Shown here: in pieces, positions 1-64,000 of the stretch
How the letters are laid out: every line of letters begins with the position of its first letter
Position numbering within the stretch: the first letter of the stretch is position 1
NCBI GenBank assembly: GCA_021014325.1
Contig: CM037461.1
Coordinates: 11,003,501 to 11,067,500 of the forward strand
Direction: 5' to 3'
DNA from: Plazaster borealis
Lineage: Eukaryota; Echinodermata; Asteroidea; Forcipulatida; Labidiasteridae
Length of the DNA stretch: 64,000 nt
Program-made: the position numbers and the translations under genes
The notes under the pieces: generated by a model
Database searches by the model: none
What the model saw: the letters and a program-made list of their open reading frames with translations, nothing else
Told to the model about the DNA's origin: nothing

Positions 1-904
1 TCCATGATTAATCTGACACTTCGATCGGCATCCATGTTGTACACTCAAGTATAATCACACGGCGATGCCGAACACGTGCGTTGTGTGCACGTACATCCAT
101 GCATACGGCTATACAATGTACTGTAGCAGATTGACCGAAACTGGATTGCGCCATTCCCACCCCCTTTGTTACGCATTGGTTTATCAGTATTCCAGCGGGA
201 GTAAGAATTTAAAATATAATGTAGTTCTAAGCACAACCTCTTTTTTATCGAAGCACATGATCACTCAGATGCAGGGTGTCTTTGTTTGGTTGTTTTTGCA
301 CTTGGGGTCGAACGAATGACAGTTGAAGAAATGGAGAACAAAATTGTCCGTTCGTGCTGCAGTTTAAAAGCACCGCGATTTAGATTTTGCGTCTTTTGCA
401 TATTTTCTGCATAAATCTCGTACCGCCGTACCCAGATGTGAAAATGCGTACATGATACGCAAAATGCGTACAGGTTGGCAGGTCTGAAAAACTGAAAGTG
501 AGATAACGGTTTTAATGGAATTCCTGGTATCAAAAACAAGGTAATGCCATCATTTTTATTCATCTACTGTATTCATAAGTCAAGATATTCCAACATCGTA
601 TCGTGACGATAATATCGTAATATCGTCCAGTGCTACTCACAAGTAAAACCATCTATGGTTGGACAGGACAGCAAATTCTGGAAAATCCCATGGGGGTGGG
701 GTTTGGATTTACACAGTCCTTCTGATTTGAGGCGTGCAATTGCACCCGCACGCCATCAAACGCCTAAAACCTTCCGCACGAGTGCAAATAATCACACAAA
801 TGATCCCTCTAAAATGCACGCCTTGGCACAAATTCTACTGTAATCCTACTTCATAATTTGTAATAAATTAAAATAACATCGTAAAATTACACATTTTCAT
901 TTTT
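1..904. other. Non-coding stretch, nothing recognised
   Basis: I see no exon with splice signals and no recognisable protein here. Open frames in this stretch are short and have no family-like residues. The sequence around 390-480 repeats the words TGCGTACA and ATGCGTAC, which looks like low-level simple duplication. Confidence 0.5.
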
Positions 905-1240
905 GTGATTCGGATAACAGTAAAAAATTCACTTGAAAATGCTGCGAAACGCAGAGCACATTGTGATCACCATGCACACATAGCACGATCCCATGCGCGC
1001 GACACACAAATAGCCACAACATTCTTCAATTTACAGGCTTTTAGTCTTTGTTATCTCGTTACTTTGTGTGCTACATTAAATGCAGAAAAATGCAGATTAA
1101 TGCAATAACACGAGAGTAAACACCATGTATAGGTAAAATATATCGGCGCATTGTGCGATAGTATACAAAACCAATTACAAAAGCCTTGATCAAAGACTTC
1201 TCGTATCTGCGCATGCTCGGAAAAAAACGGTTATTCCCCC
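905..1240 (+). repeat. Dispersed repeat A, partial copy
   Basis: This segment aligns by eye with 26462-26870 and 37900-38230 on the plus strand and with 56155-56320 on the minus strand. Shared landmarks in order are a CACGATCCC-type word, AATTTACAGGCTT, TTACTTTG, a run of GCGATAG-like words, TGCGCATGCTCGG and TTATTCCCCCG. It carries no coding frame. The full-length copy at 37794-38769 has ends reading CAGGGTTCGACC and, reversed, CAGGTTTTTGAC, so a non-autonomous hAT-like element is possible. Confidence 0.6.
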
Positions 1241-1771
1241 GATATTTATCTTGCTGTGGATGTTGATGGCAAACGACCTCCTGTCAGTTACAATCTGGGC
1301 TGAGCAAGAGGTGGAAAGTAGTTTGTAGTGATGCAGTAGCTGTACCCTTTCAATCACTTATTTTTTTCTTCCTCACCCTGCTTTGATGGTTTTATTTTCC
1401 TTCCAGTTTCTACACTTCAATCATTTCAACACATACCTAAAACAATGTAGCGACTGGATCCCGAATTAGTGTGCGGTAATACAAATACCTCACTATACAT
1501 GTACATGTTCTTATCTCACTTTGTACTCGAGATGTTGAGTGTAAATTTATATATGTTTTGTGGTTCAGCTTAAAGATTACCTCATGAACAGAATGCGTTG
1601 CTCATGAAGATATGATACAGTGTATGTAGGAATGAAAGTTTGTCGACTGGTGGAAGAAAAACGTTTAAAAAAAAATTGTAGAAGATAATGAGTTAAACAA
1701 CTTTGAATTCAAGGAAAACTGTAATTGAAAGATACTGCACAAAATACCCACTATTATGTTCTTTACTCACT

Positions 1772-3345
1772 TACCTTCCCACGGATTTTAACAAGTTCTT
1801 GGGTTTCTATCAGTCCTTGCTCAAAGCTTGTTAACTGCATCATTTCTGCTTCTGTCTCACCAATGCAAGTCTTTTGATCCGCAAAATTCCTTATTCTTAA
1901 GAAAAATGTTTTATATGTACGTAAATAACTTTGCAAAAGGATTGAATCTTTCACATATCAGCTTGGTTTGCGAGGTAAGGTTTTTGGTTCCAGTGCAATT
2001 TTCACTTCAGTGGGTTTCATGAGCCCCATGAAACTTGGTTCAATTTGAAAAACTAAACAGCATAATTTCTATGGCATTTTCATCCATCATGTTTTTGCTT
2101 ATACCGGATGCCCTTGGTAATGCTGGGATAGATTCATCAGCATGTTCAATGTATATGTAAGCCTTAAACTGAATGTATTTCAGCAAGTACATGAAGTAGT
2201 GGAATATCTGGAACACATAGTTATGTTTAGTTGTAAATAATTGATGAGTGTGAAACAAAAGACCATTAAATAGTTCCAGCACTATACTCACAGCATGGCT
2301 TGCAGCTCGCCACACCGTCTCCTGTTGTAAGTGATGAGCTTTGTCTCTGTCAGTCTTGCTGCACGACGGTAGTTCCTAAAGGAGTGGTCCTCTATGTTAA
2401 ACCTCTCAATCGCTTCAGCAATGTATTCCGACAACTTCTTGATGTCTTTTGGTAGTGGTAATGGGTTCTTTGCTTGCTTTGCTGGTAACTCTTTGAGCCA
2501 TGACACGTGACTGTGTTTTCAGTGACCTGCCTGTCGTTCTAAGAGAGGCTTTCCCCGACAATTCTGCCAGTGTCTTTTAAAAACAGAAAGTTTTAACCAT
2601 TCTTGGCAGTTTGGGCAAGGACCGTTATTTGCTTACATCAAATGTACCCCGAGGTCTACGTCCAACAATAAATTCTCCCTTCTTTTCCTCCAACACTTTC
2701 AAATTATGCTGGTGGTCTCCTTTAATGTGCAATAAGTCCAGCATTGTTTTTCTGTTCCTTAACTTTTTCCTCCGTTAGCAGGAGTGTCATCTCCATCTGG
2801 AAACTTTATCTTATGAATTTGTTTGACTTCTGGGCACTTCTTGTGCACAAAAAGAAGATGCTGTGATAAGCCAACGAAAAGCTTTTTGCAGAACAAACAA
2901 CTGTGCCGCAAGTTGTAGACTCTTTCATGTTTTTTCTTTTTGCCGAGTTTTGTTGTTCCTGAAACAAGAATTTTGCGGAAAAAAATCTCCCTGTGGTGAA
3001 TATCTCTTACTATTTCCCATTCAGTGAGATTGTCCATGCTGTCATCAGTAGATGTTTCATAGTCACTCTGTCCATCACCCTAAAAAATGGCTTCATAATC
3101 ACTCTGTCCGGCATCCTCAGAACTTGATTCATAATCAATCTCTCCGGCATCCTCAGAAATGGCTTCATAATCACTCTGTCCGGCATCCTCAGAACTGGCT
3201 TCATAATAACTCTGTCCGGCAGCCTCAGAAATGGCTTCATAATCACTCTGTCCGGCATCCTCAGAACTGGCTTCATAATCCCTCTGTCCGGCATCCTCAG
3301 AAATGGCTTCATAATCACTCTGTCCATCACCCTCAGGAATTGGTC
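1772..3345 (-). pseudogene. Decayed zinc-finger / tyrosine-recombinase-like gene
   Basis: Read on the minus strand, the order is: an acidic repeat (see 3052-3345); a zinc-finger segment with CLFCKKLF and HLLFVHKKC (about 2880); a segment with VLEEKKGEFIVGRRP (about 2660); a second finger CPNCQEWLKLSVFKRHWQNC (about 2580); and LITYNRRRCGELQAM (about 2300) followed by a donor GTGAGT. A later exon carries LTSFEQGLIETQELVKIRGK and ends in a donor GTAAGT near 1771. This order matches an uncharacterised family common in marine invertebrates whose C-terminus has R..AT and GH..Y motifs like tyrosine recombinases (Crypton-like). That is from memory of the family. The frame shifts near 2765 and 2620, and the acidic repeat contains a stop near 3087, so this copy is broken. 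The catalytic end is not visible here. Family assignment is moderate; the zinc fingers are clear. Confidence 0.55.
3052..3345 (-). repeat. 36-bp tandem array encoding an acidic 12-residue repeat
   Basis: About eight units of 36 bp follow one another, with the core GGCTTCATAATCACTCTGTC and CGGCATCCTCAG. Because 36 is a multiple of three, every unit keeps frame. On the minus strand, in the frame that runs into the downstream zinc-finger segment, each unit reads SDYEAISEDAGQ with few changes. In one unit near 3087 the codon pair Ser-Glu has become Phe-stop. A coding origin is likelier than a random satellite because the units differ mainly at interchangeable residues (I/S, Q/R). Confidence 0.7.
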
Positions 3346-3499
3346 ATCCCAGAAATGTCAGGCAATCACAGGCAGAGGTCAATCATCCGAGACATTGTTG
3401 GGATGACTGACCTCCGCCTGTGTTCTCATAAAACTTGCTGCAGGGAACAAATATATAAAGTTCTGTGTGACTTGCAAGTTTTGTTTGTTAAATAGGCCT

Positions 3500-6400
3500 G
3501 TATAAATATAGTTAATTGTTTTGTTTATTGTTTACATTGTTGCCGGGGCAACACCCTTGACTTTGAACTTGAACTAAATTTGTCATAAATCGGGAATCAT
3601 TTTACCGATTTTCTTCAAACTACCACCACAAAATTACAATCAATGTGCTCTTTCATTCTAGCCACCTTGCAAAGCAAAATAACAATGAGAATTTTTTACC
3701 CTAACATCCCTACGTGTAGGAGTAAATTTAGTTTGAATTGAATATGTTGTTTTTGGGGGCATATATGATTATGAATGCAGCCATAGCAGTGAAAACAATT
3801 CTGTTGCAATTAGCCTACATGTATTAATTAGGAGAGAATTTTTTTTTTACAGTTTTGCAATAACAAATAAAAGTGTGTTCAGAGAAGTCTCACTGATGTC
3901 AGTACAGTGATACGAAAGCCTTCAATAAAAATAACAAAGGAAACTGAAGAACTACCTTCAAGGCACAAGACAGAGAAAGGCCCACTTTTTTGACGAATTT
4001 TGACATGTCATAGGGCCTATAGCCTCAAACATCATTTGCTGTATTGAGGCTCATGGGGGTGCCTTAGACTGAGTTCTGGAAGTAGCGTCCCTGTACCATT
4101 ATGTTTGGTTTACAAATTGTTAACGTTGGTGTCAAATGGCAAATTTTGTTCCCGCAAAAATAGCAACCTTTTTCAAAAAAATCAAGTTGGCAGTTCGGTA
4201 AACTTACATTTTGTGTGAACACCCATCCTTACGGATCCGGTTTGTGGGGTACTGCTATTGTTGTTCTATTATTCCCTTTTCTGAAGAATTCCCTTGTGGG
4301 GCCCAATTGTTCCTATTGAAATGACCTTGTGGGGTCAATTGTTCCATTGTTGTCAGGACCCCACATATGCCCTTCCGTGTGTCCACATTTCCCCGAACCA
4401 CACACACACACACTGACCATGAAAAAAAAGCAAAACATACTAAACCATAACTCACGTTTCGTTCATTCCACAACTCTGAAACTTTACAGCAGGCATGAGC
4501 CAAATCTCTTCTCACTCACATTGAAAATTTATTAAAATCAGATGTGTAATTTTTTAGATATCTTAAAAAATAAAAAAATAAAGGAATCCCTATTCTGGCC
4601 TGCACAGCCGTGCTCAAAGCTCCTATTCAAACTTGTGGAAGACCGGTAATCTTCGGGAACTAGCCGATAAAAACTTAAGTTGGTTTTTTCGTGCTTAACA
4701 TGAATTTGGCTGGAGGAAATGAGAACAATTTTAACGTCGAGATGTAGCAGATGATTTTCCGCATATCGTAAGCATCTTCTTGAAAATCTTGTGTTTTTAT
4801 TTTTTCTGCACCATGAATTTTAGTGCTTTTTTCATAAAAATTACAGCTAAATACTAGACAAAGAGTTTTTGTTTATTACTAAAACACAGTGTTCGGTTGA
4901 ACGTAACGTTTTGCGTATACAGGGAACGATTTCCCTTGTATCGCATCGCATTTTGCGGCGCAATTTTTCACAGGTTTATTTGTTGTGGTTTTTAGGCTTA
5001 ATTCAGGCCAAGGATACTTTCAGAATGTCTATAATTAAAGAATAAGACACTCCAAAACTGCATCTGGAATGAGTGACCTTTTGACAACATTTTTACTTCC
5101 AGAATTAAAAAGACCAACACCAAATGCTTTCACTTCAGCTTTTGTTTGGACACTCAAAATTTTCAAATCATGTAAAAAGTTTAACAATATTTGTTCAATT
5201 AGTTGTTCTAAAACTAGGCTTTCCAAAAACAGTACGTACTTGGGGTTTAACAAGGAGCACCAAACACTGGTCTCCTTATAAAATACTGAAAGTGTTTCCT
5301 AGATGTTCTCTATAGCCTCTAATTAATAGAATTACCCAAATAAATACATTTTCAAATCATTCTACATTATTTGTCATTATTTGTGCTTGATCTCCACAGG
5401 AGCGAATTGCGATGCAATTTTACAAAGTGCATCACACAATTTGCGATACAATATTGTTAAAAAATTGTTAGTTAAAAACATAGTTTACACCAACAAGGTT
5501 TTGGATTAACATTTACCTAAGCTGTGGCGGTGGGTTCGAGGACTTGCCTTTTGTTTAGCGTGACGTCCAAATGTGAAAGCGTGAAACCAATGAGCAAGGG
5601 AAACAATCGCGCACGACGCCGTGCTGTGATCAACATTCCCACACAAGGAAGAAGCATCGGCATGGTTTGAAATTAGCAATCGCCAAATGCGAGTGAAAAC
5701 AGCGGCGGGAGAGTCAAAACCCTTCCCTTTCTAGCCCGCCAGGCAAGTCAAAAATGTTATTTCCTTTTCACAATAAATGAGGGGTTCAGTGGTAAAATGC
5801 CAAAGAGAAACTATTTTTAAGTTCGTAAAATGGTTTAGCAAGTCTTCAAATTTGCTAGATTTAATGTGGCCGCAATCGCGATCGTTCGTAAGTAAAACAT
5901 GCATGCACTTACCACATGGTAATGGTAAAAAGTATCCAACTTTCGCTCGCCTGCACGCACGCACACAACACACTGTGTATTTGTACAGTACAACAGCAGG
6001 TCCAAAGTCCTAACCAACATTCCGCACGCTGTGATTGGCCTGTCAATAATTATCATATTCATAAGGAAGCCAGGTAAAGAATTGCTGCACAATGTGGCAC
6101 ACGTCTGCAGATTCTGTACCTTGGATTAAGGCTATTAATAAATAATTCAAGCATCGGCAACTTTTGCTGATAGAGGGCATTGCAGGGCAAAGTTAATTGA
6201 ATTTTTTTCTCAATGTGCATCGTCGATCGATCGTTAAAACGAAGATTTCATTGCAAAAGAAGTTCTATAAAACCGATTCTCAATCACAATTCCATGAAAA
6301 TAATTGTTGATTTAAAAAAAGGACTATTTTGGGCAGAAAATAGGGAAAAGATCGTCTAAAAAAGGAGAAAATTTCCATAAATATACAATGTATATATATA

Positions 6401-7485
6401 TTTTTTTTTTTCTTTTGACGCTATAAAAATTGTGTGCATCATACACGTGGGCGAGTGGAAAAACTTGCGGGTAACCCAAAATTTTAGTTGACTCCACTGA
6501 AAAAAAACAGTTAAGGGAATAGGCCTATTTTATATTTATCGTTATCAAAATGCATTTTCCTTCAGTACCAGTCTCCCATAAATAACTGTCTGAAATGCTG
6601 TCAAAGTCGAGAAAACAACATTTGAAGACCCAGATTATAACACTTTCATGGTAATAATCTTATGCGCCATGTTGAATCCCCCCTGTGTGATGTGGTGCGC
6701 TGTTTATTTCAAACAATCATTAATACGCACACAATTCAGAACTTCACGCCCGTTTCTCACACTGTGCTTGAAGCTCAAAATAAACAAAATAGGATGGCAC
6801 ACTGGGGCATATTCAACATGGTGCATATTATCATGAAAGTGTCCATTTCCATGGTAACAACCAAAATTAAACTAGGCCTATAATTAGACCCAGTAACTGA
6901 GGCGCTGTAGGCCTAATCCTTTTTTTTTGGTATTTTGACTTGGAGGGTCGTACAAGTGCCCCCGGGAAGCATGGTGGTATCCGCTGTGATGATTGTGATA
7001 TTCCCTTAAAATTACCCAAACTATGACAAAGACTCAACAACATAGCTCGAAAATCGCCTGCTGGCTTCAGCTCGAAAATCGCCTGCTGGCTCCTCAAGAT
7101 ATCTTAGATGAAATAACAGACAGTAAATTGTGCTCACCATCTTTTTCTATCCTCCAAATTGATGATTTTTTAGGCCGTTAGATTCACCACTTTACTGGAG
7201 TGACGTGACACTGCATTAACATCAATGACTGTTTCTGTGTAAAAAGTTGTCTTATTGCTACAAGGATTTTTGTGTCCAATGATGACCTGAGTTGCATGTT
7301 GTTTTGCTTAGACAATGCAGGCTTTGTAGTGTCAACGACCTCCCACAGTGGCCACCGGAGCGTTTGTTTCAAGCAGCCAATAATGCACAGCTGGTATCCA
7401 GCGTTGACAGTGCAAATCATTGTAACTCCGCTCAGGGCATCAGGGAACACTCAATCCGTCTAGTTAATAGGACTTTTTTCATAAG
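3500..7485. other. Non-coding stretch
   Basis: No exon, RNA gene or element with clear ends was recognised. The stretch contains homopolymer runs, an alternating TATATATATA tract near 6390 and direct, diverged duplications at 7020-7160 (the word TCGAAAATCGCCTGCTGGCT occurs twice in tandem). Part of 7020-7400 is a diverged direct copy of 7670-7980. Confidence 0.5.
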
Positions 7486-7489
7486 AAAG

Positions 7490-7860
7490 TAGTCGTCAAT
7501 GAATAACCAGATTACAATCTATCAGATGCATGTCGGCCACTGGTTTTGTTTTGGGCCTGAAAAAAGCGACTTGGAGAACAGAAAATGACCATGAGTACAA
7601 TTAAGTGCCTGTTATCTCATCTTTTATATCTTGAGAAGCCAGTAGGAGATTCCAAAAAATTGCCAAATTATAACGAAGACTCAACAAAATTGCTGAAAAA
7701 TTGCCTACTGGATTCTCAAGATATCAAAGATGAAATAAAAGGCATTTAAGTGTACCCGCGATCATTGTATGTCCTCAAAATCAAATCCAGTGGTCGCCGT
7801 GATACTTATCCGTCAACAACTGTGGTCTTACATGTAAAAGGTTGAACAAACTATGCAGAT
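7490..7860. repeat. Long imperfect palindrome
   Basis: The left arm (about 7490-7650) contains GCCACTGGTTTTG, then GTACAATTAAGTGCC and CTTGAGAAGCCAGTAGG. The right arm (about 7700-7860) contains the reverse complements CCTACTGGATTCTCAAG, GGCATTTAAGTGTAC and CAAATCCAGTGGTCGCC. The innermost part, 7601-7749, starts and ends with TTAA and could be a MITE on its own. Arms are diverged, so it is old. Confidence 0.55.
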
Positions 7861-8124
7861 TGCATGTTTGCTGATGCTCGAACTGAGTTACATTGTTTTG
7901 CGCTGTCAATGCAGGATATCAGCTGTGTTGTGTTGGCTGGTTGAAACGAAAGCTACCTCTGTGTAGCCATTGTTTGACTAGTATTAGCAGTAAAATAGAG
8001 ATTGTAACTGCAAGCATTTAAGGGGCCATACAAAGTTTTCAACAAGTTTACGGTCATACAGAGAGTACGACGTTATTGGGGGGGGGGGGTCGGAGCCCAT
8101 GTGCGACTTTGAAGTTTGTGAAAT

Positions 8125-8394
8125 CAGGCCTTGAAATTACCGACGGCGCGGTCGGTGCCCTATGCCATTGCCGGGGTGCCCTCAAAATCACAGAAAATTC
8201 ACGGCAATATTGCCATGCCCTTTTTTTCCAACTGCCGTCGGTGCCCTTCAGTAAAATTGTAAGATGCACACTAAATATGTCCGGTGTAGGTTTATATTTT
8301 TACGGTTTGGATAAACGTCGTAAGATTCACTCGAATGTTCCGCAAAACACTGCAATCACGATTTACACAACGCACTCAGTCACGCAGTCACATT
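8125..8394 (+). repeat. Dispersed repeat A, left half of a split copy
   Basis: The part from 8299 on (GGATAAACG, ATTCACTCGAATG, ATCACGATTTACACAACGCAC) follows the same order as the other copies of repeat A and stops at 8394, just before the motif CCCAGCTAACA. In intact copies the next bases are GTTTCCAATTTACAGGCTTG. Those bases resume at 26464, immediately after TGTTAGCTGGG. The two halves were therefore contiguous before the 8395-26461 insertion. The first part (8125-8298) is GC-rich with GGTGCCC words and is less securely assigned. Confidence 0.6.
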
Positions 8395-8629
8395 CCCAGC
8401 TAACAATTTGACATTCTCACAACGTTGTAATGAAGTCAGACTTTGGTGTAAGTAACATTATGAACATAACGGTGTAACTACCGAACTTTGTTGACTCCCC
8501 TATACGTCTTCCGAACGTAATGACGCAACGTAACAACCACGTTGCTGGTACGTTTAAGACACGTTTCCAGTGACCTTGTGGCAACTTATGTCACCGCGTT
8601 GATGGAACAATGAGTCGGAGACTAGTCGT

Positions 8630-9590
8630 GTAATTAACCTGGTAATTTATTTTGTGACTCGGCTAGGAGCAGGTGAACTAAAAAATATCACGTAATAAAT
8701 AGATAAGTAATATGTAAATACAGAATCGACTCATCAATCAAATCAGAAACGCAAGGGGAACATTTAAAGAAAATAAGCAATCAAGAGTTTCTGGAAAGAT
8801 TAAAGAAAACAACGATTTAAAGGCTTGAACAAATCTCCGTGCCAACAATTCAATAATAAACGATGTTCAACTAATTATAATTATCGTCCATACCAAATTA
8901 ACACTTACAAATTGTTACCGGGGGAAAATCACTCAACACAGTGAAATGACATAATGAAGCCAGGAGTGATCATACTGAAATTTACGGGGTTCACTGCGGC
9001 ATACTGATTCAACAAAACTGCGGGGAAATACACGCAAGATAATCAAAGCACATTAAAAGATAGTGGGTCCAAAAACAGGACTTAACAACTTTGCTAAGGG
9101 TACAATAACCACCTTTACGTACCAATTATTAACCGGACCTATTGGTCCCATCACAGAGATTCAGATCTGCTTATTAATCAGAATAACAACCCCAAAAGGC
9201 CTAAATCATCAGAGTAGAAAGGAAATAACTTACAATAACCAACATATTTATACAATGGAAACAAGTGATAGTAAATCTTATCTAATTGAAGAAATATTCT
9301 ACCTATGAGGTTGGCAACGAAAAATACCCTGGGTTGACTACAGAAGATAAGGTGAACTCAACCAAACGAAACCAAAAAACAGAAGTGCCTAAAATTCCTG
9401 CACCCAGGTACCCAAATTGGTGGAACAGTAAGGTACGTATAGAGATAAAGGTCTGCCACACCTTAAACAAAATTCCTCAGATGCCGACAGGAGATTGGTC
9501 GAGGGTTATGAACTCTGACACTATGCAAATAGATAAGCGCATAACCATAAGAGAAACGTCCAAATACTTAACAACATACATAAATCATCG
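8630..9590. other. Interior of the ACAACGTT element, no gene
   Basis: This stretch lies between two related blocks. GACTCCCCTATACGTCTTCC at 8493 has a diverged direct copy, GACTCCCCTGTACGTCTTTA, at 9697, and both blocks are full of AACGTAATGA(C/T)GCAACG words. The interior is A-rich with no credible coding frame. The direct copies could be LTR-like or simply parts of a diverged tandem array. Confidence 0.45.
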
Positions 9591-10005
9591 GTGGGAGATG
9601 ACAACTTATATAAAACGTTGCAACAACGTTCCCAGAGCATGTTGTTTGGTTGTTATAACGTTATCTCAGTAACGTGGTAGCAACGAATTTTTGTCGACTC
9701 CCCTGTACGTCTTTAGACCGTAATGATGCAACGAAACAACGACGTTGTTAGCACGTATACACAATGTTGTCATGTTGTAAAAAATTATTTAAAAAGAATG
9801 TTGCAACAACGTATCTTTTTCTAGTACCCTGAACGTTGTCACAACGTCAGCCCAATATTAAGTTATTGTTTGCTATATCAGTTAATTATACAATATTGTT
9901 AATTGATTTGTCAACATGATCAATGAATTACTTATATACAAACTACCATGGTAGGTCCCTACTACACGTTGCCGTTACCTGACTTCACTGCACCTGTATA
10001 CTATA

Positions 10006-10118
10006 TGAAGTGATTCTGTTTCTCCATGTTTATTGCAACATCAGAATGGTCGTCTCATGACCGCTTACGTGTACAATACTACGCGGGGGAAAGTAGTCCC
10101 TAAGTACATATCACAACA
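10006..10118 (-). repeat. Gypsy 3' LTR
   Basis: Read on the minus strand it starts TGTTGTGATATGTAC and ends TCACTTCA, giving the usual TG..CA borders. It contains AATAAA (within GCAATAAACATGG), a polyadenylation signal. It differs from the 5' LTR at roughly ten or more positions, so the insertion is not recent. Confidence 0.85.
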
Positions 10119-10131
10119 TCCCCCTTTCTTT
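10119..10131 (-). other. Polypurine tract of the Gypsy element
   Basis: On the minus strand the bases immediately upstream of the 3' LTR read AAGAAAGGGGGA, a standard plus-strand priming tract in LTR retrotransposons. Its position directly against the TG of the LTR supports the LTR border. Confidence 0.8.
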
Positions 10132-10408
10132 TGAAAAGTACAACTTCAGGTAGTTTAGATGACTCTAGAAATCTGAAATTTATTGTAAACAGTAACTTTA
10201 AAATTGCAACAACAACATTAACTGGAATCTTAATTTTGCGCATTGCTGCAAATGGTACGCTGCCATTAGGCAAGATTTATATGAAATGTAAATTTAGGCA
10301 ACAATAACCAACTGGAAAAAATGTAACTTTCAAAATCTATAACAAACCACTACAGAATAATAAAGCTAAACAAGGTGTCCAAGCATGATCTACTTTTGTG
10401 TTAGTTTT

Positions 10409-12473
10409 TTAAGTGGTGTATCGGGTTGGTTTGTGAATGGATCTACCAGATCGCGTTGTGTAGGTGTGATGCAGGGTCTGGTTATGTTTGGTGGTTGCTT
10501 GGACACAGGATGGTCGTTGGTGATGGGTGGTACGGTTATTCTGGATGTCAGGACAAGGGTCATTCAGGCTTGTTGTGAACCGAACTTGTTTAGGCACGCA
10601 TGGTTTGTGTGCCTGGTTTGGTACTTCTCTCGGATGTGATCGGTTGCGCCTGAGTGTGTTGCCATTCGGAGTTCCGACTTCATATGATCTTGGCTGGCTA
10701 CATAGGTTTATCACAGTCCCAGGTATCCATGTGTCAGTCTTGTGGCCCAACATTCTGTCTTTCTGACCGATGTGAAGGGGTGGTTTCTGTTCCCCTGCAT
10801 GCTTATTGTCGTGGTCGGTTTTCATCCTCTGTCTTCTGGCTTCTAGCTGGTCCCGGATTTCCTCTTAATACTGGTTGTCAGCATGTGGGTATCTGCCCGG
10901 TAGGGTCGTGCGTTCTGGTGTGCCGAACATGATTTCTGCCAGAGATGGCAGTTCGGCATCAACAGGAGTAGCACGTAGGTTCAATAGCGCCATGTCAATG
11001 TTCTGCCTGGATTGCAGAGACTTGTTAAGAAGGGCTTTGACTGTTCTGACAGCGCGTTCCACCAGACCATTGGAGCGAGGGTATCTTGGTGAGGATGTAG
11101 TGTGCTTGATACCCCAGGATGTGCACATGTTTTGGTACTGCTTGCCCACAAATTGGGGTCCATTATCCGAAATAATCTCATGTGGTGCTCCAAGCATAAT
11201 GAATGTCTGCGAGGTAATGTTCGCTACAGCTGCACTGGTTGTAGTGCTGAGCTTTTGGACAACAGGGAACTTTGACTGGTAATCCACGATGAGGATATAT
11301 GTTGTTCCATCAATTTCGAACAGGTCGGTGCCAAGTTTTCCATGGTGTGGGCGGGATGGCGTGGGGCTCCAGGGGTTCCTTCAGCTGCTTGGGCTGATTC
11401 TCTTGGCAGAGGTGACATGATTTGACAAGATCATCAATGTGGCGATTGATGTTGGGCCAGTAGACTGTTTCTCTGGCGAGGCGTCTGTTTTTTTTCTATT
11501 CCCATATGGCCTGTGTGGAGTTGACATAAGATGTCGCTCTGAAGTGTAGTTGGGATTGTAACTTGTTTTCCCTTGAAGATTACTCCACTTGATAGTCCCA
11601 ACTCATCTCTGTACGACCAGTAGGGTCTTAGGTCTCTTTTTTTTCTATCCCCATATGGCCTGTGTGGAGTTGACAGAAGATGTCGCTCTGAAGTGTAGTC
11701 GGGATTGTAACTTGTTTTCCCTTGAAGATTACTCCACTTGATAGTCCCAACTCATCTCTGTACGACCAGTAGGGTCTTAGGTCTCTTTTTTTTCTATCCC
11801 CATATGGCCTGTGTGGAGTTGACATAAGATGTCGCTCTGAAGTGTAGTCGGGATTGTAACTTGTTTTCCCTTGAAGATTACTCCACTTGATAGTCCCAAC
11901 TCATCTCTGTACGACCAGTAGGGTCTTAGGTCTCGAGGTAGTTCCCTGATGGTGTCCGGCCATCCTGTGTAGATCACTTGGCTGAGAGCAGAGAGGATAG
12001 GGTCACGGATAGTTTCGTCCTGAAGTGCTGTCTGCTTAGTCTCACCAAAGTGAAGGAGATCGAGTTGTTGGACTTCTGGTCCGTCAGTGACATATAGGCT
12101 ATCCACAAGCTTGTCAAGTGCTATGTCATCAGTGTTGCTGGGGTTGGGCAATCTGCTGAGTGCATCTGATAATATCATGATACATCCAGGCTTGTAGTGG
12201 ACATCAAAATCATAGCCTTGAACCTTGATTAGCAGTCGTTGCAAACGTGGTGGTGCACTGGAAAGCGGCTTTCTCCACATATTCTCCAGGTGTTTGTGGT
12301 CAGTGTGGACTACAAACTCCTTGCCAAATGTGTTGGTGTGGAATCTTGTTATTCCAAAAACAAGGGCAAGGGTCTCACGCTCGATGTTGGAGTAAGATCT
12401 TTGTGCTGAAGATAGAATTTTGGATGCGAATGCCACCGGTTTGTCGTCTTGCAGTAGGCATGCCCCAAGGCCA
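10409..12473 (-). pseudogene. pol: Gypsy pol, RNase H and integrase part
   Basis: On the minus strand this begins inside RNase H just after the insertion at 12479. The RNase H is recognisable by RSYSNIERETLALVFG and FVVHTDHKHLE, followed by FDVHYKPG and DALSR. Then comes the H2C2 integrase finger (HTGHMG .. YWPNINRHIDDLVKSCHLC, about 11400-11830). The catalytic core follows at 10865-11287, with the second Asp in ISDNGPQFVG and the Glu in NGLVERAVRTVK. The C-terminal tail includes a basic segment, LRRNRSHPREV. A 149-bp segment over the finger is present three times and shifts the frame, so integrase cannot be made from this copy. RNase H and the core are otherwise open. Function in the intact family: cDNA synthesis and insertion. 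Confidence 0.85.
11491..11937 (-). repeat. 149-bp tandem triplication inside integrase
   Basis: The words CATATGG and CCTGTGTGGAGTTGACA recur at 11503, 11652 and 11801, a constant period of 149 bp. The units are nearly identical, so the triplication is younger than the rest of the decay. As 149 is not a multiple of three, each extra unit shifts the reading frame. Each unit ends in a T-rich run (CTCTTTTTTTTCTAT), which may have helped slippage or unequal exchange. Confidence 0.85.
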
Positions 12474-12699
12474 AGGCCGTTTCACGACAGCCAGATTTCT
12501 AAAAAGTGTGCCCTCTGTTGACTGAAAAATGCCATGCGACAAAAACAAGGTTTTGCAGCCGGCGACTATTTGATGTTGGCGCGTTCCATTGAGTACGGTC
12601 AATATGCAAATTTTGACCTCGATGATGAGCCTTCTTCCGATTGGTTATTGAGAAGTTATGAATACTAATTTTACCATTAAGCCCTTGTATTTATTATAA

Positions 12700-13600
12700 T
12701 TAGGTAGGGTCAACCTTATTTGTATAATGAGGTTGGTCACATGGATATAATTCTCGGGCATCATGTTTCCGAAAGCGTTGGCTCAGCGTAGATTTCTGCT
12801 CAACAAATACGTGTTTTTGTGCCTTTTGGGATTTTTAAAGAACTTCTGTAAGCTATGCGATGCTTGAGGACAACACAAGCTGGATATTACGTTATAGGTT
12901 AGTGTGGGCAATGGGTATTTATCGAGAACTTCTGTGCTAGATTTTGCTTTTTTTCATGACTAGAAAACGTGCCGTACATGGTAGTACGCATTATCGGTAC
13001 ATGTACATGTACATGTACATTGTGTCCACATGTACACGCATGTATGCATAGCGTGTACACAACTCTGTTCGACATGTAAAAAACAATTGAAATTCAATGC
13101 ACATGTTGATGTTTGTACACGCTGCGCATGGAGAGATAAACAATTAGTTTGGTTTGTGCAGGGGGGGGCGGTGGGGGTTCATAAAATAATAATGTTAATT
13201 TAATGTGTTTTAATATTTAAAAAATGTACATAAAATACACACAATACACATAAAGACATTTTGTAATTGTAGAACGATATTTTATTTATCTTCTGTTTTT
13301 CTGCATTTGTTTGACATTCGCAATGATTATGTTTTCATGAACACTACACACGGTGACGATAAATAACCTTTTCTTTCTGTTTGATTGATATTTTATTTTA
13401 GAACTAAATCTGCTTCTGTTGTTTCCTCTTCTACAACCTAGTATAACTGGTATTACTTTCTATATCAATTTGTTTTGAAATTGACGTTTAATAGGCCTAG
13501 TATCGGTAACACTGGACTGGATACCAATTTGCACTCATTGATGTTGGTTCACAACATGAAAGAAATTTTATATTTCTGTTGTGTGCATGACATTATCCAG
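12700..13600. other. 3' flank of the RAG1-like gene, no coding signal
   Basis: This AT-rich stretch between the gene's stop codon and the transposon end includes a (GTACAT)n microsatellite near 13000-13022 and a poly-G run near 13165. No exon is recognised. Confidence 0.5.
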
Positions 13601-13606
13601 TTAAAT

Positions 13607-13930
13607 TTACTCTTCTGTATTTTTTCTCTTGACAGTGACACAAGCTGCTCGCACTTCTGGAGTAGTTGTTGTGTGGTGGCGTCTCATTACACTCAGCAGC
13701 TTCTGCAGAGGGTCCCGCATCCCATGGACCACCCTTCCTGCTCTGTTAAATTCTGTGTGAACCAATTCTCCACCCTGTTCATTCAGAAGACGGAAGCCAA
13801 CCTTAAACATCCGGAGATGATCTACAGCATGGTCCTCCAACATATGCATTTTGGGGCTGATGTTAATTTTAGGAAAGGACATCCTGAAGCAATGCATGAA
13901 GTCTCTGATGCTGATGTTAGCAGGTAAACA
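13607..13930 (-). CDS. Last exon, catalytic Glu region
   Basis: The exon encodes SFPKINISPKMHMLEDHAVD, then HLRMFKVGFRLLNEQGGELV and HTEFNRAGRVVHGMRDPL, and finally a basic tail ending at TAA (13607-13609). PK.H.LEDH..(13 residues)..EQGGE..H..FN is the signature of the family's C-terminal catalytic block. One of the two Glu residues in EQGGE (13766-13780) is the candidate third catalytic residue. The 5' splice junction is uncertain because two AG candidates exist near 13925 and phase does not settle it. Confidence 0.65.
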   Translation of the reverse strand, partial: CLPANISIRDFMHCFRMSFPKINISPKMHMLEDHAVDHLRMFKVGFRLLNEQGGELVHTEFNRAGRVVHGMRDPLQKLLSVMRRHHTTTTPEVRAACVTVKRKNTEE

Positions 13931-14644
13931 ATAAAACGCAAGTATAATAAGCCTACAAAGATTTTCGGAAAAACACATTTTGTAAGATACATGTATATGT
14001 ATTTTTTGCTAAGATGTACATATTGTTTACTTTACCAATTTGTTGAATTTCATCATCTGTCAAGGGATTTGTGTGATAGATGGCATGATGTACATCGGCG
14101 AACTTGAGAAAAATTTCCTCAAACTTGTTGCCGAATACTGCTGCCTCTCGTTGTAGCCTAGTGACACTAGCAGTTGCAATGGCCTCGGCTTTTGTACTTG
14201 CAATCACCTCACTGGGAACTGATGCCAAATCCTTGATAACGTTTACCTACCGGTGGGAAACAAAACCCAAATCAAACATGTGTATTGAAATATTGGTAAG
14301 ATGAGATGTAGTGTTTATTCCATTATTCCATAATTGGAAACCTTTGCATGTAAGTAAATTTCTGATTTACCTGACAACACTTGTGTACATGGTATCCAAC
14401 ATAGGATATGCCATGGTACGCTTGTCTGCAAATGCTGTGCTTCACAAGTACAATGTCAAGACCACTGGCTACTGGTCCAGTCCCAAATGGAAGACCGATC
14501 TTTGCGACAAGAGTCTCCTATGTGTCGAAGAAAAGGAAAAGCACAATGGTATTAAGTGACTGTACAGAGTAGAAAACAACAGCATTAAAATAGTTAAACT
14601 GCAGGATTTTTAAAACACAGCTTTCAAAACAATTTACTACTAAC

Positions 14645-14990
14645 CAATTCGGTTATCTCATCTCGAAGCTGACCAGTTTCCCTGAATTTCCCTGAATCCG
14701 TTGCCTGGTACATTTGGTTTAACATGTTTGGTTTGCAGCTGTAGAAAGGGAAGCTCATCCTCCAATTCATCGAGGGTTTCTTGTTTCGCTTGTATGTTCT
14801 CTCTCAGGTCTTGCTGTCTCCTAACTTCCGCAGTTACAGCCTGGTCAAAGTTGAATTCCTGGTCGATGTCATCTGCTTCCTCTACTCGCAACCTGAACAA
14901 CGTGACATCAAGGTTGTGGCAGTCAGACTCGAGGAGGTCGTACAGTTTCTTGAACACACCAAGAGAAATGTGTAGACTTGGTAGAATAAC
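14645..14990 (-). CDS. Core exon with LPSLHISLGVF motif and coiled-coil segment
   Basis: The exon starts at acceptor GTTGTAG and reads VILPSLHISLGVFKKLYDLL. A long Glu/Gln-rich, probably coiled-coil segment follows, with EVRRQQDLRENIQAKQETLDEL. In the RAG1 core the motif at this place carries the second catalytic Asp, whereas here the aligned residue would be Ser, if that alignment is right. Near 14690 the word ATTCAGGGAA occurs twice in tandem; the extra 10 bp shifts the frame, and the expected continuation (ETGQLRDEITEL) is found in the shifted frame up to a donor GTTAGT. Broken copy. Confidence 0.6.
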
Positions 14991-15641
14991 CTACAACGGG
15001 TACAATGAAAGTAAGCAGTTAAAGAAAAAAAATATGGAGGGGGGGGGGGTGTGCCAAAAAAAATGAAAAATTATTGTATTAATTTTACTTATGTGGTCAA
15101 TCTCAATTTCCAATCTAGGATTGTCAACAATGCTGAAGGAAACATCCTTAGATCTGTTCCGTCTGCTACCATCTTCAAAACAGCTGAGGTAGTGTTGCCG
15201 AGTTAACTGCAGGGTCCTCTTGGTGCTCAAATCCCTTTCCTCTATGGACTCTTGCATCATTTCCTTGCTGGCCAAGCAGTATATACAACAGTATCGTGCT
15301 TTAAAAAAAAGGAGAAAAAGACAGGTAAACAAATAATATTTCTGTTTGTATTGTGTTTCTTTAAAATATTGAACAGAATATAATTACCTTTTGGTCCATG
15401 GCTGCCATACAACTTTGTCAGTAGCTCATAATCACCAAAGCAGAATAAGCGAATGTTGTGTCCTCTGTCAAGGAGAAAATAGAAGATCAAAAACACAAGA
15501 CAATTTTGAATTTTGAATCGCGACAGTTTTTGAAATCTTAGAGCTGAAACAAATAGTAGTACAACATGTTTGGTTAAAAAAACAGAAAACACAATTTTTT
15601 TTTTTATGAAACACTGCAAACTTAAGTTATTTATTAGACAC

Positions 15642-15887
15642 CTCCATCGTTGATTAGAAAGTGTTGTTATTTGGCTGATTACTTTTGGGAGTGTGCTCTG
15701 TAGATTATGATTAGTGTCACTTCCCTCAAAGCAGGCAAACAACAGTGTTTTGAAGGCTGTTCGGTTTTGGTACGTTGACCGTATTTGATACGCCATTTTG
15801 AAAAAGGTGCCACCCTTGTCGCCCCCAATTTTTACCCATATTTCATTTTGGGGGATGACTCCTCTGTGCCATGTTAGGGAATTACTC
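15642..15887 (-). CDS. Catalytic-core exon with IGGDKGG motif
   Basis: The exon lies between an acceptor CATAG and a weak donor GTGTCT. It reads LTWHRGVIPQNEIWVKIGG, DKGGTFFKMAYQI, then a stretch around LLFACFEGSDTNHNL, and ends TLSNQRW. Asp at 15818-15820 (plus-strand GTC) in GGDKGG is the likely first catalytic acid. The spacing to FEGSDTNHNL, then GDYELL and the CxxC pair in CIYC of the next exons, is similar to the order around the first Asp in the RAG1 core. That comparison is from memory and needs a profile search. No stop or frameshift in this exon. Confidence 0.7.
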
Positions 15888-16799
15888 CTATGAAGAAATA
15901 CAGGTAGCAGATTGGTAGTTAAAATCAATTTATTCTTGAACTTGTTAATCAATAATTTGATTAAAAAATAAATTCAACAAAATAAATAGTTTGTTGTTTA
16001 TTCACCACTGTACATACTTGTCAAGTCGATCTAGGTAATCTAGTATCATTGAACTGAGATCATTGACAAAGACAAAGGGCCCCATTCTGTGTTCAAACCC
16101 AAGAGAGCCACTTGACTTGGTGCTGGGGAATGCAAGCTCTACAAGCTCTCCCTCTATGTAATCTTTGAGGAGATGCTTCTGCTGTGCCCTCATAGATCTT
16201 TCAGATGCAATGGTTGGACCAACATTTCTGTGATAAAAATCAAACAAGTATTTAAATGTGTCTCTTTTAAACAAGCCTTTAGACAAATTCTAATTGTTTT
16301 TAATTTCATTTTTATACAGTACCTGCAAAGTTTTCTCATCTCCTCCCATGCAAGACCGCAGTCCCTCATCATCGCAAGAGATCGATTTGCTGGGGGCATT
16401 GATACTTCTTCTTGGGAACTTGATGGACTTAGCGCACTCTCAGTGTGTTTTGGAGAAGCAGCAGACTGGTTGTTCGTATTTTGTGGGGAGGGAGATTAAA
16501 CTTGCTGAACATGTGCTGGATGAGGAGTAATTGTAATATGTGTTGTAAACTATAAGCACAATTATTTGCAAATTTTTGGTTTAAGTTTAAATAATTATTT
16601 TAAAATTTCCTGTACTAAATCTTGCCATGTTGTAAAGAATTATGATTTGTTTCAGTCTTTATTTTGTAATAGTTAATTCTGTGTAATAATACTTACCCGT
16701 CCACCAGTGTTAAGAACTGCTGCCCTGTTGGATTGCTGCAACTTCAACCAAAACCATCTATCTGTTGCCCTTTCTACCTCATAGTGAATTGGCTCTCAC

Positions 16800-17351
16800 C
16801 TTTTGTGTTTCAAAGCCTCTTCTCGTAGGACCTTAGCAGCATTTCTAATTAAGTGTGATTGTTGTTGATTAGATGATTCACATGTACTGCCTTCGTGTAC
16901 AGCTGTGCTTGCAAAACAGGTAGACTTGCCTCTTGTTGCTGGTGGTGCAGTGCAATATTGACATTCATGGGTGTCTAGTTGATTTAACTCTCCTATTCTG
17001 CTGCACTTGGAGCAAATCAAGTCCAAATTGTTTAGCTGTACATTAATGATACGAGAGCTAAGGGACACTTGTAGGAAGTCGAAACTTACTTTGCACACTG
17101 GACATGGCACCTCAGACAGTTTTTGGAACTGAAAGTATTTAGTTAGACAGCTTACACAAAAATTATGTTCACATGGAGATTGAAGACAAGGTGAAGTAAG
17201 CAAACAAAGGCAGATGGGACATGTAAATAGTGATTGCTCCTCCTCTCGACCAATAATCTCCAAGTACGGGTTTGATCCACTGGAAGTTATTGCACTGCTT
17301 GTGAAAATGTTATTTATATTCTCAGTTGCAACTGGCAAATTTGGGTGGGGT
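16800..17351 (-). CDS. RING finger of the RAG1-like protein
   Basis: The segment contains a canonical C3HC4 RING: CPIC, then CEHNFCVSC, then CPVC. It is followed by a second cysteine/histidine cluster (CSKCSRIGELNQLDTHECQYC pattern: CxxC, 11 residues, HxC, CxxC-like). A RING followed directly by another zinc cluster is the arrangement in RAG1, where the RING has E3 ubiquitin-ligase activity. The exon ends ..EEALKHK with a donor GTGAGA near 16799, and the next exon (16769-16697) continues in phase with TDRWFWLKLQQSNRAAVLN. This stretch is open throughout, with no stop or shift. Confidence 0.85.
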
Positions 17352-17357
17352 GTTGAC

Positions 17358-19802
17358 TAAGAGGGGCCGTTTATGACTAAATGAGCAGTTACAAATATAT
17401 AAGAGCAAACCCATATATATAAGAGCAAACCCATATAAATAAGAGCAAACCAAATAAATATATAAGAGCAAACCCATATATATAAGAGCAAACCCATATA
17501 TATAAGAGCAAACCAATATATATATATCAGCAAACCCATATATATAAGAGCAAACCCACATATATAAGAACAAACCCATATATATAAGAGTACCCTACTC
17601 ATTATATAAGAGCAAACCCATATATAAAAGACGAATACAAAGGATCAAAGACGAAATATATAAAGGACCATTGACAAATATATAAAGGATCAAAAGTCAC
17701 ACAACTACATGTATATTGAACAGCGCCCTCTGTATATTGGACATAGTTTCATATATTGAAGACATGACACCCATAAATATAAAAGCAAAAACGTCTCATA
17801 TAAAGGACGTCAACAGCCGTCAACTGTGGAGGGGCCTGTTAAATCGTTTTCGGCCTGGCTGAAAATTTAGCTATATTATTAGTCTGGCACCTTGTCCCAA
17901 AAAAGTATTTTTCATTTAAAGGTCTCGTACGCCTCCTCCCCACACACACAAGTAGTATACATCGAAGTTGACGTCGCGTCGGCTATTGGGTGAAGCTGCG
18001 CCGAATGTCCACAATTGTTTTCAACAACTGTGTAAGTCATACACAGGACGCTCAAAGGCACCTGCACACCAAAAATGTCAATATTAGTGAATTAAATAAA
18101 AGACGGCTGGAAGATTGTCTTGTTGTATTAGGAGTTTTGTATTATCGTTCGGAGGAGTGGCTTACTACGATAAAGTGCATTAAAGTATTGCGTTGAATTT
18201 TGCATCGGGTGCAAGGACTTCATGAACACTATGAGTATGAGTATGAGAGACTGAGCTATCAACAGATTCAGATGGGAGACTAAATCTGATAGTTGTTCGT
18301 TGTCCGGAATTCTCTAAGCCTAGGGTGAGATAGCAAGTTCTCTACAACGTCTGTGATAGGCACAGACATTTTTTAATTGAAGGGGTATTACAGTTTTAAA
18401 GGATGAGACACAAAAGCACAGCTCGGCCGCCTCTCTGCGGAGGAGTGCTGTACATTATACCATAGAGAAAGGTGTCCTTTCTCTATTATTATACTATCTA
18501 GTAGCTAGTAGTACAGCTGCTATGTAGTAGGATGGATTACCCTATTACCGTGGGGGTTAGGACTTTATTTTCGAGTATAACGAAAAAAAGTGTCCTGTTA
18601 TTATTAATGTTTAAGTATTACTTTCTAATTTGACATAAAAAAATACATCGTTTGTCTTACTAAATTTGTCCACGAAGTCTCTGAAAGTGTGCATGCGCCC
18701 GGAGTGATTCCGGAGTTGAGCCTCCCATTGTCGTGGTCATCAGTTATAATTTGCTTATAAACTATAAGTACATTAAAGGCATCGTACACGTTTGGTGATT
18801 GGAGCCAAAAATTTGACTCCACAAAATGGCCGACCGTGTTTGTTCTCGATGTAAAAGGAAAACCACGCATTTTCGAGACATATTTGTGTGGATCATTGTA
18901 TTCTACTTTTATAACATCTTTCTAACCATGTGCATTTTATAACAAACGGTTGCAAATGCTTTTTATAGACCAACTCGCCCGATCCAAGGCAACGTGTCCC
19001 TTTAAAGTTATTTTGAAGTGAAAATACGTACTTTCGATGTCAATCTTTCTTTAAATATGGAACCGGATCTGGGCACTGATATTTCAATGCACAGAACAAC
19101 ATTTAAGGTAAAAATTTTAATGATGGCACTTTTGACAGACATGGTCAGCGAAAGTTCGCGGGAAAATAGCGTGTTTTTCAAAAAATATTTCCGCAACATT
19201 TCATTTTTTATTACCAGATCGGTAAAGGGCCCTTGGCTATCGATTCACCGTATGAAAGTCGTCTATAGATGACGTATCGACAACGAAAAAGTGAATGATC
19301 TGGTACAATGATAATAATATGAGACTTGACTATACTACATGCAGCGTCCCGCCCGGCCCGTGAGTGCGCTTAGCAAGGTGCCAGACTAAGGCTCAATTTT
19401 CGGCCCGATTTTCGTTCCCAATTTAACAGGCCCATCCACTGTGACGGCTGTTGACGTCCTTCATATGAGACGTTTTTGCTTTTATATTTATGGATGTTCA
19501 GTTATGTCTTCAATATGTGAAACTATGTCCAATATACAGAGGGCGCTGTTCAATATACATTTAGTTGTGTGAGTCTTTGATCCTTTATATATTTTAGGTG
19601 GTCTTTTATATATTTGTATTCGTATATGGGTTTGCTCTTATATATATGGGTTTGCTCTTATATATGGGTTTGCTCTTATATATATGGGTTTGCTCTTATC
19701 TATATATTGGTTTGCTCTTATATATATGGGTTTGCTCTTATATATATGGGTTTGCTCTTATATATTTGTAACTGCTCATTTAGTCATAAACGGCCCCTCA
19801 TA
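17358..19802. mobile_element. Foldback element with long repeat-filled inverted arms
   Basis: The element begins TAAGAGGGGCCGTTTATGAC and ends with the near-perfect reverse complement. It is flanked by the 6-bp word GTTGAC at 17352-17357 and 19803-19808. The inverted arms (17358-17897 and 19372-19802) match base by base over long stretches, including GTTACAAATATATAAGAGC, GAACAGCGCCCTCTGTATA and AACAGGCC. Each arm contains a minisatellite of about 18 bp with core AAGAGCAAACCCATATA. The middle (17900-19370) has no coding frame and includes a MITE. Long arms built of short tandem repeats are typical of foldback elements, such as the TU elements of sea urchins. Mobilised in trans if at all. Confidence 0.85.
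18773..19005 (+). mobile_element. TTAA-flanked MITE inside the foldback element
   Basis: It begins TTAAAGGCA and ends GTCCCTTTAA, with TTAA at both edges. Most of it (CTCCACAAAATGGCCGACC, ATTGTATTCTACTTTT, GACCAACTCGCCCGATCCAA) is repeated at 31088-31305. TTAA target duplication is known for piggyBac and Kolobok transposons. There is no coding capacity at 233 bp. Confidence 0.75.
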
Positions 19803-20187
19803 GTTGACACTTGTCCAATAACCCTTCTGCACTTTCTTGGCCGACCTGGTCCTGAAGAACGTTGAAACAAGTTGCAAAGCTTACAGTTTCCAGATCTCTG
19901 ATGTTTAACCCAGTCAATTAGATTATTACAAGTGCCTTTATATTCCTGCGTCTGTGCCTTGTAATGCCTTATTCTTCTAGCACATTTCTCACAAACTACT
20001 TGAGGATGCTGATCAATGTTATCCAGGTGCTTACGCCAAACACAGCAAAAATTTCTTTGCGATTATCTTTACACAATGTTGGTGTTCTGACGTTAACATT
20101 AGTTGTATTATCTGTTCTCGTTCCACAAACTCTGCACAATTTTGCAAGAACTTGCTTTTGATAATCAAAACTAAGAGCCCTTAACAT
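19803..20187 (-). CDS. N-terminal Cys-rich zinc domain of the RAG1-like protein
   Basis: The first good ATG is at 20187. The protein opens MLRALSFDYQKQVLAKLCRVCG. It continues with KEIFAVFGV, and after a one-base shift near 20040 with NIDQHPQVVCEKCARRI, then IDWVKHQRSGNCKLCN and GPGRPRK. The pattern CxxC, FxVFG, HPxxxCxKC, WxxH, CxxC, basic segment follows the zinc-binding region that precedes the RING in vertebrate RAG1, as I know that family. Its role there is in dimerisation and protein interaction rather than catalysis. The exon runs without an intron into the RING segment once the 17358-19802 insertion is ignored: ..GQVS continues with TPHPNLPVATENI in the same frame. Confidence 0.75.
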
Positions 20188-20249
20188 AATAATGAATCCG
20201 TGTTGACATAATTCAACAAAATACCTGAATACCGAGCTGAATTCCACTG

Positions 20250-20846
20250 TGTGTGTACATCGTTTTAATTTATTCTCCGTGTATTATACTATAGCCCGCT
20301 CGTCTGTGTTTACATGGCCGTAAATGCGTGCGATATGTGGGCGTGTGTGTGTGTGTGAGAGGGCCGGGACCAGCGTGCATAATTCACGTACAATGTATGC
20401 TGTAACCTCGCGAAATGTTCGCGGGCTGACGATCGCTAATTTTAGTTCATCCAAATGTGTGTGTATCTTGAATTTGTGTCATTGCCCACAAACAAAACCA
20501 ACAACAATCCACGACAAAATTGTTTAACTACATAATTCAATTTTAAATCAGCATTTAAAAATCCATTTATTCTTCAAAAAGGAATTTGTCTGGCCCCCGT
20601 CTGTACAACTTTTCCCGTCAATTTTTTTAATAAATAAAGGAATATTAAGGATATAGATAAAACATTATATGCTATCAAACGAACAATTATTTTATTTAAA
20701 GGTGACGACAGACCCTTTGACAGGTGAACGCCATGTTGAAGTCATACAGTAATGTGACGTCACGCGCATTACTGGAGGAGCGAAATAGCAACAACCACAG
20801 ATTGTTCAGTTAATTACGCACGGGCAACGGGGCTGGAACAGCCGTG
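20250..20846. other. 5' flank of the RAG1-like gene
   Basis: This stretch upstream of the ATG at 20187 holds a (GT)n run near 20345 and otherwise no recognised motif. A promoter for the transposase would be expected here; I cannot point to a TATA box with confidence. Confidence 0.4.
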
Positions 20847-20851
20847 AGGCC

Positions 20852-22372
20852 TTTTTGGGAGGCATCCACTTCAAGGACTGTGGTTACTTTTGGGTCAAAA
20901 TACTGTAAGTTTGCATCTGCTATTATTAAGTACTTGAGGGCTTCGAAAGCTGCCTGGTGGTCCTCTTGCCAAATAAACGGCACGTTCTTCTGCAAAAGCT
21001 CTCTAAGGGTCACTGCCCGGTCAGCTAGGTTTAGGATGTATGCAGAGACGTATGTGATAATGCCCAAGAACTTCTGTAGGTCCTCCTTATCCTGTGGGGT
21101 TGGAAGACTATGTATATCTTCGACTCTACCCGGGTCAGGTCGAGTACCGTTTGCAGAGTACAGGGATCCAAAGAAATTTATTTCTTTGGTCTTGATGTGG
21201 CATTTAGAACTGTTGAAGACAAGACCTTCCTTTTGGGCTGTTTCGAACAGGCGCATGAGGTTGGTGTCATGTTCTTCCAATGTCATCGGTTATACCGACA
21301 CATCCCGGCACCTGTGCAATAATGTCGTCCATGCACTGTTCGAAAATGTCCTGGCTGATGGAGAGTCCGAAAGGCAGGCGTTGGAAGCAGTAGCGTCCAA
21401 AAGGTGTCCGAAATATTGGAGTTCCTGCGAGGCTTCTGTCAGGTGCACAGCCCAGTACCGGGCCTTGGCATCAAGCTTTGAAAAATACTTGGCATTGGCA
21501 AACGCAGGGTTTAGTTCCTCAATCGTCGGTATCTTGTGCGGGCATCTCGTTAGGCTCTGATTCAGTCGCTTTGGGTCTAGGCAAACCCGGATGAAACCAT
21601 CTTGCTTCAAGCTGGTAATAATGGAGCTACACCAGTCGGTGTGGTGTTTGACCTTACGAATGACACCAATTTCCTCCATCCTGTTGATTTCTGCCTCGAG
21701 CTTCAGCTTGAGGTGCACGCTGCACTTCCGTGGTGCATAAATGGTGGGTTCAACGCCGTCCTTCAGATGGAGTCTCGCTTTAACTTTGAAGCTACCAATC
21801 ATGTCAAACTGATTGGGAAACAGCTGCTTGAGGTCGCTAATAGAGTTGATAGGTCTGCTCTGTTGGTGGGTCTGCATGGGGACTACTGCCGGTTGAAGTG
21901 GCTCAGCTGTATGCAGTGGGTTATGTGGGTCATGCTGTTGAGCTGAAATCTCGGTGGAGTGTATGGTCACTACCTCAAGCTCACGGCAAATGGGAAGACC
22001 GACGATAGCAGGTCCAGGGACATCCACGATGTAGAAATTACTATGTACCCACTCTGGCTGTTTATAACGACATAGAATCTCGATGCAACCAAGACATGGT
22101 ATGACGGCACCGTTGTAAGCTGTGAGTTTTATGTCCACTGGCTTGATATGGGACTTCCAATCATCTCAGTACATCTGTGTGATGGTCCCGAGGGGTAAGG
22201 TGTTGCCGCCTGCTCCTGTGTCCACCTTGAGCTTCAGGTGGCGCACTCCCTCGTGGATTGGACAGATGATGTCAAGGGTGGTGTATGCCTCATGGCTTTG
22301 TCGTTGGATGGAGTCCATGCAGAGGTTGGAAATCGTGATCGTGTGGTAAACGACCTCATATGTTCGCATCAT
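20852..22372 (-). pseudogene. pol: Gypsy protease and reverse transcriptase
   Basis: On the minus strand, HLKLKVDTGAGGNTLP is the aspartic protease active-site segment (DTG). After a frame change, the reverse transcriptase follows with KHHTDWCSSIITSLKQDG, IRVCLDPKRLNQ and FSKLDAKARYWAVHL. The frame shifts near 21425 just before the LPFGLS motif. The Asp-Asp motif (ITDDI near 21287) is then followed by a small deletion and another shift. The thumb and connection reads FLGIITYVSAYILNLADRAV up to the RNase H start, VLEVDASQKGL, where the 12479-20846 insertion cuts it. At least three independent lesions make it inactive. Confidence 0.85.
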
Positions 22373-23175
22373 TGTGGGGTTTTTGGGATCGTCGGCTTGT
22401 CGCTCTTTGTCGTTGTGGCTTTCGGCCTCGACCAGTGCGATTAGTTGATTGGTCTCTTCGACGTTTTGGCATTTTACTCTTACGGCAGTATTTGGCCCAA
22501 TGGCCTTTGGATCCGCATGCTTTGCAAGTGTCCTGGTAGGCTGGACATCGCTTCAGGGGACGGCTCAGGGCGCAGTTGCCACAGGATTTTTTGGGGGGTT
22601 TGAAGGCATTGACGGATGTTGCGGTCGTTGGTGTATCTCCGTCAAGTGATCGGAGGCATTTCTTTCCTGCTGTCAGTGCCTCATACTTCCGGCCATCATG
22701 AAGCTCTTCCACGGTGTATCCAACTGGTTTGTCCAGCAGGTCTCGCTGAAAGCTTTCGGACTTGGTGGATGCTATTACAAGTTCGATGATGCGCTCGCTT
22801 GCTTCAGCTGGGGTGAAGGCACATTCGTGTGACTTGAGGCGGCATCTGTTGACAAACTCATCTAGGGGCTCGTCATCTTTCTGTCGGTACCTCAGCATCT
22901 CCAAGCGGTGAGTACGGAAATTCACCCTTGATATTCAACTGTTTTTCGAAGAGATCCCTCAATTTGAATGGGTCTAGTTGGTCCTCAGGAGAGAGGTTGG
23001 ATGAGTTTATTTTCTTGAGGCCCTCTTTCCCAACAGCTATCTGGATTTTAACAGCACGTTTAGCTGAATTGGTTATATTTTGGTCAAGGAAGGTGAGTTC
23101 CATGCGTTGTTCGAAGATCTTAAATTCGTCTGCTATGTCATGGGCATCCAACTTGATCTCTGGAAATTTCGCCAT
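22356..23175 (-). pseudogene. gag: Gypsy gag with CCHC zinc knuckle
   Basis: The ATG at 23175 opens MAKFPEIKLDAHDIADEFKI. The capsid-like part shifts frame near 22900 and continues with MLRYRQKDDEPLDEFVNRCR. Near the C-terminus is the nucleocapsid knuckle CKACGSKGHWAKYC (CX2CX4HX4C), preceded by a CxxC and followed by a basic Arg/Lys/Gln tail. Gag binds and packages element RNA in the family. Apart from the one shift it is intact. It lies about 1.1 kb from the 5' LTR once the inserted MITE is discounted. Confidence 0.85.
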
Positions 23176-23296
23176 GGTTGAAGGTGGGGAGGGTAAAATT
23201 ATGAAATTTTATAATCAAAACTTCAATCAAAATTTACCATTGAAAACTTTAGAGTTGGCAAATGAATTATATGAAGGTATTATAAGTGAGTTGAAC

Positions 23297-23676
23297 TTAA
23301 AGGCAGTGTGGACACTATTGGTAATTACTCAAAATAATTATTAGCACAAAACCTTACTTGGTATCAAGTAATGGAGAGAGGTTGGTAGTATAAAACATTG
23401 TGAGAAACGGCTCCCTCTGAAGTGGAGTAGTTTTCGAGAAAGAAGTAATTTTCCACGGATTTGATTTCGAGATTAGAACTTGAGATCTCGAAATCAAGCA
23501 TCTGAAAGCACACAACTTCATGTGACAAGGGTGTTTTTTCTTTCATAGTTATCTTGCAACTCCGATGACCGATCGAGCTCAAATTTTCACAGGTTTGTTA
23601 TTTTATGCATATGTTGAGATACACCAAGTGAAAAGACTGGTCTTTGACAATTACCAATAGTGTACACTGTCTTTAA
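23297..23676 (+). mobile_element. 380-bp palindromic TTAA-flanked MITE
   Basis: The left end TTAAAGGCAGTGTGGACACT and the right end (reverse complement TTAAAGACAGTGTACACT) are inverted repeats, continuing into ATTGGTAATT on both sides. TTAA flanks both edges, which is the target duplication of piggyBac/Kolobok-type transposases. I recall near-identical sequences as very abundant in forcipulate sea-star genomes. It sits in the untranslated leader of the Gypsy element. Confidence 0.8.
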
Positions 23677-24658
23677 TGAAAATCAAGTAATGTAATAGAG
23701 TGCACTACTGACAAAATACTTGTCCTAGTTATAATAAACAAAAATCAGTATTCAATAACAATGTTTATATAGTTCAATAGTGTTCAGCATTCCTCTATGA
23801 AAGTTCGTTTTCGGGATGTTGAGGATCAGCGTGACCAATGTTCATTAATACAAATTTGAGGTGCACAGTTCCGGCTTGTCTGCGGAGTAATCCTAATGTC
23901 TGTAGTGAAGTGCGGTCCGAGCGCGGAGTAATAAGGTCAGAGGTCAATCCGGATGAGGAATAGCGTGGGGTAGTTGCGTGTGTGTGTGCTGTACGGAACT
24001 ATGTTTCCTACTGATAATGTAGTGCAAATATGGCAGAAAAAATCATTAATGTTATAATATAATCAAGGATTAAATAAATCACAAACTATGCAATGAGGTC
24101 AAATAATGTTGGATATCCGTACCGTGGAAATTATAAAGGCAGTTCCACAGATTTTCTTTGGTCCGGTGATCGAAGAATTGTTCCTGTTGGGAGGAAGGGG
24201 GGTTGGGGGTGGTTAGGTTCTGTTATAGTTGTTTAAACTTCATGAGATGGCGCCACGGTTGTCAGCAGGCAATGTCAGGCAATCTTTTTAATCTTTACCC
24301 GCAGGGGTGGACTTGTCCTGGGCTTTCCGCTGGACAGATCTGCTCTATAAAGTTCAAGGTTGGGGAGTAGGGTGATGTCCACAGTTGGTTGCGGGATATT
24401 CCAAAGCGATAGGAGTAGAGTAGCTGTTGTTGGTCCTCGGCTGGAGTTTGGGCTCGATGGGTTGTCACTGACGCTGTTCGATGGTCGACCTCAGGTCACG
24501 GTGTCACTCTCCCTTTGGTAAGTATAGGCAGAGATGGCTCACCGGCTCACGGTGATGTTTAGTGCAATCACCGCAGCAAAATGTGGTCAGAGTGGCTGTC
24601 TGACGTGAAGTCAGATGGTTTCATGGTTTTCAGGTTCTATTCACCACCGCTGCCACCA
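23677..24658 (-). other. Leader of the Gypsy element
   Basis: This is the untranslated region between the 5' LTR and gag. On the minus strand it starts right after the LTR with TGGTGGCAGCGGTGG (24644-24658), a primer-binding-site-like sequence starting with TGG as expected for pairing with a tRNA 3' end. I do not assign the tRNA. No ORF of note. Confidence 0.6.
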
Positions 24659-24770
24659 TGAAATATTCTGTTTCTCCATGTTTAATGCAACATCAGAATC
24701 GTCGTTTCATGACCGCTTACGTGTACAATACTACGCGGTGGAAAGTTGTCCCTATGTACATATCACAACA
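24659..24770 (-). repeat. Gypsy 5' LTR
   Basis: On the minus strand it starts TGTTGTGATATGTACATAGG and ends GAATATTTCA. It matches the 3' LTR at 10006-10118 except for scattered substitutions. It is flanked outside by CTATA, the same five bases as at 10001-10005. Confidence 0.85.
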
Positions 24771-24775
24771 CTATA

Positions 24776-25640
24776 CATTGTACAGCATGTACTATATATA
24801 CAGACCGATTTCCTTACTTTGGCAGTCATTGGTGTTAATTATATTTCATTTTTTCAATTTTAATAATATTTCTGAATATAAAATTACATGTTTAGTTAGT
24901 GCATTTTATTTATCTATATGATCCTCTGATAGTTAAGACAATACAAAAAGAAACCTGTACACCCAGTTCATAAATTTGGTAAATTGTGTAAAATACTCTG
25001 TAGGTATTGTACAACTTCTAAGCCCAATCTACTGATTTGCATATGTGATATTTACGTTGTCATGACGTCGTCATATTAATTTGTAATAGACATGCAGCAT
25101 TCCGCACGCTGGTTAATGCGGGAAGTTAAGCGGAAACGTAGGTCTGAGCGGAAACATAGGTCTTTAATTTGTTCGTCAAAACTGAAACGAAACAGATAAG
25201 TGGTGCCACAAACTTTGGAAGTGTCTTGAATTTAAAAAACAAATTTTGGTTTTAGAGGAAGTTCTTAGCGGAGGACAAAACGGCCTAAGTGAGGATAGAA
25301 AATCCTATCAAGTGTAAATGTTTCTCTAGAAGATTCTATCTACAGCTTGGAATGCCACTCTACAGTTTAGGGGGGGGGGTAGAGTCGAATTTCTCCCACA
25401 CCGGCGCACTGCTGCTTGACACAATAAGCTCAATTAAATGCAACTAATGATTAGTACCATTCAGATTGATTATTAAATACCAATGTGATAGCAACGCCAC
25501 TCCTCAAGTGCCTATTTTATTTATGACAACCGATATAAAAAAACAAAATTGAGAACAAACATTGTTTGCGATGTCAAACATAAGGCCTACCAATAGTTGT
25601 TAGCCAATAAATGTCTTCCAAAGCCAAACAAGCTGCTTGA
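24776..25640. other. Right interior of the ACAACGTT element, no gene
   Basis: This sequence would adjoin 10005 before the Gypsy insertion. It is AT-rich and has no credible exon. A poly-G run lies near 25371. Confidence 0.45.
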
Positions 25641-25859
25641 ACTATTCAACACAATGGTCTAAACATTGCCAATACAAGCTCAAATACAACGCCATACGAG
25701 GTCATGGTCAAAACATAAATACTATTATTTGTACGTTGTAATTAAACTAAAATACATTATGTCACAAAGTGATGGTAAAAACAAAGATACTACGATGTGA
25801 AAAAACTACAAGGCCACAGCCTGATGCTTACAATATAAGTTTGAAGGTTGAGACAACTT

Positions 25860-26310
25860 AGCTGTCACAACTTGAATAGTAGGCTACTTTTTTCTTTGCA
25901 ATACCAAAATACAACGTCAAGACAACGTGACCGCCGCGATTTATATATGACGTTTTGATAAAACCCAAATACAACGTGCAGACAACGTGCTCGTCACAAC
26001 ATAATTGCTACGTTTTAATGTTCCAAAAATACATTGTGCAGACAATGTGCTCGTCACAACCTAATTACTACGTTTTAATGTTACCAACATACAACGTCAA
26101 GACAACGTGACCGTCGCAATTTAAATTAATGTTTTGATAAAACCAAAATACAACGTGCAGACAACGTTCTCGTCACAACACATTTACTACATTTTATTAA
26201 GACCAAAATATAACTTATCGACAACATTGTTGCCTTAACTTAAATACTACGTTGTAATAATACCAAATTACAATGTTACGTTTAAAACCTTTCGGTAACA
26301 TTGCATAAAT
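25860..26310 (+). repeat. About 60-bp tandem array, CAGACAACGTG type
   Basis: Six or more units of about 60 bp each contain GACAACGTG(A/C)(C/T)CGTC, a TACTACGTTTTA-like word and CCAAAATACAACGT. Units differ by 15-25% by eye. The array extends as weaker copies toward 25640 and belongs to the right arm of the ACAACGTT element. Confidence 0.65.
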
Positions 26311-26461
26311 TACCAACATGCAACCAACGTACAACATTGGTTGAAGATCATGTTAAGGTCTGACATTCTTGCAATGTAGTCAAAATGTTGTCATCCCATC
26401 AACCAAATTGCAACCTTACCACACATTGTGCAACGTTGTAACCACGTATTGTGTTAGCTGG

Positions 26462-26960
26462 GTTGTTTCCAATTGCAGGCTCGTAGTCTTTGTTACCGTT
26501 ACTTTGCGTACTACAATAAAGGCTAAAGGGCTTTTGAGAACAATGCGATACATTGACAATAAACGCCTTCTATTGGTGAAATACCACAATGCATTACGCG
26601 ATAGATACAACTAGAGCCTTGACCAAAGACTTTACGTGTCTGCGCATGCTTGGGAAAAAGGGTTTTTCCCCCGAATTGCAATATCACCGTCGCTGGTGTG
26701 CTTTCTAAAACCGTGCAACAGCAGTGTCGTCATTGGTACGCACGCAAAAGCCGCCGACAGCATGGTCTGCGAAGCACAGCTCCTCGGAAATTTTAGCTTG
26801 TTCACGAACCACTACACAATGCGTAGGCTTTATTTTACAAAAATTACACCAATTAGGATACCTTGGATCGACAGAAAGATTATTTTACTGTATAATGTAT
26901 TATTTGTTTCTTCTTTATTTTGTTTTGTTTTGTTGTTTTGGGGAATTTTTGGCGGGGTGT
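26462..26960 (+). repeat. Dispersed repeat A, right half of the split copy
   Basis: It resumes repeat A exactly where the left half (8394) stops: TTTCCAATTGCAGGCTCGTAG corresponds to TTTCCAATTTACAGGCTTGTAG of the copy at 37978. It continues colinearly through TGCGCATGCTTGGG, the GTACGCACGC region and the T-rich tail with TTGTTTTGGGG. Confidence 0.7.
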
Positions 26961-27870
26961 TTGCACAAAGTCAAAAATGCTGTGATGAAGACGTCTGGAC
27001 CAAATGTTCCATCATGCACTAGTACACATCGTCATATTTATAGACAATGTGACCTGTGACATCACATGTTTACAAAAGAGCCACAGAGCCTGGACTTCCG
27101 GCAGGCACATTTGTCCACAGCTCAATGGAAGAATACAACAAATCTTATGTTTTATGCATTGCACTGTCTGATTTTTCTAACCTTTTGATATGAAGAAAGA
27201 AAGGGGGGACATCTCAAAAGCTGTACAGTTGCTTTTGTAAATTTTGAATTTATGTGAAAGTTATGACACGAAATGTAAAGTTTCCCATAGAGCCTGTGTA
27301 GTACTGTATCTTGCCTGTCAGGAAATGCATTATAATGTACGAGGTCACCACTCTGTAAACAAATTTAACATGGTCTATACGCTACTTGACTTGTACAATT
27401 TCCAAGACTTGCTGGAACTGTCCTTACAGGCTTTATTCAGCCATTAAAGGTCTCTGGTACAAACTCTGGAATATTTTTCACTGATTTTGACTTGAGAAAG
27501 AACAGCCTCAATCAAATAAACAAATGCAACAATTATCACGTACCGTACCGCACTTTCCTAAGGATGATGTTGTGTTTGTTTACATTTAATACTCACACTA
27601 GGTCTATTCTGTACAGTCCTTTTCATCATTTTCGCAATTTTGAACAGGGTATTATATACAGATTCGTTTTAAAATCAAAGCGGAAAATACATACTTTATT
27701 GGGGCACTAGCTAGTACTACTACTTGTACGACCGATAAATGTCAAAAGGATTACAGCGCCCCACTCTAGTCAGGGTCTAGTCTACTAGTAGTAGTAATAC
27801 ATAGTCTAGCAAGAAGCATCATGCAGTAAACGAGTTTACATGTCATCCGCAAGCGAGCAAAGGCTCAATG

Positions 27871-28847
27871 CAGGGTTCTGCCCAGGATTTTTTTAGTGGC
27901 GGAAAAAAACAGCAGCCAGGAGATGGGGCGGGGGAGGGGGCAGGGTAGGGGGAGTAAAAAACAGGGTCAAAGGTCACTCATAAATATAAAGATGAGGTCA
28001 CAGCTGCTACAGTACCTACATGTAGCGTAATTTGATGCAAATTATCTAATTTAAGGAAATATAAAAAATATAAATAAAGAATATATAAAAAATGCTAGAC
28101 AGGGACTGCTTTATGATACCAAGTTCGATGATGCCATGGTGATACGCCTAACCACCAGGTCGGTTAATTTTCGAACAACTTCAGCAAGAAGAATTATTGT
28201 CAACTTGTTTTTTAAATAATACTCCATTCCCACCCATTATTTGGCCTATGCCTTAAAATCAAAAGTTTTGTTAGATCTTGGCCTCAGTCGATGATTTCTT
28301 GTGTGTTGTCGTTTTTTATTTCAAGCTTTTTTCATGCTTGCACACGTTGCAAATAAAATTTCCCTCAGCGACTGTTTGCTGCCACTTCCCACAAGTAAAG
28401 CATTGTAAAAAACTCCGGAGCCAAACTCTATAGAATCAATTGGCTGTACAGTGTACATTGCATCTGTGTCTGGACTGTATATTGGCATACTGTATGTACA
28501 TGTTCAGTATCACGGAGCCAGACTTCATCTATTTGATGCATGGGTTTTATCTAACTCGCCAAGTTGTGGGCATTATCGGTGTGTGGTGGCAAACTTATGA
28601 CAGTGGGGCTATACATTTGACAGAAAACGAGCTGGATATCTTTAATTTACAGGTAGATTTTCATTTTAAAAAACTACATATTCAGTTAAATAATTAGTAA
28701 TTTTGGAAGAATTTAATTAGGCAATAATTTAATTTGCAAAATTGGAAAATTTGTGGTGGTCGAAAAAATAGAAAATTCCGTCAGTGGTCGGGGAATCAGG
28801 AGTGCTGGACGGGTTTTCCGGCACCGACCACGATGGGCAGAACCCTG
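27871..28847. mobile_element. Non-autonomous TIR element, CAGGGTTCTGCCCA ends
   Basis: The first 14 bases (CAGGGTTCTGCCCA) and the last 14 (TGGGCAGAACCCTG) are perfect inverted repeats. The 6-bp word TCAATG directly flanks both sides (27865-27870 and 28848-28853). Length is 977 bp with no transposase-like frame. The CAGGG start suggests hAT-like ends, but hAT elements make 8-bp duplications, so the superfamily stays open. Confidence 0.75.
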
Positions 28848-28881
28848 TCAATGCCCAGCCAAAGTTACCAAGTTACAGTCA

Positions 28882-29929
28882 TTTGACCAGTTCGGGATCA
28901 CTTTTTGAATTCATGTTGTTTTTGGTTGCAATCTCTTTGACATCTTAAACAAAAAAATTGATCAGTTTACCTAAACATGTCATAAAACTAACCAAGTATC
29001 CACTGATAAAAAAGATTAGTACTTTTGAAGAGGCTTTAGTAAAGTATCGTCACCTGTTTGACCAGTTCAGGATCAGTTGATTCTATTCTGAATCAGTAAC
29101 ATGCCCTCTACTGCAAACCAATACTCCCCATTCATAAAACTGTCTCTCAAGGACACAAACTTCACAAGTGTGTTGGCATGGACATGGACTTCCTTTCTCC
29201 AGTGAATTTTATGGAAGTGTATTCAACAGCAGGGCAAAAAACCAGCGACAAAAACACAAAACAACAGCAAAGGCAAATGAAAAGGTGAAGCGCCCCTAAA
29301 AGCAACATTGCTCCAAATATCTATTCTTACAGTCGCATTTTCCTCCTCCAAGTTTCATTATCTAACAAAAACCCCAATATTACTACAAGATTTTGTTGAA
29401 GAAATGTATCTGAAAAGCAATAAATATACTTTTGACTGCAGCAGTATGATTTTACCGAACTGAGTGCTGCACCATTTGATGCAATGGGAGATGCCGAGTA
29501 ATGAGTGATCCCGAACTGGTCAAGGCCAAGGGTACGATGCCCCCCAGAAGACGATTTTGGTAATTTGTCTCGTAAAAAAAACAAGACGACTGCTCAGTAT
29601 TTACCTGAAATATTTTTTACACATTCTAAGCATTTTACATAAATTTTATTCGCCCTGGCGTTCAAATTTTAAAGGTGAGAAGTTTTAATAGCGTTTTTCA
29701 ACCAATATTTTTGTTACAAATAATGATCAAATTTGCAGACAAACTTCAGGGGAATTGCCATAATTTATTTGTCAATGATGTTTGGCACCTTATCTTGGGT
29801 TTAATGGTTTGTTGGATGTTATTCTTTACATGTATCAACAGAAATTGGTAATGTGAGAAGTAATTTAATTTTGTGGTTATTGCAAAGTTGAAGTGATCCC
29901 GAACTGTCAATGATCCCGAACTGGTCAAA
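28882..29929. repeat. Inverted-repeat pair, TTTGACCAGTTCGGGATCA
   Basis: The 19-bp word TTTGACCAGTTCGGGATCA at 28882-28900 recurs perfectly inverted at 29911-29929. Further partial copies lie inside: direct near 29053 (one change) and inverted near 29505 and 29893. It may be an element of about 1.05 kb with repeated termini, or several short insertions. No coding frame, and no target duplication identified. Confidence 0.55.
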
Positions 29930-29944
29930 CTAAGTAAGTAGGCC

Positions 29945-31745
29945 TGCAAGTGCAAGCCAGCAGTTAGACCAACACACCAGCATGACTAGTCGATGCTCCC
30001 ATCAGCTAACTTTCTGCTCAGTGCCACCAATTTAATCCCCTAACTTTAGGTCAAATTACACTGACTTAAATTCTTACCTATCAAGAAGGTTGTTTTTAAA
30101 ACAAAACTTACCAATTCTGTCACCTGTTAAATTCTTTTTAACGCGGCGGCAACCTCCCCTTACAAAATATCACCAGCACTCCGAAGCCACTGGTCTCCTG
30201 AACAGCATTATTGTAGACAAGTACAAAGTACGTATGATTGATGGGACCAGCTAAAAGATTGTTGTTATACCAACAGAGGGCGCTATTTCAACTTTTGGTA
30301 ATGTACTTTACATTACAGATCTACGTTTGTAACAAGCGTGCACTATGGGCTTCACCGGCCTCACAATGACAAAAAAAACACGTACTTATTCATCCCATTG
30401 TGTTGCTCTCGTAGTAAGCGCAGCCAAGATTTTTGTTTTACCAACAGAGGGCGCTATTTCAACTTTTGTTAACCCTGGACCAGCTTTATACTTTTTTTAA
30501 TAACTACAAAATGTGTGGGTCAATTCTGCTGATTTTTTTTTTAAAACTACCCTTAAAAGCCCCCTGTTCATATACTGTAGTGATTTTTGGGTAAGTGAAC
30601 TCAAAGGTTGACAAATAGTGTGGGAAAGCACAAAACAGGGAGATTTTGAAGACTTTAACAATCTGCTTAGTTTAGCACCTCTTAAATGTAAACTAAGGCC
30701 TAAAAGAAAAAAAATGTTATGATGGAGTAACAGGCCAGAAAAAATAGGGTAGGTAGGTCAGGGTTTTGTTTTTGTTTTTTTCCATGTCAGTTGAACGAAA
30801 CTTGTGAACTTCAGTTGACTGTTTACCTGTTTCTACCGCTCAAATCACCGTCTGTTCGATGAAACAGAAACATTGTGGGGTTTTGTAAGCCTGCTGTCTG
30901 AAATACCTTGTATTGTCATTATCTACGTTTGTAAGAAGCGCGCACTAAAGGCTTCACTCCACAATGACAAAAACTACAAGTACTTCAGGTACTTATACAT
31001 AGTCCCACAGTGTCGCTCTTGTAATTAGCCCAGCCAAGATTTTTGTTATACCAACAGAGGGCGCTATTTCAAATTTTGTTAATGTACTTAAAGGCCATTT
31101 TGTGGAGTCAATTTGTCTCCACAAAATGGCCGACCATGTTAGTTCACGATTTAAAAGGAGAACCATGCATGTTCGAGGCATATTTGCGTGGATCATTGTA
31201 TTCTACTTTTAAAACATCTTTCTAACCATATGCATTTTATAACAAACAGTTACCAACGCTTTTTATAGACCAACTCACCCGATCCAAGGCGACGTGTCCC
31301 TTTAATACAGACACATCCAGTCGGCCAGCGTCTGTATACGATCAGACAAAAACACTGTGGGGTTTTGTAAGCTTGCTGTCCGAAATACCTTGTATTGTCA
31401 TTATCTATACATTAGTAACAAGCCAATATGGGCTTCACCCCACAATGACAAACAAAACACGTACTTATTCATCCCACAGTGTCGCAAGCGCAGCCAAGAT
31501 TTTTGTTATACCAACATAGGGTGCTATTTCAACTTTTGTTAGTGTACTTCAAACAGACACATCCAGTCTATACGTCTGTACGATCAGACAGAAACATTGT
31601 GGGGTTTTGTAAGCTTGCTGTCTGAAATACCTCTTATTTTCATTATCCACGTTTGTAAGAAGCACGAGCTGTGGGCTTTACCCCACAATGACAAAAAAAC
31701 ACACAAGTACTTCGGGTACTAATACATACTCCCTCAGTGTCGCTC
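29945..31745. repeat. Four diverged copies of a roughly 220-bp repeat
   Basis: The order of words ACGTTTGTAA(G/C)AAGC, GGCTTCA(C/T)(C)CCACAATGACA, TACTT(A/C), CA(C/G)TGTCGC, AGCCAAGATTTTTGTT, CCAACAGAGGGCGCTATTTCAA recurs starting near 30325, 30920, 31405 and 31650 (the last lacks the end). Between copies lie GGGGTTTTGTAAGC(C/T)TGCTGTC and ACAGACACATCCAGTC. One copy is split by the MITE at 31088-31305. No exon was recognised in this span. Confidence 0.6.
31088..31305 (+). mobile_element. TTAA-flanked MITE, second copy
   Basis: It starts TTAAAGGCCATTTTGTGGAG and ends GACGTGTCCCTTTAA. It matches 18773-19005 over most of its length with about 10% difference. It interrupts the repeat block exactly after TGTTAATGTAC, which in other copies continues TTCAAACAGACAC or similar. 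Confidence 0.75.
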
Positions 31746-31754
31746 TCGTAAGCA

Positions 31755-32675
31755 CACTGTCGACCAAACTGTCCCCACAATGTTTACACAAAAATTCAGA
31801 CAGAATGTCCCCACACTGTGTCAGACAGAATGTCCCCACAGTGTTATAGACAGAAGTCCCCACACTGTCAGACAGAATGTCCACAGACTGTGTCAGACAA
31901 AACTGTCCCCCTCCCCACAATGTTGACACAATAAATCAGGCAGAATGTCCACACAGTGTTACAGACAGAATGTCCCACACTGTGTCAGACCAAACTGTTG
32001 TCACAATGTTGACACAATAATTCAGACAGAATGTCCCCAGTGTTACAGAAAGAAGTCCCCACACTGTGTCAGACAGAATGTCCACAGACTGTATCAGACA
32101 AAACTGTCCCCCTCCCCACAATGTTGACACAATAAATCAGGCAGAATGTCCCCAGTGTTACAGACAGAATGCCCCCCACTGTGTCAGACAGAATGTCCCC
32201 ACAGTGTTACAGACAGACAGAATGTCCCACACTGTGTCAGACCAAACTGTCCCCACAATGTTGACACAATAATTCAGACAGAATGTCCCCACAGTGTTAC
32301 AGACAGAAGTCCCCACACTGTGTCAGACAGAATGTCCCCCACTGTGTCAGACAGAATGCCCCCACAGTGTTACAGACAGAATGTCCCACAATGTGTCAGA
32401 CCAAACTGTCCCCACAATGTTGACACAATAATTCAGACATAATGGCCCCACAGTGTTACAAACAGAATGTCCTCCCACTGTGTCAGACAGAATGTCCCCA
32501 CAGTGTTACAGACAGAAGTCCCACACTGTCAGACCAAACTGTCCCCACAATGTTGACACAATAATTCAGACAGAATGTCCCCACAGTGTTACAGACAGAA
32601 TAATCACACACTGTGTCAGACAGAATGTCCCCACATTGCGACAGACAGAGTGTCCCCACAGTGATTAAAACAATA
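31755..32675. repeat. Satellite array, ACAGAATGTCCCCAC type
   Basis: Nearly one kilobase is built from submodules of roughly 25 bp: CAGACAGAATGTCCCCACAG, TGTTACAGACAGAAG, CACTGTGTCAGAC and CCAAACTGTCCCCACAATG. The landmark TGTTGACACAATAA occurs at 31921, 32008, 32122, 32259, 32419 and 32550, so the higher-order spacing is uneven (87 to 160 bp). Open frames through it are a by-product of the repeat. Confidence 0.8.
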
Positions 32676-32699
32676 TCCCAGTTATGCTTGTTATCCCCA

Positions 32700-35440
32700 C
32701 AAAACACAGACACAACAAGCCCCACAAAGTGTCTCCTGTGAGTTTTCTGTAATTGGATACCCACAATGTGTTAAAAAAAACAATCCAAAAATGACGGACA
32801 GACAAACCGCACGGTGTCCGTGTCGCGAGTATGTCTGTCTGTCTGTCTTCTATATGAGTGTTTTGTGTTAGCTTGTTTGTTTTGTTTGGGCAGTTTGCTT
32901 GTTTGTTTTTTGTGTATTTTGTGTGTTTGTTTGCTTGTTGTTTTACTGTCTGCATGTTATGTTGTTGTCTGTTTCTCTTGTTGGAGTGTTTTGTTTTCGA
33001 TAAATTGTTATTAATGTTCATATTCTTATATATATATTTTTTATGACCAGGGGCTTGTGGAAGACGCATCTTTTTAATGACAGTTTTAAAACTTTTGTAT
33101 TTCCCTGGACTACTGGTCAAAATGTTTTTAGTGTCCAAAGATTTAAAATAAAAAAATAAATAAATAAAACTGTGACCGTCTTGAGCAAGGCTACACAATG
33201 ACCATTAATGTATAACATTAATTTGCCGCACACACTTGACAGCCACTTTCATCAACAGGGTAGGGTGTGCAGCATTTTCAGATTTCCATTCAAACAGGGC
33301 CATGATTAGGGCTGTTTTTTCCCAATGAAAAAAAATAATTTTATGGTTGTGAGAAGAAGTATCCAGGGTTTGGGGTTGTCGCTTGCTGAGCATTTTTCAG
33401 TTGGGATGAGGTAACATTTGAACCTCTAAAACCAGCAGTGATTGTAAACCACATGTGACATTTTTAAGCACACTTACTTGGATTTTGACCATCGTCATCA
33501 GTAGCAGCAAGAATGGTCAGACTATTGCTGGTGCAAACACTGCCCTCCAGAAGATAACCAGCCATTGTCATAAACTGGCTAAATTCAAACATCTGCAGAT
33601 AAATAACAGAAAATAAATTAATATGAATTTATGTCCTCTCTTGAAAGTATAATATACAATTATTCTTAGACTAATTGATGACACAAGAGACAGGATTATT
33701 ATGTTTTGTGACCAAATGCTACAGCTTGAATTTTGTCTTGATTCAGCCAGAAACAATTTGTTACCGGATACCAATACTTTGTATTCAGGGCAAACCGGCA
33801 AATAACTTTAAGAAAATTAAGTGGGGCACACCAGACCCCCCCCCTGGGCACACCAGACCCTGTGGGCACAACAGACCCATTTAAAAGTTGGGCACACCAG
33901 ACCCTTTCAAACACACAAGTAGAAACGTGACCAAAAATTTCAACTACATGAAATCGCTGAGCAAACCAAACCCAGTCATTTGAGGCCATGTAGGCCTTCA
34001 ATAACACAAGAATTAACTACACAAGTAAACATGTGTATAAAGACTTTGGGAAAACCATGCCAACAAAATAATGAATGAAGAAATTCTTTCAATAACAATT
34101 CAAAAAGCTTGTAAGGCCTAAAAACAACAACTTTTTATTGCCCTTTTCCGTCCGGCCCAAAAAATCTGAAATCTGAAATTTTTTAAATGGCAAATTTTTT
34201 ATTTTGTTTGAAGTATTTTATACTTTGATTCCCAGTAAACGACATTTAAGATAGAAATCGATGTTTTTATTTTTTTTCCGCAAAATTATATTTTTTTATG
34301 TTGCAGGCCTGTAAAATCTCCGCTTTCTCATTGACCGTGCCGACTTTTTTATTTCCGCCTTTTTAAAATGTGTGATAAAAAGAGGTGAAGAATTTTCCTG
34401 GTCGGCCTGCTACACATCAGTGACATTCATCATACAGCACACACACGAAGTCCGTAAATCCTATGTCCTTGCTCCATGCTGGCAGCAAGCAGCGCACAAC
34501 GTGAATGGGCGGGTATCCATCACGCACTTGTGTGTTGCAACTCCTTGCCAATAGAGGGCGCTGTTTGGTTGTTGGCATTGCATGTACATGTACATATCCA
34601 TGTACACGCACTTTTAAGTACGGTTCTGCGTGGTATTGAACGCGTCATGTTTTCGAACAACAATCAAGATGTTGGTGCAACAAATCCTCCATGGTGCAAC
34701 ACAAGTGCGTGATGGATACCCTGGCTGAACAAAAATGATTATTTTACAGAATAATGTAAGATTTCTTTCTGTCTTGGTCCGGGTTTTTTTTGTTTTTTTA
34801 AACCTTTTCCTTGCGTGGCAGTTTTCATCGCACGCGTCAATTTCTTTTCCGATGGAACGTTAATGTTTAGAGTGGCATCTATCAAGAGTTTCGGCGTGGC
34901 GGAGCTCCACTCCCATCATTGTTACATGGATGTATTTTTCCGCCTTTTTTTTTAATGGTCCACTCACAGGCCTGATGTTGAGAAACAACTTCATATTTAT
35001 ATTATTATTTTATTTATTCATACATCAAGTTTTTAAAAGTTTATTTTTGTTTTGTATTCACCATATGAATGTTTACTACTTTGACAACATTAAAATGGTT
35101 GAAAACATAAAGTTGTGTGTATATCTACTGTATTTATTCCTCCTCTGACGTATTCAAAAAAAAAAAATGCGACTGCCCGACCCTGTGTTTTTTAAGGCCT
35201 AATGATAAAGCACAATATTACATTTTTTTACACAATAAACCCAGAGAGGCCCACCGCTTATACATATGGAATGACCCCTTGTTAACAACACAGGGCGCAA
35301 AAGCCTCTTAAATGTAAACTTGGTTGAACGAAACTTGAGAATTTCAGTTGACTGTTTACCTGTTTCTACCGCTCAAATCAAAACTTTAAGCCAGCGGATG
35401 TCAACAGACTTTCCAGGTTTAATAGAACACTATACCCATT
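32700..35440. other. Non-coding stretch with simple repeats
   Basis: There is a T/G-rich run (32830-33000), short tandem GGGCACACCAGACCC units (33830-33905) and a part of repeat A's T-rich tail near 34730-34800. An inverted pair lies at 34510-34536 and 34693-34720 (GGTATCCATCACGCACTTGT). No exon recognised. Confidence 0.5.
34510..34720. repeat. Short inverted-repeat unit
   Basis: GGGTATCCATCACGCACTTG at 34510 is repeated inverted at the end of the unit, with about 26 paired bases and a 156-bp spacer. This fits a small MITE of about 211 bp, but I cannot identify a target duplication. It contains one AGAGGGCGCTG word. Confidence 0.5.
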
Positions 35441-35441
35441 C

Positions 35442-35621
35442 TTAACCCCTTGAAGAGGGAAGGCGGCTATGCCCGCTAATCAGGGTCCGAAATTTTGTGG
35501 ACAGTGTAAGCCCTGGAATGCAGTCTGCGGCCGGTACAGCTGTGAGCAAACAAAGGCTGATGTGCAGTCATGCGTGTAAGCCGGGCATTGAGGCCGGATA
35601 ATACCGGCGTCAAGGGGTTAA
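35442..35621. mobile_element. 180-bp piggyBac-like MITE
   Basis: It begins TTAACCCCTTGA and ends TCAAGGGGTTAA, a perfect 12-bp inverted repeat including TTAA at both sides. TTAA followed by C-rich ends is typical for piggyBac-derived MITEs. The interior is GC-rich with GCCGG words and has no ORF. Confidence 0.75.
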
Positions 35622-35629
35622 GGGTCACA

Positions 35630-36940
35630 GAACCAGGTCATAAAAACACAAAGACACAGCGCGGGCGGCTTGTGGTTTGATTGAAGCAAGAGTATTACAA
35701 ACCGAAACAATGTATAACAAACTGCATAGGATTAAGATAAGACGTAATTGGATCTCAATTTAGGAGTGTCAATCGTTCTCCCAGGGCTGGAGAGTGTCTG
35801 AGGCATACATTAAATAAAGAAAAGGATGTCGTTTTTTTCATTTTCGGCTTCGTTTGCGGGAGGAAAGGTTTTTTTTTAGTCATTGACAAAATTTCTGCTG
35901 GGGGAAAAAAAGTTGAAAAAAATATTAAAATATCCAGGGTCGGCCGTATTTTTAGGGTCGGTCAGGTTACGTTAACATAACAAATTATTTTAGGCCTAAT
36001 AGTTGCCTGACAAGTACATGTAGTTAATATAATACGTAAAAGTAAAATTAGGTTAAATTACCTTAACAAAATGACCGTTATGATACAACCATCAAAATTG
36101 ATCCTGTGTCTGACCAAATTTCCGCAACCAAAAAGCCAAACGCGCAAAGCGCGGCCCAAGGGAAAAGACCAGCAACAAAAGCAAAAACACTAACCCATCA
36201 AAGACCGTACACAAGACACCAAATTGGACCTAAAGAGATTATTCCTTTCCAGAGACAAGTGTACCCCATCAAATCTATAAAGGGAGGTTGCCGTCCAATG
36301 AAACTGTGGGTGTAGACTTGGTTCCAAGTCTGTGATTGTGGTTTTTAGTCTACCTGATAGCCATGACATTATTGCCTAAAATAGCGCCCTCTTGTGGATT
36401 TACCTCCGTCATTAACCTACGATCACCGACTTGGGAATCTTGTTCATCGATTTGTACACACCCTTTGGCGAATTAGTCCAAAAGTGGATGGAACACTCTG
36501 ATTGGTCAGATTCGCATAAGATGCATATTCAAATTTAACCGTTTAAACCACGGGACGGGATGCGCGCCGCGCGCCCACGGGACACAGTACAGAAATACAA
36601 CAAAATCACTCGACGATTCCATTAAAACCATAGGTAACACAGTTTTTCGTCTTGCGATAATCGGGTATTTTATTACGTACATTTTCAGTATTTTGTGATC
36701 TTGTATCATTTTAGCTATAAATTATAAATACCAGCGTATACCAACCACTATACAAAAATAAGACCAATGATTTTTGTACAGAAAATGCTGAAGTGATTGT
36801 AACCTATTGGTAATTGACGCAGCCAACAGGGAACATGTGGCCTCCTGATTGGCCATCGCTCTTGGATCAGTGTTATGTAAATTTCAGTTGTGAATAAATT
36901 AATATACCGTATACACAATAGGGTCAAGTCTGAGATCGCG
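35630..36940. other. Non-coding stretch
   Basis: No gene recognised. A strong CCACAAGAGGGCGCTAT word lies on the minus strand at 36381-36397. Confidence 0.45.
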
Positions 36941-36942
36941 AG

Positions 36943-39315
36943 TCAGAGTGTGTGATAGCCAATCTGCGGGGGAGTTTTGCGTGGCTGATGCAGAGAAATA
37001 ACCGCGAACTCAGACTTGAAGTCAAGTCTACTGTGGGTGGTGCAGAACATGAACCCCCCCCCCCACTTATGACATTTAGATCTGGCCCATTTATTAATTG
37101 AGCGTTGCTTTCTTTCCATAGACACGTTGTCCTGCCCCAAAATAAAACACCTGCGGTAAAATGTCAAACCAAACTATTGTTGGATTTTTAAAAATGGAAT
37201 CTGAACGCCAGCGACCAATTTGCTGCATGTTATCCTTTGGCACCCCTAGATCAAATGCTGCAGTGGCCGCACCAATACAGAAAATACGATAATTATTAAA
37301 CCTTGAAGCCCACAAAGTGAGAGTAGCCCCTTTAGTAGTGCATTGAACTGGTTTCGTGACAAAATATCGTCAAAGTGGCAAAACAAAGGGCCTTGCCCCA
37401 ATGGGAGAATATGAATGAAATCATTTAAAGCTTTGACTGGGCACAATGCCTCTTTCTATGAGCTAGCTAAACTAATTCTCTGGGCCGGGCCTCGTGTGAT
37501 TAGTTTTGGACTGATGAAAGGAAATCAAAACTGATGCCTGAATTGTATCAAGATTACAAAATTCAATGTCAGAAATCTGCAAGAGGGAGGCTTGGGCCTT
37601 CTTTGTTGTATGTGCCGTAAATTCCCCAATCCTCATGAAGCCAAAAAATGCACATCGCAACACTGCCCTGAGCATTGAACATTCGGACTGGGATGAACAA
37701 ACATTGGGTTAGGCACTCAACATTTGAGCCAAAATTTTCAAGGTTATTGGCATTTACCATCAGTTGTCGGACGGTCCCTCTTACAACCTTCAAGTACAGG
37801 GTTCGACCTTAGCGGTGGTCCGCTGGCCAAATGCAAGTTGAAACGGCGGCGGACCAGCTGAATCACCGTGCCAAGTGGTCCGGCTGGCCAGTCAAAAATA
37901 TAAGTGCGGCGGAACGCTCAACACATAACGATCACGATGTACTGTACACAACGCACGATCCCGTGCGACACACTGTTTCCAATTTACAGGCTTGTAGCCT
38001 TTTATTTTGTTACTTTGCGTGCGACAATAAATGCAATAAACATTGAACGCTAGAGGGAGTTTTAGAACAATTCAATAGCGCTAGAGTAAATGCCCTCTAT
38101 TGGTGAAATTACGCGATAGCGTACAAAACCAAGTTACAAACGCCTTGACCAAAAACTTGACGTTTCTGCACATGCTCGGGAAAAGCGTTTATTCCCCTGA
38201 AATTGCAATGTCATCATCCCTGTGCGTGCACGCTGAAAACCATTACAGCATTGTCGTTACTGGTACGAACGCACATTCTGTCGACAGCATGGTCAACGGA
38301 GCACAGTTCTGTGGAAATTTTAGGTTGTTTACAAAAAACGAACGTCTATAGGTTTCATTTTACAAAAAGTTACAAATTTAGGATACTTTGGATGAACAAA
38401 AAGAGTATTTTATGGTATAATTTAAGATTTTTTCTTCTTGATTTTTTGTTGTTGTTTTGGGGGGTTTATTTTGCGGGGTGTTGAAGGACTGCTATTGTCT
38501 GTAGTGATCGTGCGTAACATAACACTAACCCTCCTTCGGTACCGTAGATTAATAACAATCATCAATAACAAGTTCATGGTTTTTTTTATCAAGTCGGTTT
38601 TAAAGTTATTTGTTTTTAATTAACCACAAGCATTTTCTTTCATAAAAAAGTACTTGACCCATGGAAATACTTTGACTTGCTGTCTTTGGATCAAAAATCA
38701 GAACATTGTTTCAATCGTATCAGTATGAAAAAGGTTACCAAAAAACTGACGGACCAGTCAAAAACCTGGCATGTAGCAATAGTCGTTGAGGCTAATTGTC
38801 GTAGTGATAACCAAGCGATATACTCCCTGGTATCATGTGATAAAACTGGCAAAATCGTTCCTAACCGCCAACCCTTAAACTTGCAAAATGCATTAATGTC
38901 CGAAGTATATTCCTTTTGCATATTCTGTGTTACTGATATTGCCAGCAAGCGGCCCATCTCACCTTTTACCACACTAGTTGAAGTACAGGTAGAGGCCTCA
39001 TGGTTGTCTCTGCCAAGGGGGCTACCGTGAAGAAAAGATTCATCTGAAAACAGGACAAAGAATCAGCTTTATCATTATGCTTGCCTGGCTCATGCATAGC
39101 CTTAAATAACACATTAGAATTCAAACAGTCAAGCACAAATATCCGCAACAGATGCATTATGCTAGAACAGCGAGATGATTGTTTGTTAACTACATATACC
39201 ACTGCAGAGTTATCAGTACAAAATCGCACTTTGCGGTTTTTCAGGAGATGACCCCAACTCTTGACAGCAACCATCAATGGATAAAATTCCAAAATCGCAA
39301 TGGAAGGTATATTAC
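36943..39315 (-). pseudogene. Ngaro-like retrotransposon remnant: RNase H, recombinase, SGNH
   Basis: The minus strand contains, in order: RNase H (AILEFYPLMVAVKSWG, VRFCTDNSAVVYVVNKQ, about 39300-39000); the recombinase N-terminus (YIAWLSLRQLASTTIATC, about 38800); a gap filled by 37794-38769; the recombinase body with FFGFMRIGEF carrying the first catalytic Arg (about 37640), PLFCHFDDILSRNQFNALL, and a damaged HSFR box read as RIFCIGAATAAF; and then part of an SGNH hydrolase (ILPQVFYFGAG). These align in the same order with the fuller element at 47074-51208. Between the recombinase and the hydrolase a stretch is missing, and frames change repeatedly. The RNase H continues beyond the insertion at 42006-42130. 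Confidence 0.8.
37794..38769 (+). mobile_element. Dispersed repeat A, near full-length copy, hAT-like ends
   Basis: The segment interrupts the recombinase sequence of the Ngaro-like remnant. It begins CAGGGTTCGACC, and its other end reads CAGGTTTTTGACTGGTCCG on the opposite strand, an imperfect inverted pair (CAGG.TT..GAC, then TGGTCCG). The interior matches copies at 905, 26462 and 56155. No transposase frame. Flanking 8-mers are not identical (TTCAAGTA and GCATGTAG), so duplication is unproven. About 26 codons of recombinase are also missing at the site. Confidence 0.6.
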
Positions 39316-40532
39316 TGTGACGAGATTGGGTGGACCGACACAAGTCTAATCTGCCCTTTCTTCGAGAAGGTTCTTGAACCTTTAGTGCGGAAGTAGGTCG
39401 GAGGTGATGGCAGTGTGAGTGGCAGGTCGCTGTGACCAATGTGGGTTGAGCGAGCTACCGAGAGCAAGCTGCCGGCGTGGATGCAGGCGGGCATTGTCCA
39501 ATCAGGTGGTGATCGGGTGATGCCAGGGTGTGTCCAAGCCGAGTGCCGCAGCGTGGCTTGTCCGGGCGCGCCCGGGCTGGCCTGGCAGTGTGATTTTGGT
39601 TAGCAAACAAGAAAGTGCTGTTCAGATTCCGAGTAAGAAAGGCGTGTTTTTTAGGGCTCTGCGAAAGACGTGAAGCTTTGGTGGTGCGGGAATACTCAGC
39701 GAGCACTCCGGGGAGTGTTGGGTTGCTGTTGTGTCCGCCGGAAACACACTGTTGTCTCCGACCCGCTTTCATATCTTTCTACGGCCCTGTTAACTGTGTA
39801 ACTTGCTGAGTGCAGCGTTCCAGTGAGCGATCCAGTAGTAGTCGTGCCGGTAGCTTCATTTGTTGCGTAAATTGTTGCTTATGATTGTGTTGCAGTGATT
39901 GAGTAGCCTTTCAGAGTAGTTGTGATGAAGTGACAGCTAGTAGTTGAGTTCACATAGAACTTCAATGGCACAGTGGGTTGATCATAGAGATTAGCTGACT
40001 AGACAGTTGACCATAGAGGTTGACTCCGGGCCGTTCATTACTGGTTGAGTAATCCAACTGTAAGGAAGCTCAGATAGAGACACTGTGAAACAGTCGGCGT
40101 GCTAGCGTGTACAAATTTGCTGTTAGACTGGATTGGTTCCGTCAGGGGTGCACTCACGTAAGACAAGGTTTGTAAAAGGTTACAGGAAGGAAAGGTATTT
40201 TCCGTGAAAGAGAGTTGCCAGAGAAGGCATTAAAGAGAATTGCCCTTGAGGTAATGAGAGAAGAATTGACACATAGAACTGTGCCTGCGTCCGTTATTTG
40301 TGTCATTCCCCCAGTAATTTATCCTGCCCTGCCCCAGAGTGCTAAGACAATCAGTAACCAGTCGGCGGTAGATCTCCTCCAAACGAGCTCACACCCTGGG
40401 CCTGAGATCGCTCGAAGTATTTCCGAGGTCCGAGGTACCATTTGGGTTTGGGGTTTGCGAGACTTTCGCCACAGATGGTGAACCTCTCTCTGACTTCCGA
40501 ATCTAGATGAGACTCGCAGGAAACCCGCCACA
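39316..40532 (+). repeat. 5' LTR of the deleted retrotransposon
   Basis: About 1.2 kb, from TGTGACGAG to CCGCCACA. Its last 417 bp (40116-40532) are repeated at 41565-42005, with a few substitutions and a short extra GTTTGTCTAAAG-type expansion in the 3' copy. Confidence 0.75.
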
Positions 40533-40534
40533 AA

Positions 40535-40551
40535 TGGTGTCAGAAGTGGGA
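40535..40551 (+). other. Primer-binding site
   Basis: TGGTGTCAGAAGTGGGA follows the 5' LTR after two bases. It starts with TGG, as expected for pairing with a tRNA CCA end. This sequence is frequent in Gypsy-type elements; I do not assign the tRNA. Confidence 0.75.
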
Positions 40552-40724
40552 TGATTGGTGCTGATTAGGTAGGTTGGCACTGAAGAGTTCAGAGCAGGGT
40601 AAAAAGAGTTAGAAATTTCTGGTTGATAGTGCAACCGGAGAGAGAGAAATTTCTGTGGTTGAAAGCGCAACCAAAGATTACAACTCTTTTCTGCGGGTTG
40701 AGAGTGCAACCCAAGAGAGCAGAA

Positions 40725-41545
40725 ATGAGTGGAGATAACACAAAGAGTGTTGAGAGTGAACTGCAGAGGCTAAGAATAGAGGCCCAATTTCTGCAGTGGG
40801 ACAGAGAACTCATGGCTAAAAAGTTAGAGGCAGCCATGAAGGAGAGTAATGAGAAATCTCCCCAAAGAAATGGTGGAGACGGTGCAAGAGCGAAAGAGCC
40901 AGTACGGGCCGATTCAGAAATCGAGTTCCGTCTGCCTTTCGAGAGTTCAGGTTATTTCTCTGGTGTCCGTACGGTCACCCGAGCTTGACCCCAAGGTTGA
41001 GAAAAGAGTAAAGTTTGGAGAAAGTACTCCAATTAAGAGCGGTAGTGCCGGGATTTCCCATTCAGATAATCTGAAAGAGTACAGTGCAGTAGAAGAGCTC
41101 CAGTCTTTTCTGTCGAGCAAGAGTTGCACTGAAGAGAGTAGTGACAGATTTGGGACAGAGACAGTCTCTCCTAAAAGAGTGCACAGTGAACTGTTGAGCT
41201 TTGCCACTAGTGGAGTGGACACTCACGCCAACAGTTCTACAGAGAGTCCAAAGAGTTCAGCAGGGCCCTGGCCGCTGAAAAGAGAACCGAGTGTAATTGT
41301 AGAGAAAGAGAAAGAAGGGAAGGATTTGGTGCAGTCTAATCGACGCCCAAATATTACTCCTGATAGATACAGTGGAAAAGTGCTGTGGAAAGAGTATTTC
41401 CGGCACTTTGAGTCGTGTCGAATAGTAAACCAGTGGAACGAAGAGCAAGCCGTTAGTTATCTGTCGGCAGGTTTGCAAGGAAATGCCCTCAGATTGTTAG
41501 GGGATGTTCCTACTGGTCAGACACAGACATATAGTGGACTAACGT
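40725..41545 (+). pseudogene. gag: Truncated gag of the deleted retrotransposon
   Basis: The ATG at 40725 opens MSGDNTKSVESELQRLRIEA. A frameshift near 40980 moves the frame. The recognisable Gypsy capsid segment is RRPNITPDRYSGKVLWKEYF, then HFESCRIVNQWNEEQAVSYL and GLQGNALRLLGDVP. The frame then runs directly into the 3' LTR at about 41565, so the capsid C-terminus, the knuckle and all of pol have been deleted. An identifiable capsid without pol marks a non-autonomous copy. Confidence 0.75.
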
Positions 41546-41564
41546 GTGCATTTTGGTTGCCACA

Positions 41565-42005
41565 TTTGCTGTTAGACTGGATTGGTTCCGCGAGGGGTGC
41601 ACTCACGTAAGACAAGGTTTGTCTAAAGGTTTGTCTGAAGGTTTGTAAAAGGTTAGAGGAAGGAAAGGTATTTTCTGTGAAAGAGAGTTGCCAGAGAAGG
41701 CATTAAAGAGAATTGCCCTTGAGGTAATGAGAGAAGAATTGACACATAGAACTGTGCCTGCGTCCGTTATTTGTGTCATTCCCCCAGTAATTTATCCTGC
41801 CCTGCCCCAGAGTGCTAAGACAATCAGTAACCAATCGGTGGTAGATCTCCTCCAAACAAGCTCACACCCTGGGCCTGAGATTGCTCGAAGTATTTCCGAG
41901 GTCCGAGGTACCATTTGGGTTTGGGGTTTGCGAGACTTTCGCCACAGATGGTGAACCTCTCTCTGACTTCCGAATCTAGATGAGACTCGCGGGAAACCCA
42001 CCACA
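41565..42005 (+). repeat. Truncated 3' LTR
   Basis: It matches the last 417 bp of the 5' LTR, starting at TTTGCTGTTAGACTGGATTG. The first 800 bp of this LTR were lost with the internal region. Confidence 0.8.
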
Positions 42006-42130
42006 TTACTAATAATATCCAATGGCCATCTACCTTGTACCCGTTTTCCTTAAAAGTATGCTTGTTGCCACATCAGTAAACAACTCCAAAGAGTCATTTG
42101 AATACACCCATCCAGTAAGCCCCTCCCCAT
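42006..42130 (-). pseudogene. Ngaro-like RNase H, continuation
   Basis: On the minus strand this reads GWVYSNDSLELFTDVATS and, after shifts, RWPL just before the insertion edge. It aligns with CAWDDSVELYTDAAASVGY and RWPLYI in the plus-strand element at 49230-49340. The next residues are found at 39315 and below, across the inserted LTR retrotransposon. Confidence 0.75.
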
Positions 42131-42302
42131 TTTACTATGACCAATCACAGCTGCGAAATCTGTGATCACCAAATGGAGCAGCCATTTTGGTGATCTTTTG
42201 CCCCGCGGCGATTGTATTCGAACAGCGGTATTATTTACATACTGGAAAAAAATAAAAAAATACCGCCCTCAATATATTTCTAAGTGCAATCATAACAACA
42301 AT

Positions 42303-42481
42303 GTTATGTCAAATTGTGTAGCTGAAGGCTGCCCCAACAGGGCAGGTAAGCCTGGGCTTTCTTTCTTTATTTCCTGTCGATCCTGAGAGAAAAAAGAGGT
42401 GGATAGTCGCCGTCAACCGAGGTGACTTATATGGAGTCCAAGCGACCATTCTCGACTCTGCAGTCCACATTTTATTTCTGG
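42303..42481 (+). pseudogene. THAP zinc-finger domain exon with two indels
   Basis: The ATG opens MSNCVAEGCPNRAGKPG, the start of a C2CH THAP domain. Two frame changes later come FPVDPERKKRWIVAVNRGD and then WSPSDHSRLCSPHFISG, which carry the conserved Trp, Pro, Cys and His of the domain, ending at a donor GTAAGA. The three pieces are in three different frames because of small losses near 42363 and 42428. THAP domains bind DNA. It could be a decayed gene, a P-element-like transposase start or an assembly error. GC-rich sequence and a GCCATTTTGG word upstream (about 42180) would suit a promoter. Confidence 0.65.
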
Positions 42482-42499
42482 TAAGAATTTAGATTATAA

Positions 42500-43990
42500 T
42501 ATAATGGATCAGTAGCTAGGGCTAGGCCTAGCCCTGGTAGGACGTCAGTCAGTGTACACTGATGTCCTGGGTATAAAGCGCCTCTACAATGCGAACATAT
42601 TTTGAAGTAATTTTTTTTCATAATTTTACCTGATTTAAGAAGCTGAAATTCCGTTCATATGTTCTTTATGTCCCTAACTCACTATTGATGGGTCCAACAA
42701 TAACAATTTCGTCCGCGAATGACATTATTCTAGCAAATAAGTCTGAGTTGTGCACTACCGTTTTTATCATCGTGTACCAATAGACTGTGTAGGCTTAGGC
42801 GCGCATGCGCGACATGCATAGCAACCTGACCGACTTCTGCTATGCAAAGGACGCACATGGCTGAAGCATTCACGTCTTGTCAGTTTCGGCCTGTCGCCGA
42901 GAATGCATAAATTTCCATTTTATTTTCACAATAATGTCATCCAAGGATAAAATTGGCAATTCTGAATAGAGCAGGCGTAAGGTTCAGGACACAAGGAACA
43001 TGTGAGTCAAGTTTCAGTGTCCTTAAAAAGGTAAAAATATGATAAAAAATGGTTATAAATTTTTTCGCAATGGTAGGGGACCTGTATACCCTGGACTCTG
43101 TCGCGTTGTATGCAATGGAGGAGTCCAACCTAGGCTAGGGCTAGGCCTACCCATTCGGATCCGGAGATAGTAATACTACACTATTTAGTTACATCATCAT
43201 CGTGTACTTTATAAAAAAAATATTAAATCATGAATTGATATTAGTACTATATTATTTATGAGGCCTATCTGAACTAGCTAAAAATGGGGTGGAACGTGTA
43301 TGATGTTCGTGAGGTCTGACTCATGGTGACTTGTCTTTCTCTTTCTGTGCCGAAATCTCCCCTGACAGCTGCCTAGCATAACGTACACGGTACACACATG
43401 TACAGTCTACTCCATACAAAACTAAATCAGACAGAAGACCCATTAAATCTGACAGTAGTTCTTGTAAGTAGGAATAGGATAGGATGGGTCGCTAGCTTTT
43501 GTACTTGTCATACATGAGAAGTTATACTAGCTTGACCAGCCAACTGCTTTGCTTGAATTGCTTACTTGCTTGCTTTTGTTGAGGGTGTTGGCCAACCACA
43601 ATTGGTATTGTACTTGCCTTTGTAGCTTAGTAAAAACAATGCCATATTTATTCAGCTAACAGCTATATTTCATTTCCCTTTAATATTTAATTTTTTATTA
43701 ATTTTTTTTTTTATACTGGCACAAGTTGCAGTACAGATTAAAAAGTGAGGTTTGGGATGACTCTTTCTTAATGAAAACACTCAACTCAGTACTTTCCCCG
43801 ACCCCGAGTCCTGGGAAAAAAAGCTAGCGCACGTCGTGTGTGGAAAGGTCTTTTTTGCAATGGAAGACGGAAAACGAAAGAGAAGGGAGGGCTAAAGTTA
43901 GTGGTAGGAAAAGGTCTAAAATAGCTTGGTAAGCTTCAAGCAGACAATACAGGGAATCATCAGCGGGAACATCAGGCTTCCAATTTCTAG
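42500..43990. other. Possible intron between THAP exon and downstream exons
   Basis: No further THAP-protein exon is recognised. The stretch contains simple T-rich runs only. The phase of the THAP donor (1) and of the next candidate exon (2) differ, so at least one exon would be missing if they belong together. Confidence 0.35.
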
Positions 43991-45805
43991 GTGGAAAACC
44001 AAAGCGTTGCGCTTGCAGCTCCATAAGTCAAATGCGGAGCTTGCAAAAACGTTGCTTGATTTTCATGACAGGTGAGTGTTACCAGGTTACTGTATTATTA
44101 TTTATTGAAATACTAAAATCATTGTTTATAATATTAACCAATATAACTTGGTAGTCCTCTTCTTGAGGTATACCTGTTGCCTAAACAAAAAAGAATGTTT
44201 TATCTATTGGAAAACACAAAACCCGGCGCTTGCTGTCAGAATTATTAATATAAAAAATAATAATGTAGGTCTAGGCAATTTTGCTGTAGGTAGGCTATGC
44301 TAGTTTGTGAACAGAACATATCGACGATTACGCTTACAGTTTCACACGCCCACACGTCATGGTCCAGTTTTGTAGGCCCTGAACTTCAGGGTATTTTGTA
44401 CCAAGTTAAAACAAAACAAACTGGAAAATCTTTATCCTTGATTTATGTAATTGTAGGCCCCTATAGGGCCTAACTGTATCAGGGAACAAAGAATCACATA
44501 CGATTTAGAAAGTTTGTTTGAAGACCTACAAAATCCAATCAATGGAATTTAATTACTTTTAACTTTACTTTGATTACATTTTTCATATGATTATATTTTG
44601 TAGTGAGTACGTAAACTCTGAAAGTACAAGCTGTTTGACTACACGTATACACGATTACACGTATACAATGAAACACATCTGGATCCTCTGAAGCGTAAGT
44701 TGCAAGCTTATTTTTCTATTGTTACATCAAAAAACAAATATAATTTAGGGTGAAAGTGTATGATAATATTAATAAGCCAATCAGTGGTTGTTAACTTACA
44801 TAACTGATATAAGGTTTAGTCTTGAGTTGAAGGTAAAGTCATGAAGATTCAGTGGAAGAAGCTTGCTCAGCTTGTACAAACTGACTTCTTGTCCCTATTC
44901 AAGCATAATCACAACTTTTTATCAGTTTGAATCATCTTGGACAATAGGAAATTGCGAACCCCTGCTGTTTACTATAACACCGCATTGGTTGTGTGTGTTA
45001 ACTGCACGGTTGAATTGAACTGCATTTTATGTGCATAACACTAACAGTGTTATAAATGCTGTTTGTATACATTACAATCTTAAACTTATACTGTTTCATC
45101 ATTTCTTCTGTAGGTTTGCTATGATGTCTGGAGTTGCTCCCCTAAAATCTTCTCATTTAACAGGAAAGAGGTATGTTGTGTTGCTTTTGTCTAAAATTGT
45201 ATCCCTAAAAATATGGCTCCTACTATACAAATGTGGAAGTTCCGTGACAAGAATTTTGTTTGAACATTTTTGTCTCAAACAAATTTTGTAAGTATTGTTT
45301 GAAGTAAAATGCAAAATTTTATCAGAACACAACTACATGGCTTTTGTATTGCCACAGTTTCATAGATTTGGAGAAGCACTCTACATCAAAGAACTATTCT
45401 GATGATGAACTTGAGTAAGTGAACTGCTTTTTCCATAAAATACATTTGTAGTTTTGTTGAACTTATGATTGTGTTAATAATTAGTTCATATATAACACAT
45501 TTTACAACAACGTATCAATACTCTTTTTCTTTGCCCTGGTCATTTAATAGAGCCCACACCCTGATGACTTAACCACTGGAACTTGAGTCCAGACCACTCG
45601 ACCATGACACATTATCTTAAATTGCAAATTAGTTCATTGCAACCTTGTAGTATGGTGAACAATTTCCCTATTGAAGTAAATTGCTCCACCAATTATTTTT
45701 TGCTACTAGCTATCAAAACTTATCACTTACTATACAAAATTGTTTTTCTTTTAATATTCATTTAGATGCAAACTGCAAAAAAGGGAGTTATTGTTGATTA
45801 AATAA
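43991..45805 (+). CDS. Chain of four small candidate exons, unknown product
   Basis: Candidate exons 43991-44071, 45114-45170, 45358-45414 and 45766-45805 all lie between good acceptors (TTTCTAG, TTCTGTAG, GCCACAG, TTTAG) and donors (GTGAGT, GTATGT, GTAAGT). All three junctions use phase 2, so they join without a stop. The product would include WKTKALRLQLHKSNAELAK, LLDFHDR, SGVAPLKSSHLTGK, SFIDLEKHSTSKNYSDDEL and a charged end, KLQKRELLLIK, followed by TAA. I do not recognise the family. Agreement of phase over four exons is better than chance but short exons are easy to imagine; an opposite-strand frame also overlaps the first exon. Confidence 0.3.
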
Positions 45806-47073
45806 CTCACACAAAGATCCTTGCCACTTGATCGGTGGAACTTACATCACGTGGTATTCAATATTTCGTTTTATCAACTTTGTGATCAAATGCTTTATAC
45901 TCAGCATACCATATCACATTTCTCCTAGTCTGTGCGTTACATGCATGGATCAGCATTTGCTGTGCATACGTGATAGAGCAGGCTTATGTGCATGTACTGT
46001 CATGATGTTGACGGTTGGACGTGCTGGCCCATTATGGCAATTGTGATGTGTGAAGCTATTTATACTGGTTTGGCGGATCCAGATGATCGGACCAACAACC
46101 AATCAGCATAGGTGTAGTGACAAGAATTATTTGATTGGTCCTGAAGTTGAATAGGTCAGCCAATGAGAGCATAATATTGGCAGATCATTTGTATCTTTTT
46201 GGAGGGAAAATTTGTTCTTGCTTAGCATCACTTTGTCACAGCTTGTGATTCAAGTCAACTTTTATAATAATTTGCTCCGGCAATTTGTTTGATTTTGTAC
46301 TTATTTGGGGTATATCTTTCGTTTTTACTTACACAAAGGAGGAAGGATCCTCCCCCTTTCCTTCTTCTGTATAATTTTGCGGCAGTAACATTATAACTTA
46401 GTTAGGGATCATTTTTACGATTACTTTTGTGCCGCCATTGTTCTCCCGTTTGTAGCTTTTCGTCGAGCATAGTAATTGCGTACACGGCAGGCTCATCTTT
46501 ATCATCCGGATAGTGTACACGGGAGATTTTCGCCGTGCGAAAGTGACTTTTTGAGGGGGAGCTACATCGATCATCTTTTGCAGTGTTGCAGTTTACACAT
46601 CGTCTTCTCTTCGTGTGTTGCTTCACTACTTGTTTTGCTTAGTGGAGGTAGCGGATATTCTCCGGACTTTTTTGCAGCTTCGTGACTTTTGAAGTTATTC
46701 GTCTGTTCATTCCTCGGGCTGTCGTCTTTTGGTGCTTGCTGAAACTTCATCACTTTCATTTGGAGTCTCTATTGCTTTCGTGGGAGACTACGGACTTTGA
46801 CGGAGGGCTTCTCTTTTTTCCTGTCTGTGGCACCAGGATTTCACGAGTTCTTCGGACTTTACATTAAATCGGTTCACTTCAGTGAGACCGAGTCGGCCCT
46901 ACTTATAATAACAATATTTTGTCGACGTTCGATTTTGGTCTACCACACCGGCTACACTACTTAGGCCTATTTGAATTTATTTCTACACGAACATAGTTTT
47001 TTCGTGAATTTTTCGTGGACATTATTTTTCCCGATTTCTTCATTGAACTGTTGTCGGGTTTTTAATTTTCGGG

Positions 47074-48171
47074 ATGCCGCGGTCGAAGCAGGACGTTCGT
47101 GCACCCGCACGATTTGCTGAAGTTGGGGAGGTGCCGCCGCCCAAGAAGAGGCAACTAGCAACCGCAGTAAGGCCCCCTACCGGTGCTGCAATTGCCGCCG
47201 TTCCTGCGGCACAAGCGTCGGTGTCCAGGCCAAGTACCAATTCGGCCCCGTCATCATCATCATCGGCATCAGGTCCGGGGAGTGGTGAGTTTTCTGTTCA
47301 GGGCGTGAGTAATGTCCAGCAGGGCACAATAACGGGTAAAGACAAGCCGGATAATCAGCCTATTGGGTTGACTGTAAGCTTGCCTAGCCAAGCTGGCTTG
47401 CCATCTGCAGTTCCCAGTTATACTAAAGGGAAATCATTGGGCTTAGCAATTCCGTCTGCTACCAAGCAAACAATTTGGGACGGAGAATATGTTGATTTTT
47501 CACAGTTGTTGCATGGGAAAACTGTCCAGCTCTTGACTAGCCAACAACAATCAGAGATGGTATTTGCAATAAATGTGGGGGGAAACATGGTGCTCAGGCC
47601 AGCGGTGCAGCCAAGAGTAAAAATTAATACTCTTGATAAGTGGGTTTCTGCTTTCCATGTGTTTATGGCAATATTTTTAGAGAAACACCCAGCTCGGGCA
47701 GCAGAGTTATTGCAATATGCTGAGACAATCCGCTTGGCCGCTGCTCAGTTTCCCGGGCCGAGTTGGCGAGCATATGATGAGCAATTTCGGCTACGCAGGG
47801 CAGCCGATCCTAGCAGTAGTTGGGGCGACATGGATATGGAGCTTTGGGTCACAGTAGCCGCAGCAGCGTCCTTCACGTCTAATACTGGTACTGGTAACAC
47901 AACCCAAATTTTGGCAATGTTAATTATAGCCGCAACAACAGCAGTGATCGAGGCGGCGGTGTTTGCTATGCCTTCAACAGGGTGCGTGGCTGCCATTACA
48001 GTCAGTGCAGATACGCCCACAAGTGTAGTGTTTGCCTCCGCGCAGGTCATAGCACACCAGCGTGTTGCTCTGGTAGCCAAGGCAACAGGCAGTCTGCAGC
48101 GGCTGCTAGTTTCGCTGGTGACCGTGCGCTTAACGGTAGGCGTGCGTTTAGTAAGCGGGACGATACCCTGA
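47074..48171 (+). pseudogene. Gag of the Ngaro-like element
   Basis: The ATG opens MPRSKQDVRAPARFAEVGEV with a Pro/Ala/Ser-rich N-terminus. The conserved Gag block follows: TIWDGEYVDFSQLL, INTLDKWVSAFHVFMAIFLE, KHPARAAELLQYAETIRLAA and FRLRRAADPSSSWGDMDMEL. The frame then shifts near 47870, and the zinc knuckle CHYSQCRYAHKCSVCLRAGH is found in another frame at about 47985. Gag of this group binds element RNA. Confidence 0.8.
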
Positions 48172-48249
48172 TAGAAAGGCAGTTTCTTTGTTACTTGAAG
48201 GTTTTACTGATGGTTTTCATATTGGTTATTTGGTTATTTAGGTCCACGG

Positions 48250-49085
48250 GTGTGTAGGGATTCAGTTTGTTTACCGTCTGCCGCACAGCAACCGCAAATT
48301 GTGCGTGAAAAACTCGCTAGAGAAATAAGTTTAGGCCGTATTGCAGGCCCATTTGCTACTCGTCCCTTGCCTAACCTGCAGTGTTCGCCGATTGGTCTTG
48401 TCCCCAAGCAAGAGCCAGGTGCATTTCGGCTTATTCATCATTTATCCCACCCCAAAATAGTTGGGTCAATTAACAAATTTATTCCGCGTGATCAATGTGT
48501 TGTACATTATGCTTCATTTGACCCAGCGGTTGATCTTGTCATGCGTGCGGGTAAGGGTGCTTGGCTGGCGAAATCGGACATTAAATCCGCATTCAGACTG
48601 CTCCCCATTCACCCTGAGGATTATGATTTGTTGGGTTTCACTTTTGATGGGTTATTTTATTATGACAAATGCTTGCCTATGGGCTGTTCTATTTCGTGTT
48701 CCCTGTTTGAATTGTTCAGTACATTTTTAGAATTTCAGGTCAGGTTATTCAATCACAGTTTGTTCCTCATTATTTAGATGATTTTTTTGTTTATTGGAAC
48801 CTCCTTTCAGTCTTCTGGGGGGGGGCACTTTCGGCCTTTACAGATATATGTGAGAAGTTGGGCATGCCTCTAGCACAGGAAAAGACTGTTGGTCCAGTTC
48901 CGGTTCTTACTTATCTGGGCTTAGAGATTGACACTGTTTCCCAGCAAGTTAGGGTGCCTTTAGTGAAAATCTGTGCACTCTGCAGCAAAATTCATGCAGC
49001 ACTGGGTAAGAATAAAATTGCCCTTGTTGAACTGCAATCACTTGTTGGTTCCTTGAACTTTGTTTGCAAGGCTATGTCCTGGTAG
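48250..49085 (+). pseudogene. Reverse transcriptase of the Ngaro-like element
   Basis: Motifs in order: GLVPKQEPGAFRLIHHLSHP; WLAKSDIKSAFRLLPIHPED (first catalytic Asp); FYYDKCLPMGCSISCSLFE; and, after a one-base shift near 48738, HYLDDFFVYW with the catalytic Asp pair; then PVLTYLGLEIDTVSQQVRVP. The KSAFRLLPIHP and CLPMGCS blocks are typical for the DIRS/Ngaro branch of RT. Another shift near 49080 separates RT from RNase H. Confidence 0.85.
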
Positions 49086-49660
49086 GGCCTTTTTGAGAAG
49101 ACTAATTGCTCTCTCCCGGGGTCTAACTAGGCCTCACCACAAGGTGCGTATGTCAAAAGGGGCGAAGCTGGACCTGCTTATGTGGTTGGAGTTCTTTGAC
49201 CACTTCAATGGTGTGTCCCCTATTTCGGCCTGTGCATGGGACGATTCAGTAGAGTTGTATACGGACGCAGCTGCCTCTGTAGGGTACGGTGCTTTTTTTC
49301 AGGGCAAGTGGGTGCAAGGTCGCTGGCCTTTATACATACTCCAGCGGCAGCCTTCCATTGCATTTCTCGATTTTTTTCCCTTGCTGGTTGCTGTGTTGTG
49401 TTGGGGTCCCTTGCTGTCCAGTCGGCGGGTCCGATTCCGCTCTGATAATTTTGCAGTGGTTCATATAATCAACAGCCAAACATCGCAGTGTGAGCGGATC
49501 ATGCATCTGGTGAGATTGTTTGTGTTGCATTGCCTGAGGTACAATTTTGGTTTTTAAGGCAGTGCATATCCCTGGGGTTTGTAATGAATTAGCTGATTCT
49601 TTATCACGTTTTCAGATGGATCAATTTCGGGCTGCAGCTCCGAATGCCGATTGGGTGATG
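49086..49660 (+). pseudogene. RNase H of the Ngaro-like element
   Basis: The domain carries SVELYTDAAASVGYGAFF (first Asp), PSIAFLDFFPLLVAVLCWG (Asp in place of the more usual Glu), VRFRSDNFAVVHIINSQTS (third acid) and HIPGVCNELADSLSRFQM (fourth). It runs on into AAAPNADWV. It removes RNA from the RNA:DNA hybrid in the family. One frame change near 49557 splits the open frame. Confidence 0.8.
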
Positions 49661-49828
49661 ATACCAATTTCATCTCTTCCAATCCTCTGGTAGTTAGTGA
49701 GATATCTAGATTGTTGTCCATTGCTTTTTCCAAGAATTCTTACAAAACTTACTCCACTGGTTGGAACTTACTCCACTGGTCTGTGAATTCACGGGTCGAC
49801 GGCTCCCACTCTGCCTGTTACTTCTGCA

Positions 49829-50629
49829 ATGGTTAGAGCATTTATTGCTTGGCTTTCTCTCAAGGGTTGCGCATCAACAACTATAGCCACTTATGTAGCT
49901 GGGGTAGGGTTTTATCATAAGTTTCACGGTTATTCTGACCCAACAAAGGATTTTTTGGTTTCTAAATTATTGGAGGGTTGTCGTCGGGATCGTCGATTGA
50001 TTGATACTCGGGCTCCAATTACAGTACCAATTCTCATTACTATTTTGGGGGCTTTACCTCATGTTTGTGATTCACGCTTTGAGGAGCTGTTGTTCAGGGC
50101 TGCAATGTTGTGTGCACTCTTTGGGTTTATGAGAGTGGGTGAGTTTACAGCCGATTCAGCAAATCATATTCAGGATTCGGTGTTACTGCTTTCAGATATT
50201 GTAATTAGTTCAACAGTATCCGGGTCGGTGCTGGTGTCTTTTCGCACATGTAAGACCAATCAGGCAGGTCGACCTTTGGTAATCAGACTAGTTGGTACAG
50301 ATGATGTTTCTATTTGTCCTGTTACGGCACTACGTGAATTTATCCGGGTTCGGCCCGTAGTCCCGTGTCCGTTGTTTTGTCATTTCGGTGGCACACCTTT
50401 AACACGTTATCAGTTCAATGCAGTGCTTAAGAGGGCGCTAGGTTTTGGTGATCTAGGTGATCTGCGGATTCGGGCCCATTCTTTTCGTATCGGTGCTGCA
50501 ACAGTTGCTTATAGCTTGGGGGTCCCTCTGGAGGAGATTCAGTGTACGGGCCATTGGCATTCGGATGCAGCTCTTACTTATATAAGACCCGAAGCAGTGT
50601 GTATTTTACATGGTGTTTGTATGAGGTAA
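49829..50629 (+). CDS. Tyrosine recombinase of the Ngaro-like element
   Basis: The ATG at 49829 opens a 266-codon frame. Catalytic residues are all visible: Arg102 in FGFMRVGEF, Lys142 in RTCKTNQAG as the likely beta-hairpin Lys, His217 and Arg220 in AHSFRIGAAT, His242 (GHW) and Tyr251 in TYIRP. The recombinase inserts circular cDNA by strand exchange without target duplication. The SAM-like N-terminal part lies upstream in a different frame (SKNSYKTYSTGWNLLHWSV, about 49725-49795) with a shift near 49800, so the ATG at 49829 is internal to the original protein. The catalytic domain itself is intact. Confidence 0.85.
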   Translation: MVRAFIAWLSLKGCASTTIATYVAGVGFYHKFHGYSDPTKDFLVSKLLEGCRRDRRLIDTRAPITVPILITILGALPHVCDSRFEELLFRAAMLCALFGFMRVGEFTADSANHIQDSVLLLSDIVISSTVSGSVLVSFRTCKTNQAGRPLVIRLVGTDDVSICPVTALREFIRVRPVVPCPLFCHFGGTPLTRYQFNAVLKRALGFGDLGDLRIRAHSFRIGAATVAYSLGVPLEEIQCTGHWHSDAALTYIRPEAVCILHGVCMR

Positions 50630-50641
50630 AACATTCTTAAT

Positions 50642-51208
50642 TTGGGTTATCTTTCTCGGATTTGTGCAGGTAGCGTGTGGATTGTTGGGGATTCCCTGAT
50701 CTGTTGGGCCCAGCGCTCACTGGCAGTCGGTGCGGTTCCTGTGCTGTGGCGTGGTAGAGGCGGAGCCAGGTTAAGTGACCTGTCATCCCTACTTTCCTCT
50801 ATGCCCGAGAAGGCCCCTCCACCAGCGGTGCTCAGTATCCACCTTGGTACGAATGACCTTATCACTATGGATGTGTATTCCATTCGCCAATCAATTTTGA
50901 TTTTCATGGGTGAAATTCAGGCTCAGTTTCCAAATACTGTTGTTTTTTGGTCAGAAATTTTGCCACGGGTTTTTTATTTTGGGGCTTATTCACAGAAAGG
51001 CATGGAGCAGCAGCGTAAAAAGACTAATTGGTGGATGCGCACCTGCTGCCAGCGACATGGGTTCATGATTTTGCGACATCCGCAGTTTAAGTGGATGGAG
51101 TTGTCTTTGTATAGGTTTGATGGTGTCCATCTTTCTGAGGCTGGCAATGCCCTGTTTTGTGACAATTTTGCTGCCTGCATCAATAATCTTTCAATGGGAA
51201 TTTGGTAA
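50642..51208 (+). CDS. SGNH-family hydrolase ORF of the Ngaro-like element
   Basis: The frame encodes about 188 residues with all four SGNH blocks: GDSL (Ser18 nucleophile), a Gly-rich segment after it (WRGRGGARLSD), LGTND (Asn71) and DGVHLSEAGN (Asp160, His163). SGNH enzymes are esterases or acyl hydrolases, and hydrolase ORFs have been reported in some tyrosine-recombinase retrotransposons. There is no ATG before the GDSL block in this frame. A possible 57-nt intron (50613-50669, GTGTTT..TGCAG) would fuse it in frame to the end of the recombinase. No frameshift within the domain. Substrate unknown. Confidence 0.8.
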   Translation: MGYLSRICAGSVWIVGDSLICWAQRSLAVGAVPVLWRGRGGARLSDLSSLLSSMPEKAPPPAVLSIHLGTNDLITMDVYSIRQSILIFMGEIQAQFPNTVVFWSEILPRVFYFGAYSQKGMEQQRKKTNWWMRTCCQRHGFMILRHPQFKWMELSLYRFDGVHLSEAGNALFCDNFAACINNLSMGIW

Positions 51209-51769
51209 CTTTTTGTTTTGGGGTACTGTCACTTTTCTTGGGGCGTGCGTTGCACGTTTGGCAGTTTTTTGCAGAAAATGACAGAAAAATAGCAAAGGTC
51301 TTATAATTTCATTTGTAGGTAACATTGTATCACGTAATTTCTAGTTGTAATGGCCAAGGTTATGTAACTTTTCTTACGATAGTGCCATCCGTGTTTCGGT
51401 CAGGCTATCCTACCTGTCCCCCTCGTTTTCCAACTTTTCGAATTTCTGATGTATTATTAAGACTGGGATACACTTCTCTCTTTTTATCGTTTATAATTAA
51501 TGATAAAGTTAGATTTAGGGTGCCTGGCAGTTTCGCCGGGGCCATTCTTCCCCCTCGTTTTCCAACTTGGGGAATAGCATTTTTAGGGTAGAATTTTTTA
51601 AATACTTTATTGATAGGTGCACAGTGTGCATCGGTGAATGGTTCAGGGAAGGTGCGTGACATATTTTTGAACTGTACTGGGTCACTAGACCCCAACAATG
51701 TTCATGTGGGTATACACCTGAGCGTGGTTGTCCTAGCTCAGCTGTGTTTATGTTGTAAGGATTTGGTAC

Positions 51770-51965
51770 CCCCCCTTGGTGTGGCCACTTTGGTAAAAGG
51801 GCGTGATTGTCCTTGGTGTGGTCACTTTGGTGAGGGCGTGGTAATCCTTTGTGTGGCCACTTTGGTAAAAGGGCTCGGTATAGTCCTTGGTGTGGTCACT
51901 TATGTTGGTCAGTCCTTGGGGTGGCCACTTTGGTAAGGGCGTGATAGTCCTTGGTGTGGCCACTG
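51770..51965 (+). repeat. About 37-bp tandem array, GGTGTGGCCACTTTGGT
   Basis: Five units contain TTGGTGTGG(C/T)CACTTTGGT, a GGGCGTG word and AGTCCTT. Units are uneven, 30 to 40 bp. Lies just downstream of the Ngaro-like coding region. Confidence 0.75.
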
Positions 51966-52402
51966 GTATGTTATTGTTTATGGTTGTCCATCAGTTACAT
52001 GTATGTTTTGTTCGTCTGTCTAAGCCGGTTTGCCCTATGTCCGGTATCCGGCTCCTTGCCATTTTACAAATTGTTGTTTTATATAGTGTTATTACTTGGC
52101 ATTTAATTGCAGGTATTAACAGCACTTAAATAAAGTGCAGTGTCAAGCTGTGGCGGAAAATCACATATTATTGGCTAAGCTATTTCATTTTATTGTCGTC
52201 TGAGTATAATACTCCCATCCTCGTCAGCGATCAAACAGTCCTATAGTGGGGAATAGTAATTCCTATTCAACAGTTGGGATCATCCTTGCATACAGTCTAC
52301 GTCCCTTGTCTATATGGAGTCGTCCATGTTATTTCGTAGGGGGGTCAGAATTTTCAAAGTGTGGGATCGACAAGGAACCGTGTCTACTGTGAATATTAAA
52401 AA

Positions 52403-52545
52403 AAATATTGAGTGTCTTCAATGTGGAATGGGAGGAGTATTACTCTCGGTAAAATTTTGACATTCCATTTCACGAAGTGAAAGTCAAAATTTTGCCTTAG
52501 GACAATATTCCTCCCATTCCACTCTGAGCCACTCAACATTGGTAT
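52403..52545. repeat. Large hairpin
   Basis: Left arm: ATATTGAGTGTCTTCAATG, TGGAATGGGAGGAGTAT, GGTAAAATTTTGAC. The right arm carries the reverse complements GTCAAAATTTTGCC, AATATTCCTCCCATTCCA and GAGCCACTCAACATT. The loop itself contains the small palindrome TTTCACGAAGTGAAA. Total about 143 bp. It may be a MITE or a terminal structure of an element. Confidence 0.7.
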
Positions 52546-55500
52546 TATAATGTTTGCTTAAACTGATCCTTGCCTTTCACTTCAGTATCAGTGTCAACTA
52601 CAAGATATCAGGGCAGTTTACCCCCAGGAGTTTGAGAGTGACATCCCTCTAGAAGATGACGATTTGTGGGAGCCAGTTATATCTTGATGATGATGATGAT
52701 TCACAGCATTTGTATGGCGCCATATATCTGTTTCAGAAACATTCAAAGGCGCGAGGACATTCAGTATTTCCTCCAAGGTATATTGGGGAGCTACGTTTTT
52801 GAAGTATGGGACCAATTCCTTAGCATCGAGTAATGGTTTACAAGGTGCTGTGGCGCAATTTGACAAGTCTTCCTCGTCAATTACCAAAAGTATACCTTGC
52901 CTTTAAGATTGCATACATGTATCTTGCCGTTAAAGATCAATATGTTCGCTAAGGCAAACTTATTGAACAAGAAGTTTCAAGAAAGGCTTTCCTTTGCTGG
53001 TGCTGTTAGGACAAGTACTCATGTACTAATATGATTCCATTTTATTATGTAATGGAACACTAGTTTGCCATTTTCAACTAATTTATTTACCAATGTATTA
53101 CACAGGTTTTTAAGTATTTATTTTTATGTGTGTGATTATTTAAATATATATTAAGTTTAATAGATAAGTTTTATTTTATATATGTATGTCATTGTACCAC
53201 ATACTTCTGAACTACGGTATTATACAATACTTAAATATTTCTTGCAAACAGTGGAAGAATGTTTCCTTTAATTATTGTCATAGATTGGTAAATACACTTC
53301 AACAAATGACCATAAGAAATTACTTGGTACTTGGTAGGAGACACTGCAGCTGTTGATGAACCATTTTGAGAAAAGAGTCTTTTCAAGATAATAGGCCTAT
53401 GGTTTGGATAATTTTTCATCCCAAAATGTTTCAATCTGAAAAAGAAAAAGAAAAAAATTATGCAAGAATCGTTTCACTGAGTGTTGAGAGAGATGCGTTT
53501 GGTACCGTTAAGCGTGGATGGATTCTACATCTTATTTTACGTTCTTGTGAAAATTTGGTGACAATTTTGGGGTTTTTTGTTGTTGCTGTTTTCTCAGCAA
53601 GTAGACACTGTATTCAGTTGAAACTTTCAAATGTGACTTTATTGTTTCTTTCTAATGTTGCCTATAAATAACATTACATAGACAAAAACCAATCTAATTT
53701 TGTATTTATATTGTAGCAATGTATGTACTTGCCTGTTTTTGTGTTAAAGGTATTTACAGGATTGGTAAAGCTGAAAAATAGTAGCAGACAGTGTTCATGG
53801 TGATCAACCATATATTGTACATTATGTACATGAAATAACAAATCTGTGAAAGTTTGGGCTTAATCGATTGTGGTGTGTGTCGGAAGAAAATTGTGAAAAA
53901 ACATGCACAATTTTCAGCATGTAAACACTTGTCCTTAATTTTGGTTGTAACAACCAAAATTACCTGTTGCGTTTGTTTTTCTTTTTTCTTTGGGTTTTCA
54001 AATACAGTTTTCTCGAACATGACTTCATTTCAGAGGGAAATAAGTCACGTCATCAAAACTGAAATAAAACAGCATTGTTTTTATCCATACCAGTTCTGTA
54101 TAATAAAGTTCTGCTTTACAGGGTGTCCATTATTAATTTACTTATTTTAAGCAGAGTTGTAGTCGAGTCACCAGTGTGGAGTCCGAGTCACTTGGGTCGA
54201 GTCCGAGTCCTGAACTCGAGTCATACAACACTGATTTTAAGCAATACTTAAACATGCCAAAGTGTGCTAAAAGTTGTATTACAAATGGGTTGTGGTACTA
54301 CATAGATAAACAGGAAATAAGTATTAAGTGGAAAATATTTCAACTTTGGTAATTATACAGGTCTCCCAATTACCTTGGTGTCTCTGTAATTGCTTTTAAT
54401 TGTACTTCCTCAATATTTTGGGTGTGAATCATTTATAGTTAATATTTTTATATTTTATATGTGTATGTACATGAAAATGTGAGACATTCATGCAGCTGGA
54501 AGAAGAAGAAACTTAAAATAAATAAATGGTTCCATAAAACAGAAAAAAATGTGAAAGTGTTTTCATTGTGGTGGTAAATAATTATTAAATTAATTAATGA
54601 CCCCCCCCCCCCTCACAAGAGGTGCCATTACGTGAATCTCCCATTAGAAATGGACCGAGTTTGCCTGTCACAAACTCGGGTGGCTGCTCACCGGTTTGGG
54701 ACAGAGCAATTTACCCACACTCAACTTCTCTTATCTGATTGTGGTTAACAGGTGTGGACTGATTGTCAATTTTTCACTGCCTGTGAGTTTACTGACAAAA
54801 ATTATGTACAAAATTCCACCACGTTTGTGACTGTACTGTATAATATCGAAATCAATGGTAAAAGTTACCATGAAAGCAACTTTGAATCATCAAAATTGAC
54901 CAAGTATATCCTGAGAAATTCAATAAGAAAGAGGTTAGATTTTTTCCATGCATGGTCCATGGCCTTCAAAATTCCAATTTGACACCAAGCAGCAGCTGGT
55001 CTCAGTCAGTATGGGCAGTCACTGATGTCTGAAGTAGGGCGTATTAATATCAGAACATGTTCGAAGTTACAAAGCAAGTACAGGGAAGTGATTGGTCCAC
55101 TTTAAAAAAAAAAACATAATTTTTCCCCCCTGATAAAAACATGCAATAATCTTGATTGCTTCAAATAAAAATAAATAAACTAAATTTTAAAAAGAATAAT
55201 TGAAAAAAAATTGCTTGAATGCTTGACATAAAACAAAAAAATTGAAGAAATAAACCTTTGTTTTAACATCTAGTAGACACAATCGGCGACTCCAGCTAGC
55301 GGTGGTCACGTGACGTATAGTGGGTACAGAATCATAACAAACCCTCGCGCGCAGTGTTTAAGCACTGGGAGCTCAATGGGATTGTCGTAGTTTTCCGGCA
55401 GGTTGCTTGAAAACATCGAAGAAAAGCTCTGTTTTAAACATCACCTACTGAATTTTTTACCTACCAACTTGAACAATACGCGAACATGTTTTCAGAGACC

Positions 55501-55830
55501 TCACCGGAGCCATGGGACATAAGTTACAGTACACAACGATTCCCTATACCGCGATTGCTTTCTCTCATTGGCTACCGCCGTAAATAGATATATTTAGTTC
55601 CGCACTCCCATCAACACATCATTAATTTTCTGCAGACTGTCTGGGCGGAGCCGGTGCTTGGGGCACTCCTCTGGCTTCTGCCTCAGTCCGTTTGTCCTTT
55701 CCGTCCGCCCCTCCCGCGGGCCCCTCCCCTCCCGCGGTTTTTCTTTGCCCCTTCCTCTGTTTTTTTCTCTTCCCCCCCGCCCCTGTCTAAAAAGAACTAT
55801 ACTTATTATAGTCCAATTTTCGCGACACTT
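52546..55830. other. Non-coding stretch
   Basis: Between about 52680 and 52905 there is a (GAT)n run, a GCATTTGTATGGCGCC word and a TTAAAGGCAAGGTATAC end on the minus strand, which looks like part of a short interspersed or MITE-type repeat. A run of CCCTCCC words lies near 55690-55790 and a poly-C run near 54603. No exon recognised. Confidence 0.45.
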
Positions 55831-56720
55831 TTTGAGGTTGATTTTTTAACAAATTTCGCGACACTTTTTGAGGTTGATTTTTTAACATTAATTTATCCGA
55901 ACTGTAATAACGCAGATGTTTAATCGGATGATCAGATGGTTAACCATGTGCCGTCACAGGTACGCTTACAAAGCCTAAGCATTTACAGTTGTTTTTCTAA
56001 TTGTGTAACCGTTTCTGAAATGGTTGGTAACACACGTTTCATTAACAAAAAACCCACTAACACAACCACTCAATCGATAAAAAATATTGGATCTTCATTG
56101 CAACATTTTGACTTTGCGCAATCACCCTGCAAAAATAAATGATCATGTGCAATTGATTTGTTGTGCAACGCCCTCTAGCGTTCAATGTCTCTTGCAACTA
56201 ATGCCGCACGCAAAGTAATGAAATAACAAAGACTTAAGCCTGTAAATTGGAAACGATAAGGGCGTGTGTGGCATGGGATCGTTTGCTGTGCAAATCGTGA
56301 TCACAATTATTATGGTCAGCATTTCGCAGCACTTTTCAAGTGAATTTTTCAACATTTATCTGAACCGTACAATTGTGAACGTTTAACCGTAAGATCTGTC
56401 AGGCTTGCATATAAGCCTGCGCATTCACGGTTATTTTTTTTAAACGTGTAACCGCTTCTGAAACAGTTGGCTACCCCTGTAACAGCATTTCATAAAAAAC
56501 ATTTCAAGTAAAAAAACCTGTTTACACAACCGGCATGTGATCAAAAACATTGAATCTCTTCATTCTTCATTGCAGCATTTTGACTTTGCGCAATCACCCA
56601 TCGCAAAAGCGAGCATGCGCAATCGATTCGTGTGGAACGCCCCCTAGCGTTCAATGTTTCTTACAAATATTGCTGCACGCTAGGTTGTATTGAAATAACA
56701 AGACTACGAGAGTTACCTAA
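55818..56720 (-). repeat. Two diverged tandem copies related to repeat A
   Basis: Two blocks (about 55840-56320 and 56335-56710) share, in order, TTTTGAGG/CAAGTGAATTTTTCAACATT, TATCTGAACCGT, GTGTAACCG(T/C)TTCTGAAA, CATTGCA(A/G)CATTTTGACTTTG, GCGCAATCACCC, AACGCCC(T/C)CTAGCGTTCAATG. Parts of both (56160-56320, 56640-56700) match repeat A on the minus strand. A 36-bp unit with CGCGACACTTTTTGAGGTTG is duplicated at 55818-55890. Confidence 0.6.
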
Positions 56721-57079
56721 AAGAAAGAAATTTTATTTTAAAACACGAATGCTTTCACTAAGAGTTATTCCAGACCATTAAAACTAATCAAGGTACAATG
56801 TATTTCCAAGATAATTAACGATGAAGTCACAAATCGGACCCGGGCCCCATGGCTAGCTGGCAAATTGTGCCGTGATTGCGCAAGCATCAAAGACTGCCGT
56901 GATATTGGAATCCTAACCGAGAGAGGACGTTCTCATAGGGTTTTCGTTAAAAGGCATTGGATTGGAATAAGTTATTTTTATACCATCGTGTTCCTTATCA
57001 AATTTATTAGTATGAAAAACACATTTTTGTTACTGTGATGTCATCAGGTGTCAAATTACTGTAATTCAAAGCTTTAATT

Positions 57080-57680
57080 AGTTAATCTTTGCAGCACAAT
57101 ATCTGAAGAAGTACACAGCCTATTTTCAAAAATTGTTCAGTTATAGACTCCTTGGGCATTGGAGATTAGCCTTGGGTTAACGTGACCCCATGTTGACCTT
57201 TAGCTCCGGGTGAACCGGAAGTGGGACCATATCTCAAGAACCACACAACCGATTTTCAATTTCTTTTCAGTTATAGATCCTTTGAGCATTAAAGATTGAA
57301 CTTCGGTTACTGTGACCCCATGTTGACCTTTACTTCCAGGTCAACCGGAAGTGGGACCATACCTCTGGAACTACACAACCGATTTTCAATTTCTTTTCAG
57401 TTATAGATCCTTTGAGCATTAAACATTGACTTCGGTTACTATGACCCCATGTTGACCTTTACTTCCGGATCAACCGGAAGTGGGACAAGATCTCAAGAAG
57501 TACACACCCGATTTGCAATTTCATTCCAGTTATAGACTCTTTGAGCATTGAAGATTGAACTTGGGTTACCGTCACCCCATGTTGACCTTTACTTCCGGGT
57601 CAACCGGAAGTGGGACCATATCTCAAGAACTACACAGCCAATTTTCGAATTCTTTTAAGTTTAAAACCTTTGAGCATGTA
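57080..57680 (+). repeat. 130-bp tandem array, four units
   Basis: TGTTGACCTTTA occurs at 57191, 57321, 57450 and 57580, a period of 129-130 bp. Each unit carries CCGG(A/G)T(C/G)AACCGGAAGTGGGAC, ATCTCAAGAA and TTCAGTTATAGA(T/C). A (TTA)n microsatellite follows at 57732-57757. No coding frame. Confidence 0.8.
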
Positions 57681-57759
57681 AAAAAACACGGAACAGCTTT
57701 GTGTTTGTTCACAAACACCTAATGTCTAGTTTTTATTATTATTATTATTATTATTATTC

Positions 57760-59367
57760 TTTCTATCCGCCTAAATCCCCATGGCTTTTGTGCACAATTT
57801 AGTTTCATTCTTAAAAAAACCTTGTTGAATATGAAAGACTTAAATCCTATATCATATTGAAGCTTAGGCAATGAAGTTGTTGTAAAATCTAATTAGCTTG
57901 GACAATTTTAATTGTTTTAAATTATCTTGAAACACATTTTCAGTATTCTGTTCAAATGCAGTTTATACAACCCTCCATGAAGTAACTCCATTTGCAATTT
58001 TCCACTGAGCTGGCCGTCGACTGACATAAAATTAAATACTTGGGCCCATATTTTTTTTCTTGGAATTGTTAATCTATATCGGTATTAAGCTTGTATTTCC
58101 CCCTGCTCTGAACACTCATCTCTCGATTTTCATGGATTCTTCCTCCCATTGGTGAGATGATTCACTCACATCATTCTGAAAATATAATATTTTATACAAA
58201 AATAAAAGTGTGTTAAGTGTTTTAAAGTAGGGGCCTATGTAACACACAGAGAATCGACTCAGTGCTATAAATTTGTAAAGTTGAACAGTTTCTTTAATAC
58301 TCTTTGCTTTTCTTCTGCAAATAGCAATATCACAATAACAATGGAAAATGATAAGGTTACACAATATTTTTATATTAAACACAACAATATCAAATACACT
58401 TCGCGTGTACCAGGATCCTGGGTTTTTATTATTTCCACTCAGCTCTGTGAGTTTTTCCTTAAAGTTCAATCCAATGAATCGCGATTTCGATCAGCAAAGG
58501 ATACGACGTGAGCTAATGTTCGATGAATCCGCGTCCGGCTCTACAACGTTGTTCACAGCCAAATGCAGTGATGATGCTCGTGAAGATGCTGTTTCCAAGG
58601 ATTGAAGTTTCCCTGGGTAGTCCTCCCGCCTCACAGGGCTGGTGACAGCTGTCCTCCCACGATCAGTAGCTATAACTCAGTCAATCTTCCATGTCAAGCG
58701 TACTCCATGTACAGTAGGTATTTGGAGTCAGTGATGTGATCCAAGATCTGAGAGTTCAAATATAGATCAAACCATAATATAGACATGCCTATGTGCAGGT
58801 CATAGTGTTCATATAATCATAGCAATGATCATTAAAATAATAAGACACACCAACATGTTCATGTGTGAAGTTTTCCTACATGCATAACGTTTTACATGTA
58901 AACCCAATCTCTATCTCAGGTTCTACACCACATGTGGCAATGCCAAACTACAATATCATATGGATCAGACTCATGTACAGAATGGTACATGAGTTAATCT
59001 ATAAACTAATGAGATTTATTCATAGGCTCAGTGAAATATTTACTCACTCAATCATCTTCAACTATCAATACCCTAATACTAATAGCTTAAAGAATTACTT
59101 AGAAATGAATGAACTATTCCCCAAGTTTCCTACAATTAATGGGCAATCATTAGGGTTCATGGAAATGCTTTATTAGTAATGAGCAATCCTCACATCATTG
59201 CTTATACAATGACAATCAATTCAATGCACACTATCAAAACCGTACACACACAAACGTATGCCAACTACTTGTATTGTAGATAATACAATCACATGGTTTT
59301 TAACTCCATGTAAGAAACTTTAGTACAATGACAAAAAATGTGCTTACCTGAGAGCCAACAGTCATGC
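57760..59367. other. Non-coding stretch before the second Gypsy element
   Basis: No exon or element with clear ends was recognised. This DNA flanks the 3' LTR and is probably the target site sequence of the second Gypsy insertion. Confidence 0.45.
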
Positions 59368-59558
59368 TGTAGTGTTTTAACAAGTACTAAATGTTTCTGG
59401 AATATATGGCTTTTATTAATATATGATTAGGAATACAATTTAAAACAAATTGTAAACTTTCTGTCAGAAGTTTGAGAAAACAATGGCGACTCCTGAACGT
59501 TGCCGCCTCTCTCTCTCCAACACAAGAGGGCGCTATCACGCTGGAGCCCTGGGCTACA
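59368..59558 (-). repeat. 3' LTR of the second Gypsy element
   Basis: On the minus strand it starts TGTAGCCCAGGGCTCC directly after a purine tract and probably ends AAAACACTACA, giving inverted TGTAG..CTACA borders. AATAAAA (about 59415) is a likely polyadenylation signal. Length 191 bp. The end is inferred from the border motif, since the matching 5' LTR lies outside the window. It contains one AGAGGGCGCTAT word. Confidence 0.65.
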
Positions 59559-59570
59559 TTCTCCCCTTCT
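59559..59570 (-). other. Polypurine tract of the second Gypsy element
   Basis: AGAAGGGGAGAA on the minus strand abuts the LTR and overlaps the stop codon region of pol, as usual for Gypsy elements. Confidence 0.75.
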
Positions 59571-62500
59571 AAACGTGCTGTATCGTCCCGATGCACTCAT
59601 CTCGTCTGGAACCAAATAATGATCTGCAGAGTAAGGGAACGAACCCTCCGAAGGAGGTACTAACAGCGTTATAATGGGTAGGTTGCCCTAGATTGTCATA
59701 GGTCAGTCTTAGTGGGGGTCTGCGTACTCTTGTGGAACTAGAACACTCTTGTTCACAAGAATCCACTTCAAGTTCGTCAGATGCAACATCTGTTGGCGCT
59801 TGCAGTAGAGACACATCTAATGACGAATCATCTTGTGCTACAGCCCCAGTGTCTGGATTGTTGGATTTCTCCACCTCTTCACCTAGCTCATTTGAGTCGT
59901 CCACACATAGATTTGGTGTCATGTTGAGAAGACCATCATCCTTGCTTGTTGTATCCTCGCCCGTGTCATAACTGTCCACCATCAAACCATCAACAGCGTT
60001 GAAGTCATCAGCTAGTGCCTGGTTGCAGTCTTCAGATAATAGACTGCTACTGCTCTGACATTCATCGGGGCGACTGATACTGGTGTTGTCTTCCTGGGCA
60101 GCATGACAAGAATTTGGTAATGAGATCTCCCCATCACCCACACTGGTATCTGGCAAAATGACAGTCTCCGTAGTATCAACTTCATGACCTGGCTCTATTG
60201 GTTCCTTGTCATCCGTGCAAGGGTAGACATGTTGATCAGGCAACTTGTCCAAGTCTCTTGTATCTGGGGCATCGAAACGCAGTTCATCCAGCGATTCTAG
60301 CTCAGGGATAACCTCAGATATGCTCGCTCTGGACTCTCTCTCAGTACCTAACAACTGGGCCTGGGGAATAAACTCATCTACATCTGCTCTTAATTGTGAG
60401 TCTTCTACTACCGAAGCTGGGCTACAATCAGTTGTACTCTGAGATGCAACTAAACCTTGATCGGACAAACTGTTCTCAAATCCAGATGTGCTTTCGGTCT
60501 GGGGTGTTGGTGAACTCCGATTCTTTGGCCATACAATCACTACATCTGATACCTCAGAGTATGAATCTGCTTCAATATCGTCGTCACTCTCCTGGTACTC
60601 CGTGTTGGGCAGTACAGACTTAATCTTCCTCTGCATCCGTGTCTCTGGTCCCTTCACCTTCGTGACAACAGCAGGGCCAGTCTCACTTATCAGCATACCG
60701 ATGGGAAGCATCATATTCCTATGAAGGGTCTTTATCTTTCCCCCACCTGCTTCAGGCTGGACTTGATAAACTGGTAGATTATCACGGTGTCGGCCAACAA
60801 CAAGGTACACTTCTGGACCCCATTTGTCAGCAAGCTTATGAGTTCCTTTCAACCCAACGTTCCTTATGAGAACTCTGTCTCCCTTATCTAGTTCACTTCC
60901 TCGCACTTTAAGATCATACCGGCGCTTGTTTGCTGCTGCTGATTTGGCAGACTCTTCGGATGCCCGTTTGTAAGCATTGTCCAAGTTTTGGCGTAACTCC
61001 TGAACAAACTTTGAATGATCCTTGTTCGCCACACCATCAGGGGACGTGCCGAAGCAAACATCTACAGGAAGCCAGTAGAATCTAGGTCTTGCCAAAGTTA
61101 CCGCTCTCTCTACACCTAAATGACCTAGATTGTTGTGCAGACCTCTCATTGCCTGTCTCCTATAAGACTTTGGTAGCACCAACTGAACCCGTGCAGAACC
61201 ATTGGGATCGATGGAACTGCGAAACAATACTCCATTTCTCAAGACAAAACGGTTAAATTGGCCAAGCATCATGCTCACTTCTTGGGAGAAATCTTTGGAA
61301 ACCTTGGGTTTCACTCCCTCCTTGACGTAGTTAATAAGCTGACTGATATCTTCATCTGCTTCCTGTTCCTTCTGCCAGTCTACTTCACTCAGTCCTGTCA
61401 TCTTCATGTCAGGGTCTGAATTGCAGTAGCTTAAAGGAACAGCCTTCGCACTCACAGCCATGGAATACACCAACGATAGATCATCTACTGAAGAGGGAAC
61501 TGCTGTAGGACTAACACCATTAGAATATGCCAAATGTCGAGCAGAAATTGCATCTACATGCTCTTTGCTGCATGTCTGGTCAGTATCCTCACTCTCACCC
61601 TGTAGGCGTGCTTCAAGTACATGGATCTTCTCGGTCTGGTCAAACTTTCCAGAATCGCCAGGGATTTGGTCAGGTCTCCGCGATAAAGCGTCAGCGTCTT
61701 GGTTACAGCGCCCAGGCTTATAGTGTATGGTGAAATCAAATGTAGCAAGTGCTGCCAGCCATCGATGTCCAGTGGCATCTAATTTAGCTGATGTCAGTAT
61801 ATAGGTTAATGGGTTGTTGTCTGTGAATATCTTTGTTCCACGTGCTGAGTACAAGTAATCCTTAAACTTCTCAGTCACCGCCCATTTGAGAGCAAGATAT
61901 TCAAGCTTGTGCGCAGGATAATTTCTCTCAGCACAGTTCAAACTACGGCTAGCGTAGGAGATAGGTCGGAGTTTATGGTCAACTTCTTGACAGAGTACAG
62001 CTCCTAGCCCATCACGACTGGCGTCTATATGTAGGATGAAAGGACTAGTCATGTCAGCAAACGCCAACACAGGTGCCGTGCTCAGTCGCTCTTTCAGGTT
62101 CTGAAACGCATTCTCACACTCAGACGTCCAGCGTGATCCAAAGGGTGCTCGGGGATTAACAGAATTTGTCTTTGCAGGATCCTTCTTTCGAACTCCTCCA
62201 GTCAGCTGGAACAATGGCTTTGCAGCAATGGAAAATCCTTCAATGAACCTGCGGTAATAACTTGCAAATCCCAAAAAGGATCGAAGCTGACGGACATTCT
62301 CTGGACGTCTCCATGTTTTCAAGGCTTCAACTTTACCTGGATCTGTCTGGACACCCTCTTTCGAAACAACATGACCGAGGTACCGCACCGAAGTACAACA
62401 AAGCTGGCATTTCTTCGGTGACACTTTCAAACCAAACTGGGCAAGTCGGTCAAACACTTTAGCAAGTCGTTCCTCCATTTGTTCGAGAGTCGAGGAAAAA

Positions 62501-63975
62501 ATGATGATATCATCCATATAAACCAAAACCTCTGCCATGTTGAGACCAGCCATACATCTTTCCATCAAACGCTGGAACGTCGCAGGTGCCCCTTTCACTC
62601 CTTGTGGCATCCTCTCAAACTGATAGAACCCAAGGGGACATGTGAAGGCCGTCTTCTCCTTATCTTTATGTTGCATTGGTATTTGGTAGTATCCTGATTT
62701 TAGGTCAATGACCGAGAACCACTTACACCCATGTAAACAGTCAAGTGCTTCTTGGATAAGTGGGACTGCATACTGGTCAGGAATGGTGCGTGAATTCAAG
62801 GTCCTATAGTCAATACATAGACGAATTTGGCCATTCTTTTTCCGGACAATCACTATGGGTGATGCATATCTGCTTCGTGACTCTGTGATTACACCTATGT
62901 CCATCAAGCTCTGTAAATGGTCACGGAGATCCTTCAGGTCACCAGGGGCAACACGGCGTGACCTTTCACGAAACGGTTCGTCGCTGGTTAAACGAATCTC
63001 ATGGTATGCTTCAGTGGTAGAACCAATGTCCCACTCATGTCTGGAGAAAACGTCTGCTCTCTGGAAAGCAGTCTCAAGGAATCGTTCCTTTTCCTCAACC
63101 CCTATAGGACCCCAATCAAAAGGTAGATTTCGGAACTTTTCTTTGGTTATCGGAGAATTCTGTCTCGCTAGAGGACGTGATCTCACAGCTGAAGTTGTAG
63201 CCGTACAGTTGGCTACTCTAGCCGGATGGAGAACATCCTTCACATCATCTGTGTCACTCACCCAGGAAGTTAAGTAAGCACCAGCTATAATGCACTTCTT
63301 AGGAAGCAGAACATCACTCTGGGTCTGATTGATGAGACACACTTTAACTTTAGTGAAACCTCGGCCAATCTCACAAAGTGTGCATGAAACTACAACTCCT
63401 ACAGGTAGTCTGTTTGGTGCAAAAGAATCTAGTACTCCAATTACTGGTTTTCCAAACTTGTTTTTGATTTCTCCAGTCACTTGTTGAGCAGAACCTGCTG
63501 GAAGCACTACTCTTTTCTTTGACCTGGTTTTGATGTGACCTATTAAGCCATTTGGACCTGTCCTCTTCACACGCTTTATGTCTTCAAAGATTCTGTCGCA
63601 AACTGCATCGCATGACACTCTTTTAGACTTCACAGCAGCATAGCAATCACGGAACACTCCTGTGTTTGTACCCACAATCAGCTGGTACTCTGCAGCACTT
63701 TTGCTATTTGGAACCACCAGAGCAAGGGTACGAAACTTCTTTTGTGTTCCACAAAACTGCTCGCTAAAACCAAGGTCAACTTCTGTCCATCCCAAATACG
63801 GCATGACCTCATCTCCTCCGTGCCACAATACTAAATCCTGAAGAGGATAAAGAGATCTATCCAAAGTATCAAATAAATCTTGGTAAATAAGTGTTACCTG
63901 TGAGCCACTATCTAAAAGTGCATTTGCCTCCACCCCATCCACTTTGCAAGTCCTGATGGTCAGTCCCCCTACCAA
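59569..63975 (-). CDS. pol: Gypsy Pol, open but lacking the integrase core
   Basis: The 1468-codon minus-strand frame is open to the window edge side and probably continues beyond it. Domains with approximate residues: aspartic protease (ALLDSGSQV, 19-27); reverse transcriptase (about 340-540) with RLCIDYRTLN, FSVIDLKSGYYQI, FERMPQGVKGAPATF and YMDD at 486-489; RNase H (about 645-765) with HIDASRDGLGA, LEYLALKW, FTDNNPL and DADALSR. Integrase is reduced to the start of its zinc finger (HNNLGHLGVERA, RFYW at about 968) joined directly to the post-core segment LPVDVCFGTSPDG. The C-terminal module (DKGDRVLIRN, LADKWGPEVYLV) and an acidic Ser/Asp-rich tail of some 350 residues follow. The deletion is in frame and removes the finger cysteines and all three catalytic acids. 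Everything else looks intact. Confidence 0.9.
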   Translation of the reverse strand: MVGGLTIRTCKVDGVEANALLDSGSQVTLIYQDLFDTLDRSLYPLQDLVLWHGGDEVMPYLGWTEVDLGFSEQFCGTQKKFRTLALVVPNSKSAAEYQLIVGTNTGVFRDCYAAVKSKRVSCDAVCDRIFEDIKRVKRTGPNGLIGHIKTRSKKRVVLPAGSAQQVTGEIKNKFGKPVIGVLDSFAPNRLPVGVVVSCTLCEIGRGFTKVKVCLINQTQSDVLLPKKCIIAGAYLTSWVSDTDDVKDVLHPARVANCTATTSAVRSRPLARQNSPITKEKFRNLPFDWGPIGVEEKERFLETAFQRADVFSRHEWDIGSTTEAYHEIRLTSDEPFRERSRRVAPGDLKDLRDHLQSLMDIGVITESRSRYASPIVIVRKKNGQIRLCIDYRTLNSRTIPDQYAVPLIQEALDCLHGCKWFSVIDLKSGYYQIPMQHKDKEKTAFTCPLGFYQFERMPQGVKGAPATFQRLMERCMAGLNMAEVLVYMDDIIIFSSTLEQMEERLAKVFDRLAQFGLKVSPKKCQLCCTSVRYLGHVVSKEGVQTDPGKVEALKTWRRPENVRQLRSFLGFASYYRRFIEGFSIAAKPLFQLTGGVRKKDPAKTNSVNPRAPFGSRWTSECENAFQNLKERLSTAPVLAFADMTSPFILHIDASRDGLGAVLCQEVDHKLRPISYASRSLNCAERNYPAHKLEYLALKWAVTEKFKDYLYSARGTKIFTDNNPLTYILTSAKLDATGHRWLAALATFDFTIHYKPGRCNQDADALSRRPDQIPGDSGKFDQTEKIHVLEARLQGESEDTDQTCSKEHVDAISARHLAYSNGVSPTAVPSSVDDLSLVYSMAVSAKAVPLSYCNSDPDMKMTGLSEVDWQKEQEADEDISQLINYVKEGVKPKVSKDFSQEVSMMLGQFNRFVLRNGVLFRSSIDPNGSARVQLVLPKSYRRQAMRGLHNNLGHLGVERAVTLARPRFYWLPVDVCFGTSPDGVANKDHSKFVQELRQNLDNAYKRASEESAKSAAANKRRYDLKVRGSELDKGDRVLIRNVGLKGTHKLADKWGPEVYLVVGRHRDNLPVYQVQPEAGGGKIKTLHRNMMLPIGMLISETGPAVVTKVKGPETRMQRKIKSVLPNTEYQESDDDIEADSYSEVSDVVIVWPKNRSSPTPQTESTSGFENSLSDQGLVASQSTTDCSPASVVEDSQLRADVDEFIPQAQLLGTERESRASISEVIPELESLDELRFDAPDTRDLDKLPDQHVYPCTDDKEPIEPGHEVDTTETVILPDTSVGDGEISLPNSCHAAQEDNTSISRPDECQSSSSLLSEDCNQALADDFNAVDGLMVDSYDTGEDTTSKDDGLLNMTPNLCVDDSNELGEEVEKSNNPDTGAVAQDDSSLDVSLLQAPTDVASDELEVDSCEQECSSSTRVRRPPLRLTYDNLGQPTHYNAVSTSFGGFVPLLCRSLFGSRRDECIGTIQHV

Positions 63976-64000
63976 CCCCTCTGGAATGTCGGTGTCGAAT

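Follow-up and report, generated by a model that had tools for sequence, protein, structure and literature searches.

A dead Chapaev-type transposon copy, and its undamaged relative, with the domain layout of RAG1 in the transposase gene

Results

Gene structure and damage of the transposon copy

The window, i.e. the whole stretch of 64,000 nucleotides that was analysed, contains a transposon copy with a transposase gene on its minus strand, which we describe by a ten-exon splice model (Table 1). All sequence blocks that had been named in a sequence-only reading of this DNA were found inside 13607..20187. A C3HC4 RING and then a second zinc cluster are present, and behind this N-terminal region the core blocks IGGDKGG, GDYE, CIYC, LPSLHISLG and NEQGGE lie on separate exons. 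The zinc pattern proposed for the protein start holds for CxxC (LCRVC) and for HPQVVCEKC, but its last part, WxxHxxxxxxCxxC, has to be corrected, because WVKHQRSGNCKLC has five and not six residues from H to C. Pfam searches with the window pieces returned only the RING and DUF1280 besides chance-level matches; the Chapa pieces did not hit any RAG1 family.

Table 1. Positions of the transposon copy, its gene and the nested insert in the window.
Feature	Position	Strand	Remarks
Whole transposon copy	12472..20846	(-) gene strand	8375 bp incl. nested insert; ends placed by hand
TSD AGGC, left copy	12468..12471	.	by-hand end placement
TSD AGGC, right copy	20847..20850	.	by-hand end placement
Exon 1, first part: start ATG, Chapa zinc region	19803..20187	(-)	one frameshift near 20025
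Chapa zinc region: LCRVC ... HPQVVCEKC ... WVKHQRSGNCKLC	19874..20136	(-)	sequence; family profile matches 21wb_A and, from residue 100 on, RAG1
Nested non-autonomous insert, 2445 bp	17358..19802	.	TSD GTTGAC; termini TA(A/T)GAGGGGCCGTTTATGACTAAATGAGCAG; subterminal 20-bp repeats
Exon 1, second part: RING, second zinc cluster, to TGGR	16697..17351	(-)	in-frame TGA 16796-16798
C3HC4 RING finger	17093..17221	(-)	zf-C3HC4 E=1.7e-5, 25.0 bits (cut-off 21)
Second zinc cluster (CSKC ... HEC), directly after RING	16952..17014	(-)	sequence; RAG1 alignment of the family profile reaches residue 383
Exon 2 (5' limit approximate)	16323..16525	(-)	TAA at 16496-16498
Exon 3	16018..16227	(-)	
Exon 4, IGGDKGG (putative first catalytic Asp)	15642..15887	(-)	DUF1280 match
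Exon 5, GDYE (putative second catalytic Asp)	15388..15464	(-)	
Exon 6, CIYC zinc pair	15089..15298	(-)	splice donor AT instead of GT
Exon 7, LPSLHISLG and coiled coil	14645..14990	(-)	
Exon 8	14371..14517	(-)	
Exon 9 (3' limit approximate)	14034..14246	(-)	
Exon 10 (5' limit approximate): KMHMLEDH zinc histidines, NEQGGE (putative catalytic Glu), stop codon	13607..13921	(-)	

The window copy is dead and cannot make transposase, because the nested insert interrupts its Chapa/RING exon and the reading frame is broken by frameshifts and stops, among them the in-frame TGA and a TAA where exon 2 starts. In addition, the splice donor of exon 6 was lost and acceptors were probably lost as well.

Element ends and insertion site

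The element extends beyond 13607..20187, the span given to it in the earlier reading. Its termini, read on the gene strand, are CACGGCTGTTCC... and, inverted, CAAGGCCGTTTC..., and were compared with those of seven further copies. The transposon is inserted into a Gypsy RT/RNase H frame, EVDASQKGLGACLLQ of which was restored by in silico excision of 12472-20846 together with one AGGC copy.

The family ends are of the CACGGCCG type. When 19 loci, all except L011, were scanned automatically for their ends, 5'-CA..TG-3'-type ends with a 4-bp TSD were found in seven copies, and together with the window copy, read by hand, all eight readable copies have 4-bp TSDs. The scan found no family-like ends with TSD in the other 12 loci (L009, L010, L012, L013, L015, L016, L019 and L021-L025); for L013 and L022 the fetched DNA stops short of the expected 3' end, judged by their partners L014 and L020. 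It also missed the ends of the window copy, one of which begins with CAA, and gave 4-bp matches with unlike ends in L021, L025, L017 and the window. At one end of the stretch common to L015 and L016, no terminal repeat could be recognised.

Relatives in the same genome and in other organisms

When the window exons were used as tblastn queries, all 20 genomic relatives fetched had matches to the RING exon and to the second piece of Chapa, followed in 19 of them by one or more core exons; the exception, L011, is internally deleted. With this query, ten of the 20 also matched the first piece of Chapa. The same joint layout occurs in two Asterias amurensis proteins and in the protein P0012. An ordinary RING gene lying by coincidence beside an unrelated transposase might be considered, since RING matches alone are common and the N-terminus of a single family member, L017, found RAG1 in the PDB only in third place (7.6e-5), after TRAF6 and TRIM31. 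Hence, a single sequence cannot distinguish RAG1 from other RING proteins, while profiles can. The recurrence of the Chapa-RING-core layout across the relatives and homologues, and its occurrence in a gene that is free of damage and whose splice sites are consistent, make such a coincidence next to impossible.

This undamaged gene, encoding 987 aa, was found in one (L017) of the 19 modelled relatives. The full gene structure is taken from relatives within this genome and not from the window copy. Near-identical relatives occupy different genomic sites, which suggests that the family moved recently. Outside the transposase span, L017 and L026 have no continuous open frame longer than 114 aa. 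The same genome also harbors separate RAG1L fragments on C3, which match the RAG1 core family, and a locus (L037) with Chapa pieces without RING.

Protein searches retrieved 15 proteins in all; the full-length ones belong to Asterias amurensis and probably to a sponge. A starfish and a brittle star provided the nearest proteins, on which the presumed echinoderm origin of the DNA is based. Neither RAG1 nor any named protein of a cnidarian or mollusc was among the 15, which says little because such a search requires shared 5-residue words. In addition, two proteins that probably come from a sponge have a similar layout, a P-type transposase carries a fused Chapa domain, and a Chapa+RING ORF occurs on its own.

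Relation to RAG1

The family profile of the N-terminus matched RAG1 with E=5.7e-30 over residues 100-383, with the zinc region, the RING and the second zinc cluster in the same order as in RAG1, and its Chapa part alone matched 21wb_A, a RAG1 chain without RING, with E=4.1e-11. These matches support the N-terminal layout shared with RAG1. The Pfam family RAG1_imp_bd was above cut-off in L026 and not matched by the window Chapa pieces, P0001, P0002, P0007 or P0014; hence, the link to RAG1 via Chapa comes from profiles and other family members. An N-terminal tree of 14 rows had long branches, only two of its 11 inner branches were well supported, and it did not resolve. A conserved TGGRP motif lies at the place matching the nonamer-binding domain of RAG1, in a region where the model is poor (residues 342-372, pLDDT <50).

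For the core, profile searches placed RAG1 or the RAG1L of ProtoRAG first, the latter being the best core-only PDB match, with no single stretch better than E=0.022 in the core-only comparison. The predicted fold, taken from a model of P0002, a homologue of the window copy, likewise gave RAG1 or ProtoRAG RAG1L first and Transib next; the whole-model Foldseek superpositions are loose (RAG1 rows with rmsd 9-16 A, TM-score to target 0.56-0.68). The resemblance of the core to RAG1, modest in the core-only sequence comparison, was recovered from sequence profile and predicted fold alike. A missing N-terminal match to RAG1 or a core from an unrelated superfamily would have spoken against the initial reading, and neither was observed. 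Residues 372-985 of P0002 align structurally with RAG1, and DUF1280 covers its residues 365-549, which suggests that this Pfam family may be part of a RAG1-fold transposase core. In the aligned motifs, CIYC and HMLEDH of the window correspond to the C(2)C and H(3-4)H between the second D and the E of the DDE core, as defined in a section of PMC12730594.

Discussion

The CMCT clade comprises CACTA/EnSpm, Mirage, Chapaev and Transib, and Chapaev transposons generate TSDs of 4 bp. The present element has a Chapa zinc region, a RING behind it, DDE core motifs and CA..TG ends with a 4-bp TSD (the range in the clade is 2-5 bp). Hence, with high confidence, we regard it as a degenerate Chapaev-type DNA transposon of the cut-and-paste class, in which a transposase of RAG1 architecture, with the N-terminal module on a RAG1/Transib-type core, is the only protein detected. 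The name Chapaev was assigned from the element ends, the TSD length, the motifs and the domain content published for Chapaev.

The element belongs to a kind already known. Chapaev transposons, the closest described kind, have Chapa followed by RING (in two subgroups), a core distantly related to Transib/RAG1 and CA..TG termini, and by this published description no difference in kind was found (Kapitonov and Koonin 2015, PMC4411706, where Kapitonov and Jurka 2007 are cited for Chapaev with Chapa domain and RING). N-RAG-TP of Aplysia, for which a passage of PMC8355894 reports RAG1 N-terminal-like sequence within a transposable element, is therefore one precedent, as had been claimed, but not the sole one. 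We infer that N-RAG-TP is itself Chapaev-like. In the open-licence literature, PMC4411706 was the only paper found in which Chapaev occurs together with starfish, or the term "Chapa domain" at all, and none, judged by title, dealt with Chapaev in sponges. A passage of PMC3630058 gave no TSD length for Chapaev.

Vertebrate RAG1 shares with the family the N-terminal zinc region, the RING with second zinc cluster and an RNase H core of the same fold with CxxC and HxxxxH ligands. In contrast to RAG1, the gene of the present family is mobile and divided into many exons, and it lies between inverted ends with TSDs of 4 bp; its core insert contains a long coiled coil, and the open frames of L017 include no second gene. 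At the place matching the nonamer-binding domain, only a TGGRP motif was seen. Given this common core fold and N-terminal order, the element could also be taken for a genuine RAG-like transposon (RAGL/TransibSU) or for a decayed gene of RAG1L. However, RAGL/TransibSU/ProtoRAG elements, which share the Chapa region and the core fold, have 5-bp TSDs and a RAG2L gene (PMC4411706), and echinoderm RAG1L lacks the RING according to a section of PMC7204232. The 4-bp TSDs, the lack of longer frames outside the L017 gene, and the separate RAG1L fragments and RING-less Chapa pieces of the same genome make this assumption very improbable. Transib, in the relevant parts of PMC8355894 and PMC7204232, differs by 5-bp TSDs and has neither Chapa nor RING.

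The RING region of RAG1 dimerises and has E3 ubiquitin-ligase activity. As in RAG1, the zinc region of Chapa, the RING and the cluster behind it together form an N-terminal module, and the RING may be an active ligase. The predicted core is a RAG1/Transib-type RNase H fold, with the D of IGGDKGG, the D of GDYE and the last E of EQGGE as putative DDE triad, interrupted by a predicted, mostly helical insert carrying the CxxC and HxxxxH zinc ligands. Such a transposase would bind the CACGGCTGTT-type ends, cut like Transib/RAG and join with a 4-bp stagger.

Competing models exist for the RAG1 N-terminus, namely common inheritance with Chapaev, as proposed by Kapitonov and Koonin (2015, PMC4411706), and late fusion with an N-RAG-TP-like element. 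In the latter, such an element donated the N-terminus to a Transib core, and the present elements would represent the donor lineage. This model is stated in a passage of PMC8355894 and is consistent with the missing N-terminal region in Transib, as given in part of PMC7204232. Nevertheless, we consider it rather unlikely; the same module in the same order already sits on a RAG1-fold core here, such a donor would therefore itself be a RAG1-type transposase, and joint inheritance takes fewer steps. Exchange between related transposases may also have occurred. Most likely, RAG1 received its N-terminus and its core jointly, from an ancestor that it shares with Chapaev. We see an even chance for the wider view. 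In it, transposons would have had the complete layout of Chapa, RING, second zinc cluster and RAG-fold core before sponges and echinoderms split, this old architecture would still be mobile in the present lineage, and its N-terminal module would also have been passed to the P-type transposase and the stand-alone Chapa-RING gene. From such an old joint architecture the V(D)J recombinase would have inherited its N-terminus together with the core. With an undamaged gene, readable ends, TSDs and a RAG1-like core by profile and predicted fold, the family makes this question of origin testable at the bench, and the Chapa-RING module can be studied within a transposon setting.

Relation of the element to RAG1

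The window element is a real transposon with RAG1 architecture, of a kind already known: Chapaev transposons with the N-terminal Chapa zinc region (Pfam RAG1_imp_bd) and a RING were described by Kapitonov & Koonin 2015 (PMC4411706), and the sea star family fits this description. The likeness of its N-terminus to RAG1, claimed in the sequence-only reading, was borne out by profile searches. A first profile was built from seven family sequences, of which five include the N-terminus; its matches to full-length mouse RAG1 (7.4e-22 and 8.2e-22) outranked the best non-RAG1 chain (2.8e-8). A profile of 15 homologues matched RAG1 at 5.7e-30. The Chapa part alone matched 21wb_A, a RAG1 chain of 137 aa comprising only the Chapa region, at 1.2e-10 and 4.1e-11. 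Pfam called RAG1_imp_bd above cut-off in the genomic copy L026 and the homologous proteins P0012 and P0013 and below cut-off in P0010; there was no match in P0007 and P0014 at E<=0.01, nor in P0001, P0002 or pieces of the window at E<=1. At E<=1, two of the seven members of family set A1 matched, as did 41 places in the source genome, some of them outside the transposon family, and none of the 14 control genomes.

The same reading had likened the core to RAG1, which the profiles also support. DUF1280 was called by Pfam in all seven family members. With a first core-only profile of five sequences, RAG1 made up the top seven of 10 PDB matches (E 0.032-0.24); with a more diverse one of eight sequences, the ProtoRAG RAG1-like protein (RAG1L; 0.0023) and four RAG1 entries (0.0051-0.026) were the top five of 28, the others starting at 0.23 and being mainly coiled-coil, all these E values being whole-sequence values (single best stretch 0.022). 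In the printed alignments, the Asp of GDYE falls on RAG1 D708, the CxxC pair on C727/C730 with identical spacing (+19, +22), HxxxxH on H937/H942 and the final Glu of EQGGE on residue 962. These are catalytic and zinc residues of RAG1, which the titles of E962Q structures partly confirm. The Asp of IGGDKGG did not align to RAG1 at the sequence level; the predicted model of the homologue P0002 places it on the first strand of an RNase H fold.

Gene structure and state of the copies

The predicted multi-exon gene was recovered in the relative L017, for which splicing by hand (ten exons, 987 aa) and a purpose-written spliced aligner gave the same product. The aligner was applied to the window and 19 of the 20 fetched loci, leaving out L011 (internal deletion). 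Guided by P0002, it gave L017 intron phases 0,2,2,2,1,0,0,0,1, an exact series found otherwise only in L009, L010 and L019 among 19 loci; the run 2,2,2,1 is present in 16 of the 19 models, and deviations from the L017 pattern are due to damage, guide or model error. As to the proposed search for intact copies, L017 alone among 19 models is free of stops and frameshifts. The window model has one stop and three frameshift marks, and reading the sequence revealed further damage. The window copy is dead, and the full gene structure is seen in its undamaged relative L017. A RING-exon query gave 50 matches at E<=0.001 in the 560-Mb genome; RING genes of other kinds may be among them.

Ends and mobility

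Inverted CAC(G/C)G-type ends with exact flanking 4-bp duplications were found in seven of 19 scanned loci (see table). L017 and L018 (99.7% identity) have different flanks, as do L026, L027 and L028 (99.2-99.6%), and such near-identical copies with different flanks point to recent movement of the family. L013 and L014 have flanks in common and are probably a single insertion on two unplaced contigs. L009-L012 are near-identical, and L011 has lost its core.

Both ends of the window element were placed by hand, and one starts CAA, not CAC. With the element excised and one AGGC copy removed, EVDASQKGLGACLLQ is restored in a Gypsy RT/RNase H frame. The element also contains a nested non-autonomous insert of 2,445 bp, flanked by a 6-bp duplication; 6 bp is the duplication length that the excerpt of PMC12730594 gives for IS3EU, but the insert's ends do not match the TAYGG of that description. 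The Gypsy pol region also holds a threefold repeat whose first copy shares 97% and 98% identity with the other two.

Coordinates and flanking duplications of the features (window positions, or positions within each fetched locus or contig)
Feature	Position	Strand	Duplication	Basis
Window element	12472-20846			ends placed by hand
Transposase gene	20187 to 13607	minus
Three copies, 149 bp apart	11483-11934
L014			GGTA	end scan
L017			GAGG	end scan
L018			AGCT	end scan
L020			TATT	end scan
L026			TAAT	end scan
L027			ACCT	end scan
L028			AGAA	end scan
L009-L012	three inside ~85 kb on C22 (~13.53-13.61 Mb), one on C223
L037, L038	C3, ~13.32-13.36 Mb
L036 Chapa and transposase	1381-3225	reverse complement
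L039 Chapa and transposase	380-2403	reverse complement
L040 open frame	335-2095	plus

Homologues and the origin of the RAG1 N-terminus

Full-length homologues are P0001 and P0002 from Asterias amurensis and, from EukProt, P0012 and P0013, whose scpid identifiers presumably denote the calcareous sponge Sycon ciliatum. Pfam called RAG1_imp_bd and DUF1280 in both of the latter and a RING in P0012; it called no RING in P0013 at E<=0.01, for which, as a single sequence, RAG1 was the top PDB match (2.8e-6) across the Chapa and RING stretch. P0005 of Holothuria leucospilota, named zinc finger PHD-type at its source, has a related core with a Cys-rich stretch in the core insert.

The sea star genome also holds RAG1L fragments matching the RAG1 core family: L037, with Chapa pieces, a GADGMGDIS motif and no RING seen in the open frames inspected, and L038, with a CCHC-type tail and no RING seen. 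According to the excerpted text of Martin et al. 2020 (PMC7204232), the RING region is present in molluscan and absent from echinoderm RAG1L, and N-RAG-TP inserted into a Transib according to that of PMC8355894. In our reading, joint inheritance of the RAG1 N-terminus and core would be simpler than grafting, since the N-terminal module here already sits on a RAG1-fold core.

Chapa outside the family

By Pfam, L036 has Chapa (RAG1_imp_bd 5.8e-8) ahead of a P-type transposase, called as TNP-like_RNaseH_N (5.7e-10) and Tnp_P_element (2.3e-5), in a frame broken by two stops; L039 appears to have the same order in one frame with a frameshift. Both look like Chapa-P fusions. The 587-codon open frame of L040 has Chapa (5.8e-6, above cut-off), RING (2.6e-8), one stretch resembling, by eye, the RAG1L of the source genome, and no catalytic core. 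Its single-sequence PDB search ranked the RNF4 RING first (6.3e-10), then RAG1 (2.4e-6); it is perhaps a host gene derived from a RAG1-type N-terminus. On the minus strand of L035, Chapa (5.2e-10) heads a 793-codon open frame rich in Thr/Pro repeats.

A search for 'Chapa domain' in the open-licence PMC literature found nothing later than PMC4411706. Since Chapa and RING were, as of 2015, in no other known transposable elements (PMC4411706), the apparent Chapa-P fusion (L036, L039) and the stand-alone Chapa and RING frame (L040) may be more novel than the RAG1-architecture transposon itself.
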